A stretch of 53,823 bases of DNA from Chitinophagales bacterium (GTDB lineage Bacteria; Bacteroidota; Bacteroidia; Chitinophagales; JADIYW01): assembly GCA_017984135.1 (NCBI GenBank), contig JAGNZZ010000011.1, positions 1 through 53,823 on the forward strand, written 5' to 3'. The position numbers and the translations under genes were made by a program. This document shows, in pieces, positions 1 to 53,823 of the stretch. Position 1 is the first letter of the stretch; every line of letters starts with the position of its first letter. The notes under the pieces are model-generated. The model ran no database searches, was not told the DNA's origin, and saw nothing but the letters and a program-made list of their open reading frames with translations.

Positions 1-1
1 G

Positions 2-75
2 CGGTCCGGACGGGACTCGAACCCGCGACCCCGTGCGTGACAGGCACGTATTCTAACCAACTGAACTACCGAACC
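2..75 (-). tRNA. tRNA-Asp (GTC)
   Basis: Read on the minus strand this is a 74-nt cloverleaf. The acceptor arms GGTTCGG and CCGGACC pair over seven base pairs (one T-G wobble) with discriminator G. The anticodon stem CGTGC/GCACG encloses the loop CTGTCAC, giving anticodon GTC for aspartate. The T arm has the usual GGTTCGAGTCC core. Only the first C of a CCA tail fits inside the window, so whether CCA is encoded cannot be seen. Confidence 0.96.
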
Positions 76-173
76 TTGCTTTTTTAAGCGAGTGCAAATA
101 TAGTGTTTTTTTTTGTTTCTGCAAGTTGTTTATTGAAAATTATTAATCCTAATAATAAACTAACATGAAATAG

Positions 174-929
174 TCATAATTTAATAGCCGAAAATAATTT
201 TTGAAAATCATCTTTACGCTCGCGAGCCACTGGAATAGTAGCATTATTTGCCATTAAAATACTTCCACCATCAGATTTTATATATTGTTTAATATGTTCT
301 GTGTTTATTATATATGAACGATGCGAACGAAAGAAATTTATATTATCCGTTAAAATTGTTTCAAAATCTTTTAGCTTTTTACTAATTAGCAATTTGCTGT
401 TATCCTTTAGAAAAATAGTGGTATATGCGCCATCAGCTTCAAAGTAAATTATATCCACAATATCTAAAAAGCGTAACCCATCACTAACAGGTAACGCAAT
501 TTTTTTAAACGTATTTTCTTTAATATTTTCTTTTAATATATCTAATCGCTGTGTAATAGTTGGTGTAGCATTGCGCAAGCGAATGGCTTTCTCTACTGCT
601 TTTACCAATAAAGAAATTTGTATTGGTTTTACTAAATAATCTACAGCTGAAACTTCAAATGCTTTGAGTGCAAAATCATTATGTGCTGTACAGTAGATAA
701 GTTCAAAGTCTGTTTTATCTACAAAATCAAGCAATTGAAAACCATTGTAAACAGGCATATCAATATCAGAAAAAACGATATCAGGTTGGTGTTGATGAAT
801 GGCTTTCACTCCATTTGGTACATCTTCCGCTTGTGCTACAATTTCCAGTTCAGGGCAATTTTCTTCAATTAATGTCTGCAATAAACGTCGCGCTTTTGCT
901 TCATCATCAATAATAATGGCTTTATACAT
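174..929 (-). CDS. LytTR-family response regulator
   Basis: A 251-residue response regulator of the LytR/AlgR type. The N-terminal receiver domain (about 1-120) has the acidic pair D8/D9, phosphoacceptor D55 in the DIDMP motif, T81 and the conserved K101 in VKP. The C-terminal half (about 145-248) is a LytTR DNA-binding domain. Such proteins are phosphorylated by LytS-type histidine kinases and act as transcription factors. The likely partner is the soluble TPR histidine kinase at 3284-4921, on the same strand but separated by three plus-strand genes; pairing is inferred. The ATG at 929 gives a complete receiver domain. The gene points at the tRNA and is divergent from the secreted protein at 1057. 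Confidence 0.93.
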   Translation of the reverse strand: MYKAIIIDDEAKARRLLQTLIEENCPELEIVAQAEDVPNGVKAIHQHQPDIVFSDIDMPVYNGFQLLDFVDKTDFELIYCTAHNDFALKAFEVSAVDYLVKPIQISLLVKAVEKAIRLRNATPTITQRLDILKENIKENTFKKIALPVSDGLRFLDIVDIIYFEADGAYTTIFLKDNSKLLISKKLKDFETILTDNINFFRSHRSYIINTEHIKQYIKSDGGSILMANNATIPVARERKDDFQKLFSAIKL

Positions 930-1056
930 CTAAAAAATTTTAAGCGAAAATAAAAAAATACTACCATTAATTTACCGTTCATAAACCGAAACGAACTATT
1001 TATAAAATATCTAAAACAAATAAACATACATTTTCAATTTTTGCAGAAAAAAACAA

Positions 1057-2196
1057 ATGAATCAAACAATCAAAACAACTTTATTAGCTATTAGCATTTT
1101 GCTAATTAGTAATCATGATGCTAATGCTCAATTTGGTAAAAAATTAAAAGAAGCATTAACAGGAAAATCAGCTACAACAGAAACCAAACAAGATGTTCCA
1201 GTAGCAGAAAAACCAAAAGAAATTGTGAATACTTATGTACTAACAGATTTTCAAAAAACGAACGCAGGAAAAGTAGTTGTTTTTAATGATTATTTAGGCA
1301 ACCGTTTTGACGAAACAAGTGCAGACGTTGCAAGTTTTACAGAATTAGCTAACCATTTTATTATGCGTGCCTACTTTGATAAAAATGTAAGAGATACGTA
1401 CAAAAATGGATATGATATTGTGTTTTCTTGCGAAGATGTAACAGTATCTACGAATAGTTTAAGAGCGCACTCGAATCAGTTTTTCTTAAAAACTGGTGGA
1501 CCAACTGGAAAAATGCCAGGTGTATTAGCTTTGTATGGCAATATGGGTGACTTGAGATATGATAAGTTTTGGAAAAACGAAAAAATATTTAGCACAGGTT
1601 TGTTACCTAAAAAAGAAGATTCTGAATATGATGCAATGCAATATCAATATTATCCAGTTGAAAATACATTTCGATTTTTCTTAAATAAATTAAGTTCAAA
1701 AATTGCAGTTGGAAAATCATTAACAATAAAAATACAATTTATGGGTATTAGTGATGCTGCAGCAGATGGTTGGAAAGCAACAGATGTAGAAAAAACTGTA
1801 TTAGCAGAAGGCACACACACTATTAAAATTACTGCAAATACAACAAAACTAAACAATAATGTATATCGTTTTGAAGATGATGATTATATGAACAAACCAG
1901 CATTAAATGCAACTTTACAAAAGGCATTGAAAATGTTGTATGCAAATGAAATTGCAGAAGTATATAAAGTACAATTTTATTCAGATTTTACAACAAAAAG
2001 CAACACTTATGGCCCAGTATACCAATGGATAAAAGCAAGAGTTTTAATGAAAGCAAAAAGTGATGGTAGTTTCTGGTCTTGCAAAATTGAACCACATTAC
2101 AAATACAATGGATCTGGTTTTGACACATCACCTTTTGAAGTAATTTTTATTAACAGACATTTGGTTCCTTCTGTAGGAATACCAGGCGCAAAATAG
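1057..2196 (+). CDS. Secreted protein of unknown function
   Basis: 379 residues. The N-terminus (1-24) is a signal peptide ending in the ANAQ cleavage context, so the protein is exported to the periplasm or surface. A short lysine-rich linker follows (about 26-52), then a mixed alpha/beta body with no motif I recognise. No lipobox, transmembrane helix after the signal, or sorting domain is visible. The leader is A-rich, as is common in Bacteroidota; an imperfect -7-like AATTTTTG lies just upstream. The next gene starts 51 bases after the stop on the same strand and is also exported, so the two may be co-transcribed. Function unknown. Confidence 0.8.
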   Translation: MNQTIKTTLLAISILLISNHDANAQFGKKLKEALTGKSATTETKQDVPVAEKPKEIVNTYVLTDFQKTNAGKVVVFNDYLGNRFDETSADVASFTELANHFIMRAYFDKNVRDTYKNGYDIVFSCEDVTVSTNSLRAHSNQFFLKTGGPTGKMPGVLALYGNMGDLRYDKFWKNEKIFSTGLLPKKEDSEYDAMQYQYYPVENTFRFFLNKLSSKIAVGKSLTIKIQFMGISDAAADGWKATDVEKTVLAEGTHTIKITANTTKLNNNVYRFEDDDYMNKPALNATLQKALKMLYANEIAEVYKVQFYSDFTTKSNTYGPVYQWIKARVLMKAKSDGSFWSCKIEPHYKYNGSGFDTSPFEVIFINRHLVPSVGIPGAK

Positions 2197-2247
2197 TTGA
2201 ATTGTTAATGTATTTATTTATTCTTTTATTAAAATAAAAATTAAAGC

Positions 2248-2568
2248 ATGAAATTAAAAATCATTATTGTACTACTTGCATTGTCTGTATGTACTGCGAT
2301 CACTTCTAATGCAATTGCAAAAACAAAAACTACTATTGCTACAAGTAACGCTATCAGCATTAAATTAAAAAATGATGGTGATGATGAAATATCTGTAATC
2401 AATGCTGGAAGTGGTGGCACGTATCGTTTACAAAAGAATATCGTAACCACCATAAAAATGGACGAAGGCGATAAATTATTCATCTATGAAAAAGGAAAGA
2501 AAGGCGCACTACTATTAGTTGCTTCATCAGAAATGGACGGAAAAGTACAATTATTAAGCAAATTATAG
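2248..2568 (+). CDS. Small exported protein of unknown function
   Basis: 106 residues with a clear signal peptide (about 1-24, ending in SNAIA). The mature part of about 80 residues is predicted to be mostly beta strand, with a lysine and glycine rich middle. No domain is recognised. It follows the secreted 379-residue protein by 51 bases and is followed by a strong intrinsic terminator at 2666-2693, which suggests that the two genes form one transcription unit. The shape would fit a small periplasmic beta-sandwich, but this is inference. Confidence 0.72.
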   Translation: MKLKIIIVLLALSVCTAITSNAIAKTKTTIATSNAISIKLKNDGDDEISVINAGSGGTYRLQKNIVTTIKMDEGDKLFIYEKGKKGALLLVASSEMDGKVQLLSKL

Positions 2569-2665
2569 AATCTGTATTTTAAAAATGAATGTTATCGATA
2601 CAGATTAAATCAAAAACCATGTTCGCAAAATAAATTGTTTTTTTTCATTAAGACAATTGTTTTGG

Positions 2666-2693
2666 GCGATGCTGAAAGGCATCGCTTTTTTTT
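2666..2693 (+). terminator. Intrinsic terminator after the secreted-protein pair
   Basis: A perfect 7-bp stem, GCGATGC (2666-2672) and GCATCGC (2679-2685), with a six-base loop, is followed at once by eight T residues (2686-2693). It lies about 100 bases after the stop at 2568 and would end transcription of the two preceding plus-strand genes. Confidence 0.85.
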
Positions 2694-2853
2694 GACAATC
2701 AAACTACTTTATTAATACACTCAATCGTTATTTTTTATAAAAAATATCCGTTTATAAACTCAAAACAACCGTTCGTGAATTGTGAAATTAATAACTCGAT
2801 TCATTATAGATATTTGCAGTATCAAATTATTAACAACTAAAAACAAATTCAAA

Positions 2854-3234
2854 ATGAAAAAAACATTCAACCTTTTCACCTTTATCGCTGTATTATTTAC
2901 TGTATTCTTCGCATCATGCACAAAAGAATCTAATCTGCCGGTTGCAAGCTTTAGTATTTCTCCAAATGATACTGTTGATGCAAGTACAGAATTGACTTTT
3001 ACGAATACATCCACTGATGCCGATACGTATTTGTGGAATTTCGGAGATGAGACAACAAGTACTGAAAAAAATCCAACTAAAACGTATGCTTCAAAAGCCG
3101 CCGAAGTTCCTACTAAAGATCCTAAAAGAACAACTGGATGCCTTTCAAGTTATACGGTTACTTTAACCGCATCTAAAAATGGAAAATCATCCATTACTTC
3201 AAAAACAGTAACCATAAATTATTGCGAAAAATAA
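2854..3234 (+). CDS. PKD-domain lipoprotein
   Basis: 126 residues from the ATG at 2854. A GTG at 2782 is in frame, but starting at 2854 places a proper lipoprotein signal at the N-terminus: MKKTF, a hydrophobic core, and the lipobox FASC with C22 as the lipidated residue. Residues about 32-78 form the first half of a PKD beta-sandwich with the signature LWNFGDET. A basic insert, then a final strand pair ending at VTINYCEK, complete the domain. PKD domains occur in surface proteins of Bacteroidota and mediate protein or polysaccharide contacts. The protein is probably anchored in the outer membrane. Specific role unknown. A shared terminator follows immediately. Confidence 0.83.
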   Translation: MKKTFNLFTFIAVLFTVFFASCTKESNLPVASFSISPNDTVDASTELTFTNTSTDADTYLWNFGDETTSTEKNPTKTYASKAAEVPTKDPKRTTGCLSSYTVTLTASKNGKSSITSKTVTINYCEK

Positions 3235-3249
3235 ACAATATTATATAGT

Positions 3250-3282
3250 AAAAAAACAGCGGCTTTATCGCTGTTTTTTTTT
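3250..3282. terminator. Bidirectional terminator between convergent genes
   Basis: The stem AAAAACAGCG (3252-3261) and CGCTGTTTTT (3269-3278) has a seven-base loop. An A-run lies on the left and a T-run on the right (to 3282), so it can terminate transcription from both sides: the PKD lipoprotein on plus and the histidine kinase on minus, whose stop codon begins at 3286. Confidence 0.85.
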
Positions 3283-3283
3283 G

Positions 3284-4921
3284 TTATAATAAAATAGAAA
3301 TACTAACTATTGTGCCAATTCCAACATGATGTTCATCATATTTATCATCAAATGAAACAGATACAAAATCATTTTTATTATTCAATAAATTCAAACGTTT
3401 CTCCGTAGCAGAAGTAGCAAACGACTGATGGCTTTCGTGTCTATATTTATTTATTTCTGCTGAAGCATTTCTACCAATTCCATTATCTTCTATGGTGCAA
3501 ATCAGCATTGTTTCATCATTATTGATATCAAAAAAAATAGTAAGATTTTTAGGTCCATTTTTATGCAACAAACCATGTTTAATGGCATTTTCCACATACG
3601 GTTGTATCAGCATTGGTGGCAATTGTACATAATCTTCATCCAACTTGTTTGAAAAATCAATAGAATAAAAAAAATCATTTTCAAAACGCATACTTTCTAG
3701 CTCCAAATATTTGGAAAGTATGTCAATTTCTTCCGATAAATCTATTTTTTGTTTACCTGAAACATTTAAAATTTTACGTGTCAACATAGCAAAATTGCCC
3801 ATTTGTTCATTAGCAATTCGCTTATCGCCTATCATATATAATTCCTGAATTGAATTTAAGGCATTGAAAATAAAATGTGGATTCATCTGCGATTTTAGTG
3901 CAGCCAATTCACTATCTCTTTTTTCAATTTCGAGTTGTTGTTGCTTTACTTTTAATTCGCTTAATTCTAATTCTTTTTTTTCCGTGTTATATTGCAATTG
4001 CATAGCATTTATCATTTGCATTTTATCATTTGCCAATGCAGATTGCTTCATGTTGTTAAATTGCTTTGACATTTGCAAAGCTTGCTTATAATCTTCAATT
4101 TGTTCATAAAATTCTATCAATCTTCCACAAACAAACATGGCTTGTTCATCTGATTTTTTTTCTTCAGCAGCTGCTAATGATTGCATCCCAAATTCAACAG
4201 CTTTTGTGTATTCATGCATTTTAGAAAAGTATTCTGCATACTTTAAATAAATACTACAATTTAAACTTTCAATTTTATGTTGCAGCGCAAGTTCATGTGC
4301 TTTATCAATGCATGTTTTTGCTTTTTCTGTATCACCTAATTGTAAATAATTTCCACCAGTATTGACGTAACTAATTGCACGACCAAATGGATGTTGTAAA
4401 TGCTCTACAATTTCTAAGGCTTTTAATGAATATCGAAGTGCATTTTCAAAATCTTTTACGTAAACATACGCAGCATCTATATTTATATAAATTTGAGCAT
4501 GACGAATGCCAACAGGTATTCCTTTCAATTCACTTTCAATTTGAAGATAAATATCCAATGCTTGTTGGTATTGCTCTGTTCTTGTATAAATTAATGCTAT
4601 ATCTGCTTTTGCTAAAATATGATGTTCTTTATTGGCACTTTTGGATAAAATTTTATCGGCGGCAATGAACTTCTCCAATGCTAGTTCATTTAAGTTTTTC
4701 ATGTAATAGTACACTCCAAAATTATTCAAAATCAAACCGTATTGGATTTGGTTGTTATCGGTTGCAACAAAATGATCATCGGCAAGCTTATTATACGTTA
4801 AAGCTTCATCTACATTAAATGGCATTAAGTTAGATGATAATTCAATCCAAATAGAAATCTTTTCTTGCACTGCAAGCGAATTATCTTCCAGTTTTAATTT
4901 TAATTGTTCAATTAATTGCAT
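3284..4921 (-). CDS. Soluble TPR-containing LytS-type histidine kinase
   Basis: 545 residues. Residues about 1-290 are tetratricopeptide-like helical repeats. A coiled coil (about 295-340, rich in E, K, Q, L) leads into the His_kinase domain with the phosphoacceptor motif QMNPHFIFNALNSIQ (H349). An N-box QPYVENAIKHGL and a DNGIGR G-box follow in the HATPase_c domain. Unlike most Bacteroidota relatives, no signal peptide or transmembrane helix is visible, so the kinase should sense a cytoplasmic cue through its TPR region. Its likely target is the LytTR regulator at 174-929. It is divergent from the DUF6913-like gene at 4964. Confidence 0.9.
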   Translation of the reverse strand: MQLIEQLKLKLEDNSLAVQEKISIWIELSSNLMPFNVDEALTYNKLADDHFVATDNNQIQYGLILNNFGVYYYMKNLNELALEKFIAADKILSKSANKEHHILAKADIALIYTRTEQYQQALDIYLQIESELKGIPVGIRHAQIYINIDAAYVYVKDFENALRYSLKALEIVEHLQHPFGRAISYVNTGGNYLQLGDTEKAKTCIDKAHELALQHKIESLNCSIYLKYAEYFSKMHEYTKAVEFGMQSLAAAEEKKSDEQAMFVCGRLIEFYEQIEDYKQALQMSKQFNNMKQSALANDKMQMINAMQLQYNTEKKELELSELKVKQQQLEIEKRDSELAALKSQMNPHFIFNALNSIQELYMIGDKRIANEQMGNFAMLTRKILNVSGKQKIDLSEEIDILSKYLELESMRFENDFFYSIDFSNKLDEDYVQLPPMLIQPYVENAIKHGLLHKNGPKNLTIFFDINNDETMLICTIEDNGIGRNASAEINKYRHESHQSFATSATEKRLNLLNNKNDFVSVSFDDKYDEHHVGIGTIVSISILL

Positions 4922-4932
4922 TTTTTTAGAGT

Positions 4933-4959
4933 TTGTATAAAGCTTAATCCGTAACTTTG
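4933..4959 (+). promoter_or_regulatory. Candidate Bacteroidota promoter, TTG-N16-TAACTTTG
   Basis: A TTG at 4933-4935 and an exact TAnnTTTG -7 box, TAACTTTG, at 4952-4959 are separated by 16 bases. The family spacing is usually 17 or more, so the fit is slightly short. Transcription would begin about four to six bases after the box, that is at about 4963-4965, which coincides with the GTG start of the next gene. Confidence 0.5.
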
Positions 4960-4963
4960 TAGG

Positions 4964-5476
4964 GTGTTTAATCAGCTAAAAAATATCATTTTAAAAATTT
5001 ATTTGCGTTTTAAAAATAAGAAAGTTATTTCACGTATTCCTATTTCTCTGCAAGCAGCTAATAAAATCGGAATTATTTTTCATGGTGAAGACGTTCGACA
5101 AAATGACACAATTTTAGCATTCGTTAAGCACTTGAAATCTATCCATAAAGATGTGCAATTACTTGGATATCTTCCAAAACGAGAATTCGGATTTCAGTAC
5201 CCATTTCCATTTATATCCAATAAAGATACCACTTGGTACGGCAAACCTGGAGGTGGAACGTCGGGTTTTTTCACCAGAGATACGTTCGATTTAATGATTA
5301 ACTTTTGTGCCGATGATTGTTTGCCTTTAGAGTATATTTCTGCAAATTCTATGGCAAAATTTAGAGTAGGTTTTAATAAAGATATTCACAATACTAACTA
5401 TGATTTAATATTGATTTCAAATGAAAAATCGAATATTTCTAAATTAATTTCGAACTTAGAGAATTATTTGAAGTAG
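4964..5476 (+). CDS. DUF6913-like protein
   Basis: 170 residues, resembling a family of short uncharacterised Bacteroidota proteins often encoded next to dapA; the DUF6913 label is from memory. An N-terminal basic helix (about 1-22) is followed by an alpha/beta domain with GIIFHGED, LGYLPKR and a GGGTSGFF loop around 90-97. There are no transmembrane segments or catalytic motif that I recognise. The GTG at 4964 is the first possible start after the -7 element and would lie at or within a few bases of the transcript end. The alternative is TTG at 5003. The next gene, dapA, follows after 87 bases. Confidence 0.7.
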   Translation: MFNQLKNIILKIYLRFKNKKVISRIPISLQAANKIGIIFHGEDVRQNDTILAFVKHLKSIHKDVQLLGYLPKREFGFQYPFPFISNKDTTWYGKPGGGTSGFFTRDTFDLMINFCADDCLPLEYISANSMAKFRVGFNKDIHNTNYDLILISNEKSNISKLISNLENYLK

Positions 5477-5563
5477 TATTGCTTACATCGAATTAAACTC
5501 AGTATCATTTTTATTAAAATAATACCATACGAATAACGCAATACGCATACTAAACAAAGTAAA

Positions 5564-6445
5564 ATGATGAATTTGAAAGGCGTTGGAGTAGCATTGGTCA
5601 CTCCATTTAATGAGAACAAAGAAATAAACTTTAACGAGTTTGAGAAAGTAGTCAATTATGTAATTGAAGGTGGCGTTGATTACGTTGTAGTATTAGGAAC
5701 TACTGGTGAATCTGTCACCTTAAATAAGCAAGAAAAACAAGATTTAATAAAGGCTTGTGTGCATGCAACACAAAAGCGCGTTCCTGTAATTGCTGGGTTT
5801 GGTGGCAATGATACTCGTAGCACTATATATGACATCAATCATTTTGAATTAGATGGCGTAGATGGCATTTTATCGGTTTCCCCTTATTATAATAAACCAA
5901 CACAGGAAGGCATTTACGAACACTATAAAACAATTGCCTGCAATACCAACTTACCAATTATTTTATATAATGTTCCTGGTAGAACAGCTTCGAATATACG
6001 TGCCACTACAACACTAACTTTGGCACATGAATTTAAAAATATCGTTGCCATCAAAGAAGCAAGCAATGATTGGCAACAAATATTCTGGTTGGCACGCGAA
6101 AAACCATCCGATTTCTTATTAATCAGTGGAAATGACGACTTAATTGTACCACAAATTTCTATTGGATATGATGGTGTTATTTCTGTAATCGCCAATGCAT
6201 TACCCAAACATTTTTCGACAATGGTTCACCAAGCATTAAACGGCGATTTCGCTTCTGCACGAAAAACAGTTTATGAATTAGACGAATTAATCACGTATCT
6301 GTTTGAGCAAGGCAATCCGGCTGGCGTAAAAGCAACCATGAAACATCTAGGCGTTTGCGATGATTTTGTTCGCTTACCTTTAATGCCGATTAATGCTGAT
6401 TTACGAAATAAAATTGCCAAAAAAGTAGATAGCTTACACGCATAA
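5564..6445 (+). CDS. dapA: 4-hydroxy-tetrahydrodipicolinate synthase
   Basis: 293 residues, the normal length for DapA. It condenses pyruvate with aspartate semialdehyde in lysine and diaminopimelate synthesis in the cytoplasm. The TIM barrel shows the signature GTTGES (45-50), Y135 in LYNVPGRT with R140, and the Schiff-base lysine K164 in AIKEASND. Two ATGs are adjacent (5564 and 5567); either could be used. The stop overlaps the first arm of the inverted-repeat cluster at 6439-6499. It is convergent with proline dehydrogenase. Confidence 0.96.
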   Translation: MMNLKGVGVALVTPFNENKEINFNEFEKVVNYVIEGGVDYVVVLGTTGESVTLNKQEKQDLIKACVHATQKRVPVIAGFGGNDTRSTIYDINHFELDGVDGILSVSPYYNKPTQEGIYEHYKTIACNTNLPIILYNVPGRTASNIRATTTLTLAHEFKNIVAIKEASNDWQQIFWLAREKPSDFLLISGNDDLIVPQISIGYDGVISVIANALPKHFSTMVHQALNGDFASARKTVYELDELITYLFEQGNPAGVKATMKHLGVCDDFVRLPLMPINADLRNKIAKKVDSLHA

Positions 6446-6499
6446 GTTAGTACGCATTGCATGCGTACTCAAAAAAAACATACTATATGGACTTATGCG
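6439..6499. repeat. Nested perfect inverted repeats between convergent genes
   Basis: The outer arms CGCATAAGT (6439-6447) and ACTTATGCG (6491-6499) are perfect 9-bp complements. Inside them, AGTACGCAT (6449-6457) and ATGCGTACT (6461-6469) form a second perfect 9-bp hairpin with loop TGC. The outer left arm includes the dapA stop codon. No T-run follows the stems on either strand in the normal terminator position. It could still act as a factor-assisted or RNA-stabilising 3' structure for the convergent transcripts. Confidence 0.7.
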
Positions 6500-6506
6500 G
6501 AGCATG

Positions 6507-7694
6507 CTAAAAAATCAAAGAAAGCTTTCTTCTCTTTACTTCTTCTTTTAAGAGTTTCAATTCGCGGCCCATTTGTCCGGAAACACTCGTATTTTCTTGT
6601 GCTCTACGTATTAAATAAGGAATAACATCTTTAACAGGTCCGTAAGGCATATACTTATGTACATTATAACCTGCTAATCCTAAATTAAATGTGATATTAT
6701 CACTCATTCCAAACAACTGAGAAAATTGTATATGCTCATGATTATTGGGCAATTGATATGCTTGCATTAATTGAGTTGCCAAGATGGAGCTTTCCTCATT
6801 ATGTGTGGCTACACAAATAGCCGTGTTTTTTATATTTTTAACTGCCACTTTAAGTGCCTCGTTGTAGTCATTATCCGTATTTTCTTTGGAAGATTGAATC
6901 GGATTTTCATAATTTAATGTTAGTGCTCGCGCTGCTTCTTTTTCCATGTAAGCACCACGAACCAATTTAACTGCATAAATGATGTTGTCACTTTGTGCTT
7001 GTTTAATGTATTTTTTTAAAACGTCTAATCTATCTTTTCGATACAATTGAATGGTGTTATATATAATTGGTTTCTCTTTATTGTATTTCAACATCAACTC
7101 ATACGTTAAATCATCTAAAGGTTGTTGTATCCATGTTTCTTCTGCATCAACAAATAAACTTATGTCATTTTCAAATGCAAGTTGAGCAATCGAGTTTATT
7201 CTTGATTTTGATTTTTCATAAATGGAATTTTCTTCATCTGAAAGTGTATTTTTTGCATGTAGTTTTTCTAAAATAGAAAATGGAATTAAACCGGTAAATT
7301 TAGAACTTACAATATGTACGGCATCCTTATCTTTTGCAAATAAAATAGCTTGTTTAATGGCGGATTCCGTTCGCTGAAAATCTTCTTCGCGTTCCTTTCC
7401 TTCCACACCATAATCTAACACTGTTCTTACATGATAGCGTTCTAGCTTATTAATTTTAGATGATGCTTCATTCAAATTATTTCCACCGCAAAATGTAGCA
7501 TATACAGTAGGTTTCATACCCATTGCAACAGGCGTTTTTATACCAAATTGAATTAATGACGCAGCTACTTGAGTTCCATATTTTACCAACCAACTTTGAT
7601 TAATTAATTGAAATATACGATAATCTCTCAATAGCTCACTATTGCTTTTATAGGCAAATGCAGTTTGTGTATTATTAAAATTCAAATTATCCAT
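6507..7694 (-). CDS. Proline dehydrogenase
   Basis: 395 residues, a monofunctional PRODH typical of Bacteroidota. It oxidises proline to pyrroline-5-carboxylate with FAD and passes electrons to the quinone pool. Diagnostic segments are the KLVRGAYMEKE strand, the HNEES loop and the C-terminal YLIRRAQENTSV helix, whose arginines bind substrate carboxylate. No P5C dehydrogenase domain is fused. Ornithine aminotransferase at 17319-18578 also produces P5C, so both genes feed the same arginine/proline catabolic node, although they are not linked in an operon here. The gene is followed downstream by the nested inverted repeats. Confidence 0.92.
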   Translation of the reverse strand: MDNLNFNNTQTAFAYKSNSELLRDYRIFQLINQSWLVKYGTQVAASLIQFGIKTPVAMGMKPTVYATFCGGNNLNEASSKINKLERYHVRTVLDYGVEGKEREEDFQRTESAIKQAILFAKDKDAVHIVSSKFTGLIPFSILEKLHAKNTLSDEENSIYEKSKSRINSIAQLAFENDISLFVDAEETWIQQPLDDLTYELMLKYNKEKPIIYNTIQLYRKDRLDVLKKYIKQAQSDNIIYAVKLVRGAYMEKEAARALTLNYENPIQSSKENTDNDYNEALKVAVKNIKNTAICVATHNEESSILATQLMQAYQLPNNHEHIQFSQLFGMSDNITFNLGLAGYNVHKYMPYGPVKDVIPYLIRRAQENTSVSGQMGRELKLLKEEVKRRKLSLIF

Positions 7695-7738
7695 TTTGAA
7701 TTATTTATGTTTTTAAAAAAAATGTCAGTTTCTTAATT

Positions 7739-8467
7739 TTACATATTCCAAATTTGCCAACTACGTTCTGCTTGTAGGTGCAACATTTCCAATCCGTTTT
7801 TTATTTGTGCTCCTTGAAATTTACCATTTTTTAAGAATGATGTTTCTTCTGGATTATAAACCAAATCATACAATAAATGTTTATCCGTAATCAGTGAATA
7901 TGGAATTTCCGGTGCTGCATCCACATTCGGATACATACCTAAAGGTGTTGTATTTATGATTAAATAGGGAAGCTCATTTGCAAGTAATACATCTTGGTAT
8001 AAAATAGAAGAAGGTGTTCTTGTTCGGGATACATATTGAAATGTTATTTGCAATTTCTTTAATACATATTCTACTGCTTTCGATGCTCCACCGGTTCCAA
8101 GTATAAGTGCACTTTTATGATGCGCTTGCAACAATGGTCGCAAACTCATTTCAAAACCATAACAGTCGGAATTATATCCTATTTTTTTTCCATTAAAAAA
8201 TTTAATGGTATTTACAGCACCAATAGTTTGAGCTTCATCATCTAATTTATCTAAATAGGCTATCACTTGTTCTTTATATGGAATGGTGACATTCAAACCT
8301 TTTAAATTTGGGTATTGTTTACACAAACCCAAAAAATGGGATATGGTTTCTAAAGGAAAAACATCATATACAGCATCTGTAATTAATTCCTCCTTAAATT
8401 TTTTGGCAAAATATCCTTTTGAGAAAGAATGAGATAAAGGATAGCCAATTAATCCGTATTGTTTCAT
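7739..8467 (-). CDS. aroE: Shikimate 5-dehydrogenase
   Basis: 243 residues from the ATG at 8467, which opens directly into MKQYGLIGYPLSHSFS. A longer frame reaching 8578 would overlap the preceding TPR gene and add an implausible N-terminus. The enzyme reduces 3-dehydroshikimate with NADPH in the aromatic amino-acid pathway. Visible landmarks are the substrate-binding serines S12/S14, catalytic K65 in NVTIPYKE, N86, D101 in YNSDCYGF, and the nucleotide loop LGTGGASKAV. It lies downstream of the TPR gene, 59 bases after that gene's stop, and may be co-transcribed. AroA lies elsewhere at 22716. Confidence 0.95.
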   Translation of the reverse strand: MKQYGLIGYPLSHSFSKGYFAKKFKEELITDAVYDVFPLETISHFLGLCKQYPNLKGLNVTIPYKEQVIAYLDKLDDEAQTIGAVNTIKFFNGKKIGYNSDCYGFEMSLRPLLQAHHKSALILGTGGASKAVEYVLKKLQITFQYVSRTRTPSSILYQDVLLANELPYLIINTTPLGMYPNVDAAPEIPYSLITDKHLLYDLVYNPEETSFLKNGKFQGAQIKNGLEMLHLQAERSWQIWNM

Positions 8468-8526
8468 GAAAAATGCAAAAAAATAATTTTGTTGATTAAA
8501 TAAGTATCGGATTTTTTTGTTGATTT

Positions 8527-9939
8527 TTATTCCGCTAAAATTTGTTGAATTAAATTGTCGTCTTTTAAATACGCACAAAAATCATATAACAATTCATGTA
8601 AATCAAAATTTTCTTGAAGCAATTGACGCAATAATATTTCTGCTTCTTTATTTCTATTATCCATAAATTCTATCGCACAACGAGCATAGTTTAATTCTAT
8701 TGTTGATTTACAGATTTTAAGACCAGTAAAAATAATTTCACGTGCATTTTCTGTATCACTATACATTGCCATAATTTTTGCCATCACAAAATAAGCTTCA
8801 TAGCGATTCATAAATAAATCGATAGCCGTTTCACAGGCATCCAAAGCTACATCTGACTCACCAATTTCTAAAGCAGCTTCAGCCATTGCTAAGCAAAATT
8901 CATATTGCTCTTTTTCCAACTCATTGGCTTTCTGAAATGATTTATATGCTTGTTCCCACAAACCTTCAATTTTATAAGTTTCACCAATTCTAAAATAAGC
9001 CTCAGACATCGCTGGATTATCATGTACTGCTTTTCGAAAGCAATAACGTGCCATCTTGTTGTTTCCTAATGCTTCATGACATTTCCCTTGTAAAAAATAA
9101 ATTTCATCATCTGCTTCAAATGTTTCACATAAATCTTTTATTACATCTAATGATTTTTGATATTGTCCATTTTTAAAATGCAATTCTGCCAATTCTTGAA
9201 ACATGAAATCATCATCATCATTAATTGCCAATGCATATTCAAATGCATCCACTGATTTTTCATACAAATTCATTCCACGATACGTACTTGCTAAGTTATA
9301 CCATGCTAAATAATTATATGGATTTTCATCAATCATGTTTAAGTGGATAGGCAAACTATCTTCATATCTATCTGTTATTTCAATACAAAAATTAAACCTA
9401 TTCAAGGCTTCTTCATTCATTGGATCAATGTCTAAACAAGCGACCAAGCAATCATACACTTCAAAATACTTTTCCCAATCTTCATACACATCACACATTT
9501 GCAAATACACATCTGGTAAATCCTCTTGACTGCTTATTAATAATAGATTTTTTAAAATATCGATAGCATCTTCGTATCGAGATTGATATGCAAAAATTTC
9601 TGCTCTTAAAATATATATTCCTGTTTCTGAACTTTCATACATTTCTGCAGTATCTAATAATTGCAATGCCAATTCTATTTGCTTTTTTTCAAACAAAAAT
9701 TGTGCTTTTCGAGTTAGCAAACCTGCCGAATAAGGATATTGTTCCAAAGATTGTTCAGTTACAGCTAATGCATCTTCCGAACGACCCATTTGCTGGTAAT
9801 AATCTATTATTGCCTCGTAGTCGTCTAACTCAAAAAATAAATGTTGAGCTCCAAAAATAGATTTTTCATATTTATCTACCAATTCAATAATATTGATGCT
9901 TTCTTCTTCTTCCTCGTTATTAAAATCATAATTACCCAT
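8527..9939 (-). CDS. Tetratricopeptide repeat protein
   Basis: 470 residues, strongly acidic at the N-terminus (a stretch of glutamates around 8-13) and built almost wholly of TPR units with the usual A/Y/F spacing, about ten repeats. No signal peptide, membrane helix or enzymatic domain is visible, so it is probably a cytoplasmic scaffold. Large TPR proteins of this form are commonly found upstream of aroE in Bacteroidota; that is from memory. A TAACTTTG -7 box lies 42 bases upstream of the start. Confidence 0.85.
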   Translation of the reverse strand: MGNYDFNNEEEEESINIIELVDKYEKSIFGAQHLFFELDDYEAIIDYYQQMGRSEDALAVTEQSLEQYPYSAGLLTRKAQFLFEKKQIELALQLLDTAEMYESSETGIYILRAEIFAYQSRYEDAIDILKNLLLISSQEDLPDVYLQMCDVYEDWEKYFEVYDCLVACLDIDPMNEEALNRFNFCIEITDRYEDSLPIHLNMIDENPYNYLAWYNLASTYRGMNLYEKSVDAFEYALAINDDDDFMFQELAELHFKNGQYQKSLDVIKDLCETFEADDEIYFLQGKCHEALGNNKMARYCFRKAVHDNPAMSEAYFRIGETYKIEGLWEQAYKSFQKANELEKEQYEFCLAMAEAALEIGESDVALDACETAIDLFMNRYEAYFVMAKIMAMYSDTENAREIIFTGLKICKSTIELNYARCAIEFMDNRNKEAEILLRQLLQENFDLHELLYDFCAYLKDDNLIQQILAE

Positions 9940-9980
9940 AGACTTTTCTTATAATCGGGTTAATAATACTTTCTATATTT

Positions 9981-9988
9981 CAAAGTTA
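9981..9988 (-). promoter_or_regulatory. Candidate -7 box for the TPR gene
   Basis: On the minus strand this reads TAACTTTG, an exact match to the Bacteroidota TAnnTTTG consensus. It is 42 bases from the ATG at 9939. No clear TTG at the -33 position was found, so this is a partial match only. Confidence 0.4.
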
Positions 9989-10035
9989 ATACTTAATATT
10001 GTATTCTATTTTATTAGAAAAGTTAAATGTAAAAA

Positions 10036-11385
10036 ATGAGATTAACTTCAATAGTTATTAACATTTTAATAGTAATTATGTATCGTTCTGTTTATGGTCA
10101 ACAGAATACCGATACTTTAGTGGAAACCAAAGCCAATAACAAAACCATTCAATCCGATTACGTAATTAAGAAAAAGGCTCCACGGCAGTATCATAAATTG
10201 CAAAAAATCCAAACAAAATATCTGCATTGGATTGACAAAAAAAACAGAGAGTTTCCATTTGCAGTACCAGCAATTGCTTACAATAAATACGATGGCGTTC
10301 AAGTTGGTGCGGCGCTTATCAACTTAAAACAACCAATTAAAAATGTTGATTTTACAGCAACTCTTTTTTATGGAATAAAATCAAGAAAGGCAAACGGAAC
10401 TGCCAAAATAGATTATTATGCACGAATAAAAAAAAGTGCCGTTACATTAATTAAGCCCGGATTAAAATTCCAATCTTTCACTTATGCTAATTTCTCTCAG
10501 CCATTAAAGTACTATGTATTATCACCAGAAATACTTTTACAACTCAATCATAAAACAGAAAAGCTAGAAAAAATTGAACATCAATTATTATTTAAAAATA
10601 ATACCGTATTACTAAAAGATTTAACTTTAGATGCTTTTAATCAATTAAATAAAGATACACTTACACGTTTTTATGCCAATACATTACGTTATACTTTTAA
10701 ACGAAATGATGAAAATTTTCCAGTATCTGCAAGTTTAAATATAGAACAAACTAAACATTTCGTTAAAACCTATTTTGAAGCAAATTCATTTATTAGATAT
10801 CAACTTAAAGATTACAAAACGGGTGTTCATCTTCGAATGTTTGTAGGTGGTTTTTTATGGCGAAGTAATAATTTTCGTTTTCGTTTACATCCAGATGTTG
10901 GCTTTAATTTGAATGGCAAACGTGGTGAACAAGATTACCTTTATAATGATATCTATTTAGGAAGAAATGAACAAGCCAATTTTAGCGGAAGACAGATTAC
11001 AAAAAGTGATGGATTCTTTAAAGTAACAACACCATTTAATGCTATAGAAACCGGACAAACAGTAGATTGGTTACTGGCATTTAATTTAAAAATTGATTTC
11101 CCAATTAAATATGTGCCTCTAAAATTATTTTTAGATTTAGGCTATTCATTTGATAATCATTTGAACCCAAACAACTTGTTACCAATTAAAGGATTTCAAT
11201 ATGATGGTGGTTTTATGTTGAGCTTTTTTGAGGAAGGCTTTGAAATATATTTTCCATTATTTTACAGTAAAGAATATAAAACATACATTAAATCCAATGC
11301 ACCAAAATTTGGACAACGAATTACTTTTTTAATGGACTTACATAAATTAGAAATGCATAAAAAAATTAGAACCATGAAATTCTAA
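10036..11385 (+). CDS. Outer-membrane beta-barrel protein
   Basis: 449 residues with a signal peptide (about 1-21, ending VYGQ), a basic linker, then alternating amphipathic strands up to a terminal phenylalanine, as in outer-membrane barrels. The segment around 85-120 (YNKYDGVQVG, then TLFYGIKSRKANG) resembles the barrel that some Bacteroidota M1-type peptidases carry at their C-terminus; here it stands alone without a peptidase domain. That resemblance is from memory. The following hbd gene starts 30 bases after the stop. Function unknown; a porin or surface anchor is possible. Confidence 0.75.
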   Translation: MRLTSIVINILIVIMYRSVYGQQNTDTLVETKANNKTIQSDYVIKKKAPRQYHKLQKIQTKYLHWIDKKNREFPFAVPAIAYNKYDGVQVGAALINLKQPIKNVDFTATLFYGIKSRKANGTAKIDYYARIKKSAVTLIKPGLKFQSFTYANFSQPLKYYVLSPEILLQLNHKTEKLEKIEHQLLFKNNTVLLKDLTLDAFNQLNKDTLTRFYANTLRYTFKRNDENFPVSASLNIEQTKHFVKTYFEANSFIRYQLKDYKTGVHLRMFVGGFLWRSNNFRFRLHPDVGFNLNGKRGEQDYLYNDIYLGRNEQANFSGRQITKSDGFFKVTTPFNAIETGQTVDWLLAFNLKIDFPIKYVPLKLFLDLGYSFDNHLNPNNLLPIKGFQYDGGFMLSFFEEGFEIYFPLFYSKEYKTYIKSNAPKFGQRITFLMDLHKLEMHKKIRTMKF

Positions 11386-11415
11386 CTAAAAAAATCAACT
11401 TAAATAAATACAAAA

Positions 11416-12309
11416 ATGGGAATTAAAAACATTACAGTTATTGGCTCTGGAACCATGGGAAATGGAATTGCACACGTTTGTGCACAATATGGTTTTCAAG
11501 TGGCATTAGTAGATATTGCACAAGCTGCATTAGACAAAGCATTAATAACTGTTACAAAAAACTTAGACAGACAGATCCAAAAAGGCAGTATTACAGAAGA
11601 TATAAAAACTCAAACGTTACAAAACATAAAAACATTTACCGTATTAAAAGAAGGTGTTACCAATGCCGACTTAGTTATTGAAGCAGCATCAGAAAACTTC
11701 AATATAAAAGAAAAAATATTTCGTGAGTTAGATGAACTTTGTGCACCACATTGTATTTTAGCAAGCAATACTTCTTCCATATCTATCACTAAGATTGGTG
11801 CTTGCACCAAACGTGCCGATAAAGTTATTGGTATGCATTTCATGAATCCGGTTCCATTGATGAAATTAGTGGAAGTGATTCGTGGGTATGCCACGTCTAA
11901 CGAAACAAATAATTTAGTTTTTGAAGTATCTAAAAAATTACAAAAAATTCCAGTAGAAGTTAATGATTATCCCGGATTCGTGGCTAATAGAATTTTAATG
12001 CCAATGATAAACGAAGCCATTTACACATTATTTGAAGGTGTTGCTGGTGTGCATGAAATTGATACCGTAATGAAATTAGGCATGGCACATCCAATGGGTC
12101 CATTACAGTTGGCTGATTTTATTGGCTTAGATGTTTGCTTAGCCATACTTAAAGTATTACACGATGGTTTTGGCAATCCCAAATACGCACCATGTCCACT
12201 ATTGGTAAATATGGTTACTGCTGGTTATTTAGGTGCTAAAAGTGGGGAAGGTTTTTATAAATACGAAGCTGGAAATAAAGAATTAATAGTTAGCTCCATG
12301 TTTAAATGA
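11416..12309 (+). CDS. 3-hydroxybutyryl-CoA dehydrogenase
   Basis: 297 residues, full length for the short 3-hydroxyacyl-CoA dehydrogenases. It interconverts 3-hydroxyacyl-CoA and 3-oxoacyl-CoA using NAD. The Rossmann loop GSGTMG (10-15) and D33 at the end of the second strand indicate NAD rather than NADP. S120, H141 in GMHFMNPVP and E153 form the catalytic set. The helical dimerisation domain begins near 185 with the DYPGFVANR motif. Roles in fatty-acid degradation or butanoate metabolism both fit; no thiolase or crotonase neighbours are present to decide. Confidence 0.93.
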   Translation: MGIKNITVIGSGTMGNGIAHVCAQYGFQVALVDIAQAALDKALITVTKNLDRQIQKGSITEDIKTQTLQNIKTFTVLKEGVTNADLVIEAASENFNIKEKIFRELDELCAPHCILASNTSSISITKIGACTKRADKVIGMHFMNPVPLMKLVEVIRGYATSNETNNLVFEVSKKLQKIPVEVNDYPGFVANRILMPMINEAIYTLFEGVAGVHEIDTVMKLGMAHPMGPLQLADFIGLDVCLAILKVLHDGFGNPKYAPCPLLVNMVTAGYLGAKSGEGFYKYEAGNKELIVSSMFK

Positions 12310-12398
12310 TAAAATATTCTAATTTTTAACAAATAAATTAACGCAAATAATTAACATAAGTCAATTTTTTTCTAAATTAGATTGATAAAATCAAACGA

Positions 12399-13358
12399 AT
12401 GAAAAAAATTACTTTATTGAGTTTTGCGGTTGCCATAATCATGGCATCTTGTCAAAAAAACAACTTAACTGATGATGAAAATACATCACCCATCTTACAC
12501 AGAAACTGTGCCTCACAAGAAGTGTTAGAAGCACAAATAAAAGCAGATCCTGAGTTAGAACAACGCATGTCTAATTTTGAAAAAATTATAGAAAACAATA
12601 TAAAAAATAATGCATCTGCTCGTTTAGTAAATGGTGTAATCGAAATTCCGGTGGTGGTAAATGTGTTATACAAATCAACGGCACAAAATATTTCTACCAC
12701 TCAAATCCAATCACAAATTGATGTATTAAATGAAGACTTTAATGCAACCAATGCGGATTCCTACAAAGTACCATCTAACTTTCAAAACGTAAAAGCAAAT
12801 GTTGGTATTCGTTTTGTTTTAGACAAAGTGGTTCGCAAGAAAACATCTAAAACATCATGGAGTACCAATGATGCAATGAAAAAATCATCTTCAGGTGGAA
12901 TTAGCGCAACCACTCCAACTACAAAATTGAATATTTGGGTTTGTAATTTAAGTGGTGGTGTTTTAGGATACGCTCAATTTCCAGGCGGAGCATCCTCAAC
13001 AGATGGCGTAGTTATTTTATCTACAGCATTTGGAAGAGTAGGAACAGCTTCCGCACCATTTAACAAAGGCAGAACGGCTACGCATGAAGTTGGCCATTGG
13101 TTAAACTTACGTCATATTTGGGGCGATGCCACTTGTGGCTCTGACTTAGTAAGTGACACACCAACACACAACACCGCTAATTATGGTTGCCCAGCTGCTA
13201 GCCATAAATCTACTTGCTCAGGCACGCCATTGGAAATGTGGATGAATTTTATGGATTATACAGATGATGCTTGTATGTATATGTTCTCCAATGGACAAAA
13301 ATCAAGAGTGTTGGCTACGTTTGCTTCCGGCGGACCAAGAGCATCTTTTGCACAATAA
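12399..13358 (+). CDS. M43 (pappalysin-type) zinc metalloprotease lipoprotein
   Basis: 319 residues. The N-terminus is a lipoprotein signal with MASC and C18 as the anchor. The catalytic zinc site is HEVGHWLNLRH (H229, E230, H233, H239), followed by a cysteine-bearing segment and the Met-turn region MNFMDYTDD, all as in the cytophagalysin/ulilysin branch of M43. An N-terminal pro-region (about 20-85) precedes the domain. It probably acts outside the cell or on the outer membrane in protein degradation. No C-terminal sorting domain is present, unlike secreted relatives, which agrees with lipid anchoring. A terminator follows. Confidence 0.92.
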   Translation: MKKITLLSFAVAIIMASCQKNNLTDDENTSPILHRNCASQEVLEAQIKADPELEQRMSNFEKIIENNIKNNASARLVNGVIEIPVVVNVLYKSTAQNISTTQIQSQIDVLNEDFNATNADSYKVPSNFQNVKANVGIRFVLDKVVRKKTSKTSWSTNDAMKKSSSGGISATTPTTKLNIWVCNLSGGVLGYAQFPGGASSTDGVVILSTAFGRVGTASAPFNKGRTATHEVGHWLNLRHIWGDATCGSDLVSDTPTHNTANYGCPAASHKSTCSGTPLEMWMNFMDYTDDACMYMFSNGQKSRVLATFASGGPRASFAQ

Positions 13359-13383
13359 ACAAAATAACTTAATATTTTATTTT

Positions 13384-13412
13384 ATAGCAATCTACGGATT
13401 GCTATTTTTTTT
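13384..13412 (+). terminator. Intrinsic terminator after the M43 protease
   Basis: A perfect 9-bp stem ATAGCAATC (13384-13392)/GATTGCTAT (13397-13405) with loop TACG is followed by a T-run to 13412. It sits 26 bases after the stop codon. Confidence 0.88.
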
Positions 13413-13482
13413 CAACTCAACAAGAAAATAAATGAGATTAAATTTACAAAAATGAAAATATCAAGCATATAAAAACATCAAC

Positions 13483-13504
13483 AAAAAAAGGGCAACACAG
13501 TTGC
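13483..13504 (-). terminator. Weak terminator-like hairpin downstream of suhB
   Basis: On the minus strand GCAAC-TGT-GTTGC is followed by CC and seven T residues. The stem has only five base pairs, so efficiency is doubtful, but its place about 50 bases after the suhB stop fits termination of the minus-strand run. Confidence 0.35.
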
Positions 13505-13551
13505 TAAAAAAATAAATGCCATTAAATAATTAAAAATGAAACCAAATGGAA

Positions 13552-14343
13552 TTAAAAATGACTTCTAAAAGCCGCTAAAAATTCTTCCGAAATATTAGGA
13601 TTCACACTAATCATTTCTCTACCAAAAAGCCAATTATTGCCACTATTAAAATCTAAAACTATACCACCTGCTTCTTGTACTATTAATGCACCGGCAGCCA
13701 CATCCCAAGGAGCTAAGGAATGTTCGAAAAATGCATCAAATCTTCCACATGCTGTATAACATAAATCTACAGATGCAGCACCTAAACGACGTATGCCACG
13801 AGTATGCGACATTAAAAATTTTAAAAATGAAATGTATTTTTCTAATACATCAAAATCATAATAAGGAAAACCGGTAGCGACTAAACTATCTGACAATAAA
13901 GATGTGGACGACACATGGATTTTACTTCCATTTAAATAGGCTCCATTATTTTTAGTCGCATAAAATAATTCATTTCTATTAATTTCAAAAACAACACCTA
14001 CCACAATTACATCTTTGTATTTCAATGCCACTGAAATTGCAAACACTGGAATTTGATGAATAAAATTAGTAGTACCATCTAATGGATCAACAATCCATTG
14101 CCACTCACCTTGCGCAGCTTCAATGGTATTTTCTTCCGTTAAGAAAGTAGCTATGTTTATTATTTTTTTTAATTCGCTAACCAATATTTTTTCAGCTTCT
14201 TTATCAACATACGTCACCAAACTATTTAATGATTTTGTTTCGATATGCGCTTGATTAATTTTACCCATCTCCTTTTGAATAAACTGAGCCGCTAGTTGCA
14301 CTGCGTAAATAGTTTGAGTTTGAATCTGAATTAAATCTTGCAT
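13552..14343 (-). CDS. suhB: Inositol monophosphatase family protein
   Basis: 263 residues, the usual length. Metal-binding motifs are E70 in LTEENT, D86/D89 in IVDPLDGTTNF, and a late WDVAAGALIVQEAGG with the third aspartate. The family dephosphorylates myo-inositol-1-phosphate and related substrates with Mg2+; in bacteria SuhB can also act in rRNA transcription. The start is six bases after the rsmI stop, so translation is probably coupled. The substrate cannot be fixed from sequence. Confidence 0.92.
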   Translation of the reverse strand: MQDLIQIQTQTIYAVQLAAQFIQKEMGKINQAHIETKSLNSLVTYVDKEAEKILVSELKKIINIATFLTEENTIEAAQGEWQWIVDPLDGTTNFIHQIPVFAISVALKYKDVIVVGVVFEINRNELFYATKNNGAYLNGSKIHVSSTSLLSDSLVATGFPYYDFDVLEKYISFLKFLMSHTRGIRRLGAASVDLCYTACGRFDAFFEHSLAPWDVAAGALIVQEAGGIVLDFNSGNNWLFGREMISVNPNISEEFLAAFRSHF

Positions 14344-14349
14344 AATTAT

Positions 14350-15069
14350 TTATTTCAGTTGGTATTTTTCTTTATTCGTTTTACTTGCATTTTTTTCTTT
14401 GACTTTACCTTCAAGCACAACAACAAATTCACCTTTCGGTTCTTTTAGCGTAAAATGATTTATCGCATTTTCAACAGTACCTCTAAATGTTTCTTCAAAT
14501 TTTTTGGTTAATTCTCTACTTATAGAAACATAATGTTGTGCACCAAAATATTCTTGAAGTTCATGCAATAATTTTAAAATACGATAGGGCGATTCGTAAA
14601 GAACAACGGTACGTTCCTCATTTTGCAAAGCTACTAAACGTTTTTGTCTTCCTTTTTGATGTGGTAAAAAACCTTCAAACACAAACCTATCCAACGGGAA
14701 ACCTGAATGAACTAAAGCCGGCACCAATGCTGTTGCACCTGGTAAACATTCAACTTCAATTTCATTTTTCAAACATTCACGTACGATTAAAAAGCCTGGG
14801 TCGGAAATTCCGGGCGTGCCTGCATCCGAAACCAATGCCATTGTTATTCCGGATTTTATTTTCTGAATTATATTTTCTACTGCTTTATGTTCATTGTCTT
14901 TATGATAAGCTTGCAAAGGCGTTTCAATGGAATAATGTTGACATAAAAACTTTGAAGTACGTGTATCTTCAGCCAAAATTAATTGAACTGACTTTAATAC
15001 ATCTACTGCACGAAACGTCATGTCTCGCAAATTACCAATTGGTGTGGGAACGATATACAGTTTTGCCAT
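14350..15069 (-). CDS. rsmI: 16S rRNA (cytidine1402-2'-O)-methyltransferase
   Basis: 239 residues of the tetrapyrrole-methylase fold. It methylates the ribose of C1402 in the ribosomal decoding centre with S-adenosylmethionine. Typical segments are IVPTPIGNLRDMT at the N-terminus, LAEDTRTSKFL, LVSDAGTPGISDPG (about 78-91), LPGATALVPALVHSGFP and YESPYRI. The C-terminus is short and basic. It precedes suhB by six bases and follows the acidic hypothetical gene by 55. Confidence 0.95.
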   Translation of the reverse strand: MAKLYIVPTPIGNLRDMTFRAVDVLKSVQLILAEDTRTSKFLCQHYSIETPLQAYHKDNEHKAVENIIQKIKSGITMALVSDAGTPGISDPGFLIVRECLKNEIEVECLPGATALVPALVHSGFPLDRFVFEGFLPHQKGRQKRLVALQNEERTVVLYESPYRILKLLHELQEYFGAQHYVSISRELTKKFEETFRGTVENAINHFTLKEPKGEFVVVLEGKVKEKNASKTNKEKYQLK

Positions 15070-15124
15070 GCAGTAAAATTAATAAATTATGTGTAAGCAA
15101 CTAAAACAGGTATTCATCTAATTT

Positions 15125-15697
15125 TCATTCAAGAATTTTTAATTGTTTGTCTTCTAAAAAAGAAATTAAATGTAAAGGTTTAAATTTTCTCCAATTTAAA
15201 TCTTCGCTAAAGAATAATGTGGAAATATAGTAGTGAATATTAGCCTGTTGCATTTCGGAAATGATATGTTCTCTAAAATTAAGCGCAATAATCCAACCAT
15301 TTTTTTCTTTAATATCATCGTACCATTCTTCATAATAATCATGGCTATCGCTGAAAAACTCCAATAAATTATCGCCTATCAAAACAAACTTAAAAATACC
15401 ATGTTGAATTAAACCGTCCACGATGTCTCTTTTTAAAAACTCAATATCATTTTCTCTACAATCATTCCATTCACCAATAAATTCAATGATGGCAACGCCT
15501 TTGTTATAGTTAACGTACAAGAGTTTTAAGTATAAGGTTTCAGAACCAAAATAATCCCATTGTGGATGAATGTAGTAGTTATAAATTGTATCTACAAATT
15601 CAAACTCGCTGTATTCTTTACCATAGAAGGGAGATTTTTCATCTTCTTCTGCTTTATAAAAATCACGCCATTTCCAAAAAGGTTCAATTGTATGCAT
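15125..15697 (-). CDS. Acidic, aromatic-rich protein of unknown function
   Basis: 190 residues, unusually rich in tryptophan, tyrosine, phenylalanine and acidic residues (for example SDSHDYYEEWYDDI near 115-128). No signal peptide or membrane helix is visible; an alpha/beta fold is likely. I recognise no domain. It starts 26 bases after the BadF-type kinase gene and precedes rsmI, so it belongs to a minus-strand run of four genes and is likely expressed with them. Similar proteins seem to be restricted to Bacteroidota, which I cannot verify here. Confidence 0.75.
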   Translation of the reverse strand: MHTIEPFWKWRDFYKAEEDEKSPFYGKEYSEFEFVDTIYNYYIHPQWDYFGSETLYLKLLYVNYNKGVAIIEFIGEWNDCRENDIEFLKRDIVDGLIQHGIFKFVLIGDNLLEFFSDSHDYYEEWYDDIKEKNGWIIALNFREHIISEMQQANIHYYISTLFFSEDLNWRKFKPLHLISFLEDKQLKILE

Positions 15698-15723
15698 GAT
15701 ATTATTTTTTTAAAAAAAAATAT

Positions 15724-16575
15724 TTAGCGTTGTGCTATATAACAATTAGCAATTTCATCAATAGGATTAGTAACAAATTTACCCAATGCACATTCAAAAT
15801 CATCTGCTACTTTTTCTAACTCATTTTTAAATATGGTGGCAATTGAGCCAACAAATCCAATTGGATAATCTTGGTAATTTTCAAAACAAGTAATATGGAA
15901 ATCAAAAAATTCAGTAAAACCGCGTTGCAATAAAACTTGCACATAATCTGTTTCTCTGAATTTTGAGAGTATAGGAGCAAAACTCGCTAAATATCTGTTC
16001 GGTGAAGCTTCTTTATACACTAAATGGAAAATCATGTTTTTCTCCAATTTGTATTCTGACAACAAATAAGATTCAATTTCCTGAGGTAATAGGTGATATA
16101 AGAAATCTCGAAGGATAATTTTGCCAAAATAAGCACCACTGGCTTCATCGCCAAGTACATAGCCAATTCCAGCATACGATTCAGTTAAGTGAACACCATC
16201 ATAAAAAACAGAATTAGAACCTGTACCAATAATGCATGCGATTCCGGGTTGTGTGCCGCAAGCTGCAATGGCGGCAGCTTTCATGTCGTGCTCTACGGAA
16301 ACGGAAGTCACTTTAGGAAATACATCACGCAACGCAGATTCTACCAATGCAATTCTTTCAGCACTGGAGCAACCGGCACCAAAATATTTAATCTCATTTA
16401 CATTATCAATTTTTTTAATTAAATCAGGATTACTGAAAATTTTTTGAATAATCTCCTCTTTACTATGAATTGTTGGGTAAATTCCTAAAGTAGTAAAATA
16501 TTCTTTTGAGCCTGTTGCATTGTCGTACAACAACCATGAAGTTTTAGTGGAACCACTATCTGCAAAAAGTGTCAT
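15724..16575 (-). CDS. BadF/BadG/BcrA/BcrD-type (N-acetylglucosamine kinase-like) ATPase
   Basis: 283 residues of the actin-like ATPase fold. The first phosphate loop is ADSGSTKTSW (about 5-14), the second is ACIIGTGSNSVFYDG, and the adenosine region is YVLGDEASGAYFGK. Members phosphorylate N-acetylglucosamine or related amino sugars with ATP, so a role in cell-wall sugar recycling is plausible. Length and motif order match the single-domain kinase branch rather than the benzoyl-CoA reductase activators. It heads the minus-strand run 16575 to 13552. Confidence 0.85.
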   Translation of the reverse strand: MTLFADSGSTKTSWLLYDNATGSKEYFTTLGIYPTIHSKEEIIQKIFSNPDLIKKIDNVNEIKYFGAGCSSAERIALVESALRDVFPKVTSVSVEHDMKAAAIAACGTQPGIACIIGTGSNSVFYDGVHLTESYAGIGYVLGDEASGAYFGKIILRDFLYHLLPQEIESYLLSEYKLEKNMIFHLVYKEASPNRYLASFAPILSKFRETDYVQVLLQRGFTEFFDFHITCFENYQDYPIGFVGSIATIFKNELEKVADDFECALGKFVTNPIDEIANCYIAQR

Positions 16576-16649
16576 TTAATTTTGTTTTATTTTATTTGCA
16601 AGTTACGATTTCCATTTAGAATGCCTATATTTAAATCTAATTATTTAGT

Positions 16650-17300
16650 ATGAAAACAGCAATATTATTGGGCGCTTCAGGTTTAGTTGGCGGTTATGTT
16701 TTAGAATATCTTTTAAATGATGATACTTATGAAAAAGTCATTGTCTTAAGTCGTAAAAACAGCAATCAACCTCATCCCAAAAAACAGGAATTAATCATCA
16801 ATTTTGATGAATTGGAACAGCATAAAAATGAGCTAAAAGCAGATGTAGTCTTTTGTTGCTTAGGTACAACTATTTCAAAAGCAGGCTCAAAAGAAGCCTT
16901 TAAAAAAGTGGACTATGAATATCCATTGAAAGTTGCCGAAATTGCCAAACAAAATGGTGCAAAATCCTATCTGTTAATTTCTGCGTTAGGTGCTTCAAAA
17001 AGTTCGATTGTTTTTTATAATCAAGTGAAAGGTGAAGTGGAGAATGCCATTCAACAATTGCAATTTGATGCTTTTCATATTTTACAACCGAGTTTAATTA
17101 TTGGTGAGCGAAAAGAAGCAAGGTTTACGGAAGGAATTGCTCAAAAAATATCTCCCATTTTAGATGGTGTTTTAGTAGGTTATTTATCAAAATATAAATC
17201 TATAAAAGCCGAACAGATTGCAAAAGCAATGGTGCATTATTCAAAACAAAATAAGCAAGGCACATTTAAACATGACAGTAAAGATTTACAACAAGTTTGA
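16650..17300 (+). CDS. Small NAD(P)-binding Rossmann protein (HTATIP2/atypical SDR-like)
   Basis: 216 residues. The nucleotide motif GASGLVGGYV (8-17) is followed by LSRKNS, the CCLGTT strand end near 71-76, an SALGASKSS segment and YNQVKGEVE, where tyrosine and lysine fit the YxxxK pair of short-chain dehydrogenases. The pattern LQPSLIIGER is typical of NAD(P)H-binding proteins related to HTATIP2/TIP30. The substrate is unknown. The gene is divergent from the BadF-type kinase and convergent with rocD, with only 18 bases to the rocD stop. Confidence 0.85.
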   Translation: MKTAILLGASGLVGGYVLEYLLNDDTYEKVIVLSRKNSNQPHPKKQELIINFDELEQHKNELKADVVFCCLGTTISKAGSKEAFKKVDYEYPLKVAEIAKQNGAKSYLLISALGASKSSIVFYNQVKGEVENAIQQLQFDAFHILQPSLIIGERKEARFTEGIAQKISPILDGVLVGYLSKYKSIKAEQIAKAMVHYSKQNKQGTFKHDSKDLQQV

Positions 17301-17318
17301 TGTGTTTATGGCTACTTC

Positions 17319-18578
17319 TTAATTTTTCAATGGTGCTATGTCTTCTAATGATTTTCGGATGATTTGAACGGCATCTTCGATTTGATTTTTAGTTATCACC
17401 AAAGGTGGAGCAAAGCGAATAATATTGCCATGTGTTGGTTTGGCTAATAATCCATTATCACGCATTTTTAAACATAAATTCCAGGCAATTTCTCCATCCG
17501 TATTCCAATTATGTTCTGTTTCGTGGCTATCTTTAATTATCATTGCATTGAGTAACCCTTTACCACGTACCGATTCAATGATTGGATGATTTAAAGAACG
17601 CAGTCCATTTCTAAATAGTTCTCCCATTTCATGTGCATTATCTGCTAACTTCTCATCTATCACAACTTGCAAACTTGCTGTTGCTACGGCGCATGCTAAC
17701 GGATTTCCTCCAAAGGTAGAACCGTGTTCACCAGGTTTTATACATAACATAATCTCATCGCTGCACAACACTGCGCTTACCGGCATTGTTCCGCCGCTTA
17801 GTGCCTTACCAAGAATTAAAATATCAGGCTGAATGTTGGCATAATCGCACGCTAATAGTTTGCCGGTGCGCGCAATTCCTGTTTGTACTTCATCGGCAAT
17901 AAGCAATACTTTATTTTTTGTACAGACTGCACGAACCTGTTTTAAATAATCATCGTCCGGCACTACTACACCTGCTTCGCCTTGTATAGGTTCTACCATA
18001 AATGCCGCTACATTTTTATCTTGCAAACTTTCCTCTAAAGCAGTAATATCGTTGTATGGAATTTTTACAATTCCTGGAACAAAAGGACCAAAACCATGAT
18101 ACGATGATGGATCGGTGGAAGAAGAAATGGCCGCAATCGATCTTCCCCAAAAATTATGTTCGCATACTACAATTACAGCTTTGTCATTTTCAATGCCTTT
18201 GACATCATATCCCCAACGTCGTGCTAATTTAAAAGCCGTTTCACAAGCTTCCACGCCTGTGTTCATGGGCAATACTTTATCATACCCAAATAACTTAGTA
18301 ATATACGCTGCAAAAACACCTAATAAATCATTGTGAAACGCACGTGAGGTAAGCGTCAAAACTTCAGCTTGCGCTTGCATTGCTTTCACTATTTTAGGAT
18401 GACAATGTCCTTGGTTTACTGCAGAATATGCCGACAAAAAATCAAGATATTGCTTACCTTCTACATCCCAAACGTGCACTCCTTTTCCTTTTGACAAAAC
18501 AACTGGTAATGGATGGTAATTATGTGCACCATATTTTTCTTCTAAAGCTATTAATTGTTGTGATGATAAAGAGCTCAT
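17319..18578 (-). CDS. rocD: Ornithine--oxo-acid transaminase
   Basis: 419 residues from the ATG at 18578. A TTG seven codons upstream at 18599 lies inside the promoter -7 box, so it cannot be the start if that promoter is used. The enzyme transfers the delta-amino group of ornithine to 2-oxoglutarate with PLP, giving glutamate semialdehyde/P5C. Landmarks are [11 protein letters not shown] at the N-terminus, [23 protein letters not shown], the PLP lysine in [15 protein letters not shown], and the phosphate-binding [11 protein letters not shown]. It connects to proline dehydrogenase at 6507-7694 through P5C. A perfect palindrome lies directly upstream of its promoter. Confidence 0.95.
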
Positions 18579-18596
18579 AGTTTTTAATTTAGATAA

Positions 18597-18604
18597 CAAA
18601 TATA
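18597..18604 (-). promoter_or_regulatory. -7 promoter box of rocD
   Basis: On the minus strand this reads TATATTTG, an exact TAnnTTTG match, 18 bases before the ATG at 18578. Transcription would start about four to six bases downstream of it, leaving a short leader. This excludes the upstream in-frame TTG as the start codon. Confidence 0.55.
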
Positions 18605-18625
18605 CTATTTCATTCAGATTAAAGA

Positions 18626-18643
18626 TAGTTGTCTTGACAACTA
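18626..18643. promoter_or_regulatory. Perfect 18-bp palindrome, candidate rocD operator
   Basis: TAGTTGTC (18626-18633), TT, and GACAACTA (18636-18643) form a perfect 8-2-8 inverted repeat. Its near edge is 21 bases upstream of the rocD -7 box, which puts it over the -33 region. A dimeric regulator bound here could control rocD, and possibly the divergent M61 gene about 155 bases away. The regulator family is not identifiable from the site alone. Confidence 0.5.
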
Positions 18644-18799
18644 ATTATTTATTAGATTTATGAATAAAACAAATTTAAATGCAATTATGTTTTAGCAAAT
18701 CTATTATATGCGATGAAAAATTTAACCAAACAAATCCAAATTAGATTGTAATTTTACAGGCATTAATATAGAAGCAAACAAGCTGGTAAACAAGTTTAG

Positions 18800-20536
18800 A
18801 TGAATATAAAATACGTTTTATCATTTCCAAATCCGGATACTCATTATTTAGAAGTGGAGATGCACTTAAGTGATGTAGAACAAGCCTCTTTAAATTTAAA
18901 AATGGCCGTTTGGACACCAGGAAGTTATTTAATTCGTGAGTTCCAAAAAAACATTGATAATGTGGTGGTATTTTATCCAAATAATGAAAATAAACGCTTA
19001 GAAAAAATTAATAAAAACACTTGGACGCTAGATACAAAACAAGAAAAAGAACTCGTTGTAAAATATAAAATTTATTGTTTTGAATATTCAGTGCGTACTA
19101 ATTTGGTTGATGATAGTCATGCGCTTTTAAATGGAGCAGGAACATTTATTTATGTAGAAGGATTTGAGAAAGATGAAATAGAAATTAATATCAATCCTTT
19201 TGAAAAATGGGATAAAATCTCCACCTCATTAGCCATAAAAAATGGGAATAAATGGCAACGAATTGCCGAAAATTTAGATGATTTAATTGATTCTCCTATT
19301 GAAATTGGAAATCATGAAACGTATTTTTTTGAAGCAGCAAATGTACCACATGAATTAGCAATATATGGAACAAGCAATTGCAATATCCTAAAATTAATGG
19401 AAGATTTAATAAAGATTATTGAAGTTGAAACAGCCATATTTGGTTCACATCCTTGTAAAAACTATGTGTTTATAATACATAATACAGACACGAGCTATGG
19501 CGGTTTAGAGCACAAGAATTCATCCGTCAATCATATTCCTCGTTGGAGTTATGACGACACTAATTATCAAAGAGCAATTAGTTTGTTAGCTCATGAATAT
19601 TTTCATTTATGGAATGTGAAACGCATTAAACCTGCTTCATTAATTCCATACAATTATGAAAAAGAAAATTATACTGATTTACTTTGGTTTTTTGAAGGCG
19701 TTACCAGTTTTTATGATGATTATGTATGTTATAAAGCCGGAGTTACTTCAAAAGAAAAATACATTGAAATAGTGGAAAATAATTTGAATGAAGTATTGAA
19801 TACTGCCGGCAAAGACACACAAACATTAGCTGAAGCCAGTTATGATACATGGCTAAAATATTATAGAAAAAATGAGAACAGTTCAAATGCTCAAATTAAT
19901 TACTATACGCATGGAGCTGTGGTTACTATGCTTTTTAATTTTTATATCATTTATGATTCAAATGGAGAAAAAAAATTTGAAGATGTATTGAAGAAAATGT
20001 ACGATGCATATCTTTCCAATCCAAATAAAGGTATTACCAAAGAGGATATAATACAAATAATTACATCCTTTACAAATAGTAATTTTGATGAATTTTATAC
20101 CTTATTTATAGAATCGATAACATCATTTAAAGGCATTGATCCGTTTTTTAAAATGGTGGGCATTGAGTTAACCAATCAACTTATTTCTGGAGGTAAATAT
20201 TTAGGAATTACTACAAAATTGGAAAATGGAAGGTTATTGATTACTCAATTAGATAAAAATTATGGCGCCTATAAAGATGGTTTAAATGTACATGATGAAA
20301 TTATAGCTATTGATGGATTTAGAGTACAAAATGATTTCAATAAATTATTTGCACATAAAAAAATAAACGATACCATTATCGTTACAATTTCTAGGAACGG
20401 AATACTTCAAAATAAATCAATCGTATTAACGGAAGATAAACGTTATAAAATTAAATTCCAATGGCTTCATTCGCTCAGTGAACAACAACAAAATGCTCAA
20501 ATTGCTTGGTTAGGGAAACATACTACAATCGTATAA
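18800..20536 (+). CDS. M61 glycyl-aminopeptidase family protein with PDZ domain
   Basis: 578 residues. An N-terminal beta domain (about 1-170) is followed by a gluzincin catalytic domain with HEYFHLWNVKRIKP (H265, E266, H269) and the glutamate of WFFEGVTSFYDD (E299), then a PDZ domain (about 470-560) with the carboxylate-binding-type strand and a DGLNVHDEIIAIDG motif. This order is characteristic of M61 peptidases, which remove N-terminal glycine or other residues. No signal peptide is visible at the chosen ATG, so cytoplasmic location is likely, although many relatives are exported. An AT-only hairpin overlaps the stop codon. Confidence 0.93.
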   Translation: MNIKYVLSFPNPDTHYLEVEMHLSDVEQASLNLKMAVWTPGSYLIREFQKNIDNVVVFYPNNENKRLEKINKNTWTLDTKQEKELVVKYKIYCFEYSVRTNLVDDSHALLNGAGTFIYVEGFEKDEIEININPFEKWDKISTSLAIKNGNKWQRIAENLDDLIDSPIEIGNHETYFFEAANVPHELAIYGTSNCNILKLMEDLIKIIEVETAIFGSHPCKNYVFIIHNTDTSYGGLEHKNSSVNHIPRWSYDDTNYQRAISLLAHEYFHLWNVKRIKPASLIPYNYEKENYTDLLWFFEGVTSFYDDYVCYKAGVTSKEKYIEIVENNLNEVLNTAGKDTQTLAEASYDTWLKYYRKNENSSNAQINYYTHGAVVTMLFNFYIIYDSNGEKKFEDVLKKMYDAYLSNPNKGITKEDIIQIITSFTNSNFDEFYTLFIESITSFKGIDPFFKMVGIELTNQLISGGKYLGITTKLENGRLLITQLDKNYGAYKDGLNVHDEIIAIDGFRVQNDFNKLFAHKKINDTIIVTISRNGILQNKSIVLTEDKRYKIKFQWLHSLSEQQQNAQIAWLGKHTTIV

Positions 20537-20552
20537 TAATCTTCTTATTATA
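20532..20552 (+). repeat. AT-only inverted repeat at the M61 stop codon
   Basis: TATAATAA (20532-20539) and TTATTATA (20545-20552) form a perfect 8-bp stem with a five-base loop. It is followed by GCATTTATTTTA rather than a solid T-run. It may be a weak terminator, but AT-only palindromes arise easily in this DNA. Confidence 0.35.
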
Positions 20553-20626
20553 GCATTTATTTTATAAATTTACGAAGATATCTATCTTAAGATTTTTTGA
20601 GATTATTTTATATTAAAACCAAGACT

Positions 20627-22015
20627 ATGAGAAAAATAAAATTCATCCTTCTGTTTTCAATGTTTTTCCAAACTGTTGCTCATGCACAAAATTATCTAGG
20701 TGGTCATTTCTCTACCAAAGAAGCCATCTTAAGCAACACACTAAATCCGGCAGCAGGAATAGCCGGTGAAATGAAATGGCAAGTCAATTTTTTAGGATTA
20801 AACACAGAAGTAGGCAACAATTACTTTTCTATTAATGGCAAACTAATTGGCATTGCAAAGAATTGGGATAAAGACAAATATGTTGGACAAAATTTAAATG
20901 GGAAACGCAAACAAGCACATGTAAATTTATCCGTTTTAGGACCAAGTGCTTTTATCCGAATTAAGAAAAAAAATGCCCTTAGTTTTGGTATTCGAGCACG
21001 AGCCGTAACTACTGTAAATGACATTAATGAAGATTTTGTGTATTCATTATACAATCATTTCGAAGACATCTTACTTTGGTTGCCCAATTTTAATGACGAA
21101 CGTGCCACTGCGGCTGTCAATGTCTATTCTGAAATTTATGCCGGTTATGCGAGGTCATTTAATTTTGGAGAAAGACATGCGTTACATGTTGGATTGACTG
21201 CAAAAATGACATCCAATATTTTTAATGCACAATTTGTGGCAAATGATATTGACTTTAATAAAATTTATGCAAGTGCTACTGACAGTTTTATTAATGTAGG
21301 AAATTCAAAATTTGATTTACACGTATCTGATGCCATTGATGATGGATTTAAGTATAAATTTGGCATCAATGGTTTTGGTGTGGATGTTGGATTAATTTAT
21401 GAATATAAATTAAAAGACAGCAAAGAACATTTTGTAATGGTAGGTGCTTCTATAAATGATTTAGGATTTAACAAATATAAACTAGGCAAAAACAGTCGTT
21501 CATTTATTGGAAATGGAAGAGATATACCGGCACAACATTTAGTAGATGGCTCAGGAAACACCAATAATATCGATGAAGTTTTAGATTCCTTAGGAACGCG
21601 AACCGTTCCAACTGGAAGCAATAAAATAAAATTACCAGCAGCACTAAATATTTTTGCTGACATTCGAGTGGTGAAGATGTTTTATATCAACGCCAATATT
21701 CAAGTAAATCCGTATTCATTTAAACGAGGAATGGCAATTGCCAATTTACCTTACGACGTAACAATTACACCTCGATTTGAGCATAGAATTTTTTCTGTGT
21801 ACGCTCCTATTAATTACAATCAATATAGTGGTTTCAATATGGGTGCAGGTATGCGAATCGGACAGTTTACGTTTGGTAGCAGTACCATTATTACTTCTTT
21901 TGCTAAAAAGAAATTTACTGGTTTAGATTTTTATTTTAATGTAGGATTTGGCAAATCTTATAAAGATAAAAAATCATTAAAAAAAGGGAAAGACAAACCT
22001 ACTACTAAACTTTAA
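20627..22015 (+). CDS. DUF5723-type outer-membrane protein
   Basis: 462 residues from the ATG at 20627; an in-frame TTG at 20597 would only add residues before a good signal peptide (MRKIKF, hydrophobic core, AHAQ). The mature protein consists of amphipathic beta strands with repeated glycine-aromatic pairs, as in the FadL-like/PorP-like barrels of Bacteroidota. The early segment with LSNTLNPAAGIA resembles the DUF5723 family. A basic tail (KDKKSLKKGKDKPTTK) follows the barrel, which is unusual because barrels normally end in an aromatic residue. Function unknown. Confidence 0.8.
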   Translation: MRKIKFILLFSMFFQTVAHAQNYLGGHFSTKEAILSNTLNPAAGIAGEMKWQVNFLGLNTEVGNNYFSINGKLIGIAKNWDKDKYVGQNLNGKRKQAHVNLSVLGPSAFIRIKKKNALSFGIRARAVTTVNDINEDFVYSLYNHFEDILLWLPNFNDERATAAVNVYSEIYAGYARSFNFGERHALHVGLTAKMTSNIFNAQFVANDIDFNKIYASATDSFINVGNSKFDLHVSDAIDDGFKYKFGINGFGVDVGLIYEYKLKDSKEHFVMVGASINDLGFNKYKLGKNSRSFIGNGRDIPAQHLVDGSGNTNNIDEVLDSLGTRTVPTGSNKIKLPAALNIFADIRVVKMFYINANIQVNPYSFKRGMAIANLPYDVTITPRFEHRIFSVYAPINYNQYSGFNMGAGMRIGQFTFGSSTIITSFAKKKFTGLDFYFNVGFGKSYKDKKSLKKGKDKPTTKL

Positions 22016-22085
22016 GGAAATATTACATAAAGAATATTTAGCATTTCTTAAACATTTATTACCTTTCTCTTGAAAGTGATATTCT

Positions 22086-22093
22086 TATTTTTG
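22086..22093 (+). promoter_or_regulatory. Candidate -7 box for the START-like gene
   Basis: TATTTTTG at 22086-22093 matches TAnnTTTG, 39 bases before the ATG at 22133. A TTG at 22070-22072 is only 13 bases upstream, too close for the usual -33 spacing, so support is partial. Confidence 0.4.
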
Positions 22094-22132
22094 TGGCATA
22101 TTCTTTGATTTAAGGAATGCAAGATTTAATTT

Positions 22133-22732
22133 ATGAATAATTATTTAATTACACTTTTATCCTTTCTGTTTATTAATTTATCATTTGCACAAAATACGTG
22201 GCAGTTAGAAAAAAATAAAGAAGGCATTAAAATCTGGAATAGAAAATCAGATGGTTCAATATTAAAAGAATTCAAAGTTTCTATGATTTTGAATACTACA
22301 CCAGAAACAATAGTTACGTTTTTAAAGAAAACAACTCAATACGACCAATGGATGTACAAAGTAAATAAAGGAAGCGTGAAAGTTATTAAGCGAAATAACG
22401 AGAATGATTATTATACTTATATGACAATTTCCGCTCCATTTATCAAAACTCGAGAAGCCATTACACACATGACTTTTCAGCCGGCAGACAACAATGGAGT
22501 TATCCTGATTACGCTAGAAGGTACGCCTAATTTACTTCCTAAAAACGATAATTTTGTACGCATCAATAAAATGCAAGCTTATTTTAAGATAATTCCATTA
22601 AGCAATGGGAAAGTTGAATTGGTGCATCAAGCATTGAGTTCGCCTGGTGGAAATATTCCAGATGCATTAGTGAACATGTCATCTGTAGATTGTCCATATT
22701 CTATGTTCACAAAAATTAGAGAACTGTTGTAA
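22133..22732 (+). CDS. START-domain-like exported protein
   Basis: 199 residues. A signal peptide (1-20, ending SFAQ) precedes a START/SRPBCC-like lipid-binding fold: WQLEKNKEGIKIWNRK at the N-terminus, a central VIKRNNENDYYTYM strand pair, and a C-terminal helix after ALSSPGGNIPDALVN. Such proteins are common in Bacteroidota and are taken to bind hydrophobic ligands in the periplasm; the ligand is unknown. The last 17 bases overlap the 3' end of aroA, which is convergent. Confidence 0.85.
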   Translation: MNNYLITLLSFLFINLSFAQNTWQLEKNKEGIKIWNRKSDGSILKEFKVSMILNTTPETIVTFLKKTTQYDQWMYKVNKGSVKVIKRNNENDYYTYMTISAPFIKTREAITHMTFQPADNNGVILITLEGTPNLLPKNDNFVRINKMQAYFKIIPLSNGKVELVHQALSSPGGNIPDALVNMSSVDCPYSMFTKIRELL

Positions 22733-23966
22733 TTTCAAATCCAATTTTTCTCAAATCATCCCAAAACATGGGATAAGATTTAGTTACCACATTGGGTTCT
22801 TCTATCATTATGGTGTTTAGTTTCATCGATAGTGGTGCAAAAGACATCGCCATTCTATGGTCTTCATACGTAGAAATGACAACAGAACTTGTGTTAATAG
22901 GTGCCTGTTCTTTCAGTATTATTTTCCAAGTATTTGAATCCATCTCTTTAAAAGAAGCGATGCCTAATTTCTGCAATTCCATATCTAATGCAGCGATACG
23001 ATCCGTTTCTTTAATGCGCAATGTTTGTAAGCCAGAGCACTGCAATTCAACGCCTAAAGCTGCACAAAAGGCAACTACTGTTTGTGCTAAATCCGGACAT
23101 TCCAAAAAATCGAAAGAAAATGAGCTTAAATTTATTGGGCTTGTTTTAATAAGTTCAATTTTATTTTCTTTGTAAATAGTTTGTACACCAAAATGTGTTG
23201 AAATGTCTGCAATTACTGCATCGCCTTGTATCTGTTGATTGGTCAATCCAATTAATTCAATGTGTGCAGATTCCGCTAAAGCCGCAATTGAATAAAAATA
23301 AGAAGCTGCACTCCAATCGCCTTCCACAAAAAATGATTTGGGTTGATATGAACCATTTTTAACGACGATACGATTTCCATTGAAGCTGGTTTCTACGCCA
23401 AAATATTCCATCATTTTCAAAGTCATTTTGATATATGGAACGGATACGATTGTGCCTACTAATTCCAACTCTAAACCATCTTCTAATGTTGGAGCAATCA
23501 ATAATAAAGCAGTAATAAATTGGGAGGAAGTATCGGCAGGCAATGCAATTTTTCCACCTTTTAATTGCTTACCTTTTATTCGTAAAGGCGGAAATCCTTC
23601 TTGATTTTCATACGTGATGTCTGCGCCTAATTTTCGTAACGCTTCTACTAAAATTTTTATTGGGCGTTGTTGCATCCGTTCACTTCCTGTAAGCACACAT
23701 TCTCTTCCTTCTTGTGTGGCCAAAAATGCAGTTAGAAAACGGAACGTAGTGCCACCTGCTCCAGCGTCTAAAACAGCTTCTTTAGATTGTAAAATTTGCT
23801 GTAAAAAAATGGTATCATCCGCATTCGATAAATTATCAATCCTTATTTGATTATTAGATAAAGCATCAATAATCAGCACACGATTACTTATACTTTTTGA
23901 ACCATTTAATTGAATGGATGCTTGAATTGTATTAACGATTGGCTTCTTGACTAAATAAACAGACAT
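22716..23966 (-). CDS. aroA: 3-phosphoshikimate 1-carboxyvinyltransferase (EPSP synthase)
   Basis: 416 residues from the ATG at 23966; a start five codons upstream is also possible. It adds enolpyruvate from PEP to shikimate-3-phosphate. Visible signatures are NGSKSISNRVLII, the LDAGAGGTTFRFLTAF loop, PADTSSQFITALLL, RIKETDRIAALDMEL and YEDHRMAMSFAPL. The GTTFRFL element replaces the GTAMRPL of enterobacterial enzymes, as is usual in Bacteroidota. The gene lies 55 bases downstream of the respiratory operon on the same strand with no terminator between, so some read-through is possible. The 3' end overlaps the START-like gene. Confidence 0.96.
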   Translation of the reverse strand: MSVYLVKKPIVNTIQASIQLNGSKSISNRVLIIDALSNNQIRIDNLSNADDTIFLQQILQSKEAVLDAGAGGTTFRFLTAFLATQEGRECVLTGSERMQQRPIKILVEALRKLGADITYENQEGFPPLRIKGKQLKGGKIALPADTSSQFITALLLIAPTLEDGLELELVGTIVSVPYIKMTLKMMEYFGVETSFNGNRIVVKNGSYQPKSFFVEGDWSAASYFYSIAALAESAHIELIGLTNQQIQGDAVIADISTHFGVQTIYKENKIELIKTSPINLSSFSFDFLECPDLAQTVVAFCAALGVELQCSGLQTLRIKETDRIAALDMELQKLGIASFKEMDSNTWKIILKEQAPINTSSVVISTYEDHRMAMSFAPLSMKLNTIMIEEPNVVTKSYPMFWDDLRKIGFEITTVL

Positions 23967-24021
23967 ACTACAATAGTACAAATAAAAATGGGATTAATAA
24001 TAGACTTGGTATGAAGAATTC

Positions 24022-24249
24022 TTAATGTGTTTGAGAAAATTCTTTCCGTTTTTTTATCCAGATAAAAATAATACCACCTACTAATAAAATGGGAAATCCA
24101 AGAAGGTATAATATTCCATTATTGATACTTTTGGCATATTCAGAGGTTTGTACAGAACCTTTACACATAGCACATTGAGCTTGAGTACCGATAGATACAC
24201 TTAAAAAAAAGAGTATCAAAAATAATGAAATATAGTTAGTACGTTTCAT
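24022..24249 (-). CDS. Small CxxC membrane protein at the oxidase-operon end
   Basis: 75 residues: a signal peptide (about 1-24), then the motif QCAMCKGSV immediately after the predicted cleavage (C26 and C29), a short linker, one transmembrane helix (about 45-67) and a basic end IKKRKEF. The topology places the two cysteines on the periplasmic side. I recognise similar small proteins next to sco and oxidase genes in other Bacteroidota but know no assigned function. It is the last gene of the act-cox run, 45 bases after DUF420. A role in copper or thiol chemistry of oxidase assembly is an inference from cysteines and context. Confidence 0.8.
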   Translation of the reverse strand: MKRTNYISLFLILFFLSVSIGTQAQCAMCKGSVQTSEYAKSINNGILYLLGFPILLVGGIIFIWIKKRKEFSQTH

Positions 24250-24294
24250 AATATAAATATACTGAAAATTCTTTTGATATAATTAAACTTAGAG

Positions 24295-24852
24295 TTAATA
24301 ATAAGGCGATATCATCCAATATACTATTACACCAGTGATACTCACATACCACCAAATTGGAAATGCAATACGTGCAATTTTTTTATGTTTGTTAAATTCT
24401 GCAGTCATTGCACGATATGCTGTCCATAAAATAAATGGCAATATAATTCCAGCCAATGGAATATGCGTAAATAAAATAAAGTAATAGAAATATTTGATGT
24501 TTCCAGCATCTTTTGGAAACGAGGTAGAATCGGTTAATAAATGATGCAAAACATAACTGATTAAAAACAAAGATGACAATATAATGGCTAAACTCATGAT
24601 TCGTTTATGCATGACATAGTTTTTATTTTTTGCAAAAAATATTCCTAAAGGCAATAACACAGAAACACTTGAATTGATGGAGGCATTAATAAAAGCAAAA
24701 ATATGTGGGTCAAATCCAAGGTTTAACTCAAGTTTCACTCTTGCTAAGGCTGTAATTGCAAAAAAAATAATTGCTGAAAAAATGCCTATACACCAATAAG
24801 CCATTTTATCATTTTTAACAATGATTGGTTTAAAAATATCTTTATTCGACAT
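24295..24852 (-). CDS. DUF420 family membrane protein
   Basis: 185 residues with five hydrophobic helices. The family is marked by the NASINSSVSVLLPLG segment, the histidines in HKRIM, SYVLHHLL and FTHIPLAG, and the C-terminal HKKIARIAFPIWWYVSITGVIVYWM. DUF420 (CtaM-like) proteins are needed for heme-copper oxidase maturation in some bacteria; the histidines are candidates for heme or copper contacts. It lies between sco and the small CxxC protein in the same operon, which agrees with an assembly role. Confidence 0.9.
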   Translation of the reverse strand: MSNKDIFKPIIVKNDKMAYWCIGIFSAIIFFAITALARVKLELNLGFDPHIFAFINASINSSVSVLLPLGIFFAKNKNYVMHKRIMSLAIILSSLFLISYVLHHLLTDSTSFPKDAGNIKYFYYFILFTHIPLAGIILPFILWTAYRAMTAEFNKHKKIARIAFPIWWYVSITGVIVYWMISPYY

Positions 24853-24929
24853 GGAAATGTTTTGAAGGATAGATAATAAAGAATAACAAAATTAATTTGA
24901 ATTTGTTTGAATATTCAAATTTAATGGCC

Positions 24930-25643
24930 TTATTTTTTTGATTTAGGAACAATATAACTCACCAATAGTTTTTCGATATCTTTCGTTAATTGTTTGACAG
25001 CTATTTTATCTGTTCCATCATAGTAACCTCTAATTCTTAAATCTTTATCCACTAAAACTACATGTTGTGAATGTATAAAATCATTCGGTCCACCATCACC
25101 TTTATCGGCAGTAATAAAATAACCATATCGAGCTTGATGGTATAATGCTTTCTTCTCGCCGGTGAGCAAATGCCACATTTTAGAATTGACATCTTTTTCA
25201 ACAGCATATTGAAACAACTGTGCAACAGAATCGGCATCTGGATCAACCGTATGCGACAGAATCCGAACATCACGATCATTTACATATTTCTGCTGTATGA
25301 GATGTAAATTACTGGTCATGTCGATGCATATTGTTTTACAAGTGGTAAAGAAGAAATCCACGACTGTCACCATTCCTTTCATACTATCTTGAGTTATCGT
25401 GATGCCATTTTGATTGACAAATGAAAAATCAGGAATTTTAAAATAGGCTGTATCAATGACTTTATTGCCATTTTCATCTATTGATTCGAATGGTTCTTTT
25501 GGCCCATAAATAGGCAAACAAGTATCCGTTTTTAATTGAGGACGATGGTTATTTAAATAATAGAAAACAAGAAAAAAAAGAATTGGAAATACGACCACTA
25601 CAGTTATAGCAGCAATAAAACCGTTTTTATTTTTAGTTGACAA
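24930..25643 (-). CDS. SCO1/SenC-family copper chaperone
   Basis: 237 residues, anchored by one N-terminal helix (about 9-30) with a thioredoxin-like domain outside. The copper site is C102 and C106 in TTCKTIC with H191 in FIHSQHVVLVDK. Sco proteins deliver copper to, or reduce the cysteines of, the CuA centre of oxidase subunit II, which is encoded upstream at 30227. The start is TTG, six bases after the stop of the subunit IV gene and in the same frame; no ATG occurs before the mature domain, so the TTG is well supported and translation is probably coupled. Confidence 0.93.
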   Translation of the reverse strand: MSTKNKNGFIAAITVVVVFPILFFLVFYYLNNHRPQLKTDTCLPIYGPKEPFESIDENGNKVIDTAYFKIPDFSFVNQNGITITQDSMKGMVTVVDFFFTTCKTICIDMTSNLHLIQQKYVNDRDVRILSHTVDPDADSVAQLFQYAVEKDVNSKMWHLLTGEKKALYHQARYGYFITADKGDGGPNDFIHSQHVVLVDKDLRIRGYYDGTDKIAVKQLTKDIEKLLVSYIVPKSKK

Positions 25644-25649
25644 GAGTAA

Positions 25650-25976
25650 TTATTTTGGGAAATTCAAAGATTGCCAGTAATTACCTTCAATCGTTAATGC
25701 AATTAGCGTCCAAATTAAGAAAGCTAATGGCAATCCTAAAGACAACATAAACACTCTTTTTTCGTATTTAAGATGCATAAATTCACCTATAATGAAAAAA
25801 GCTTTAGCTACGCTCGCAATCACAAAAAATGAATTCAATAATACTTTAGGCATTAAATGACCTACTGTTAAAGCAACAATCACTTCTACCACCGTTACTA
25901 CACTCAAAATTGCGGTTGCACTCCAAACGGCCTTTACCGATGAGTTGTATTGTTCGTCAGACATATGATTCGCCAT
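25650..25976 (-). CDS. Cytochrome c oxidase subunit IV
   Basis: 108 residues with three transmembrane helices, a polar N-terminus, and the FIIGEFMHLKYEKR segment typical of the caa3/CyoD-type subunit IV. It is a small accessory subunit of the heme-copper oxidase and lacks cofactors. It follows subunit III by 36 bases and is followed by sco after six bases. Confidence 0.9.
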   Translation of the reverse strand: MANHMSDEQYNSSVKAVWSATAILSVVTVVEVIVALTVGHLMPKVLLNSFFVIASVAKAFFIIGEFMHLKYEKRVFMLSLGLPLAFLIWTLIALTIEGNYWQSLNFPK

Positions 25977-26012
25977 GATAATAAAATTTAGAGATTTTTT
26001 AAATTAATTGAA

Positions 26013-26762
26013 TTACATTAAGTAAAAAGCTAGGAATACAAATACCCAAACTAAATCTACAAAGTGCCAATATAAGCCTACTTTCTCAATCATTTCATAA
26101 TGACCACGACGTTGGAATGTGCCATTGATAGTTGCAAAATATGCCCAAATATTAATACAAACACCTGTAAATACGTGGAATCCGTGAAATCCGGTAATGC
26201 CGAAGAACAACGCGCCAAAAGCGATTGGTCCGGGTGAAATTAAAGAATTTTCATGAACTAAATGGGTAATTCCGTTTGCATCAGGTCCGAATGGATTATA
26301 AAATGGTCTTAATCCTTCATGAATCAAATGTGACCACTCCCAAGCTTGACAGCCTAAGAAAAATAAACCACCCACAATACCGCCTAACATCCAAAGTGCT
26401 ACACCTTTTTGATTCATCCTATGTCCTTCTTGTACGGCTCGAACTACGGCTACCGAACTTAAAATTAAAACGAAAGTCATAACAGAAACGAATCCTAAAG
26501 GAACGTTGGCATCGGCTAAAAATGGGAATGCATTAAATACTTTGTTAGGATCTGGCCACCAAGGTTGGCCTAAACGAATTGCTGCATAAGCAATTAAAAA
26601 TGCAGAGAATGTAAACGCATCTGACAATAAGAAATACCACATCATGGTTTTACCATAACTCATATTCATTACTGTCTTTTCACCACCTTCGCCATTATCA
26701 GGAGTAGGTAATTGTAAATGCTCATTCGCTTTTTGTTCTTGTATGTCTAGTATTTCTGCCAT
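26013..26762 (-). CDS. Cytochrome c oxidase subunit III
   Basis: 249 residues with about six helices. A soluble acidic N-terminus (about 1-35) precedes the membrane part. Family marks are FFGITGFHGFHVFTGVCIN and YEMIEKVGLYWHFVDLVWVF, which end the last helices. Subunit III stabilises the oxidase and lines the proton-uptake entry. It is one of two subunit III-like genes in series here, the other being at 26780. Confidence 0.93.
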   Translation of the reverse strand: MAEILDIQEQKANEHLQLPTPDNGEGGEKTVMNMSYGKTMMWYFLLSDAFTFSAFLIAYAAIRLGQPWWPDPNKVFNAFPFLADANVPLGFVSVMTFVLILSSVAVVRAVQEGHRMNQKGVALWMLGGIVGGLFFLGCQAWEWSHLIHEGLRPFYNPFGPDANGITHLVHENSLISPGPIAFGALFFGITGFHGFHVFTGVCINIWAYFATINGTFQRRGHYEMIEKVGLYWHFVDLVWVFVFLAFYLM

Positions 26763-26779
26763 TACTAACTATTTTTTAC

Positions 26780-27406
26780 CTATTTTAAATTAAACGTTAA
26801 AAAGATGTACAAATATATCCAAAGAATGCCCATATAATGCCAAAATAAGGACAATAAATCTGTTCTAATTTTAAGCAGTCCGCTTTCATTGGATTCGATA
26901 TCTTCCAAAATGGTACTATCTGTTGGATTTTTATATATTACTACAGCGTGAAAAAATGCAATTAATAAAAATATAATTGCTACTATAACATGTAATGCAT
27001 GCATAAATGTAATCACTAAAAAATATGGACCTGCAGGATTTGGATTAAAAGACAAATAAATACCTGCATTATTTAATTCATTCCAACCTAAAAATTGCAA
27101 CATACAGAACACAATTCCCAACACAACTGTTGCTAATAATCCGTAAGTAGTTTTGGGTTTATTGCCGGCTAAATTTGCTTTATGCGCATAATGCAAACAA
27201 ATACTACTAAGGATAATAGTAATTGTTGAGAATAAAAATTCTATTGGAATATTAAAAGAAGTCCATGCTCCGCCTTTACCTTTCTGAACGATGAAAGCAC
27301 TTGTAAATCCAGCGAATGTCATTGATGTGGTGATAATAAATAAATACATTGTGAAGCGATGTGCTCCTTGTGTATTCGATTTATATTTTAATGTACCTGT
27401 ATTCAT
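26780..27406 (-). CDS. Second, shorter subunit III-type oxidase protein
   Basis: 208 residues with five or six helices, homologous in outline to subunit III: TFMHALHVIVAIIFLL and LLSLFWHYMGILWIYLY correspond to the HxxHV and WHFVD(L)VW regions. Tandem pairs of this type are usual in Bacteroidota oxidase operons. It starts two bases after the ctaB stop and ends 17 bases before the other subunit III. It may be a divergent second copy with a structural role. Confidence 0.87.
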   Translation of the reverse strand: MNTGTLKYKSNTQGAHRFTMYLFIITTSMTFAGFTSAFIVQKGKGGAWTSFNIPIEFLFSTITIILSSICLHYAHKANLAGNKPKTTYGLLATVVLGIVFCMLQFLGWNELNNAGIYLSFNPNPAGPYFLVITFMHALHVIVAIIFLLIAFFHAVVIYKNPTDSTILEDIESNESGLLKIRTDLLSLFWHYMGILWIYLYIFLTFNLK

Positions 27407-27408
27407 GG

Positions 27409-28320
27409 TTAAATTTTATCAAAAACATAAGCAATAAAAACAATCGGGATATAAAAGAAAGAAGCAAACATTAATTTTTTCGCACTCTTATCTGTCAAGT
27501 CGATAGTAAGTTGAATTCCTTGAATTAAAAACAAGACACCTGTAATTAAAGCAATGAATAAAGAAATCAATCCAGTGATACCCAAAATATACGGCAACGC
27601 ACTGATTGCAATTAGGCATATTAAATAAGGGATATTTTGAAATGCAGCGCCGCGATTTTTAACACCTTGTACGGATGGTAATAAATAATATCCTGCTTTT
27701 TTATAATCATCATTTAACAACCAAGCAATTGACCAAAAGTGAGGTATTTGCCAAAAAAATTGAACAGCAAATAATGCCAAACCACCTAAATCAACAGTTC
27801 CTGTTGCAGCCGTCCAGCCGATTAATAAAGGCATTGAACCAGGAACCGCTCCAATAAAAACGGCAATTGGGCTAATTTTCTTAAATGGTGTGTAGATAAA
27901 TGCATAAGAGATTAAGGCTAATGCGCCCAAAAATCCACTAATAGGATTAAACATTACACCTAAAATTGCGATACCTGTTACACCACTAATGCCTCCTATT
28001 AAATAGGCTTCAATTAATTTCATTCTACCGGCAGGTAATGGACGATCTTTTGTACGTTCCATTAATCTATCGGTATCTTTTTCAATTATTTGATTAAACG
28101 TGTTAGAGGAAGCAGTTACAAGAAAACCACCAAGTGCAAGTAATATAATTTTAATTCCATCAATATGTATAGAATGTACGGCAATTAAATACGACATAAC
28201 TGCAGAGAAAACTACCAATGATGAAAGGCGGAATTTAGTCAATAACATAATATCTTTCAACTTAAGATAAATAATTTTACCTAACGATTGATTTTCAATA
28301 TGTATCTTTTCAGAATTCAA
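27409..28320 (-). CDS. ctaB: Protoheme IX farnesyltransferase
   Basis: 303 residues of the UbiA superfamily with about eight or nine helices. It farnesylates heme B to heme O, the precursor of heme A for the oxidase. The first aspartate-rich site is NQIIEKDTDRLMERTKDRP; the second region is LLNDDYKKAGYYLLP. The TTG at 28320 is used here because it lies 20 bases after coxA and gives the normal N-terminal extension; an ATG at 28248 would remove 24 residues. A heme A synthase (ctaA) is not present in the window. Confidence 0.93.
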   Translation of the reverse strand: MNSEKIHIENQSLGKIIYLKLKDIMLLTKFRLSSLVVFSAVMSYLIAVHSIHIDGIKIILLALGGFLVTASSNTFNQIIEKDTDRLMERTKDRPLPAGRMKLIEAYLIGGISGVTGIAILGVMFNPISGFLGALALISYAFIYTPFKKISPIAVFIGAVPGSMPLLIGWTAATGTVDLGGLALFAVQFFWQIPHFWSIAWLLNDDYKKAGYYLLPSVQGVKNRGAAFQNIPYLICLIAISALPYILGITGLISLFIALITGVLFLIQGIQLTIDLTDKSAKKLMFASFFYIPIVFIAYVFDKI

Positions 28321-28340
28321 AACGCTCTATTTTTACCAAA

Positions 28341-30167
28341 TTAATGATTATGATAATTTTTCTTTTCTTCTTCAGAGATTGGAGTAGTTTGCATAATAAA
28401 GTCATCTTCACTATTAGGGTAACGGCTATAATCGTATGCCCAACGATGTACTTCTGGCAACTCACCTTCCCAGTTTCCGTGAACGCCTTCAATAGGTGAT
28501 GTCCACTCTAAAGTAGTTGCGCCCCAAGGATTTTGAGAAGCTTTCTTGCCTCTATACATACTCCAAAAGAAGTTTATTAAAAAGATAAATTGGGCAAGAA
28601 ATGTTACAATAACAGCTGCACTAATCAATTTATTCAAATAAGCATATTGGGAAAAAGCTTCAATTTCATTGAAAGAATAATATCTTCTAGGTACACCAGC
28701 CATTCCTAAGAAATGCATTGGCCAGAAAATTAAATATGCTCCTATAAATGTAATGGTGAAATGGATATAACCTAATGTTTCATTCATCATTCTGCCAAAC
28801 ATACGTGGGAACCAATGATACACACCTGCAAACATACCAAAGAAGGCTGCTACACCCATTACTATATGGAAATGTGCTACGACAAAGTAAGTATCATGTA
28901 ATTGAATATCAACAGTGGAGTTTCCTAGCCAAATGCCTGTTAAACCACCTGAAATAAAGAGAGAAACAAATCCTATTGAGAATATAGATGGTGCATTAAT
29001 GCGAATATTTCCTCTCCAAAGCGTCGTTATCCAGTTAAATACTTTTACAGAAGATGGGATAGCAATTAGCAAGGTAAATAACGTAAACATTGAGCCTAAG
29101 AATGGATTCATTCCTGACAAAAACATGTGGTGAGCCCAAACAATAAAGCTAAGTACCGTAATTCCCAAAAGTGAGAAAACCATCGCTTTATAACCAAATA
29201 TTGGTTTACGTGAGTTAATTGCTAGAATCTCAGATACCATTCCCATTGCTGGCAATATTACGATATAAACTTCCGGATGTCCTAAGAACCAAAATAAATG
29301 TTGAAATAGAATTGGTGAGCCGCCCGCAAAAGGCAATGCTTTACCACCGATTACAATATTTGATAAATAGAAACTAGTTCCTAAACTTCTATCAAATATT
29401 AATAAAACAACGCAAGCTACTAAAACAGGGAACGATAAAATACCAATAATTGCCGTGAAGAACAATGCCCAAACAGTCAATGGTAATTTAAACATTGACA
29501 TTCCTTTTGTACGAAGATTTAAAATAGTTGAAACATAATTAAGACCACCTAACAAGGTAGATACAACAAATAAGACCATAGCAAACAACCAAACCGTCAT
29601 ACCTGTTCCTGATCCTGGAGATGCTTGTGGCAATGCACTTAAAGGTGGATAAATTGTCCAGCCTGCAGAAGGTGCGCCCGTAGGCAAAAACAAAGAAGAA
29701 AACATAACAACACTCGCTAATGCAAATATCCAAAACGATAGTGCGTTCATTAAAGGAGAAGCCATGTCTCTAGCACCAATTTGTAACGGAAGTAAAACAT
29801 TTGCAAACGTACCACTTAAACTTGCTGTCAATACGAAGAAAACCATAATTGTTCCGTGCATGGTTACTAAGGAATAGTATGCTTCCGGATTTAATTTTCC
29901 ATCGGTAAACCATGTAGAGAAAATTTGCTCTAAGAAAGGGAATGTTTCATCTGGCCAACCCAATTGAACTCTAAATAAAACAGACATTCCACCGCCAATA
30001 ATCGCCCATATCATACCTAATGTAAGAAATTGCTTACCGATAGTTTTATGATCGGTACTGAATATATATTTTGAAATGAATGTTTCTGTATGATGATGTC
30101 CAGCGCCATTTCCATGACTATGAGTATGTGCATCTACATTTGATTCCATTACTGCTGTCGTTTGCAT
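28341..30167 (-). CDS. Cytochrome c oxidase subunit I, A1-type
   Basis: 608 residues with twelve or more helices. It holds heme a, heme a3 and CuB. Ligands are visible in MHGTIMVFF (heme a), GHPEVYIVILPAMG with the cross-linked H-Y pair and the glutamate typical of A1 oxidases, WAHHMFLSGM (two CuB histidines) and HDTYFVVAHFHIVMG (heme a3 and heme a). The N-terminus carries six histidines between 14 and 26 ahead of the first helix, which is not part of the core fold. It lies between subunit II and ctaB. Confidence 0.97.
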   Translation of the reverse strand: MQTTAVMESNVDAHTHSHGNGAGHHHTETFISKYIFSTDHKTIGKQFLTLGMIWAIIGGGMSVLFRVQLGWPDETFPFLEQIFSTWFTDGKLNPEAYYSLVTMHGTIMVFFVLTASLSGTFANVLLPLQIGARDMASPLMNALSFWIFALASVVMFSSLFLPTGAPSAGWTIYPPLSALPQASPGSGTGMTVWLFAMVLFVVSTLLGGLNYVSTILNLRTKGMSMFKLPLTVWALFFTAIIGILSFPVLVACVVLLIFDRSLGTSFYLSNIVIGGKALPFAGGSPILFQHLFWFLGHPEVYIVILPAMGMVSEILAINSRKPIFGYKAMVFSLLGITVLSFIVWAHHMFLSGMNPFLGSMFTLFTLLIAIPSSVKVFNWITTLWRGNIRINAPSIFSIGFVSLFISGGLTGIWLGNSTVDIQLHDTYFVVAHFHIVMGVAAFFGMFAGVYHWFPRMFGRMMNETLGYIHFTITFIGAYLIFWPMHFLGMAGVPRRYYSFNEIEAFSQYAYLNKLISAAVIVTFLAQFIFLINFFWSMYRGKKASQNPWGATTLEWTSPIEGVHGNWEGELPEVHRWAYDYSRYPNSEDDFIMQTTPISEEEKKNYHNH

Positions 30168-30226
30168 ATATTTCCTTTTAGATTTAAATATTTTAGTTTA
30201 TAATCGCTTATAAATGCTTGTAGTTA

Positions 30227-31279
30227 TTAATGTTTTTTACTTGGCGCTGAGTTCAATTTAGATTTAGCTTCAGAAATAGGAGTTGATAATACAAAGCTTC
30301 CATCTTTCATTCCTGGTTTAACTACTGAATAATAGTATGAACGTTGTGATTTAATCCATTTTTCATATTCAGCTTCTGTTACTACTACTAATTTTTTCTG
30401 CATGTTATAATGACCTGAACCACATAATTTGTTGCATGCTACTACATAGTCAAATTTAGGATTATTTAATTCTTTTCTCATTTCTTCCGTAGTTATGGTA
30501 GGTCTAAACCAAAGATGTGTTGGAACTCCAGGAACTGCAGACATCATTAATCTAAAATGTGGAATATAAAAATTATGAATTACATCTAAAGCTCCAATAT
30601 TAACTGAAACCGGTTTGTTTACAGGAATCACTATTTCATCAGCCATGATGTCATCTTGACTTTTTTTGTCGTTCCAATTTACACCTAATTCATTATCTCC
30701 TTTTACCAAAGTAAAATCTCTAGGTCCTAAAATTTTATCTCTTCCGGCATAACGTACCATCCATGAATATTGTTTTCCAGTAACTTCAATTACGATTGCA
30801 TCTTTGGGTGCTGGTGAAAATATTTTAAACCATTTTTGAATACCAAAAACGATTAAAAGAGTTAGCACGGCAGATGGAGCAACTGTCCAAATGATTTCTA
30901 ACTTATTATTGTGAGAATAGAAATAAGCTTTTCTATCTTTTCTATAATGATATTTATAAACGAACCAAAATAAAACAATATGTGTTAGGATAAATACAAT
31001 ACCTGTTAGTAATAAAGTAATATTCATTAAGTTATTAATCCATTCACCTTGTTCTGATGCTGGTTTTGGGAGTAAGGTAGGCGCATAGATATAACTCGAT
31101 ACCAATGAGTAAATTAAAATAGCAAAACCTAAAATGGAAATAAACAATGCACTCTTTTCATGAGATTGTTCTTGTTCAACACCTGAACGCAATGTTTTAA
31201 TTAAATCGGATGCCTTACTTATTTGTACAATTACGATGTACAATAATACCAATGTTAATAAGCCTAATATAATTGACAT
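30227..31279 (-). CDS. Cytochrome c oxidase subunit II
   Basis: 350 residues. Three hydrophobic helices (near 1-20, 45-70 and 85-110) precede the cupredoxin domain. The CuA site is CNKLCGSGHYNM (C282, C286, H290, M293) with the upstream histidine of DVIHNFYIPHFR. No cytochrome c domain is fused at the C-terminus, so electrons must come from a separate carrier or directly from the alternative complex III encoded upstream. The gene follows actF by 13 bases. Confidence 0.95.
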   Translation of the reverse strand: MSIILGLLTLVLLYIVIVQISKASDLIKTLRSGVEQEQSHEKSALFISILGFAILIYSLVSSYIYAPTLLPKPASEQGEWINNLMNITLLLTGIVFILTHIVLFWFVYKYHYRKDRKAYFYSHNNKLEIIWTVAPSAVLTLLIVFGIQKWFKIFSPAPKDAIVIEVTGKQYSWMVRYAGRDKILGPRDFTLVKGDNELGVNWNDKKSQDDIMADEIVIPVNKPVSVNIGALDVIHNFYIPHFRLMMSAVPGVPTHLWFRPTITTEEMRKELNNPKFDYVVACNKLCGSGHYNMQKKLVVVTEAEYEKWIKSQRSYYYSVVKPGMKDGSFVLSTPISEAKSKLNSAPSKKH

Positions 31280-31292
31280 TTCTGACTATTTT

Positions 31293-32603
31293 TTAAATAT
31301 GATGATTATAACTTTCTTTAAAATAAGGATGCGTACTAGAAGATAAATCTTTTACTTTAGCTAACATAACCAGTGTGACATAGGTAAATATACTACCAAA
31401 TATCAATAACAAACCAAGGCTAATTAAACCAAATCCGTTTTTAGGTAATAATGGCGGGCAATTCATTATGAAGAATGCTGCATATTGACCTAATATAATA
31501 ATAATGGCTGTAACGATAGTTATTTTTGTACTTCTTTTAGAATTTCTCGTTAATAAGATAAAAAACGGCAATACAAAATTAAAAACGAATGAGGCATGGA
31601 ATAAAATACCATAATTATCCATATTTCTTCTTAAACGGAAATACTCCGTTTCTTCTGGAATGTTCGCATACCAGATTAACATATATTGTGAGAACCAAGT
31701 ATAACACCAAAAGATACTAATAGCAAACATCAATTTTGCAACATCGTGCTCATGATTTTGATTTACATTCGGCAAGTATCCTTTAGATTTTAAGTAATGC
31801 ATAAATAAAAGTAAAATAGAAAGCATGGTAACACATGCACCAGCCATTGTATTCCATGTAAACATGGTACTGTACCAGTGTGGCTGAATAGACATTGACC
31901 ACAACCATGTTGCAAACGTATTAATTAGAAAAGAGATAACCACTATAGAAACGGCTGCGATAACACGGCTACTTGAGAATAGTTTTCTTGTAGGATTTAC
32001 GTCCATTTTTGTTAAAACATTCCAAAACTTCATCACCATAAATACACATAAAATTGCAATTACTACAGAAAAACCCCAAAACGTTTTCATGTTTAAGAAA
32101 TCACTTTTGGTATTCAATATTTCATCAAACGTAGCAGTACCTTTTGCATATAAAGACTCATGTGTCCAATGGAAAATATCATGATTAAACAATCCAAATA
32201 CTACAAATAGTAATATAATAAACAAAACAATGGGAACAGACATTGCCAACGCAATTTTTTGAATTTGGATTTGCCATCCACCCCAAGCAATATTTGTGGC
32301 TGCTAAAAAGAAAATAGATGCTAATGCAATGTAGAAAAAGAAATATAAAACATTGTGGGTATTAGCAATTAAAGATGTTTTTACAGTAGGTGCTGCATGT
32401 CCATGATCAGCCGTAGCTGTATGTTCATCAGCCGTTGTATGCTTATCCGTTGTTACGGCAGTATGAGTAGCAGAATGGGATGCTTCTTTTTCATGGCTAC
32501 CACTATCAAAAAACAAAACACCTAAAATCAACATTAAGACACCGATGCCTAATGTGATAAAAATATTTTTTTTGGTGCTCGAATCAAAAACGTATGTATT
32601 CAT
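31293..32603 (-). CDS. actF: Alternative complex III subunit ActF
   Basis: 436 residues with about ten helices, the second NrfD-like quinone-site subunit of alternative complex III. The stretch SQYMLIWYANIPEETEYF is characteristic. Between the first and second helices is a soluble segment (about 33-75) with seven histidines (37, 43, 47, 55, 61, 67, 69) spaced among T, A, D and E residues, which looks like an added metal-binding linker. The gene lies between actE and coxB. Confidence 0.92.
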   Translation of the reverse strand: MNTYVFDSSTKKNIFITLGIGVLMLILGVLFFDSGSHEKEASHSATHTAVTTDKHTTADEHTATADHGHAAPTVKTSLIANTHNVLYFFFYIALASIFFLAATNIAWGGWQIQIQKIALAMSVPIVLFIILLFVVFGLFNHDIFHWTHESLYAKGTATFDEILNTKSDFLNMKTFWGFSVVIAILCVFMVMKFWNVLTKMDVNPTRKLFSSSRVIAAVSIVVISFLINTFATWLWSMSIQPHWYSTMFTWNTMAGACVTMLSILLLFMHYLKSKGYLPNVNQNHEHDVAKLMFAISIFWCYTWFSQYMLIWYANIPEETEYFRLRRNMDNYGILFHASFVFNFVLPFFILLTRNSKRSTKITIVTAIIIILGQYAAFFIMNCPPLLPKNGFGLISLGLLLIFGSIFTYVTLVMLAKVKDLSSSTHPYFKESYNHHI

Positions 32604-32626
32604 TGCGAGTGTCTATTTAGAATTAA

Positions 32627-33220
32627 TTATTTTATTGTTGTTGAATCGTTTGTTGTTGTAGTTGGGCTTGCTGTTGTCCCTTGTAAAGTTCTTACATAGC
32701 TTAATACTAACCAACGTTCTCTATGATTTAATTGAGAAGCATAAGAGCCCATCATTCCTTTTCCGAACATTACAGTATGATATCTTTTACCATCTGCCAA
32801 TGACAATAATGGTTCATTTAAGTAAGATGGTGGTGGTGGAAATTTATTAATTTGTACAAGATGACCTTGTCCATCGCCTTTTTCGCCATGACAAATATCA
32901 CAATTAATTTTATATAGGTGTTTGCCTTCTCCAGAAACTTCATCCTTTGTGAAGTTAAATGGATTTTTAATGAGTAATGCTGATTTTTCATAATCAGAAT
33001 CAGATAAAGGATAAATATATTTATCTCTTGCCACACTACCTTCCGGAGCTAGTTGATTGGTTTTTCCATCTTTAAAGATGGGATTATCTGAGCCTGCTTC
33101 GTAGGCAATATGTCGTGACATTTCTGGCATATACTCTCTACCTGGCTTCTTTTCACTTCTAATACAAGAAGTGAAGCCAAAAACTAATACTAATAGTATG
33201 ATATGATATCTTTTCAACAT
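32627..33220 (-). CDS. actE: Alternative complex III cytochrome c subunit ActE
   Basis: 197 residues. The N-terminus is a lipoprotein signal with lipobox FTSC (C19). One heme c motif, CDICH, lies in INCDICHGEKGDGQG, with a distal methionine candidate in MMGSYASQ. ActE is a periplasmic monoheme cytochrome on the outer face of the complex and can act as electron exit toward the oxidase. A threonine-rich tail ends the protein. Confidence 0.93.
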   Translation of the reverse strand: MLKRYHIILLVLVFGFTSCIRSEKKPGREYMPEMSRHIAYEAGSDNPIFKDGKTNQLAPEGSVARDKYIYPLSDSDYEKSALLIKNPFNFTKDEVSGEGKHLYKINCDICHGEKGDGQGHLVQINKFPPPPSYLNEPLLSLADGKRYHTVMFGKGMMGSYASQLNHRERWLVLSYVRTLQGTTASPTTTTNDSTTIK

Positions 33221-33226
33221 GGTAAA

Positions 33227-33757
33227 TTAAACTTCTTTTTGATAAACTTCAATGGCTCCTTCTTTTTTTAATAAATCTGAAACGCTATTTATATAATTAG
33301 CATCCTTTGTACTGTCTAATTCAAAAGTTAAGGCAAACAAATGATCGGTGGTTCTTTCATCAATAATTTTTGGTGTTTTACCTGGCCACAATTTGCATAA
33401 ATAATAAAAAGAAACGGTCATACCTATTGCTGAAAACAATACGGTATGTTCGAAAGTAATTGGTACATACGATAAAATTGCCCAGTAAGGTTTGCCACCA
33501 AAATCGGTTGGATAATTAAATAAATTTATGAAAGTAATCATACTTAATGCAACGGTAAAACCAGTTGCGCCGAAGACAAAACCAGCAGTATGGATTTTAG
33601 TAGGCTCTAAACCCAATGCATGTTCTAATCCATGAACAGGAAAAGGAGTATAAGCATCTGTAATTTCATAACCCGATTTACGAATATCCTTTACGGCGTG
33701 CATTAATACATCATCGTCATCAAATATTCCTACTAAGTATTTTTTTGTGTCGCTCAT
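33227..33757 (-). CDS. actD: Alternative complex III subunit ActD (DUF3341)
   Basis: 176 residues with two transmembrane helices (about 55-80 and 100-120). The N-terminal LVGIFDDDDVLMHAVKDIR and the AYTPFPVHGLEHALG segment are diagnostic for DUF3341, the ActD subunit. It binds no cofactor and is thought to stabilise the membrane arm. It is seven bases upstream of actE. Confidence 0.94.
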   Translation of the reverse strand: MSDTKKYLVGIFDDDDVLMHAVKDIRKSGYEITDAYTPFPVHGLEHALGLEPTKIHTAGFVFGATGFTVALSMITFINLFNYPTDFGGKPYWAILSYVPITFEHTVLFSAIGMTVSFYYLCKLWPGKTPKIIDERTTDHLFALTFELDSTKDANYINSVSDLLKKEGAIEVYQKEV

Positions 33758-33809
33758 ATTTATATAGTTAAGCTGTAATTGATACTTTTATTCAAATTTT
33801 TTAAAAATG

Positions 33810-35249
33810 TTAATCCCAAGAGCCTTTTGCCACAGAAGTATCTTTATACACTTCCATTCCTTTTACTTCTTCTAATTGTTTATCTCTATATTGATTACCT
33901 GATATTTTCAAGATAGATTTAACTTCTGCAATAGCAATTGCTGGGAAGAATCTACAGAATAATAAGAATAATGTCATAAATAAACCGATAGAACCAATAA
34001 AAATTCCCATTTCAACCCAAGATGGTGAATAATACAACCAACTTGAAGGTAAATAATCTCTATGTAATGAAATTACGATAATCACAAATCGCTCGAACCA
34101 CATGCCAATATTAATTAAAATTGACATAAAGAATGTAACAGCAATATTTCTTCTTAATTTTTTGAACCAAAATACTTGTGGCGAAACTAAGTTACAGAAC
34201 ATCATTGACCAATAAGCCCACCAATAAGGCCCAGAAGCTCTATTGGCAAATGCATACGATTCATACATATTACCAGAATACCATGCTACGAATAACTCGG
34301 TTAAGTAGGCTATACCAACCATGGTGCCTGTTAATAACATTACTTTATTCATGGATTCCATGTGTGCCAGCGTAATATAATCCTGTAAGTTCATGATTTG
34401 TCTGGCTATTATCATTAATGTCAATACCATTGCAAAACCTGAGAAAATAGCACCTGCTACGAAATAAGGAGGCATGATAGTGGTATGCCAACCTGGCACT
34501 ACTGAAGTAGCAAAGTCAAAGGATACAATGGTATGAACAGATAATACTAACGGAGTTGATAACCCAGCTAAGATTAATGATAATGATTCCCAACGTTCCC
34601 AATGTTTCGCAGATCCTATCCAACCAAAACTTAAGAAGTTATAAAATTTCCATCTTCCTGGAGTTTTAGATTGGTCACGCATCGTTCCAAAGTCTGGAAC
34701 TAAACCTGTGTACCAAAATAATAAGGATACGGTGAAATAGGTAGAAATTGCAAATACGTCCCATAATAATGGAGAAGTAAAGTTCACCCAAAGTGGACCA
34801 CGTGTATTTGGATAAGGGAAAATAAAGAATGCATCCCAAACACGACCCATGTGAAATATTGGAAATTGACCAGCGCAAATTACTGCAAATATGGTCATCG
34901 CTTCTGCGGCTCTGTTTACACCTGTACGCCATTTTTGACGGAACAACAATAAGATAGCTGAGATTAATGTACCAGCATGACCGATACCAATCCACCACAC
35001 GAAGTTGGTGATATCCCATGCCCAACCTACTGTTTTATTGGCACCCCAAGTACCAATACCGAACATTACTTCCCATGCGATACAAAATACAAATAAACCT
35101 GCGAAAACAGCAGAAACAGCTGTCCAAAATGCCCATTTTGGTTGTATTTTACCTGTTGTTGGAGCTACGATATCTCTCGTAATATCCTTGTAGGTCTTAT
35201 TACCGTTTATTAACGGTTCGCGTAGTGGTGATTCAAAATGACTTGCCAT
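33810..35249 (-). CDS. actC: Alternative complex III quinone-binding subunit ActC
   Basis: 479 residues, NrfD/PsrC-like, about ten helices. Typical stretches are PKWAFWTAVSAVFAGLF, WWIGIGHAGTLISAIL (with a histidine near the quinone site), HTIVSFDFATSVVPGWH and the long GPYWWAYWSMMFCN segment. ActC anchors the complex and carries the quinol-oxidation site. It is 43 bases downstream of actB. Confidence 0.95.
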   Translation of the reverse strand: MASHFESPLREPLINGNKTYKDITRDIVAPTTGKIQPKWAFWTAVSAVFAGLFVFCIAWEVMFGIGTWGANKTVGWAWDITNFVWWIGIGHAGTLISAILLLFRQKWRTGVNRAAEAMTIFAVICAGQFPIFHMGRVWDAFFIFPYPNTRGPLWVNFTSPLLWDVFAISTYFTVSLLFWYTGLVPDFGTMRDQSKTPGRWKFYNFLSFGWIGSAKHWERWESLSLILAGLSTPLVLSVHTIVSFDFATSVVPGWHTTIMPPYFVAGAIFSGFAMVLTLMIIARQIMNLQDYITLAHMESMNKVMLLTGTMVGIAYLTELFVAWYSGNMYESYAFANRASGPYWWAYWSMMFCNLVSPQVFWFKKLRRNIAVTFFMSILINIGMWFERFVIIVISLHRDYLPSSWLYYSPSWVEMGIFIGSIGLFMTLFLLFCRFFPAIAIAEVKSILKISGNQYRDKQLEEVKGMEVYKDTSVAKGSWD

Positions 35250-35292
35250 TATATCTTGCTTTACTACTTTTAAATTGTTTACTTAATTTTAA

Positions 35293-38200
35293 TTATGCTT
35301 CGTTCGGTTTATAAATAAAATATCTTGCCGGTTGCTCATCTTTATTTCGAACTTTCACTTGATAGCCAACAGCTGGTAAGAAATGTTGTTCTTCTAACAC
35401 GAAGTAGTTTCTTCCACTTGTATCAAATGTTTTTGCCACTACACTTTCTTTATTATTTTGATCTCCGAAGATAATTGCGTTAGTTGAACATGCTGTTTGA
35501 CAAGCTGTTTTTACTTCACCGTCTTTTAACGGACGACTTTCTTTTTTAGCTTGCAATTTGCCTTCTTGAATACGTTGAACACAGAAAGAACATTTTTCGA
35601 TTACACCACGAGAACGTGTTACCACATCCGGATTTAATACCATTCTTGTCAAGTCTTCAAACATGTAAGATTGAGCTTCTTTATCTGTGAATGACATTTT
35701 ACCATCGTTAAATTTACCAAAGGCATCCGCAGCTTGATAATCTAACCAGTTAAAACGACGTACTTTATATGGACAGTTATTGGCACAATATCTAGTACCG
35801 ATACATCTATTATATGCCATTTGATTCAAGCCTTCTGAACTGTGGTTCGTTGCATTTACTGGACAAACGTTCTCACATGGTGCATTATTACAATGTTGGC
35901 ACATCATAGGTTGGAAGGATACATCTGGATTGTCTGGATTTCCATTATAGTATCTATCGATACGCAACCAATGCATTTCTTGAGAACGGTAAACTTGACG
36001 TCTTCCTACAACTGGAACATTGTTTTCAATACTACATGCAACCACGCAAGCACCACAACCGATACATGCATTTAAATCAACAACCATTCCCCAATGATGA
36101 CCTTGTTTGTAATCATGAGGTTTATAACCGTCGTATAAAGAATGGCTAAATTCTTCTTTTATTTTTTCTCTATCTTCATTTCCTGCATGTTCATTTTTTG
36201 AATAATCAGTTAATGTAGTTTCTTTAACGATAGAGCCTCTATATTTTTTTGATCTTAACGGAAGTGCATTATCTTCCATTAATGTATGATATGTTTGATT
36301 TAATCCTAATTCATAAGTTTTACCTGTTAACTCGAACGTTGCACCACTGGTTGAATAGGAAGTAACACCATTTTTTGCAGATAAGAATGCATACATGTTT
36401 TTACCTACTGCGTCGCCTGCTGGACCTGATTTTTCACGACCATAACCAACGGCAATTGCTAATGTATTTTGAGCTTGACCAAATTGAACAACTACTGGCA
36501 ATTCGATAGATTTACCGTTCATTGTAACTTTTGCAATCGGTACTTTTTTTTGTGCAGGTTGAGCATCAATTCCTTGTTCTTTTGCAAATGAATATGGTAC
36601 ACAAACGTAGTTATCCCAAGTAACTTTTGTTAATGGATCCGGCATTTCTTGCAAGAATGGATTGTTAGCAAAACTACCATCACCTACACCAGATTTTTCG
36701 TAGAATACTACTTCAAAACCTTTTGATGCTGCAGTAGCAGGTGTTAATGCAGCTAAAGCTGTACCTACATTTGCAGATGAACCGCTTGGTACAGGTTTAT
36801 TTCCAAAATAACCTGATTGAACTGCTGATTGATAATTTCCACCTGTTATTACTCCTATTTCATTTTGAACCACTTGAGCAATCTCAGTAGTATCACCAGA
36901 CCAAGTTAGCAAAGAAGCAGCAACTTGTCTTGTTTCAAATAATGGAACAATGGCAGGTTGTACAAAACCATAGAAATTTGAGAATGGTTGAATAACATCC
37001 CATGATTCAAGAAAATGTGAATCAGGACAAACAAATTGACAGAATTGCGCTGTTTCATCCGCTCTATCTGCAGTAGAAATAGACAATTCAGCTTTTTTAA
37101 TAGCGTCTTTAAATACTTCGGAATAAGTGGTATTATAAACAGGATTTGAATTTAAAAAGATAATACCTTTATAAACACCGGCTTTTAAATCCGTTACCAA
37201 TGTTGCTAATGCTTCATCATTTCCTGTTTTAAAATTATACGTATTGTTGGTATCTATAACCGTACCATAGTTTCCTAAAGTAGAGTTAATTGCATTTACT
37301 AATAATTGCACGTCAAGGTCATTCGTATCTGAAACGACTACTGACTTGCCTTTTGATGCTAATAACTCTTTAGCTACTTTTTTTATTCCTTCATTAGCAT
37401 CTTTACCGCTTAAAGCTTGAACACCTGAAATATTTCCACCTATTTCAGAAAACAGATTAATTAATGCTTGTTTTTCTTCTGAAGGTTTAATTGGGTATTT
37501 GTAATCTGCATTGGCACCTGTAATGGTAACATTAGATTGAAATTGATGATGACGTGACATCTTAGGATTTTCCTTCGAAGGCACTCTATTGGTAATATAA
37601 CTTTTTGTGTTTGCTAATACAGCGACACCTGTTCCCAAGAAATCTGCATTAAAGCCAACAATAACATCTGCTAAATTATAATGAATGACCGGTAAAATTG
37701 CTGCTCCTAAAGTAATTTGATTTGCTTTACGAGTAGCATAAGCAGAAACAGCATCATAAGCAACAACTGTTGTTGTTGGATATTTCGCTACAAATTTTTC
37801 TATTGCTTTTTTAGTAATTACAGAAGAAACTGTGCCTGTAACTAAAGCTATTTTTCCGCCATTTCCTGCAATTGCATTCAATTTGCTATTAATATCTGCA
37901 TCTACTTTTTTCCAAGTAGATTTTGTATTTTTTGAGGTAGGAACCGCCAATCTCGTTGTATCATACAACCCTAAAACGGAAGCCTCAGAGTGCGCCGTTG
38001 CACCACCAAAAGGAGATTCTGTGTTGGGTTCAAATTTAATTGGACGACCTTCACGAGTTTTCACTAAAATATTCACAAAATCATTCCCATCTGTAAATGT
38101 AGAAGCGAAATAATCTGCTACTCCAGGAACTACTTCCGGCACTTGTTTTCTCAAGTCGATAGTATAAGGAATTGCTTTGTGTGTAGGTATCTTACATGCT

Positions 38201-38385
38201 GTAGCAATAGCAGCCGCAGAGATGCTAAATCCCATCACCTTTAAGAAATCACGGCGATTTGTTCCGCTTTCAGAGGCATCTGCATCTGTTTCTTCCATGT
38301 AATTAAATTCTTTCGAAGCTTGTTCTTTGTATTGAGGAGTTTCATTTAACTCATCCAAGCTCGACCAATATTTTTTATTACTCAT
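35293..38385 (-). CDS. actB: Alternative complex III iron-sulfur subunit ActB
   Basis: 1030 residues. A twin-arginine motif NRRDFLKVMGF lies at 43-53. The middle is a molybdopterin-oxidoreductase-like fold, which in ActB has lost the cofactor, so a catalytic molybdenum role is not expected. The C-terminal ferredoxin part starts near 772 with CIGCGACVVAC, then CQHCNNAPCENVC, CIGTRYCANNC, CSFC and CQTAC, enough cysteines for four clusters (in known complexes three 4Fe-4S and one 3Fe-4S). It passes electrons between the quinone site and the hemes of ActA and ActE. It is the second gene of the operon. Confidence 0.96.
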   Translation of the reverse strand: MSNKKYWSSLDELNETPQYKEQASKEFNYMEETDADASESGTNRRDFLKVMGFSISAAAIATACKIPTHKAIPYTIDLRKQVPEVVPGVADYFASTFTDGNDFVNILVKTREGRPIKFEPNTESPFGGATAHSEASVLGLYDTTRLAVPTSKNTKSTWKKVDADINSKLNAIAGNGGKIALVTGTVSSVITKKAIEKFVAKYPTTTVVAYDAVSAYATRKANQITLGAAILPVIHYNLADVIVGFNADFLGTGVAVLANTKSYITNRVPSKENPKMSRHHQFQSNVTITGANADYKYPIKPSEEKQALINLFSEIGGNISGVQALSGKDANEGIKKVAKELLASKGKSVVVSDTNDLDVQLLVNAINSTLGNYGTVIDTNNTYNFKTGNDEALATLVTDLKAGVYKGIIFLNSNPVYNTTYSEVFKDAIKKAELSISTADRADETAQFCQFVCPDSHFLESWDVIQPFSNFYGFVQPAIVPLFETRQVAASLLTWSGDTTEIAQVVQNEIGVITGGNYQSAVQSGYFGNKPVPSGSSANVGTALAALTPATAASKGFEVVFYEKSGVGDGSFANNPFLQEMPDPLTKVTWDNYVCVPYSFAKEQGIDAQPAQKKVPIAKVTMNGKSIELPVVVQFGQAQNTLAIAVGYGREKSGPAGDAVGKNMYAFLSAKNGVTSYSTSGATFELTGKTYELGLNQTYHTLMEDNALPLRSKKYRGSIVKETTLTDYSKNEHAGNEDREKIKEEFSHSLYDGYKPHDYKQGHHWGMVVDLNACIGCGACVVACSIENNVPVVGRRQVYRSQEMHWLRIDRYYNGNPDNPDVSFQPMMCQHCNNAPCENVCPVNATNHSSEGLNQMAYNRCIGTRYCANNCPYKVRRFNWLDYQAADAFGKFNDGKMSFTDKEAQSYMFEDLTRMVLNPDVVTRSRGVIEKCSFCVQRIQEGKLQAKKESRPLKDGEVKTACQTACSTNAIIFGDQNNKESVVAKTFDTSGRNYFVLEEQHFLPAVGYQVKVRNKDEQPARYFIYKPNEA

Positions 38386-38418
38386 TTAGTATATATTGAT
38401 AACGTTCGTTAAATTATA

Positions 38419-39696
38419 TTAATAGTGACATTTTTGACAATCTGTTCCACCTATATCTTCTACTGTTATTTTTGCTTTCGTTCCTTTTTTCAATTCATCT
38501 TGATATTTTTGAAAAACAGAATAGTATTTATTTTCAGCAAATTTCACTTCAGTTTGTCTATGGCAGTTAATACACCATCCCATTGAAAGCGGTGCAAATT
38601 GTTTCATAACTTCATATTCATCTACTTTACCGTGGCAAGTTTCACATTTTACACCACCCACTTTTACGTGTTGAGAGTGATTAAAATAAACATGATCGGG
38701 TAGATTATGGATTTTCACCCATTCGATATTTTTAGGTGCTCTTACAAATTTACTTTTATCTGGATCCCAACCTGAATATTCATAAATTTTTGCAATCTCA
38801 TCTTTTCCGTATTTAGGTCCTTCTTGAACATATTTGTGACAATTCATACAAATTTGAGTTCCAGGTATGCTTGCGTGTTTACTTTTTTCTACTCCTGTAT
38901 GGCAATATTGACATTCAATTTTATTTTGTCCCACGTGCAAGGCATGTGAAAAACGAATCGGTTGATCGGGTGCATATCCTTGAGAGCGTCCTAAATCAAT
39001 AGCGCCACCAAAAATATTTACCACTAATAGTACTGAAAGTATTAAACCAACTACAGAGAATGTTTTTTTGCTAAATATTTTTTTAGACAAAGGAACTTCT
39101 TCTACTTTTTCTCCTTCACTTTCTTTAACTACTTTATCTAATTTATTGGTTACGTTCCACAATAATACTGCTAAGGTCAACAAAAATGCTATTAATGCCC
39201 ATAAATACCATGTAGAACTACCTGAATCAGCGCTTGAACTTGTAGCAGTAGCTGGAGCTGCAGCTGCAGGTGCTTCACCGGCATTTGGGTTTTTTAAATA
39301 AAGTAATATACTGTTAATTTGCTCTGCAGTTAATTGTGGAAAAGGAGTCATGATAAACGTGTTATCATTTCCTTTTAATACCGCTGCGTATGGATCTCCG
39401 GATTCTAAAAATTTAGATGGATTGTGCACCCAGTCAACAAACTTCGATTCACTTTCCCAGTGTTCCCATATACCACCTAATGCTGGTCCGATTACTTTTT
39501 TATCAATTGCATGACAAGAGGTGCAATTCGTTTTGAATAACGTCATCCCTTCTTTAACCTTAGTTACACCTGCTGCATCTGATGCGGCAACATCGGGAAC
39601 AGCAAAGCCTGCAAAAACCGAATGGGTAGTAAAAGTTAGTGATAATACGAGCGCTATTAAAACGAGGATCTTTTTGGTTGGATTACAAGAATGCAT
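38419..39696 (-). CDS. actA: Alternative complex III multiheme cytochrome ActA
   Basis: 425 residues from the ATG at 39696. An in-frame ATG at 39732 lies upstream of the -7 box at 39721-39728 and would obscure the signal peptide that starts MHSCNPTKK. Six CxxCH motifs are visible: CTSCH in an N-terminal monoheme domain, then, after a transmembrane helix, CQYCH, CMNCH, CETCH, CINCH and CQKCH in the pentaheme domain. The fused monoheme domain is usual for the Bacteroidota form. ActA is the first gene of the act-cox operon. Confidence 0.94.
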   Translation of the reverse strand: MHSCNPTKKILVLIALVLSLTFTTHSVFAGFAVPDVAASDAAGVTKVKEGMTLFKTNCTSCHAIDKKVIGPALGGIWEHWESESKFVDWVHNPSKFLESGDPYAAVLKGNDNTFIMTPFPQLTAEQINSILLYLKNPNAGEAPAAAAPATATSSSADSGSSTWYLWALIAFLLTLAVLLWNVTNKLDKVVKESEGEKVEEVPLSKKIFSKKTFSVVGLILSVLLVVNIFGGAIDLGRSQGYAPDQPIRFSHALHVGQNKIECQYCHTGVEKSKHASIPGTQICMNCHKYVQEGPKYGKDEIAKIYEYSGWDPDKSKFVRAPKNIEWVKIHNLPDHVYFNHSQHVKVGGVKCETCHGKVDEYEVMKQFAPLSMGWCINCHRQTEVKFAENKYYSVFQKYQDELKKGTKAKITVEDIGGTDCQKCHY

Positions 39697-39720
39697 TATT
39701 TGATTAATTTTTCTCGGTTG

Positions 39721-39728
39721 CAAATATA
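39721..39728 (-). promoter_or_regulatory. Candidate -7 box of the act-cox operon
   Basis: On the minus strand this reads TATATTTG followed by C, an exact TAnnTTTG match 24 bases upstream of the actA start at 39696. No TTG is found at the normal -33 distance. If it is used, the whole 15-kb respiratory run is served from here. Confidence 0.45.
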
Positions 39729-40003
39729 ACATTCAGCCGTTAAATTGTATAAATTGTTGATAAATTGCTATTTAGAATCAATTTAAATAACTCGTATGCA
39801 ATTGATAATCAAGAAATATGAAATTCAATAGCTACTAAAAAAAATAGAATTTAATATACAGATAACATTTATTGACATTTTCTAACAATGATTGGGAACT
39901 TTTTTAAAAAAATGTTGGAAGTACAATCAAAATAAGTAATTTGGCACAAATTTTTATACCCTATAAATAGGAAGTCATTTGGTTATTTTTATTTCATTTT
40001 CGT
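39729..40003. other. Intergenic region between actA and the lipoprotein gene
   Basis: About 300 gene-free bases between divergent genes, including the actA promoter. It holds no ORF that I support. A small palindrome CCTATAAATAGG lies at 39960-39971, upstream of the lipoprotein gene. Nothing else stands out. Confidence 0.4.
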
Positions 40004-41179
40004 ATGCGTATTTTATTCATCTTTCTACTAGCAATAATTACATTTTCATGTCAAAATATAAAAAAGAGTTTTGAAAATCAAGACTATGAAAAAGTAGTTA
40101 ATCTATTTATTCAAAAAAATGAAAAATATAAAAATAAACAAGAAGAACTTCAACTATTTGAAAAAGCATTTCATAAAGAATTAGAAAAAGACAAGCATCA
40201 AATCATTACCTTAAAATCAATTAATAGCGGTGACAAATGGGAACAAATTTTCAATATCTATTCCAAGATTGAAAACAGACAAAATAAAATAGTTCCACTT
40301 TTACCACTTTACCATAATGATGGCTCGATAGCAGCAATTGAAACCTTTGATTTGACCGCTGCGCTAGAAGAATCACGGCAAAATTCAGCACAATTTTATT
40401 ATGATCAAGGATGGAAATTATTAAACTCCGAAAACAAAAGTGCCATTAGGCAATCCGTTGATTATTTTATTGCTTCCAAAAAATTCTATATCAACTATAA
40501 AGATGTAAATGAATTGATTGACCAAGCAGAAATAAAAGGGAAAAATTATGTATTACTTATTGTTGATAAAAACCCATCTCTCCTTTTACCACATACATTT
40601 GAACAACATATTTTAGAAAATATAAAACTCACGAAAAAAAACAGTTGGCTTTCTATTGATTATAAAACAAGAGAAAATATTCAATACGACTATGTCGTTA
40701 AACTAAACTTGTACGACATAAAAATCTCACCGGATATTTTAAAAGAATATAACACAACGGAAGATAAAACAATAAACGATGGCTGGAATTATGTTCTGGA
40801 TGAAAGAGGTAATGTAAAAAAAGATTCATTAGGAAATGATATTAAAATTCAAAAGTTCAAAAAAATAAGCTGTCAGGTACGCGAAACAAGAATGAGCAAA
40901 ACCGCACAAATACTAGGTGACATAACCATTTACGATGCAAGCAACAAAAACTATATCAAAAATCAAAAATGCATTGGAAATACATCTTTTGAATATTCTT
41001 ATTTTCAATACAATGGAAATAAAGAAGCTTTAAGTCAAGCTACACTGAATAAATTGGGTAACGCACCACGACTTTTCCCTTCTACTTTTGAGATGATTGA
41101 ACTTTCAAAAAACGAATTAATACGATGTTATCAAGATTTTGTTTCTTCTAATTATAATATACTTGTTTACACGCTATAA
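40004..41179 (+). CDS. Lipoprotein of unknown function with helical repeats
   Basis: 391 residues. A lipoprotein signal with TFSC (C16) is followed by a helical region (about 20-170) that resembles degenerate TPR units, including a SAQFYYDQGWKLL segment. The second half is mostly strands and contains a run of lysines, aspartates and serines around 250-290. No domain is named. The lipid anchor and lack of a sorting domain suggest periplasmic or outer-membrane location. rsmG starts 23 bases downstream on the same strand, so they may be co-transcribed, although a functional link is not apparent. Confidence 0.75.
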   Translation: MRILFIFLLAIITFSCQNIKKSFENQDYEKVVNLFIQKNEKYKNKQEELQLFEKAFHKELEKDKHQIITLKSINSGDKWEQIFNIYSKIENRQNKIVPLLPLYHNDGSIAAIETFDLTAALEESRQNSAQFYYDQGWKLLNSENKSAIRQSVDYFIASKKFYINYKDVNELIDQAEIKGKNYVLLIVDKNPSLLLPHTFEQHILENIKLTKKNSWLSIDYKTRENIQYDYVVKLNLYDIKISPDILKEYNTTEDKTINDGWNYVLDERGNVKKDSLGNDIKIQKFKKISCQVRETRMSKTAQILGDITIYDASNKNYIKNQKCIGNTSFEYSYFQYNGNKEALSQATLNKLGNAPRLFPSTFEMIELSKNELIRCYQDFVSSNYNILVYTL

Positions 41180-41202
41180 AACATAAACCATTCATTGCAC
41201 TT

Positions 41203-41796
41203 ATGAATACCATAAAAAAATATTTTCCTGAATTAACAGCGCAACAATTAAATAAATTTGAATTACTTTTTTCATTGTATGCTCAATGGAATGAGAAAAT
41301 AAATGTGATATCGAGAAAAGATATGGATAATTTTTTTGAACGCCATGTATTACATTCATTAGCAATTGCAAAAATTAATTCTTTTGAAAACAAGAGCATT
41401 GTATTAGATATTGGTACTGGTGGTGGTTTTCCGGGCATTCCTTTAGCAATTTATTTTCCGGAAGTAACATTTATTTTAACCGATTCCGTTGCAAAAAAAA
41501 TTACGGTTGTAAATGAAGTAGTAAAAGCATTAGATTTAAAAAATGTAAGCACAAAAATAGAACGAGCTGAAAATATCAATCTAAACGTTGATTACGTTGT
41601 TACACGTGCTGTGGCAAAAATGAGTGATCTCATTTTTTGGAGTAAAAATAAAAATCCAAAAAAAATAATTGCCTTGAAAGGTGGAGATTTAAAAGACGAA
41701 TTGAATAATATAAAAAAGAACATTCGAATTATCGATATTCATGAATTCTATTCAGAAGAATTCTTTGAGACAAAAAAAATTGTCATTTGTAGTTAA
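41203..41796 (+). CDS. rsmG: 16S rRNA (guanine527-N7)-methyltransferase
   Basis: 197 residues, slightly short but complete for RsmG (GidB). It methylates N7 of G527 in 16S rRNA with SAM; loss gives low-level streptomycin resistance in other species. The N-terminal part carries YAQWNEKINVISRKD; the SAM loop is LDIGTGGGFPGIPLAI, followed by the acidic strand FILTDSVAKK. VVTRAVAKMSDL and IALKGGDLKDEL are further family marks. Confidence 0.95.
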   Translation: MNTIKKYFPELTAQQLNKFELLFSLYAQWNEKINVISRKDMDNFFERHVLHSLAIAKINSFENKSIVLDIGTGGGFPGIPLAIYFPEVTFILTDSVAKKITVVNEVVKALDLKNVSTKIERAENINLNVDYVVTRAVAKMSDLIFWSKNKNPKKIIALKGGDLKDELNNIKKNIRIIDIHEFYSEEFFETKKIVICS

Positions 41797-41856
41797 GTGC
41801 ATTACGCTAAATACACAGCCAAAAATTCCTGTACATTCTATTAAGTATTATTACAT

Positions 41857-41896
41857 TGTCATTTTGTCATACTAGTGCCATTGGCATAATACTTGA
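41857..41896 (+). promoter_or_regulatory. dnaK control region: repeats plus sigma54-like -24/-12
   Basis: Three elements are packed upstream of dnaK: TGTCA-TTT-TGTCA (41857-41869), the perfect palindrome TGCCA-T-TGGCA (41876-41886), and TTGGCAT with GG at 41883-41884 followed ten bases later by GA at 41895-41896. A sigma54 promoter has GG-N10-GC, so the -12 base differs in one position. Transcription would start near 41908, giving a leader of about 27 bases before the ATG at 41935. No TAnnTTTG box is apparent here. Confidence 0.4.
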
Positions 41897-41934
41897 CATT
41901 TAGGTTTCAACATTAAAAAAGAAAAATAACAATT

Positions 41935-43836
41935 ATGGGAAAAATAATAGGAATTGACTTAGGCACTACCAACTCTTGCGTTGCCGTAATGGAAGGCAAT
42001 GAACCGGTAGTAATTACAACAGATGAAGGACAACGCACACTTCCATCTATAGTAGGTTTTTTAGAAAATGGCGAACGAAAAGTAGGTGCTCCAGCAAAAC
42101 GACAAGCAATTACGAATCCGTTGAATACGGTTTCATCTATTAAACGTTTTATGGGTAAACACCACAGCGATACGGAGAAAGAACAAAAATACGTATCCTA
42201 CAAAGTAGAAAAAGGTGACAACGATACTGTTCGAATTCGTTTGCATGACAGATTGTACACACCACAAGAAATTTCAGCTATCGTTTTACAAAAATGTAAA
42301 AAAATGGCAGAAGACTATTTAGGTCAAACCATAACAGAAGCTGTGATTACAGTACCTGCATACTTTAACGACTCAGAACGCCAAGCTACAAAAGAAGCAG
42401 GTTTAATTGCTGGATTAGATGTAAAGCGTATCATCAACGAACCTACTGCAGCTGCATTAGCGTATGGTCTAGATAAAGGTGGAAAAGATATGAAAATTGC
42501 AGTGTACGACTTAGGCGGTGGTACATTCGACGTATCTGTTTTAGAATTAGGCGATGGCGTTTTTGAAGTAAAATCAACCAATGGTGATGTACACTTAGGT
42601 GGTGACGATTTCGACCAAGCCATTATTGATTGGTTAGCTTCTGAATTTCAAAATGAAGAACGCATCGACTTACGTAAAGATCCAATGGCTTTACAACGCT
42701 TAAAAGAAGCTGCAGAAAAAGCTAAAATTGAATTATCTGCCACCTCTGAAACGGAAATCAACTTACCTTACATCACTGCAGTGGATGGTGTTCCAAAGCA
42801 TTTAGTAAAAAAAATATCTCGTGCTAAGTTTGACCAATTAACAGAAACATTAGTAGAACGCACCTTAGAACCATGTCGTAAAGCGTTGAAAGATGCTGGA
42901 ATTTCAGCTGGTCAAATCGACGAAGTTATTTTAGTTGGAGGCTCCACACGAATGCCTAAAATACAAGAAGTAGTAGAAAAATTCTTTGGTAAAAAACCAT
43001 CAAAAGGTGTAAATCCGGATGAAGTAGTTGCCGTAGGTGCTGCCATACAAGGTGGTGTTTTAACTGGTGATGTAAAAGACGTTTTATTATTAGACGTAAC
43101 GCCATTATCATTAGGAATTGAAACTTACGGTGGTGTTTTCACAAAATTAATTGAATCAAACACTACTATTCCTACCAAAAAATCTGAAACATTTTCTACA
43201 GCCGCAGACAATCAACCTTCTGTAGAGCTAAACGTTTTACAAGGTGAACGTCCGATGGCAAAAGACAATAAATCAATTGGTCGCTTCCACTTAGATGGTA
43301 TTCCACCTGCACCACGTGGCGTTCCGCAAATCGAAGTAATTTTCGATATTGATGCCAATGGTATTTTAAGTGTAACGGCAAAAGATAAAGGAACAGGCAA
43401 AGAACAAAATATTCGCATCACCGCATCAACCGGCTTAAGCAAAGAAGAAATTGAAAAAATGAAAGCCGAAGCAAAAGCCAATGAAGCTGCCGACAAAGAA
43501 GCTCGTGAAAAAGTAGATAAATTAAACGAAGCAGATACCTTAATTTTCCAAAGCGAAAAGCAATTAAAAGAATTTGGCGACAAATTACCTGCTGACAAAA
43601 AAGCTACTATTGAAAGTGCCGTAGAAAAATTAAAAGAAGCGCACAAGGCTCAAGATATTGTAGCCATTGATGCTAGCCTTGCAGAGTTGAACAATGCATG
43701 GCAAGCAGCTTCGCAAGATATGTATAACGCCTCTAACCAAGGTGGCGCACAACAAGATGCATCTACAAACGGACAACAAAATACAAACGCTACTGATGAT
43801 GTACAAGATGCAGAAGTAGTAGAAGAAGTGAAATAG
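41935..43836 (+). CDS. dnaK: Chaperone DnaK (Hsp70)
   Basis: 633 residues, normal length. The ATPase domain begins [16 protein letters not shown] and contains [41 protein letters not shown] and [11 protein letters not shown]. The substrate-binding domain begins near 385 and the helical lid follows. The C-terminus ends in [12 protein letters not shown], the usual acidic EEVx-like tail. It stands alone, with no grpE or dnaJ neighbours in the window. Upstream control elements suggest heat-shock or alternative-sigma regulation; a strong terminator follows. Confidence 0.98.
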
Positions 43837-43879
43837 ATGTGAGTATTGAGAAGTAAAAATTGCGCTTGATAAAAATAGA

Positions 43880-43908
43880 AACGTGGTAATTTTTTACCAC
43901 GTTTTTTT
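43880..43908 (+). terminator. Strong intrinsic terminator after dnaK
   Basis: A perfect 10-bp stem AACGTGGTAA (43880-43889)/TTACCACGTT (43894-43903) has a TTTT loop and runs into a T-tract to 43908. It is 43 bases after the dnaK stop. Confidence 0.92.
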
Positions 43909-43930
43909 ATTGAAAATAAATTAAAATAGA

Positions 43931-44050
43931 GCGTGCCGGCATTGCCTACGCACCATGCCTACTCATGCCGTCAGGCTGTACGCTACAATCTTTTTGCCAA
44001 CACACCCAGCCAACCAAAAAAGTATTTCCGCTCCCATCCTTCACGCATTT
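43931..44050. repeat. Candidate dispersed intergenic element after dnaK
   Basis: This stretch of about 120 bases is visibly richer in G and C than its surroundings and contains no ORF. The segment TACGCTACAATCTTTTTG (43979-43996) and the later CAAAAAAGTATTTCCGCT (44015-44032) are loosely inverted around a C-rich centre, followed by CCATCCTTCACGC. I remember very similar tracts scattered between genes in other Bacteroidota genomes, but only one copy is in this window. The remaining gene-free bases to 44216 are plain AT-rich DNA. Confidence 0.4.
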
Positions 44051-44216
44051 TGAAGAAATATAAATTGTAAACAATACATCACAAAATACCTCAATAGAGA
44101 GAAACCCATATTATCCTATGCAAGGAAATAAAACAAATATTTTATATTTTTTTAGCAAACTAATTTCAAATGTATGGTTTCACAAAAAATAAAAAAAGAA
44201 CAGTTACCATACTTTG

Positions 44217-46937
44217 CTATCTCATTAAAGTAAAAACACCATTATAGGATTTAATTGTATTATCCGGTAATTTAGCTTTATAAATATACACATACGTATC
44301 CATTTGTGCAGGTGCTCCTTTAAACGATCCATCCCAACCATGATACAATGAATTTGGCGTAAAATTAGATTGTTCATACACCAATTCACCCCAACGATTG
44401 TACACTAGAAATTGCAATATCTCAACCTCTTTTCTGAATGATAAAGGAGCAATATAATCATTGGAACCATCGCCATTTGGAGTAAAGGCAGTTGGTATAT
44501 ACACTTCATACAAACACGCTTTATTTAAAGAAATGGAATCAACGGTGAGGCAATTTGTATTTGACACTTTAACTGAAAACAATCCTGAATTTGTCACCAT
44601 AATAGAACGCAATGAATCACCAGTGCTCCATCTTATGGTAGTAAAATTGCCATTACCTACTGTCAATTGAATGCTGTCACAAAATGTGGTATCACTGCCA
44701 ATGTTTACTGATGGTTTAGTAAATTGAGTAATAACAATGGTATCACTAATTTGTCCACATTGGTTTTTATTTTCAGCAATATATGTACCACCTTTTGTTA
44801 CTTGTATTTGAGGTCCGTTTGCGTTTGTATTCCAATGAGTATTGGCATCTCCAGTAAATAATTGCATCAAAAAATCACCGCAAATCATTGTGTCATTCCC
44901 CAAATGGTTAATAGTAGGCTGGTTGATAAAATCAACTAAAATAGTATCAAATACAGTACAATTTCCATTCGACACTATTACATCGTATCTATCAAATTGT
45001 GAAACTAAAATACTTGGAGTTTGCTCACCAGTGCTCCATTGATACGTAATATTATTGCCACTGACTGATGCATTCAGTTGAATTGTTTTTCCATTACATA
45101 ATGTGGTATCATTTCCTAAATTCAGCGTCAATGAACCGCTACTTGTAATCACCATGGTATCTGCTACACTACCGCAACCATTACTTACTTTAACTATGTA
45201 TGTTCCTGCTTGATTAGCAACAAAAGTATTTGCAGTTCCAACTAATGTTTGATTTCTGAACCATTCCACTGTATTGTTATTTGGATTAGAAACTGAAAGA
45301 TTTAATGCAAACGCACCACAAAAAGAAGTATCTCTTCCAATGTTTGGTTTCAAAGGTTTATCTACTTGTAATACTAAAATAGTATCAGCGCCTTTACAAT
45401 TATTTTTTGTAACTTCTACCCAATATTTTCCGGGTTGTGTAATGGTTATATCGTGCGTAATTGCACCAGTACTCCATATATATGAATCATAAGCAGTACT
45501 TGCATCTAATGATATTGTTTTACCAACACAAATGATCGTAGATTCAGCGCCAAAATCAAAATTTATTGTACAAGTGGAACACTTACTCACTACTACTTTT
45601 ACATTTTTAGTAACAGTACAATTTCCATCTTTTGCCGTAATAATATAAGTAATGCTATCTTTCGTATTACCTGAATACGTTAAAACTTGATTGATGGTAT
45701 TGCCACTTCCTGCAGTTGCTCCAGTGATCGAATTGCCTCCACTTACCACCCAACTAAATGTTGCATTTGGATCTGAACTAGAAATAGTAATAGCAGCATT
45801 TGAACCAGAACAAATAGAAAGGCTATTTACATTGGTTGCAATATCTAAACACGTTAAATTAAACTGAATCGCATTAGAAATAGGTTGACTTGCTTTGGGA
45901 TTGGTTATTGCTTTGATATAATGTAAACCATCATTACAAAAATTACTTGCTGTGCCACCATTATTGGATCCATCATTTGGAATTGCGTACTTAATAATTT
46001 GGCTTCCAACTATTGAATCAATTTCTACACCATTGCATTTATTGGCATTATTGTTTAAAATTCCACCATTTCCAACAGTTGAAATATCCGTATTATCCAG
46101 GTGTATGACATAATTACCATCACCGGCATTCGGATTTGCATTATCAAAAACTGACAAGCCACATCTATCATAACTCAATATATCCATACAACTTCTATTG
46201 TAGATGATGGTTGTACGCAAATTTTGAGAGCAAGGTTGTACTGGACCATTATTGGCAAATGATCCACTATTTATGGGTAGCGTACAATTGTTTTGTAGAA
46301 TATAAACATCTTGCCCTGTATTACATAAATCACTGAAATCATACGGCTGATCGGTTCCGTTGCCGGTAAAAATAACAACTAATGCATTCGGTGGAATGGA
46401 ATCTCCAGGAGATGCTGGTATTAGATTTGTGGAATTACAAGTACCAATTCTTAACAACGTCATTAATGCTGCTGAAGGTGTGCCGAAAGTACATGGATTG
46501 GAACCTAAGTTAATGTCTTTATTTGCCGGCAAATCTATTTTTAAATTATTGACTAAAAATCCTTTGCCTGAAGTTATTAATATATATTCATTGGCAGGCT
46601 CAGAGCGACCATTATCATTACAAGCATCAATAAAAATACCTACTATATGTGGACAATCTGTAATAATTTGATTTCCAGTTTGATTAGTATTAGAACCTAT
46701 ATTTATAAATCCTATGCTATCACCTTGACCTAAGTAAGGATTAAAATTTGGATTTGTAGATTGATAAAAAACGATATTACTTCCTGCTGGAATATTGGAA
46801 TAGTTCAATGAAAAACGAACAGTATCTTTTCCGCTCGCACAAAAGTTTTCAGAAGTAATTGGTGTCAATTGTAAAGTCTGTGCTTTAGCAAGCAACAAGC
46901 AACAAACAAACATTAATGTAAAATAGAGTGGTTTCAT
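44217..46937 (-). CDS. Type IX secreted surface protein with gliding-type C-terminal domain
   Basis: 906 residues from the ATG at 46937; an upstream in-frame TTG overlaps the local -7 box. Signal peptide 1-19 ends in AKAQ. The N-terminal third shares a lamin-tail-like domain with the neighbouring paralog (GIFIDACND, NEYILITSGKG, IPASPGDSIPPNA). Several Ig-like repeats follow, marked by GNDTTLC/GRDTSFC and YxWSTG units. The C-terminus (about 815-906) is the gliding-motility-associated type B sorting domain: IPTAFTPNGDGSNDY, YNRWGELVYE and WDGSFKGAPAQMDTY. It should be exported by the type IX system to the cell surface or medium, probably for adhesion. Confidence 0.93.
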   Translation of the reverse strand: MKPLYFTLMFVCCLLLAKAQTLQLTPITSENFCASGKDTVRFSLNYSNIPAGSNIVFYQSTNPNFNPYLGQGDSIGFINIGSNTNQTGNQIITDCPHIVGIFIDACNDNGRSEPANEYILITSGKGFLVNNLKIDLPANKDINLGSNPCTFGTPSAALMTLLRIGTCNSTNLIPASPGDSIPPNALVVIFTGNGTDQPYDFSDLCNTGQDVYILQNNCTLPINSGSFANNGPVQPCSQNLRTTIIYNRSCMDILSYDRCGLSVFDNANPNAGDGNYVIHLDNTDISTVGNGGILNNNANKCNGVEIDSIVGSQIIKYAIPNDGSNNGGTASNFCNDGLHYIKAITNPKASQPISNAIQFNLTCLDIATNVNSLSICSGSNAAITISSSDPNATFSWVVSGGNSITGATAGSGNTINQVLTYSGNTKDSITYIITAKDGNCTVTKNVKVVVSKCSTCTINFDFGAESTIICVGKTISLDASTAYDSYIWSTGAITHDITITQPGKYWVEVTKNNCKGADTILVLQVDKPLKPNIGRDTSFCGAFALNLSVSNPNNNTVEWFRNQTLVGTANTFVANQAGTYIVKVSNGCGSVADTMVITSSGSLTLNLGNDTTLCNGKTIQLNASVSGNNITYQWSTGEQTPSILVSQFDRYDVIVSNGNCTVFDTILVDFINQPTINHLGNDTMICGDFLMQLFTGDANTHWNTNANGPQIQVTKGGTYIAENKNQCGQISDTIVITQFTKPSVNIGSDTTFCDSIQLTVGNGNFTTIRWSTGDSLRSIMVTNSGLFSVKVSNTNCLTVDSISLNKACLYEVYIPTAFTPNGDGSNDYIAPLSFRKEVEILQFLVYNRWGELVYEQSNFTPNSLYHGWDGSFKGAPAQMDTYVYIYKAKLPDNTIKSYNGVFTLMR

Positions 46938-46953
46938 ATTATTGATTCGAGTA

Positions 46954-46961
46954 CAAAAGTA
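46954..46961 (-). promoter_or_regulatory. Candidate -7 box between the surface-protein paralogs
   Basis: On the minus strand this reads TACTTTTG, an exact TAnnTTTG match 16 bases before the ATG at 46937. A TTG lies 26 bases upstream of it, longer than usual. It suggests the downstream paralog can be transcribed on its own. Confidence 0.42.
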
Positions 46962-46998
46962 CAACCAATAAATGTAAGCAGAAAAAACAAGATTATTA

Positions 46999-49656
46999 TT
47001 ATTTCAACAAGGTAACATTGCCTTTTAATATCTTTTTTGATCCATCTTTAAAACGAGCAACTACGTGATAGCCATATACTTCTGCCTGTGCTTGTTCTCC
47101 TTTAAATGTTCCATCCCAACCTTTAGTGGCATCATTAGGTACACTATTATTAGCTTCAAACACACGATTTCCCCAACGATTGTAAATCATAAAGGATTCA
47201 ATAGTGACAGTAGTATTTGCACGAACCATATAAACATCGTTTACGCCATCGCCATTAGGTGAAAATGCATTTGGCAACCAAATATCACCGGAACAATCTG
47301 TTGTTGTTAAAGTGATTGTGTCAGAAAGTGTCGCACATTTTTCAGTAATAGTTGCGATATAGGTTCCTGCTGTAGTAACATTTATATGTGCTCCTACTTC
47401 TCCGTTGCTCCAAACTGTTTTAATGTTTCCAGTGGCTAATATGAATGATTCATTTTGACAAAATGTAGTATCGTTTCCAAGATTAAATGGTGAACTTACC
47501 TGTTGGAAAAGCACTTGCAATGAAGCCGTATTAGAGCAACCGTTTGTATAAGCAGTTACAGTATACGTTTGAGGTGTTGAAATGGTAATTACATTTGTTG
47601 TCGCTCCAGTATTCCAGCGAATAGAATCTGCTTGAACAATGGCCGTTAAGTTGGTCTGTGTATTTGGACAAATAAGATTTATACCATCTATTCTTAATTG
47701 TGGTAATTCATTCACTACCACTTGAATTGAATCTTTTCCGGTACAATTATTTCCGGTTACGTTGACAATATATTTTCCGGCAGTTTTTACTTTTATAGTT
47801 TGAGTAGATTCACCTGTGTTCCATGCGTAAGAAGCAAAACCGTTACCTGCATCTAATATAGTGGAATCACCTTGACAGAAAGTAAAATTCCCTTTAATGG
47901 TTGGATTACATTCTTGTGCTTGACAATTTGTAATTCTAAAATCGTATGTTACTGCACAATTATTTAAATAACCAGTAACAGAATAACTACCAGCTGCTAC
48001 AAATGTAGCTTGGCTGCCAAATGTGCCATTGCTCCATCTCACGGAATCGAATGTTCCGAGTGCTCTAATTACGGCAGGTTGATTGTTGCATACTTCCGTA
48101 TTTCCGTCAATATTGATGATTACGTTTACGGCTGTTACCGTTTCACTTGTTGTTGCTGAACATCCATCTTTAAATACAGTCACGGAATAAGTACCTTCTT
48201 GTGTGATATCTATTGATGCTGTTGTTTCATTTATACTCCATCGAATAGAATCATAATCACCTCGAACAGTTAGTACAGTTGTTTGATTGTTGCATAATAT
48301 TAATTTGCCATCTATTTTAGGTTTTAGAGATGGATTGACAACAATATTCACGCTGGTTCTTTCTACACAATTTCCATCCGTAGAATTTATTAAATAAGAA
48401 ACACTATCGATGATGGTATTATTGTTGAAAAGAGATTGTTTAATTATATTTCCAGAACCGGCAAATGCGCCTTGTATCGTAGTAGTTCCACCAATTGACC
48501 AATTAAAGATAGAATTGGTGTTTGTGCTTGAAATATTAATGAGTGTTGTATCGCCGCTGCAAACAATTCGTTGTTGAGCAATAGCATTTACATTGTTGCA
48601 AACTAATTTATATTTTATAGTATTCGAAATAGGCTGTGTTCCATTTGGATGCGTAATAGCTTTTAAATAAAAATATCCTTGATTACAAGCATTGGGTGAA
48701 ATTCTAAATTTCAAAATGGTATCAGTGGAAAAATTAAGCTGAGCATAATCTATTCCACCACATGAGTCGATGGCATTTATTCTGATACCATTGTTAGAAA
48801 CACGTGCGGTATCTGTTCCTGTTTGACGAATGGCATACGTGCCATCTAAATCAAAAATATTACACAAATCATACGTAAAATTATCAGAACAATTCAAGCG
48901 TTTATCTACGGCAAATGTACTTCTATATCTTGCTGGCGCATCGCATCTTGAGTCATTGGTAAATGCACCTATTGTTCTAGTACATGCGTTTTGAATTACA
49001 TAGATTGGATATCCTAAATTGCACAAGCCGTTTATACTATAATTTGCGGAAACACTATCGCTTGTAAAACAAAGTATAATGGCATTTGGTGGAATAGAAT
49101 CTGTAGGTGACGCTGGTATAACATTAGATGCGTTACAAGAACCAACTCTCAAATTATTAATTAAAGTGGCTGATGGTGTTTTATAGCTACATGCATTTGA
49201 ACCTATATTTATGTCTGCATTAGAAGCTCCACCTGTATTATTTTGAGAAGAAAAATTTATTCCTAAGTTACTTACTTTAATTCCATTTCCAGATGTCAAT
49301 ATAATGTATTCATTTCGACCTTCTTTGCCAGATGCACCACATGCATCAATAAAAATACCTAAGGTTTTTACACATGACCCAAAATTAATCGTATCACGAG
49401 GAATTGAATTACCAGGAATGAAAGCAATGCTATCTCCTTGATTTAAGTAAGGATTAAAAGTACTATCCATGCTTTGATAGATAACTACGTTTGTGTTCGC
49501 AGGAATACTAGATGCAGAAATGGAATAACTCACGGAATCATTTCCAGTGGCACAAATAGACGTGGGTGAAAGTAAATTTAAATTTATAATTGGATCGGCT
49601 TTTAAGTTAAAAGTTGCAAATAAACAAGCGGAGACACTCAGCAAAAATTTCTTCAT
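46999..49656 (-). CDS. Type IX secreted surface protein, paralog of the next gene
   Basis: 885 residues, signal peptide 1-20 (FNLKA). The N-terminal domain matches the downstream paralog segment by segment (YQSMDSTFNPYLNQGDSIAF, GIFIDACGASG, NEYIILTSGNG, IPASPTDSIPPNA). Five or more Ig-like repeats follow, each with an SxRWS or AYAWNTG motif. The C-terminal sorting domain holds LPNAFSPNGDGVNDVY, YNRWGNRVFE, WDGTFKGEQAQAEVYGY and a final NVTLLK. It should be a type IX export substrate. The two genes are adjacent on the same strand and evidently arose by tandem duplication. Confidence 0.93.
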   Translation of the reverse strand: MKKFLLSVSACLFATFNLKADPIINLNLLSPTSICATGNDSVSYSISASSIPANTNVVIYQSMDSTFNPYLNQGDSIAFIPGNSIPRDTINFGSCVKTLGIFIDACGASGKEGRNEYIILTSGNGIKVSNLGINFSSQNNTGGASNADINIGSNACSYKTPSATLINNLRVGSCNASNVIPASPTDSIPPNAIILCFTSDSVSANYSINGLCNLGYPIYVIQNACTRTIGAFTNDSRCDAPARYRSTFAVDKRLNCSDNFTYDLCNIFDLDGTYAIRQTGTDTARVSNNGIRINAIDSCGGIDYAQLNFSTDTILKFRISPNACNQGYFYLKAITHPNGTQPISNTIKYKLVCNNVNAIAQQRIVCSGDTTLINISSTNTNSIFNWSIGGTTTIQGAFAGSGNIIKQSLFNNNTIIDSVSYLINSTDGNCVERTSVNIVVNPSLKPKIDGKLILCNNQTTVLTVRGDYDSIRWSINETTASIDITQEGTYSVTVFKDGCSATTSETVTAVNVIINIDGNTEVCNNQPAVIRALGTFDSVRWSNGTFGSQATFVAAGSYSVTGYLNNCAVTYDFRITNCQAQECNPTIKGNFTFCQGDSTILDAGNGFASYAWNTGESTQTIKVKTAGKYIVNVTGNNCTGKDSIQVVVNELPQLRIDGINLICPNTQTNLTAIVQADSIRWNTGATTNVITISTPQTYTVTAYTNGCSNTASLQVLFQQVSSPFNLGNDTTFCQNESFILATGNIKTVWSNGEVGAHINVTTAGTYIATITEKCATLSDTITLTTTDCSGDIWLPNAFSPNGDGVNDVYMVRANTTVTIESFMIYNRWGNRVFEANNSVPNDATKGWDGTFKGEQAQAEVYGYHVVARFKDGSKKILKGNVTLLK

Positions 49657-49765
49657 AATGTACTATTTAAAGTATTGTAAGATATGAATTTTTTATAGGA
49701 AAATAAATCTGATTTGAATTTTATTTTTAAGGAAGTATTAGGGAATCATATTTCATCAAAAAATC

Positions 49766-49796
49766 AAAAAAAAACCGAAAGCAATTGCTTTCGGTT
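49766..49796 (-). terminator. Intrinsic terminator after groEL
   Basis: AACCGAAAGC (49773-49782), AATT and GCTTTCGGTT (49787-49796) form a perfect stem. Read on the minus strand it is followed by a run of nine T residues. It lies just past the groEL stop at 49820. Confidence 0.92.
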
Positions 49797-49819
49797 GTAG
49801 TATTAAGTATAATGTTCTA

Positions 49820-51460
49820 TTACATCATTCCACCCATTCCGCCAGGCATTCCACCTCCAGGCATCGCCGGTGCATCTTTGCTTGGTTTTTCAACGATTGC
49901 ACATTCTGTTGTTAAAATCATAGATGCGATGGATGCAGCATTTTCTAAAGCAACGCGTGTTACTTTTGCTGGATCGATAACGCCTGCTTTGTATAAGTTT
50001 TCATACACTTCTGTTTTTGCATTGTAGCCATAATCTTTTTTACCATTTTTCACATTATGAACAACTATTGAACCTTCTACACCTGCATTTTCAGAAATTT
50101 GACGCAAAGGAGATTCTAATGCTATTTTAATAATTTCGATTCCTGTTTGCTCATCTTCATTTGCACCTTTTAATTTATCTAAAGCAACGCTTGCTCTAAT
50201 TAAAGCAACACCTCCACCAGGCACAATACCTTCTTCCACTGCTGCACGAGTGGCATGTAATGCATCATCTACACGATCTTTTTTCTCTTTCATTTCCACT
50301 TCTGAGGGTGCACCTACGTACAATACTGCAACGCCACCTGATAATTTAGCTAAACGTTCTTGTAATTTTTCTCTATCATAATCAGATGTTGTTGTTTCAA
50401 TTTGAGCTTTAATTTGATTTACCCTTGCTTGGATATCTCCTTTTTTACCGGAACCATTGATGATAGTTGTGTTATCTTTATCAATGACCACTTTCTCAGC
50501 AACCCCTAATTGATTTATTTGGGTGTCTTCTAATTTAAAGCCTAATTCATCAGAGATGACTTCGCCAGCCGTTAAGATTGCAATATCTTGCAACATCGCT
50601 TTTCTTCTATCGCCAAAGCCAGGTGCTTTTACTGCTGCAATTTTCAATGAACCTCTTAATCTATTTACCACCAATGTAGCTAAAGCTTCACTTTCTACAT
50701 CTTCAGCAATAATTAATAAACCACGACCTGTTTGTACCACCTTTTCTAAAATAGGCAACAAATCTTTCATTGTAGAAACTTTCTTGTCGTATATTAAGAT
50801 GAAAGGTTTTTCCATTTCGCATTCCATGTTATCCGCATTGGTAACAAAGTATGGGGAAATATAGCCTCTATCGAACTGCATTCCTTCTACCACCTCTACA
50901 TAAGTATCCGTTCCTTTAGCTTCTTCAACAGTAATAACGCCTTCTGTAGTTACTTTTTCCATTGCTTGAGCAATTAAAGCACCAATTTCTTCATCATTAT
51001 TAGCAGAAATAGAACCAACTTGTTTTATTTTAGAGAAATCTTTTCCTACTTTTTCAGAAATTGATTTCAATTCTTTTACTACAGCTTGAACTGCTTTATC
51101 TATCCCACGTTTTAAATCCATTGGATTGGCACCAGCCGTAATTGATTTTAAACCTGGAGCAATGATTGCTTGTGCTAACACAGTTGCAGTGGTAGTACCA
51201 TCACCGGCAACATCGTTCGTTTTAGACGCTACATCTTTTACTAATTGTGCGCCCATGTTTTCAAATGGATCTTCTAATTCTACTTCTTTTGCAACGGTAA
51301 CACCATCTTTGGTAATAGCTGGTGCTCCGAATTTTTTTTCTATAATTACATTTCTTCCTTTAGGTCCTAATGTAACTTTAACAGCATTTGCCAATGCATC
51401 CACACCAGCTTTTAATTTATCTCTCGATTCTGTGCTGTAACTAATTTGTTTCGCGCTCAT
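49820..51460 (-). CDS. groEL: Chaperonin GroEL (Hsp60)
   Basis: 546 residues, full length. The N-terminus reads [19 protein letters not shown] and [14 protein letters not shown], with [13 protein letters not shown] in the ATP site. The apical domain and the late GGGVALIRA segment are conserved. The C-terminus has the flexible [14 protein letters not shown] tail that lines the cage. It follows groES by 56 bases on the same strand and forms the folding chamber with it. Confidence 0.98.
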
Positions 51461-51516
51461 TTTTAAATTTTATTTATTTGAATGATTTTATTTATTTGAA
51501 TCTACACTATAATTAA

Positions 51517-51801
51517 CTAAACGATTGCCAAAATATCAGCCTCACGCATAATTAAATAGTCTGTTCCGTCTATATTTATTTCTGTTCCACCGTATTTACC
51601 ATACAAAACAGTATCTCCAATTTTTACAGTAGTTGGTTCATCTTTTTTTCCTGGACCAACTGCAACTACTTCCCCTTTTTGTGGTTTTTCTTTTGCTGAA
51701 TCAGGAATAATAATACCCGATTTTGTTTTTGTTTCTGCTTCAGCTGCTTTAACTACTACTCTGTCAGCTAAAGGCTGAATACTAACTTTACTTTTTGCCA
51801 T
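51517..51801 (-). CDS. groES: Co-chaperonin GroES (Hsp10)
   Basis: 94 residues, the standard length. [19 protein letters not shown], the mobile loop [23 protein letters not shown] and [11 protein letters not shown] are all present. GroES caps GroEL during folding. The operon appears to start from the -7 box at 51836-51843. Confidence 0.98.
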
Positions 51802-51835
51802 ACTATTTATAAATTTAATTGTTTAATTTTTTTTG

Positions 51836-51843
51836 CAAAAGTA
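51836..51843 (-). promoter_or_regulatory. Candidate -7 box of the groES-groEL operon
   Basis: On the minus strand this reads TACTTTTG followed by CA, an exact TAnnTTTG match 34 bases upstream of the groES ATG. No standard TTG lies at -33. A TGGCAT, also present upstream of dnaK, occurs about 17 bases further upstream (51855-51860), without the palindrome seen there. CIRCE repeats are absent. Confidence 0.45.
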
Positions 51844-52043
51844 GTCTATTTTCATGCCATTTAAAAATAAATGTAATTTTGTCAGAGAATAGACATTTTA
51901 ACAGATAAAACAATCCAACTTAATTTTAATATCAAGTATCTATTTTTATTGATATGAAATTATTGGCATCGTTTTCTAAATTTCAAATGAAAACGAGATA
52001 AGCTATAAAAAAGTCAATATCATTCTACTAAAAATGAGCGATG

Positions 52044-52081
52044 AAAAAATAAAGAAATGCCTCACATTTCTGTAAGGCATT
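52044..52081 (-). terminator. Minus-strand terminator of an unannotated transcript
   Basis: AATGCCT (52056-52062) and AGGCATT (52075-52081) form a 7-bp stem extended by an inner ACA/TGT pair across one mismatch with loop TTTC. On the minus strand a T-rich tract (positions 52055 down to 52044) follows. There is no such tract on the plus side. It implies transcription on the minus strand coming from above 52082. Confidence 0.6.
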
Positions 52082-52226
52082 ATTCGGTTAGTCGGGATGG
52101 CTGTCCCGATGTGTCGGGAGAACCAACGAACTACTGATCCCAAACCAAGCATTCTAAATCAATAAGTTATGTAAAGTCTAAAGACTACTGGTTTTGTCAG
52201 GTATCCTTATAAGTGTCTTTTGTTTA
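52082..52226 (-). other. Structured non-coding stretch upstream of the terminator
   Basis: This segment has no plausible gene. It holds three copies of a 6-base arm: TCGGGA (52092-52097), TCCCGA (52104-52109) and TCGGGA (52114-52119), so two alternative hairpins compete for the middle arm. The minus strand then includes GATCAGTAGTTCGTTGGTTC (52119-52138), which resembles the 3' part of a tRNA-like sequence. A decayed element end or a small RNA are both possible. From 51844 to 52043 I see only AT-rich DNA. Confidence 0.4.
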
Positions 52227-52451
52227 TTAGTACATCTGAAAATGAAGAATGTTTCCATTAACATTAACAACATAAATTATTTTATTAATTGAGAAATCCC
52301 GATTCATTTTTATGGATATTTGAGTTCCTGAATTTTTGTTTAAATCAGAATTTAAAAAATCATAAATGAATAGGTCTTTATCCATATTTGTATTTAATTT
52401 ATTTGAATCACAATAAATAGCATTTATGTACATTTTTGTAGAAATTTCCAA
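52227..52451 (-). CDS. Doubtful small protein or gene remnant
   Basis: An open frame of 74 residues with a TTG start. The frame stays open upstream to 52544 without any ATG, encoding about 32 more residues such as KAKDVENISFYISLIINKH. Amino-acid composition looks protein-like but no family is recognised. It sits directly upstream of the structured segment and terminator at 52044-52226 on the same strand. It may be the remnant of a decayed gene; I am unsure that it is translated. Confidence 0.25.
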   Translation of the reverse strand: MEISTKMYINAIYCDSNKLNTNMDKDLFIYDFLNSDLNKNSGTQISIKMNRDFSINKIIYVVNVNGNILHFQMY

Positions 52452-52693
52452 TCTGTGCTTATTAATGATTAAACTAATGTAGAATGAAATATTTTCAACG
52501 TCTTTTGCCTTATTCCTTTCTTTAATACAAAGGAAATACCTTTGTTATTTCCTTTCATATTGTGTGATTTTAATTTTATGATATTAAGAGTTAATTAAGA
52601 TTATCTTGAATTAGCTTAAATAAAAGAATATTTATTTAAGATTTTAACATTTTTTCTTAAATTAGCAGGTGTTTATTTAAGTAATTATCTAAT

Positions 52694-53823
52694 ATGAATA
52701 AGTTTGAAGCAGGAAAATATATCAATCAAGGTTTATACAAAAGTTTTCAACCTAATACTATTCATAGAAATTGGGTAGTAGATGATATGATTGTACTAAA
52801 TTTACTAAGTAAGGCAGATAGACATTTAGGTAGATTAGATATGTATTCTGAATATGTAAATATTGATTTGTTTATCAGTTTGCATATTGCAAAAGAAGCT
52901 ACACAATCTTCAAAAATAGAAGGCACACAAACCAATATAGAAGAAGCCTTTTTAAGAAAAGAAGAAATCTCTATTGAAAAAAGAGATGATTGGGAAGAAG
53001 TACAAAATTATATTGCAGCTATGAATCAAGCTGTAGTGCAATTGCATACTATTCCATTTTCTTCACGCCTTATAAAGCAAACTCATAAAATATTATTACA
53101 TGGTGTGCGTGGCAAACATAAGATGCCAGGTAATTATAGAACAAGTCAAAATTGGATTGGTGGTGCTTCTATAAATGATGCAGTATTTGTACCACCTACA
53201 CATCATACTGTTTTGGATTACATGTCTGATATAGAAAAATTTGCTAATGATGAATTAAATCAATTACCTGATTTACTAAAAATAGCTTTAATACATTATC
53301 AGTTTGAAACTATACATCCTTTCTTAGATGGCAATGGAAGAGTAGGTAGATTGCTAATCACATTGTATTTAGTAAGTAAAGGTATATTAAAGAGACCAAT
53401 TCTATATTTATCTGATTTCTTTGAAAGAAACAGAACTCTTTACTATGATAACTTAATGCGAGTAAGAACACATAATGATTTAAATCAATGGTTTAAATTT
53501 TTCTTGACAGGTGTAATAGAAACTGCAAAAAATGGTGTTACTACTTTTGATGGGATCTTACAATTACAAAAGAATATTGAAGTAAAGTCAAAATCATTAA
53601 AAAGTAGAAACACTGATGCCAAAAAGATTATTGATTATCTATATACAAAACCTATAATTGATGTTGCACAAGTAGAGAAGCTAATTAATAAATCTAATGT
53701 ATCATCTTATAAACTAATCTCTGATTTAGAAAGATTACAGATTTTAAAAGAAGTAACAGGTGGACAAAGAGGTAGATTATATTTATTTAAAGACTACTTA
53801 GATTTATTCCAAAATACAAATGA
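52694..53823 (+). CDS. Fic-domain protein AMP transferase (3' end outside window)
   Basis: 376 codons are visible from the ATG at 52694 and the frame is still open at the last base; the final TGA is not in frame. An N-terminal inhibitory helix carries SSKIEG (S72-E76-G77), the class II anti-toxin-like motif that blocks ATP. The Fic motif HPFLDGNGRVGR starts at H208 with D212, N214 and R216/R219 intact, so the enzyme should transfer AMP to a target hydroxyl. A C-terminal winged-helix region (about 308-366) suggests DNA binding or self-regulation. Typical relatives are about 370-380 residues, so only a few residues are missing. No separate antitoxin gene precedes it. Confidence 0.93.
   Translation, partial: MNKFEAGKYINQGLYKSFQPNTIHRNWVVDDMIVLNLLSKADRHLGRLDMYSEYVNIDLFISLHIAKEATQSSKIEGTQTNIEEAFLRKEEISIEKRDDWEEVQNYIAAMNQAVVQLHTIPFSSRLIKQTHKILLHGVRGKHKMPGNYRTSQNWIGGASINDAVFVPPTHHTVLDYMSDIEKFANDELNQLPDLLKIALIHYQFETIHPFLDGNGRVGRLLITLYLVSKGILKRPILYLSDFFERNRTLYYDNLMRVRTHNDLNQWFKFFLTGVIETAKNGVTTFDGILQLQKNIEVKSKSLKSRNTDAKKIIDYLYTKPIIDVAQVEKLINKSNVSSYKLISDLERLQILKEVTGGQRGRLYLFKDYLDLFQNTN

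Follow-up and report, generated by a model that had tools for sequence, protein, structure and literature searches.

A palindrome in the promoter of rocD

We analysed a stretch of 53,823 nucleotides from a Chitinophagales bacterium (contig JAGNZZ010000011.1), called the window below, in which the gene for ornithine aminotransferase, rocD, and a divergent neighbour share one intergenic region. The features relevant here are the following, the first of them predicted from its sequence, its conservation in the genus and the linkage of its motif to a MarR gene.

18626..18643, no strand assigned: predicted operator, a perfect 18-bp palindrome, TAGTTGTC-TT-GACAACTA
18597..18604, minus strand: -7 box of the rocD promoter, TATATTTG, matching the TAnnTTTG consensus
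17319..18578, minus strand: rocD, ornithine aminotransferase (TIGR01885, 674 bits, cut-off 378)
18800..20536, plus strand: divergent gene, a putative M61 (peptidase-like) gene according to the sequence-only reading

The sequence-only reading had described a perfect 8-2-8 inverted repeat, 21 bases from an exact box, in DNA shared by the two genes and with no regulator gene adjacent, and all of this holds. Exactly 21 nt (18605-18625) separate the palindrome from the box downstream of it, the distance to the rocD ATG, which begins at 18578, is 47 nt, the ATG of the divergent gene lies at 18800, and no regulator gene stood out near rocD when the listed open reading frames of at least 80 aa between 14000 and 24000 were read. 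The box at 18597-18604 has the TAnnTTTG form of Bacteroidota sigma-A promoters. In Flavobacterium psychrophilum this box lies at -12 to -5 (PMC9723704), and by that measure the palindrome would be centred near -42.5 and reach from about -51 to -34, so that its earlier placement over the -33 region was roughly right: it sits at the edge of where such an element would be.

The window contains eight perfect 8-2-8 palindromes, whereas 30 order-1 Markov sequences average 2.5, and symmetry alone is therefore weak evidence; those with at least three G or C per arm number three, against 0.2 expected. Other perfect palindromes of the window with G/C in their arms are found at 35124-35141 (CCAAAATG-CC-CATTTTGG), 49776-49793 (CGAAAGCA-AT-TGCTTTCG) and 13385-13404 (TAGCAATC-TACG-GATTGCTA).

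Conservation and recurrence within the genus

Conservation upstream of rocD orthologs had been named as a check on this site, and within the genus the outcome is positive. Our genus sample comprised eight genomes, and rocD upstream DNA was read in seven of them (G000, which is the window's own, G001 and G003-G007), G002 being left out because its best match was another aminotransferase, 37% identical. In six of these seven promoters the rocD ATG is preceded, at 45-48 nt, by an 18-bp site, which reads TAGTTGTCAAGACAACTA in G000, TTGTTGTTATAACAACTT in G001, TAGTTGTTATAACAACTA in G004, TAGTTGCTATAACAACTA in both G005 and G006, and TACTTGTCATAACAACAA in G007; the sole exception is G003, whose rocD promoter is without the site. 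Mean pairwise identity among the six sites is 83%, compared with 36%, 42% and 42% in three flanks, all computed ungapped and in register of the site, and the window's own copy, which has an unusual centre, agrees with the consensus at 15 of 18 positions. An exact TAnnTTTG box accompanies the site in five of the six orthologs, at spacings of 21, 21, 21, 20 and 21 nt, while in G006 TATCTTCG stands 17 nt from it (by eye). A like divergent gene faces rocD in all seven genomes (by eye), with a 103-aa frame between the two in G005; since this neighbour is also present in the site-less G003, the site goes with the rocD promoter and not with the divergent gene.

No near-exact second copy of the palindrome was found in the genome when its arms were searched with any 2-base centre and up to two mismatches. 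Unlike the exact 18-mer, a degenerate form, TAGTTGYTATARCAACTA, does recur in the genus, in front of gdh-hmgA and of pruA (P5C dehydrogenase) and in the stretch that separates icd from a divergent gene. The suggested check for the 18-mer before arginine/proline genes was thus positive in part: a degenerate site precedes pruA, whose step is common to arginine and proline breakdown, whereas the exact sequence occurs nowhere else and the other recurrences concern gdh-hmgA and the region between icd and its neighbour. Taken together with the conservation before rocD, this recurrence before linked genes lends support to the earlier suggestion that the palindrome may be an operator or activator site.

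With the pattern TASTTGYTRTARCAASTA, drawn up when the first sites were already known, and at most one mismatch, 20 forward matches were obtained in the eight genus genomes against one for the reversed control, the window's own rocD site deviating too far to be counted among them. Five lie before gdh, four before pruA, three before rocD and two between icd and the divergent gene; the remainder are inside coding frames (four) or elsewhere (two, at G004:C155 and, beside a masked stretch, at G005:C51). The stricter form TAGTTG-N6-CAACTA gave 17 exact matches in the genus and two in the control. A site precedes gdh in all seven genus genomes read, the G003 gdh being left out, while upstream DNA of pruA and icd was covered only in genomes with a pattern match. 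The weakest of the target assignments is icd, which is separated from its site by 186-194 nt, compared with about 10 nt on the side of the divergent frame.

Several matches were set aside. That at C12:163760 in the window's own genome lies in the opening codons of what reads as a lemA-like frame and for this reason was taken as chance and rejected as an operator, and matches within secA-like, glycosyltransferase-like, recN-like and repeat-like frames (by eye) were also taken as chance. Separately, the match TAGTTGTTATAACAAGCA on G004:C155 (L144 3066-3083) stands 44 nt before a cysteine-desulfurase-like gene (by eye), in this one genome only.

A MarR gene in the tyrosine operon and a linked motif across the order

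The gdh and hmgA genes begin an operon with the order gdh-hmgA-hppD-marR-fahA-phhA-flavin reductase-like. Its marR gene (G000:C50:14665-15078, minus strand) is on a different contig from rocD and encodes a protein of 138 aa that matches PF01047 over residues 31-88 (40.3 bits, cut-off 24.6) and, among solved structures, 60 distinct sequences at E <= 0.001, many of them named as MarR family. In this genome 4-hydroxyphenylpyruvate dioxygenase, fumarylacetoacetase and phenylalanine 4-monooxygenase score above their NCBIfam cut-offs, as do L-glutamate gamma-semialdehyde dehydrogenase and NADP isocitrate dehydrogenase. The hmgA product is over the Pfam cut-off (PF20510, 37.9 bits) and far below the NCBIfam one, and "gdh" denotes a member of the Glu/Leu/Phe/Val dehydrogenase family (PF00208) that does not reach the cut-off set for glutamate dehydrogenase models in NCBIfam.

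The MarR is present in six of the eight genus genomes and adjoins hppD in each. None of the MarR, hppD and the site was found in G003 (85% complete). G004 (95% complete) yielded no MarR and no hppD, yet strong sites precede both rocD and gdh; the contig with gdh-hmgA ends 227 bases after hmgA, so the missing MarR likely reflects an assembly gap.

Of 248 genomes from the order, 46 contain relatives of this MarR (E <= 1e-25), at 49 places, 20 of which were fetched, all from outside the genus and consisting mostly of the best matches with some from other families. Twelve of these loci have hppD in the cluster or nearby (about 3 kb away in L195), and the eight without hppD in the stretch were left out of the count that follows. 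Using a matrix built only from 19 genus sites, which themselves score 15.4-28.6, eight of the 12 hppD-linked loci hold a site whose score is matched by no more than 1% of 1725 control windows. This site precedes gdh in L188 and L189, hppD in L190, L191, L195, L198 and L204 (mostly between marR and hppD), and marR in L207. Weaker sites (1.3-3.6% of controls) precede marR in L193, L205 and L206, and the matrix scan returned no convincing site at L194. Because the control windows include coding DNA, the same 33 windows were also scanned with 300 column-permuted matrices, which gave a mean of 0.37 sites and a maximum of three, against the eight observed. Among the eight loci without hppD, a strong site precedes marR in L200, a weaker one (1.7% of controls) is present in L201, and the same scan found none in the other six.

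A gene in or beside the hppD cluster with the motif upstream, as one would look for in a local regulator of tyrosine degradation, is therefore found across lineages, and several families of the order (f1, f18 and f20) show the tyrosine link. The hppD-linked MarRs do not group as one clade on the MarR tree, where the label changes five times, compared with 11.7 on average when shuffled. Their presumed recognition-helix stretch is mostly KDAPT-x-T/S-RII, with a few departures, and the same stretch is found in MarR relatives located away from hppD, so similar palindromes may be recognised by related proteins. A profile search of contigs with the MarR alignment returned seven loci, five at 71-82% identity and two at 45-46%; the latter (L156 and L157) are not beside hppD as read and showed no motif-like intergenic palindrome. 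The site itself, its recurrence, its conservation and its linkage to the marR gene can all be seen directly in these genomes.

The numbers of matches outside the genus tell against a genome-wide signal. Over 29 genomes, namely G003 and 28 from outside the genus, the pattern search yielded 14 forward matches, the control 13, and exact TAGTTG-N6-CAACTA in 91 non-genus genomes gave about 37 against 69 (hand count), with no enrichment in either case. The 14 places, in 12 genomes, comprise, by reading, five before gdh, hppD, hmgA or pruA-like genes, one before a glyoxalase-like gene with an aldehyde dehydrogenase, three before other genes, four in coding frames and one at an incomplete locus (G239). 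Outside the genus, therefore, the argument is one of location next to marR and hppD rather than of match numbers. Moreover, none of 20 rocD promoters read there carries the site (best matrix score 5.0), 16 of them coming from genomes with a MarR relative, and the rocD link is seen in this genus only.

Several individual loci deserve mention in their own right. In G237 a second site (L244 1501-1518) lies 7 nt before the ATG of a separate hmgA-like gene, on a different contig from marR-hppD, as if the regulon had outlasted a split of the operon. In G008, from another genus of the family (72% complete, with no MarR relative over the cut-off), sites at L033 1501-1518 and L237 1501-1518 precede a glyoxalase-like/aldehyde dehydrogenase pair and a P5C-dehydrogenase-like gene (by eye). 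In two genera of f20, the sites TAGTTGCATAAGCAACTA / TAGTTGTTTATGCAACTA (L059 1501-1518 in G056 and L060 1501-1518 in G093) lie 25-32 nt before an electron-transfer-flavoprotein-like gene (by eye), where a related regulator may control acyl-CoA oxidation. TAGTTG-N6-CAACTA also stands directly before or after other, distant-type MarR-like genes (L074 1501-1518 and L056 1501-1518), so the half-site may be common to several MarR groups of the order. Finally, motif matches were seen in one genome each 25 nt before a prephenate-dehydratase-like gene (L235 1501-1518, G167) and 24 nt before a prolyl-tRNA-synthetase-like gene (L247 1501-1518, G233), both assigned by eye.

Proposed mode of action and regulon

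Based on its conservation and on the motif it shares with the tyrosine operon, we predict that the rocD palindrome is an operator of the hppD-linked MarR-family regulator of tyrosine catabolism, with a probability of roughly 0.8, a figure that covers any operator role for this MarR, including the activation considered below. As to binding, effector and sign of action, we infer that a MarR dimer encoded in trans would bind the palindrome, each TAGTTG half-site being read by one winged helix. At its own operon the protein would most likely repress, since most genomes with a clear box have the site within the promoter or downstream of it: the site is 6-7 nt upstream of a TAnnTTTA box in G001, G004 and G007 and downstream of a TAnnTTT box in G005, G006 and G010, while no clear box was seen near the gdh site in G000, G002 and G198. 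Such a placement would suit repression, and the position of marR within the operon leads us to propose autoregulation. We could speculate that release comes from a pathway intermediate, either 4-hydroxyphenylpyruvate or homogentisate; this guess follows from HmgR of Pseudomonas putida, an IclR-family repressor of the homogentisate pathway for which homogentisate is the anti-repressor (PMC5343134).

At rocD the sign is harder to call. The site keeps a near-constant position upstream of the -7 box, with a spacing of 20-21 nt in five of six rocD promoters and of 22-25 nt in all four pruA promoters read, which suits occlusion at the upstream edge or activation alike. If this MarR does bind there, we lean slightly towards repression, in which RNA polymerase would be occluded. 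The variant in which the same MarR, on the same operator, activates rocD and pruA while repressing its own operon is a serious, if less probable, option. Class II activators centred near -42.5 touch RNA polymerase, and no TTG lies 17-23 nt upstream of the G000 rocD box (by eye). The missing TTG is, however, not diagnostic, because a TTG at that distance accompanies only three of the 12 TAnnTTTG boxes located near starts in the window, and a repressor overlapping the promoter edge could hold similar positions. A MarR protein can act in both ways, as HpaR, the repressor of homoprotocatechuate degradation, represses one operon and activates another (PMC7180172). It is tempting to go further and to speculate on a dual switch at the glutamate/2-oxoglutarate node, in which the MarR would repress its own operon, gdh included, and activate rocD and pruA from near -42, rocD having been captured into an old tyrosine regulon on the line to the genus by the gain of one 18-bp palindrome; we consider this version doubtful.

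It is improbable that a regulator of another family, such as an Lrp/AsnC or Crp/Fnr-type activator, reads the site and that the link to the MarR arose by coincidence. Amino-acid genes are frequent targets of Lrp/AsnC proteins, and Crp/Fnr proteins would fit a centre near -42. However, the AsnC domain (PF01037) was not found in G004 (95% complete) or G006 (100% complete), both of which bear the site, so that AsnC was rejected as the binder, and eight of the 12 outside loci that combine this MarR with hppD have the motif upstream of gdh, hppD or marR. Less probable still is that the reader is a MarR paralog rather than the protein of the tyrosine operon: G000 does have three MarR genes, the operon copy and the paralogs on C34 and C43, and the strict motif adjoins other MarR-like genes (L074 and L056), but the recognition-helix stretch differs in both paralogs, no strong site was found in the paralog loci read (top matrix score 9.0), and the C34 type is present in the site-less G003. 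That the palindrome is chance, or a hairpin or terminator of no regulatory role, we consider very improbable, because, although perfect palindromes are not rare in the window and no enrichment of the motif is seen beyond the genus, six rocD promoters conserve the site, it recurs in the genus before linked genes, and a 2-nt loop between two divergent genes is ill-suited to a terminator.

With the hppD-linked MarR as the predicted reader, rocD, pruA and possibly icd would belong in this genus to the same regulon as the tyrosine operon. The rocD enzyme converts ornithine to glutamate semialdehyde, pruA takes this to glutamate, and gdh would lead on to 2-oxoglutarate. If gdh is what it seems, the three genes make one map from ornithine to 2-oxoglutarate, and a shared regulon would place this whole route under control together with phenylalanine and tyrosine breakdown.

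TyrR, which is not a MarR-family protein, resembles this arrangement in that one regulator joins several amino-acid degradation pathways. In Shewanellaceae the TyrR regulon is predicted to link the degradation of tyrosine, phenylalanine, proline and other amino acids (PMC5343134). A close likeness, by description, is HmgS, a MarR-family regulator of hmgAB predicted in 2016 for several Alteromonadales and Pseudoalteromonadales from three genomes, with six sites and 3.0 genes per genome (PMC5343134); both are predicted local MarR-family regulators of tyrosine degradation through the homogentisate pathway. Unlike that case, ours lies in Bacteroidota, its operon also holds gdh, phhA and fahA, and there are extra targets in rocD, pruA and possibly icd. 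HpaR is likewise a MarR repressor in an aromatic catabolic cluster; it serves another pathway and its palindrome is TTAA-XXXX-TTAA (PMC7180172), and our protein was rejected as an HpaR equivalog (TIGR02337, 44.2 bits, cut-off 121). HmgR differs in protein family, and the account of it in the available part of PMC5343134 does not mention ornithine or glutamate genes.

Local MarR control of tyrosine degradation has thus already been predicted in gammaproteobacteria, and the target set here is wider and shifting. Our search of the open-licence literature, with subscription journals mostly outside it, found no account of this regulon or its like in Bacteroidota.

To our knowledge, few transcription-factor regulons have been worked out in Bacteroidota, and here a lone palindrome has led to a candidate regulator, its motif and several target promoters. 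The natural variants of the site, together with rocD promoters that naturally lack it, offer a ready panel for EMSA. From these comparisons we conclude that rocD was probably added to the MarR tyrosine regulon within this genus. It appears that one regulator is connected to the breakdown of several amino acids, and its regulon seems to have been extended, within a single genus, by a gene from another pathway.
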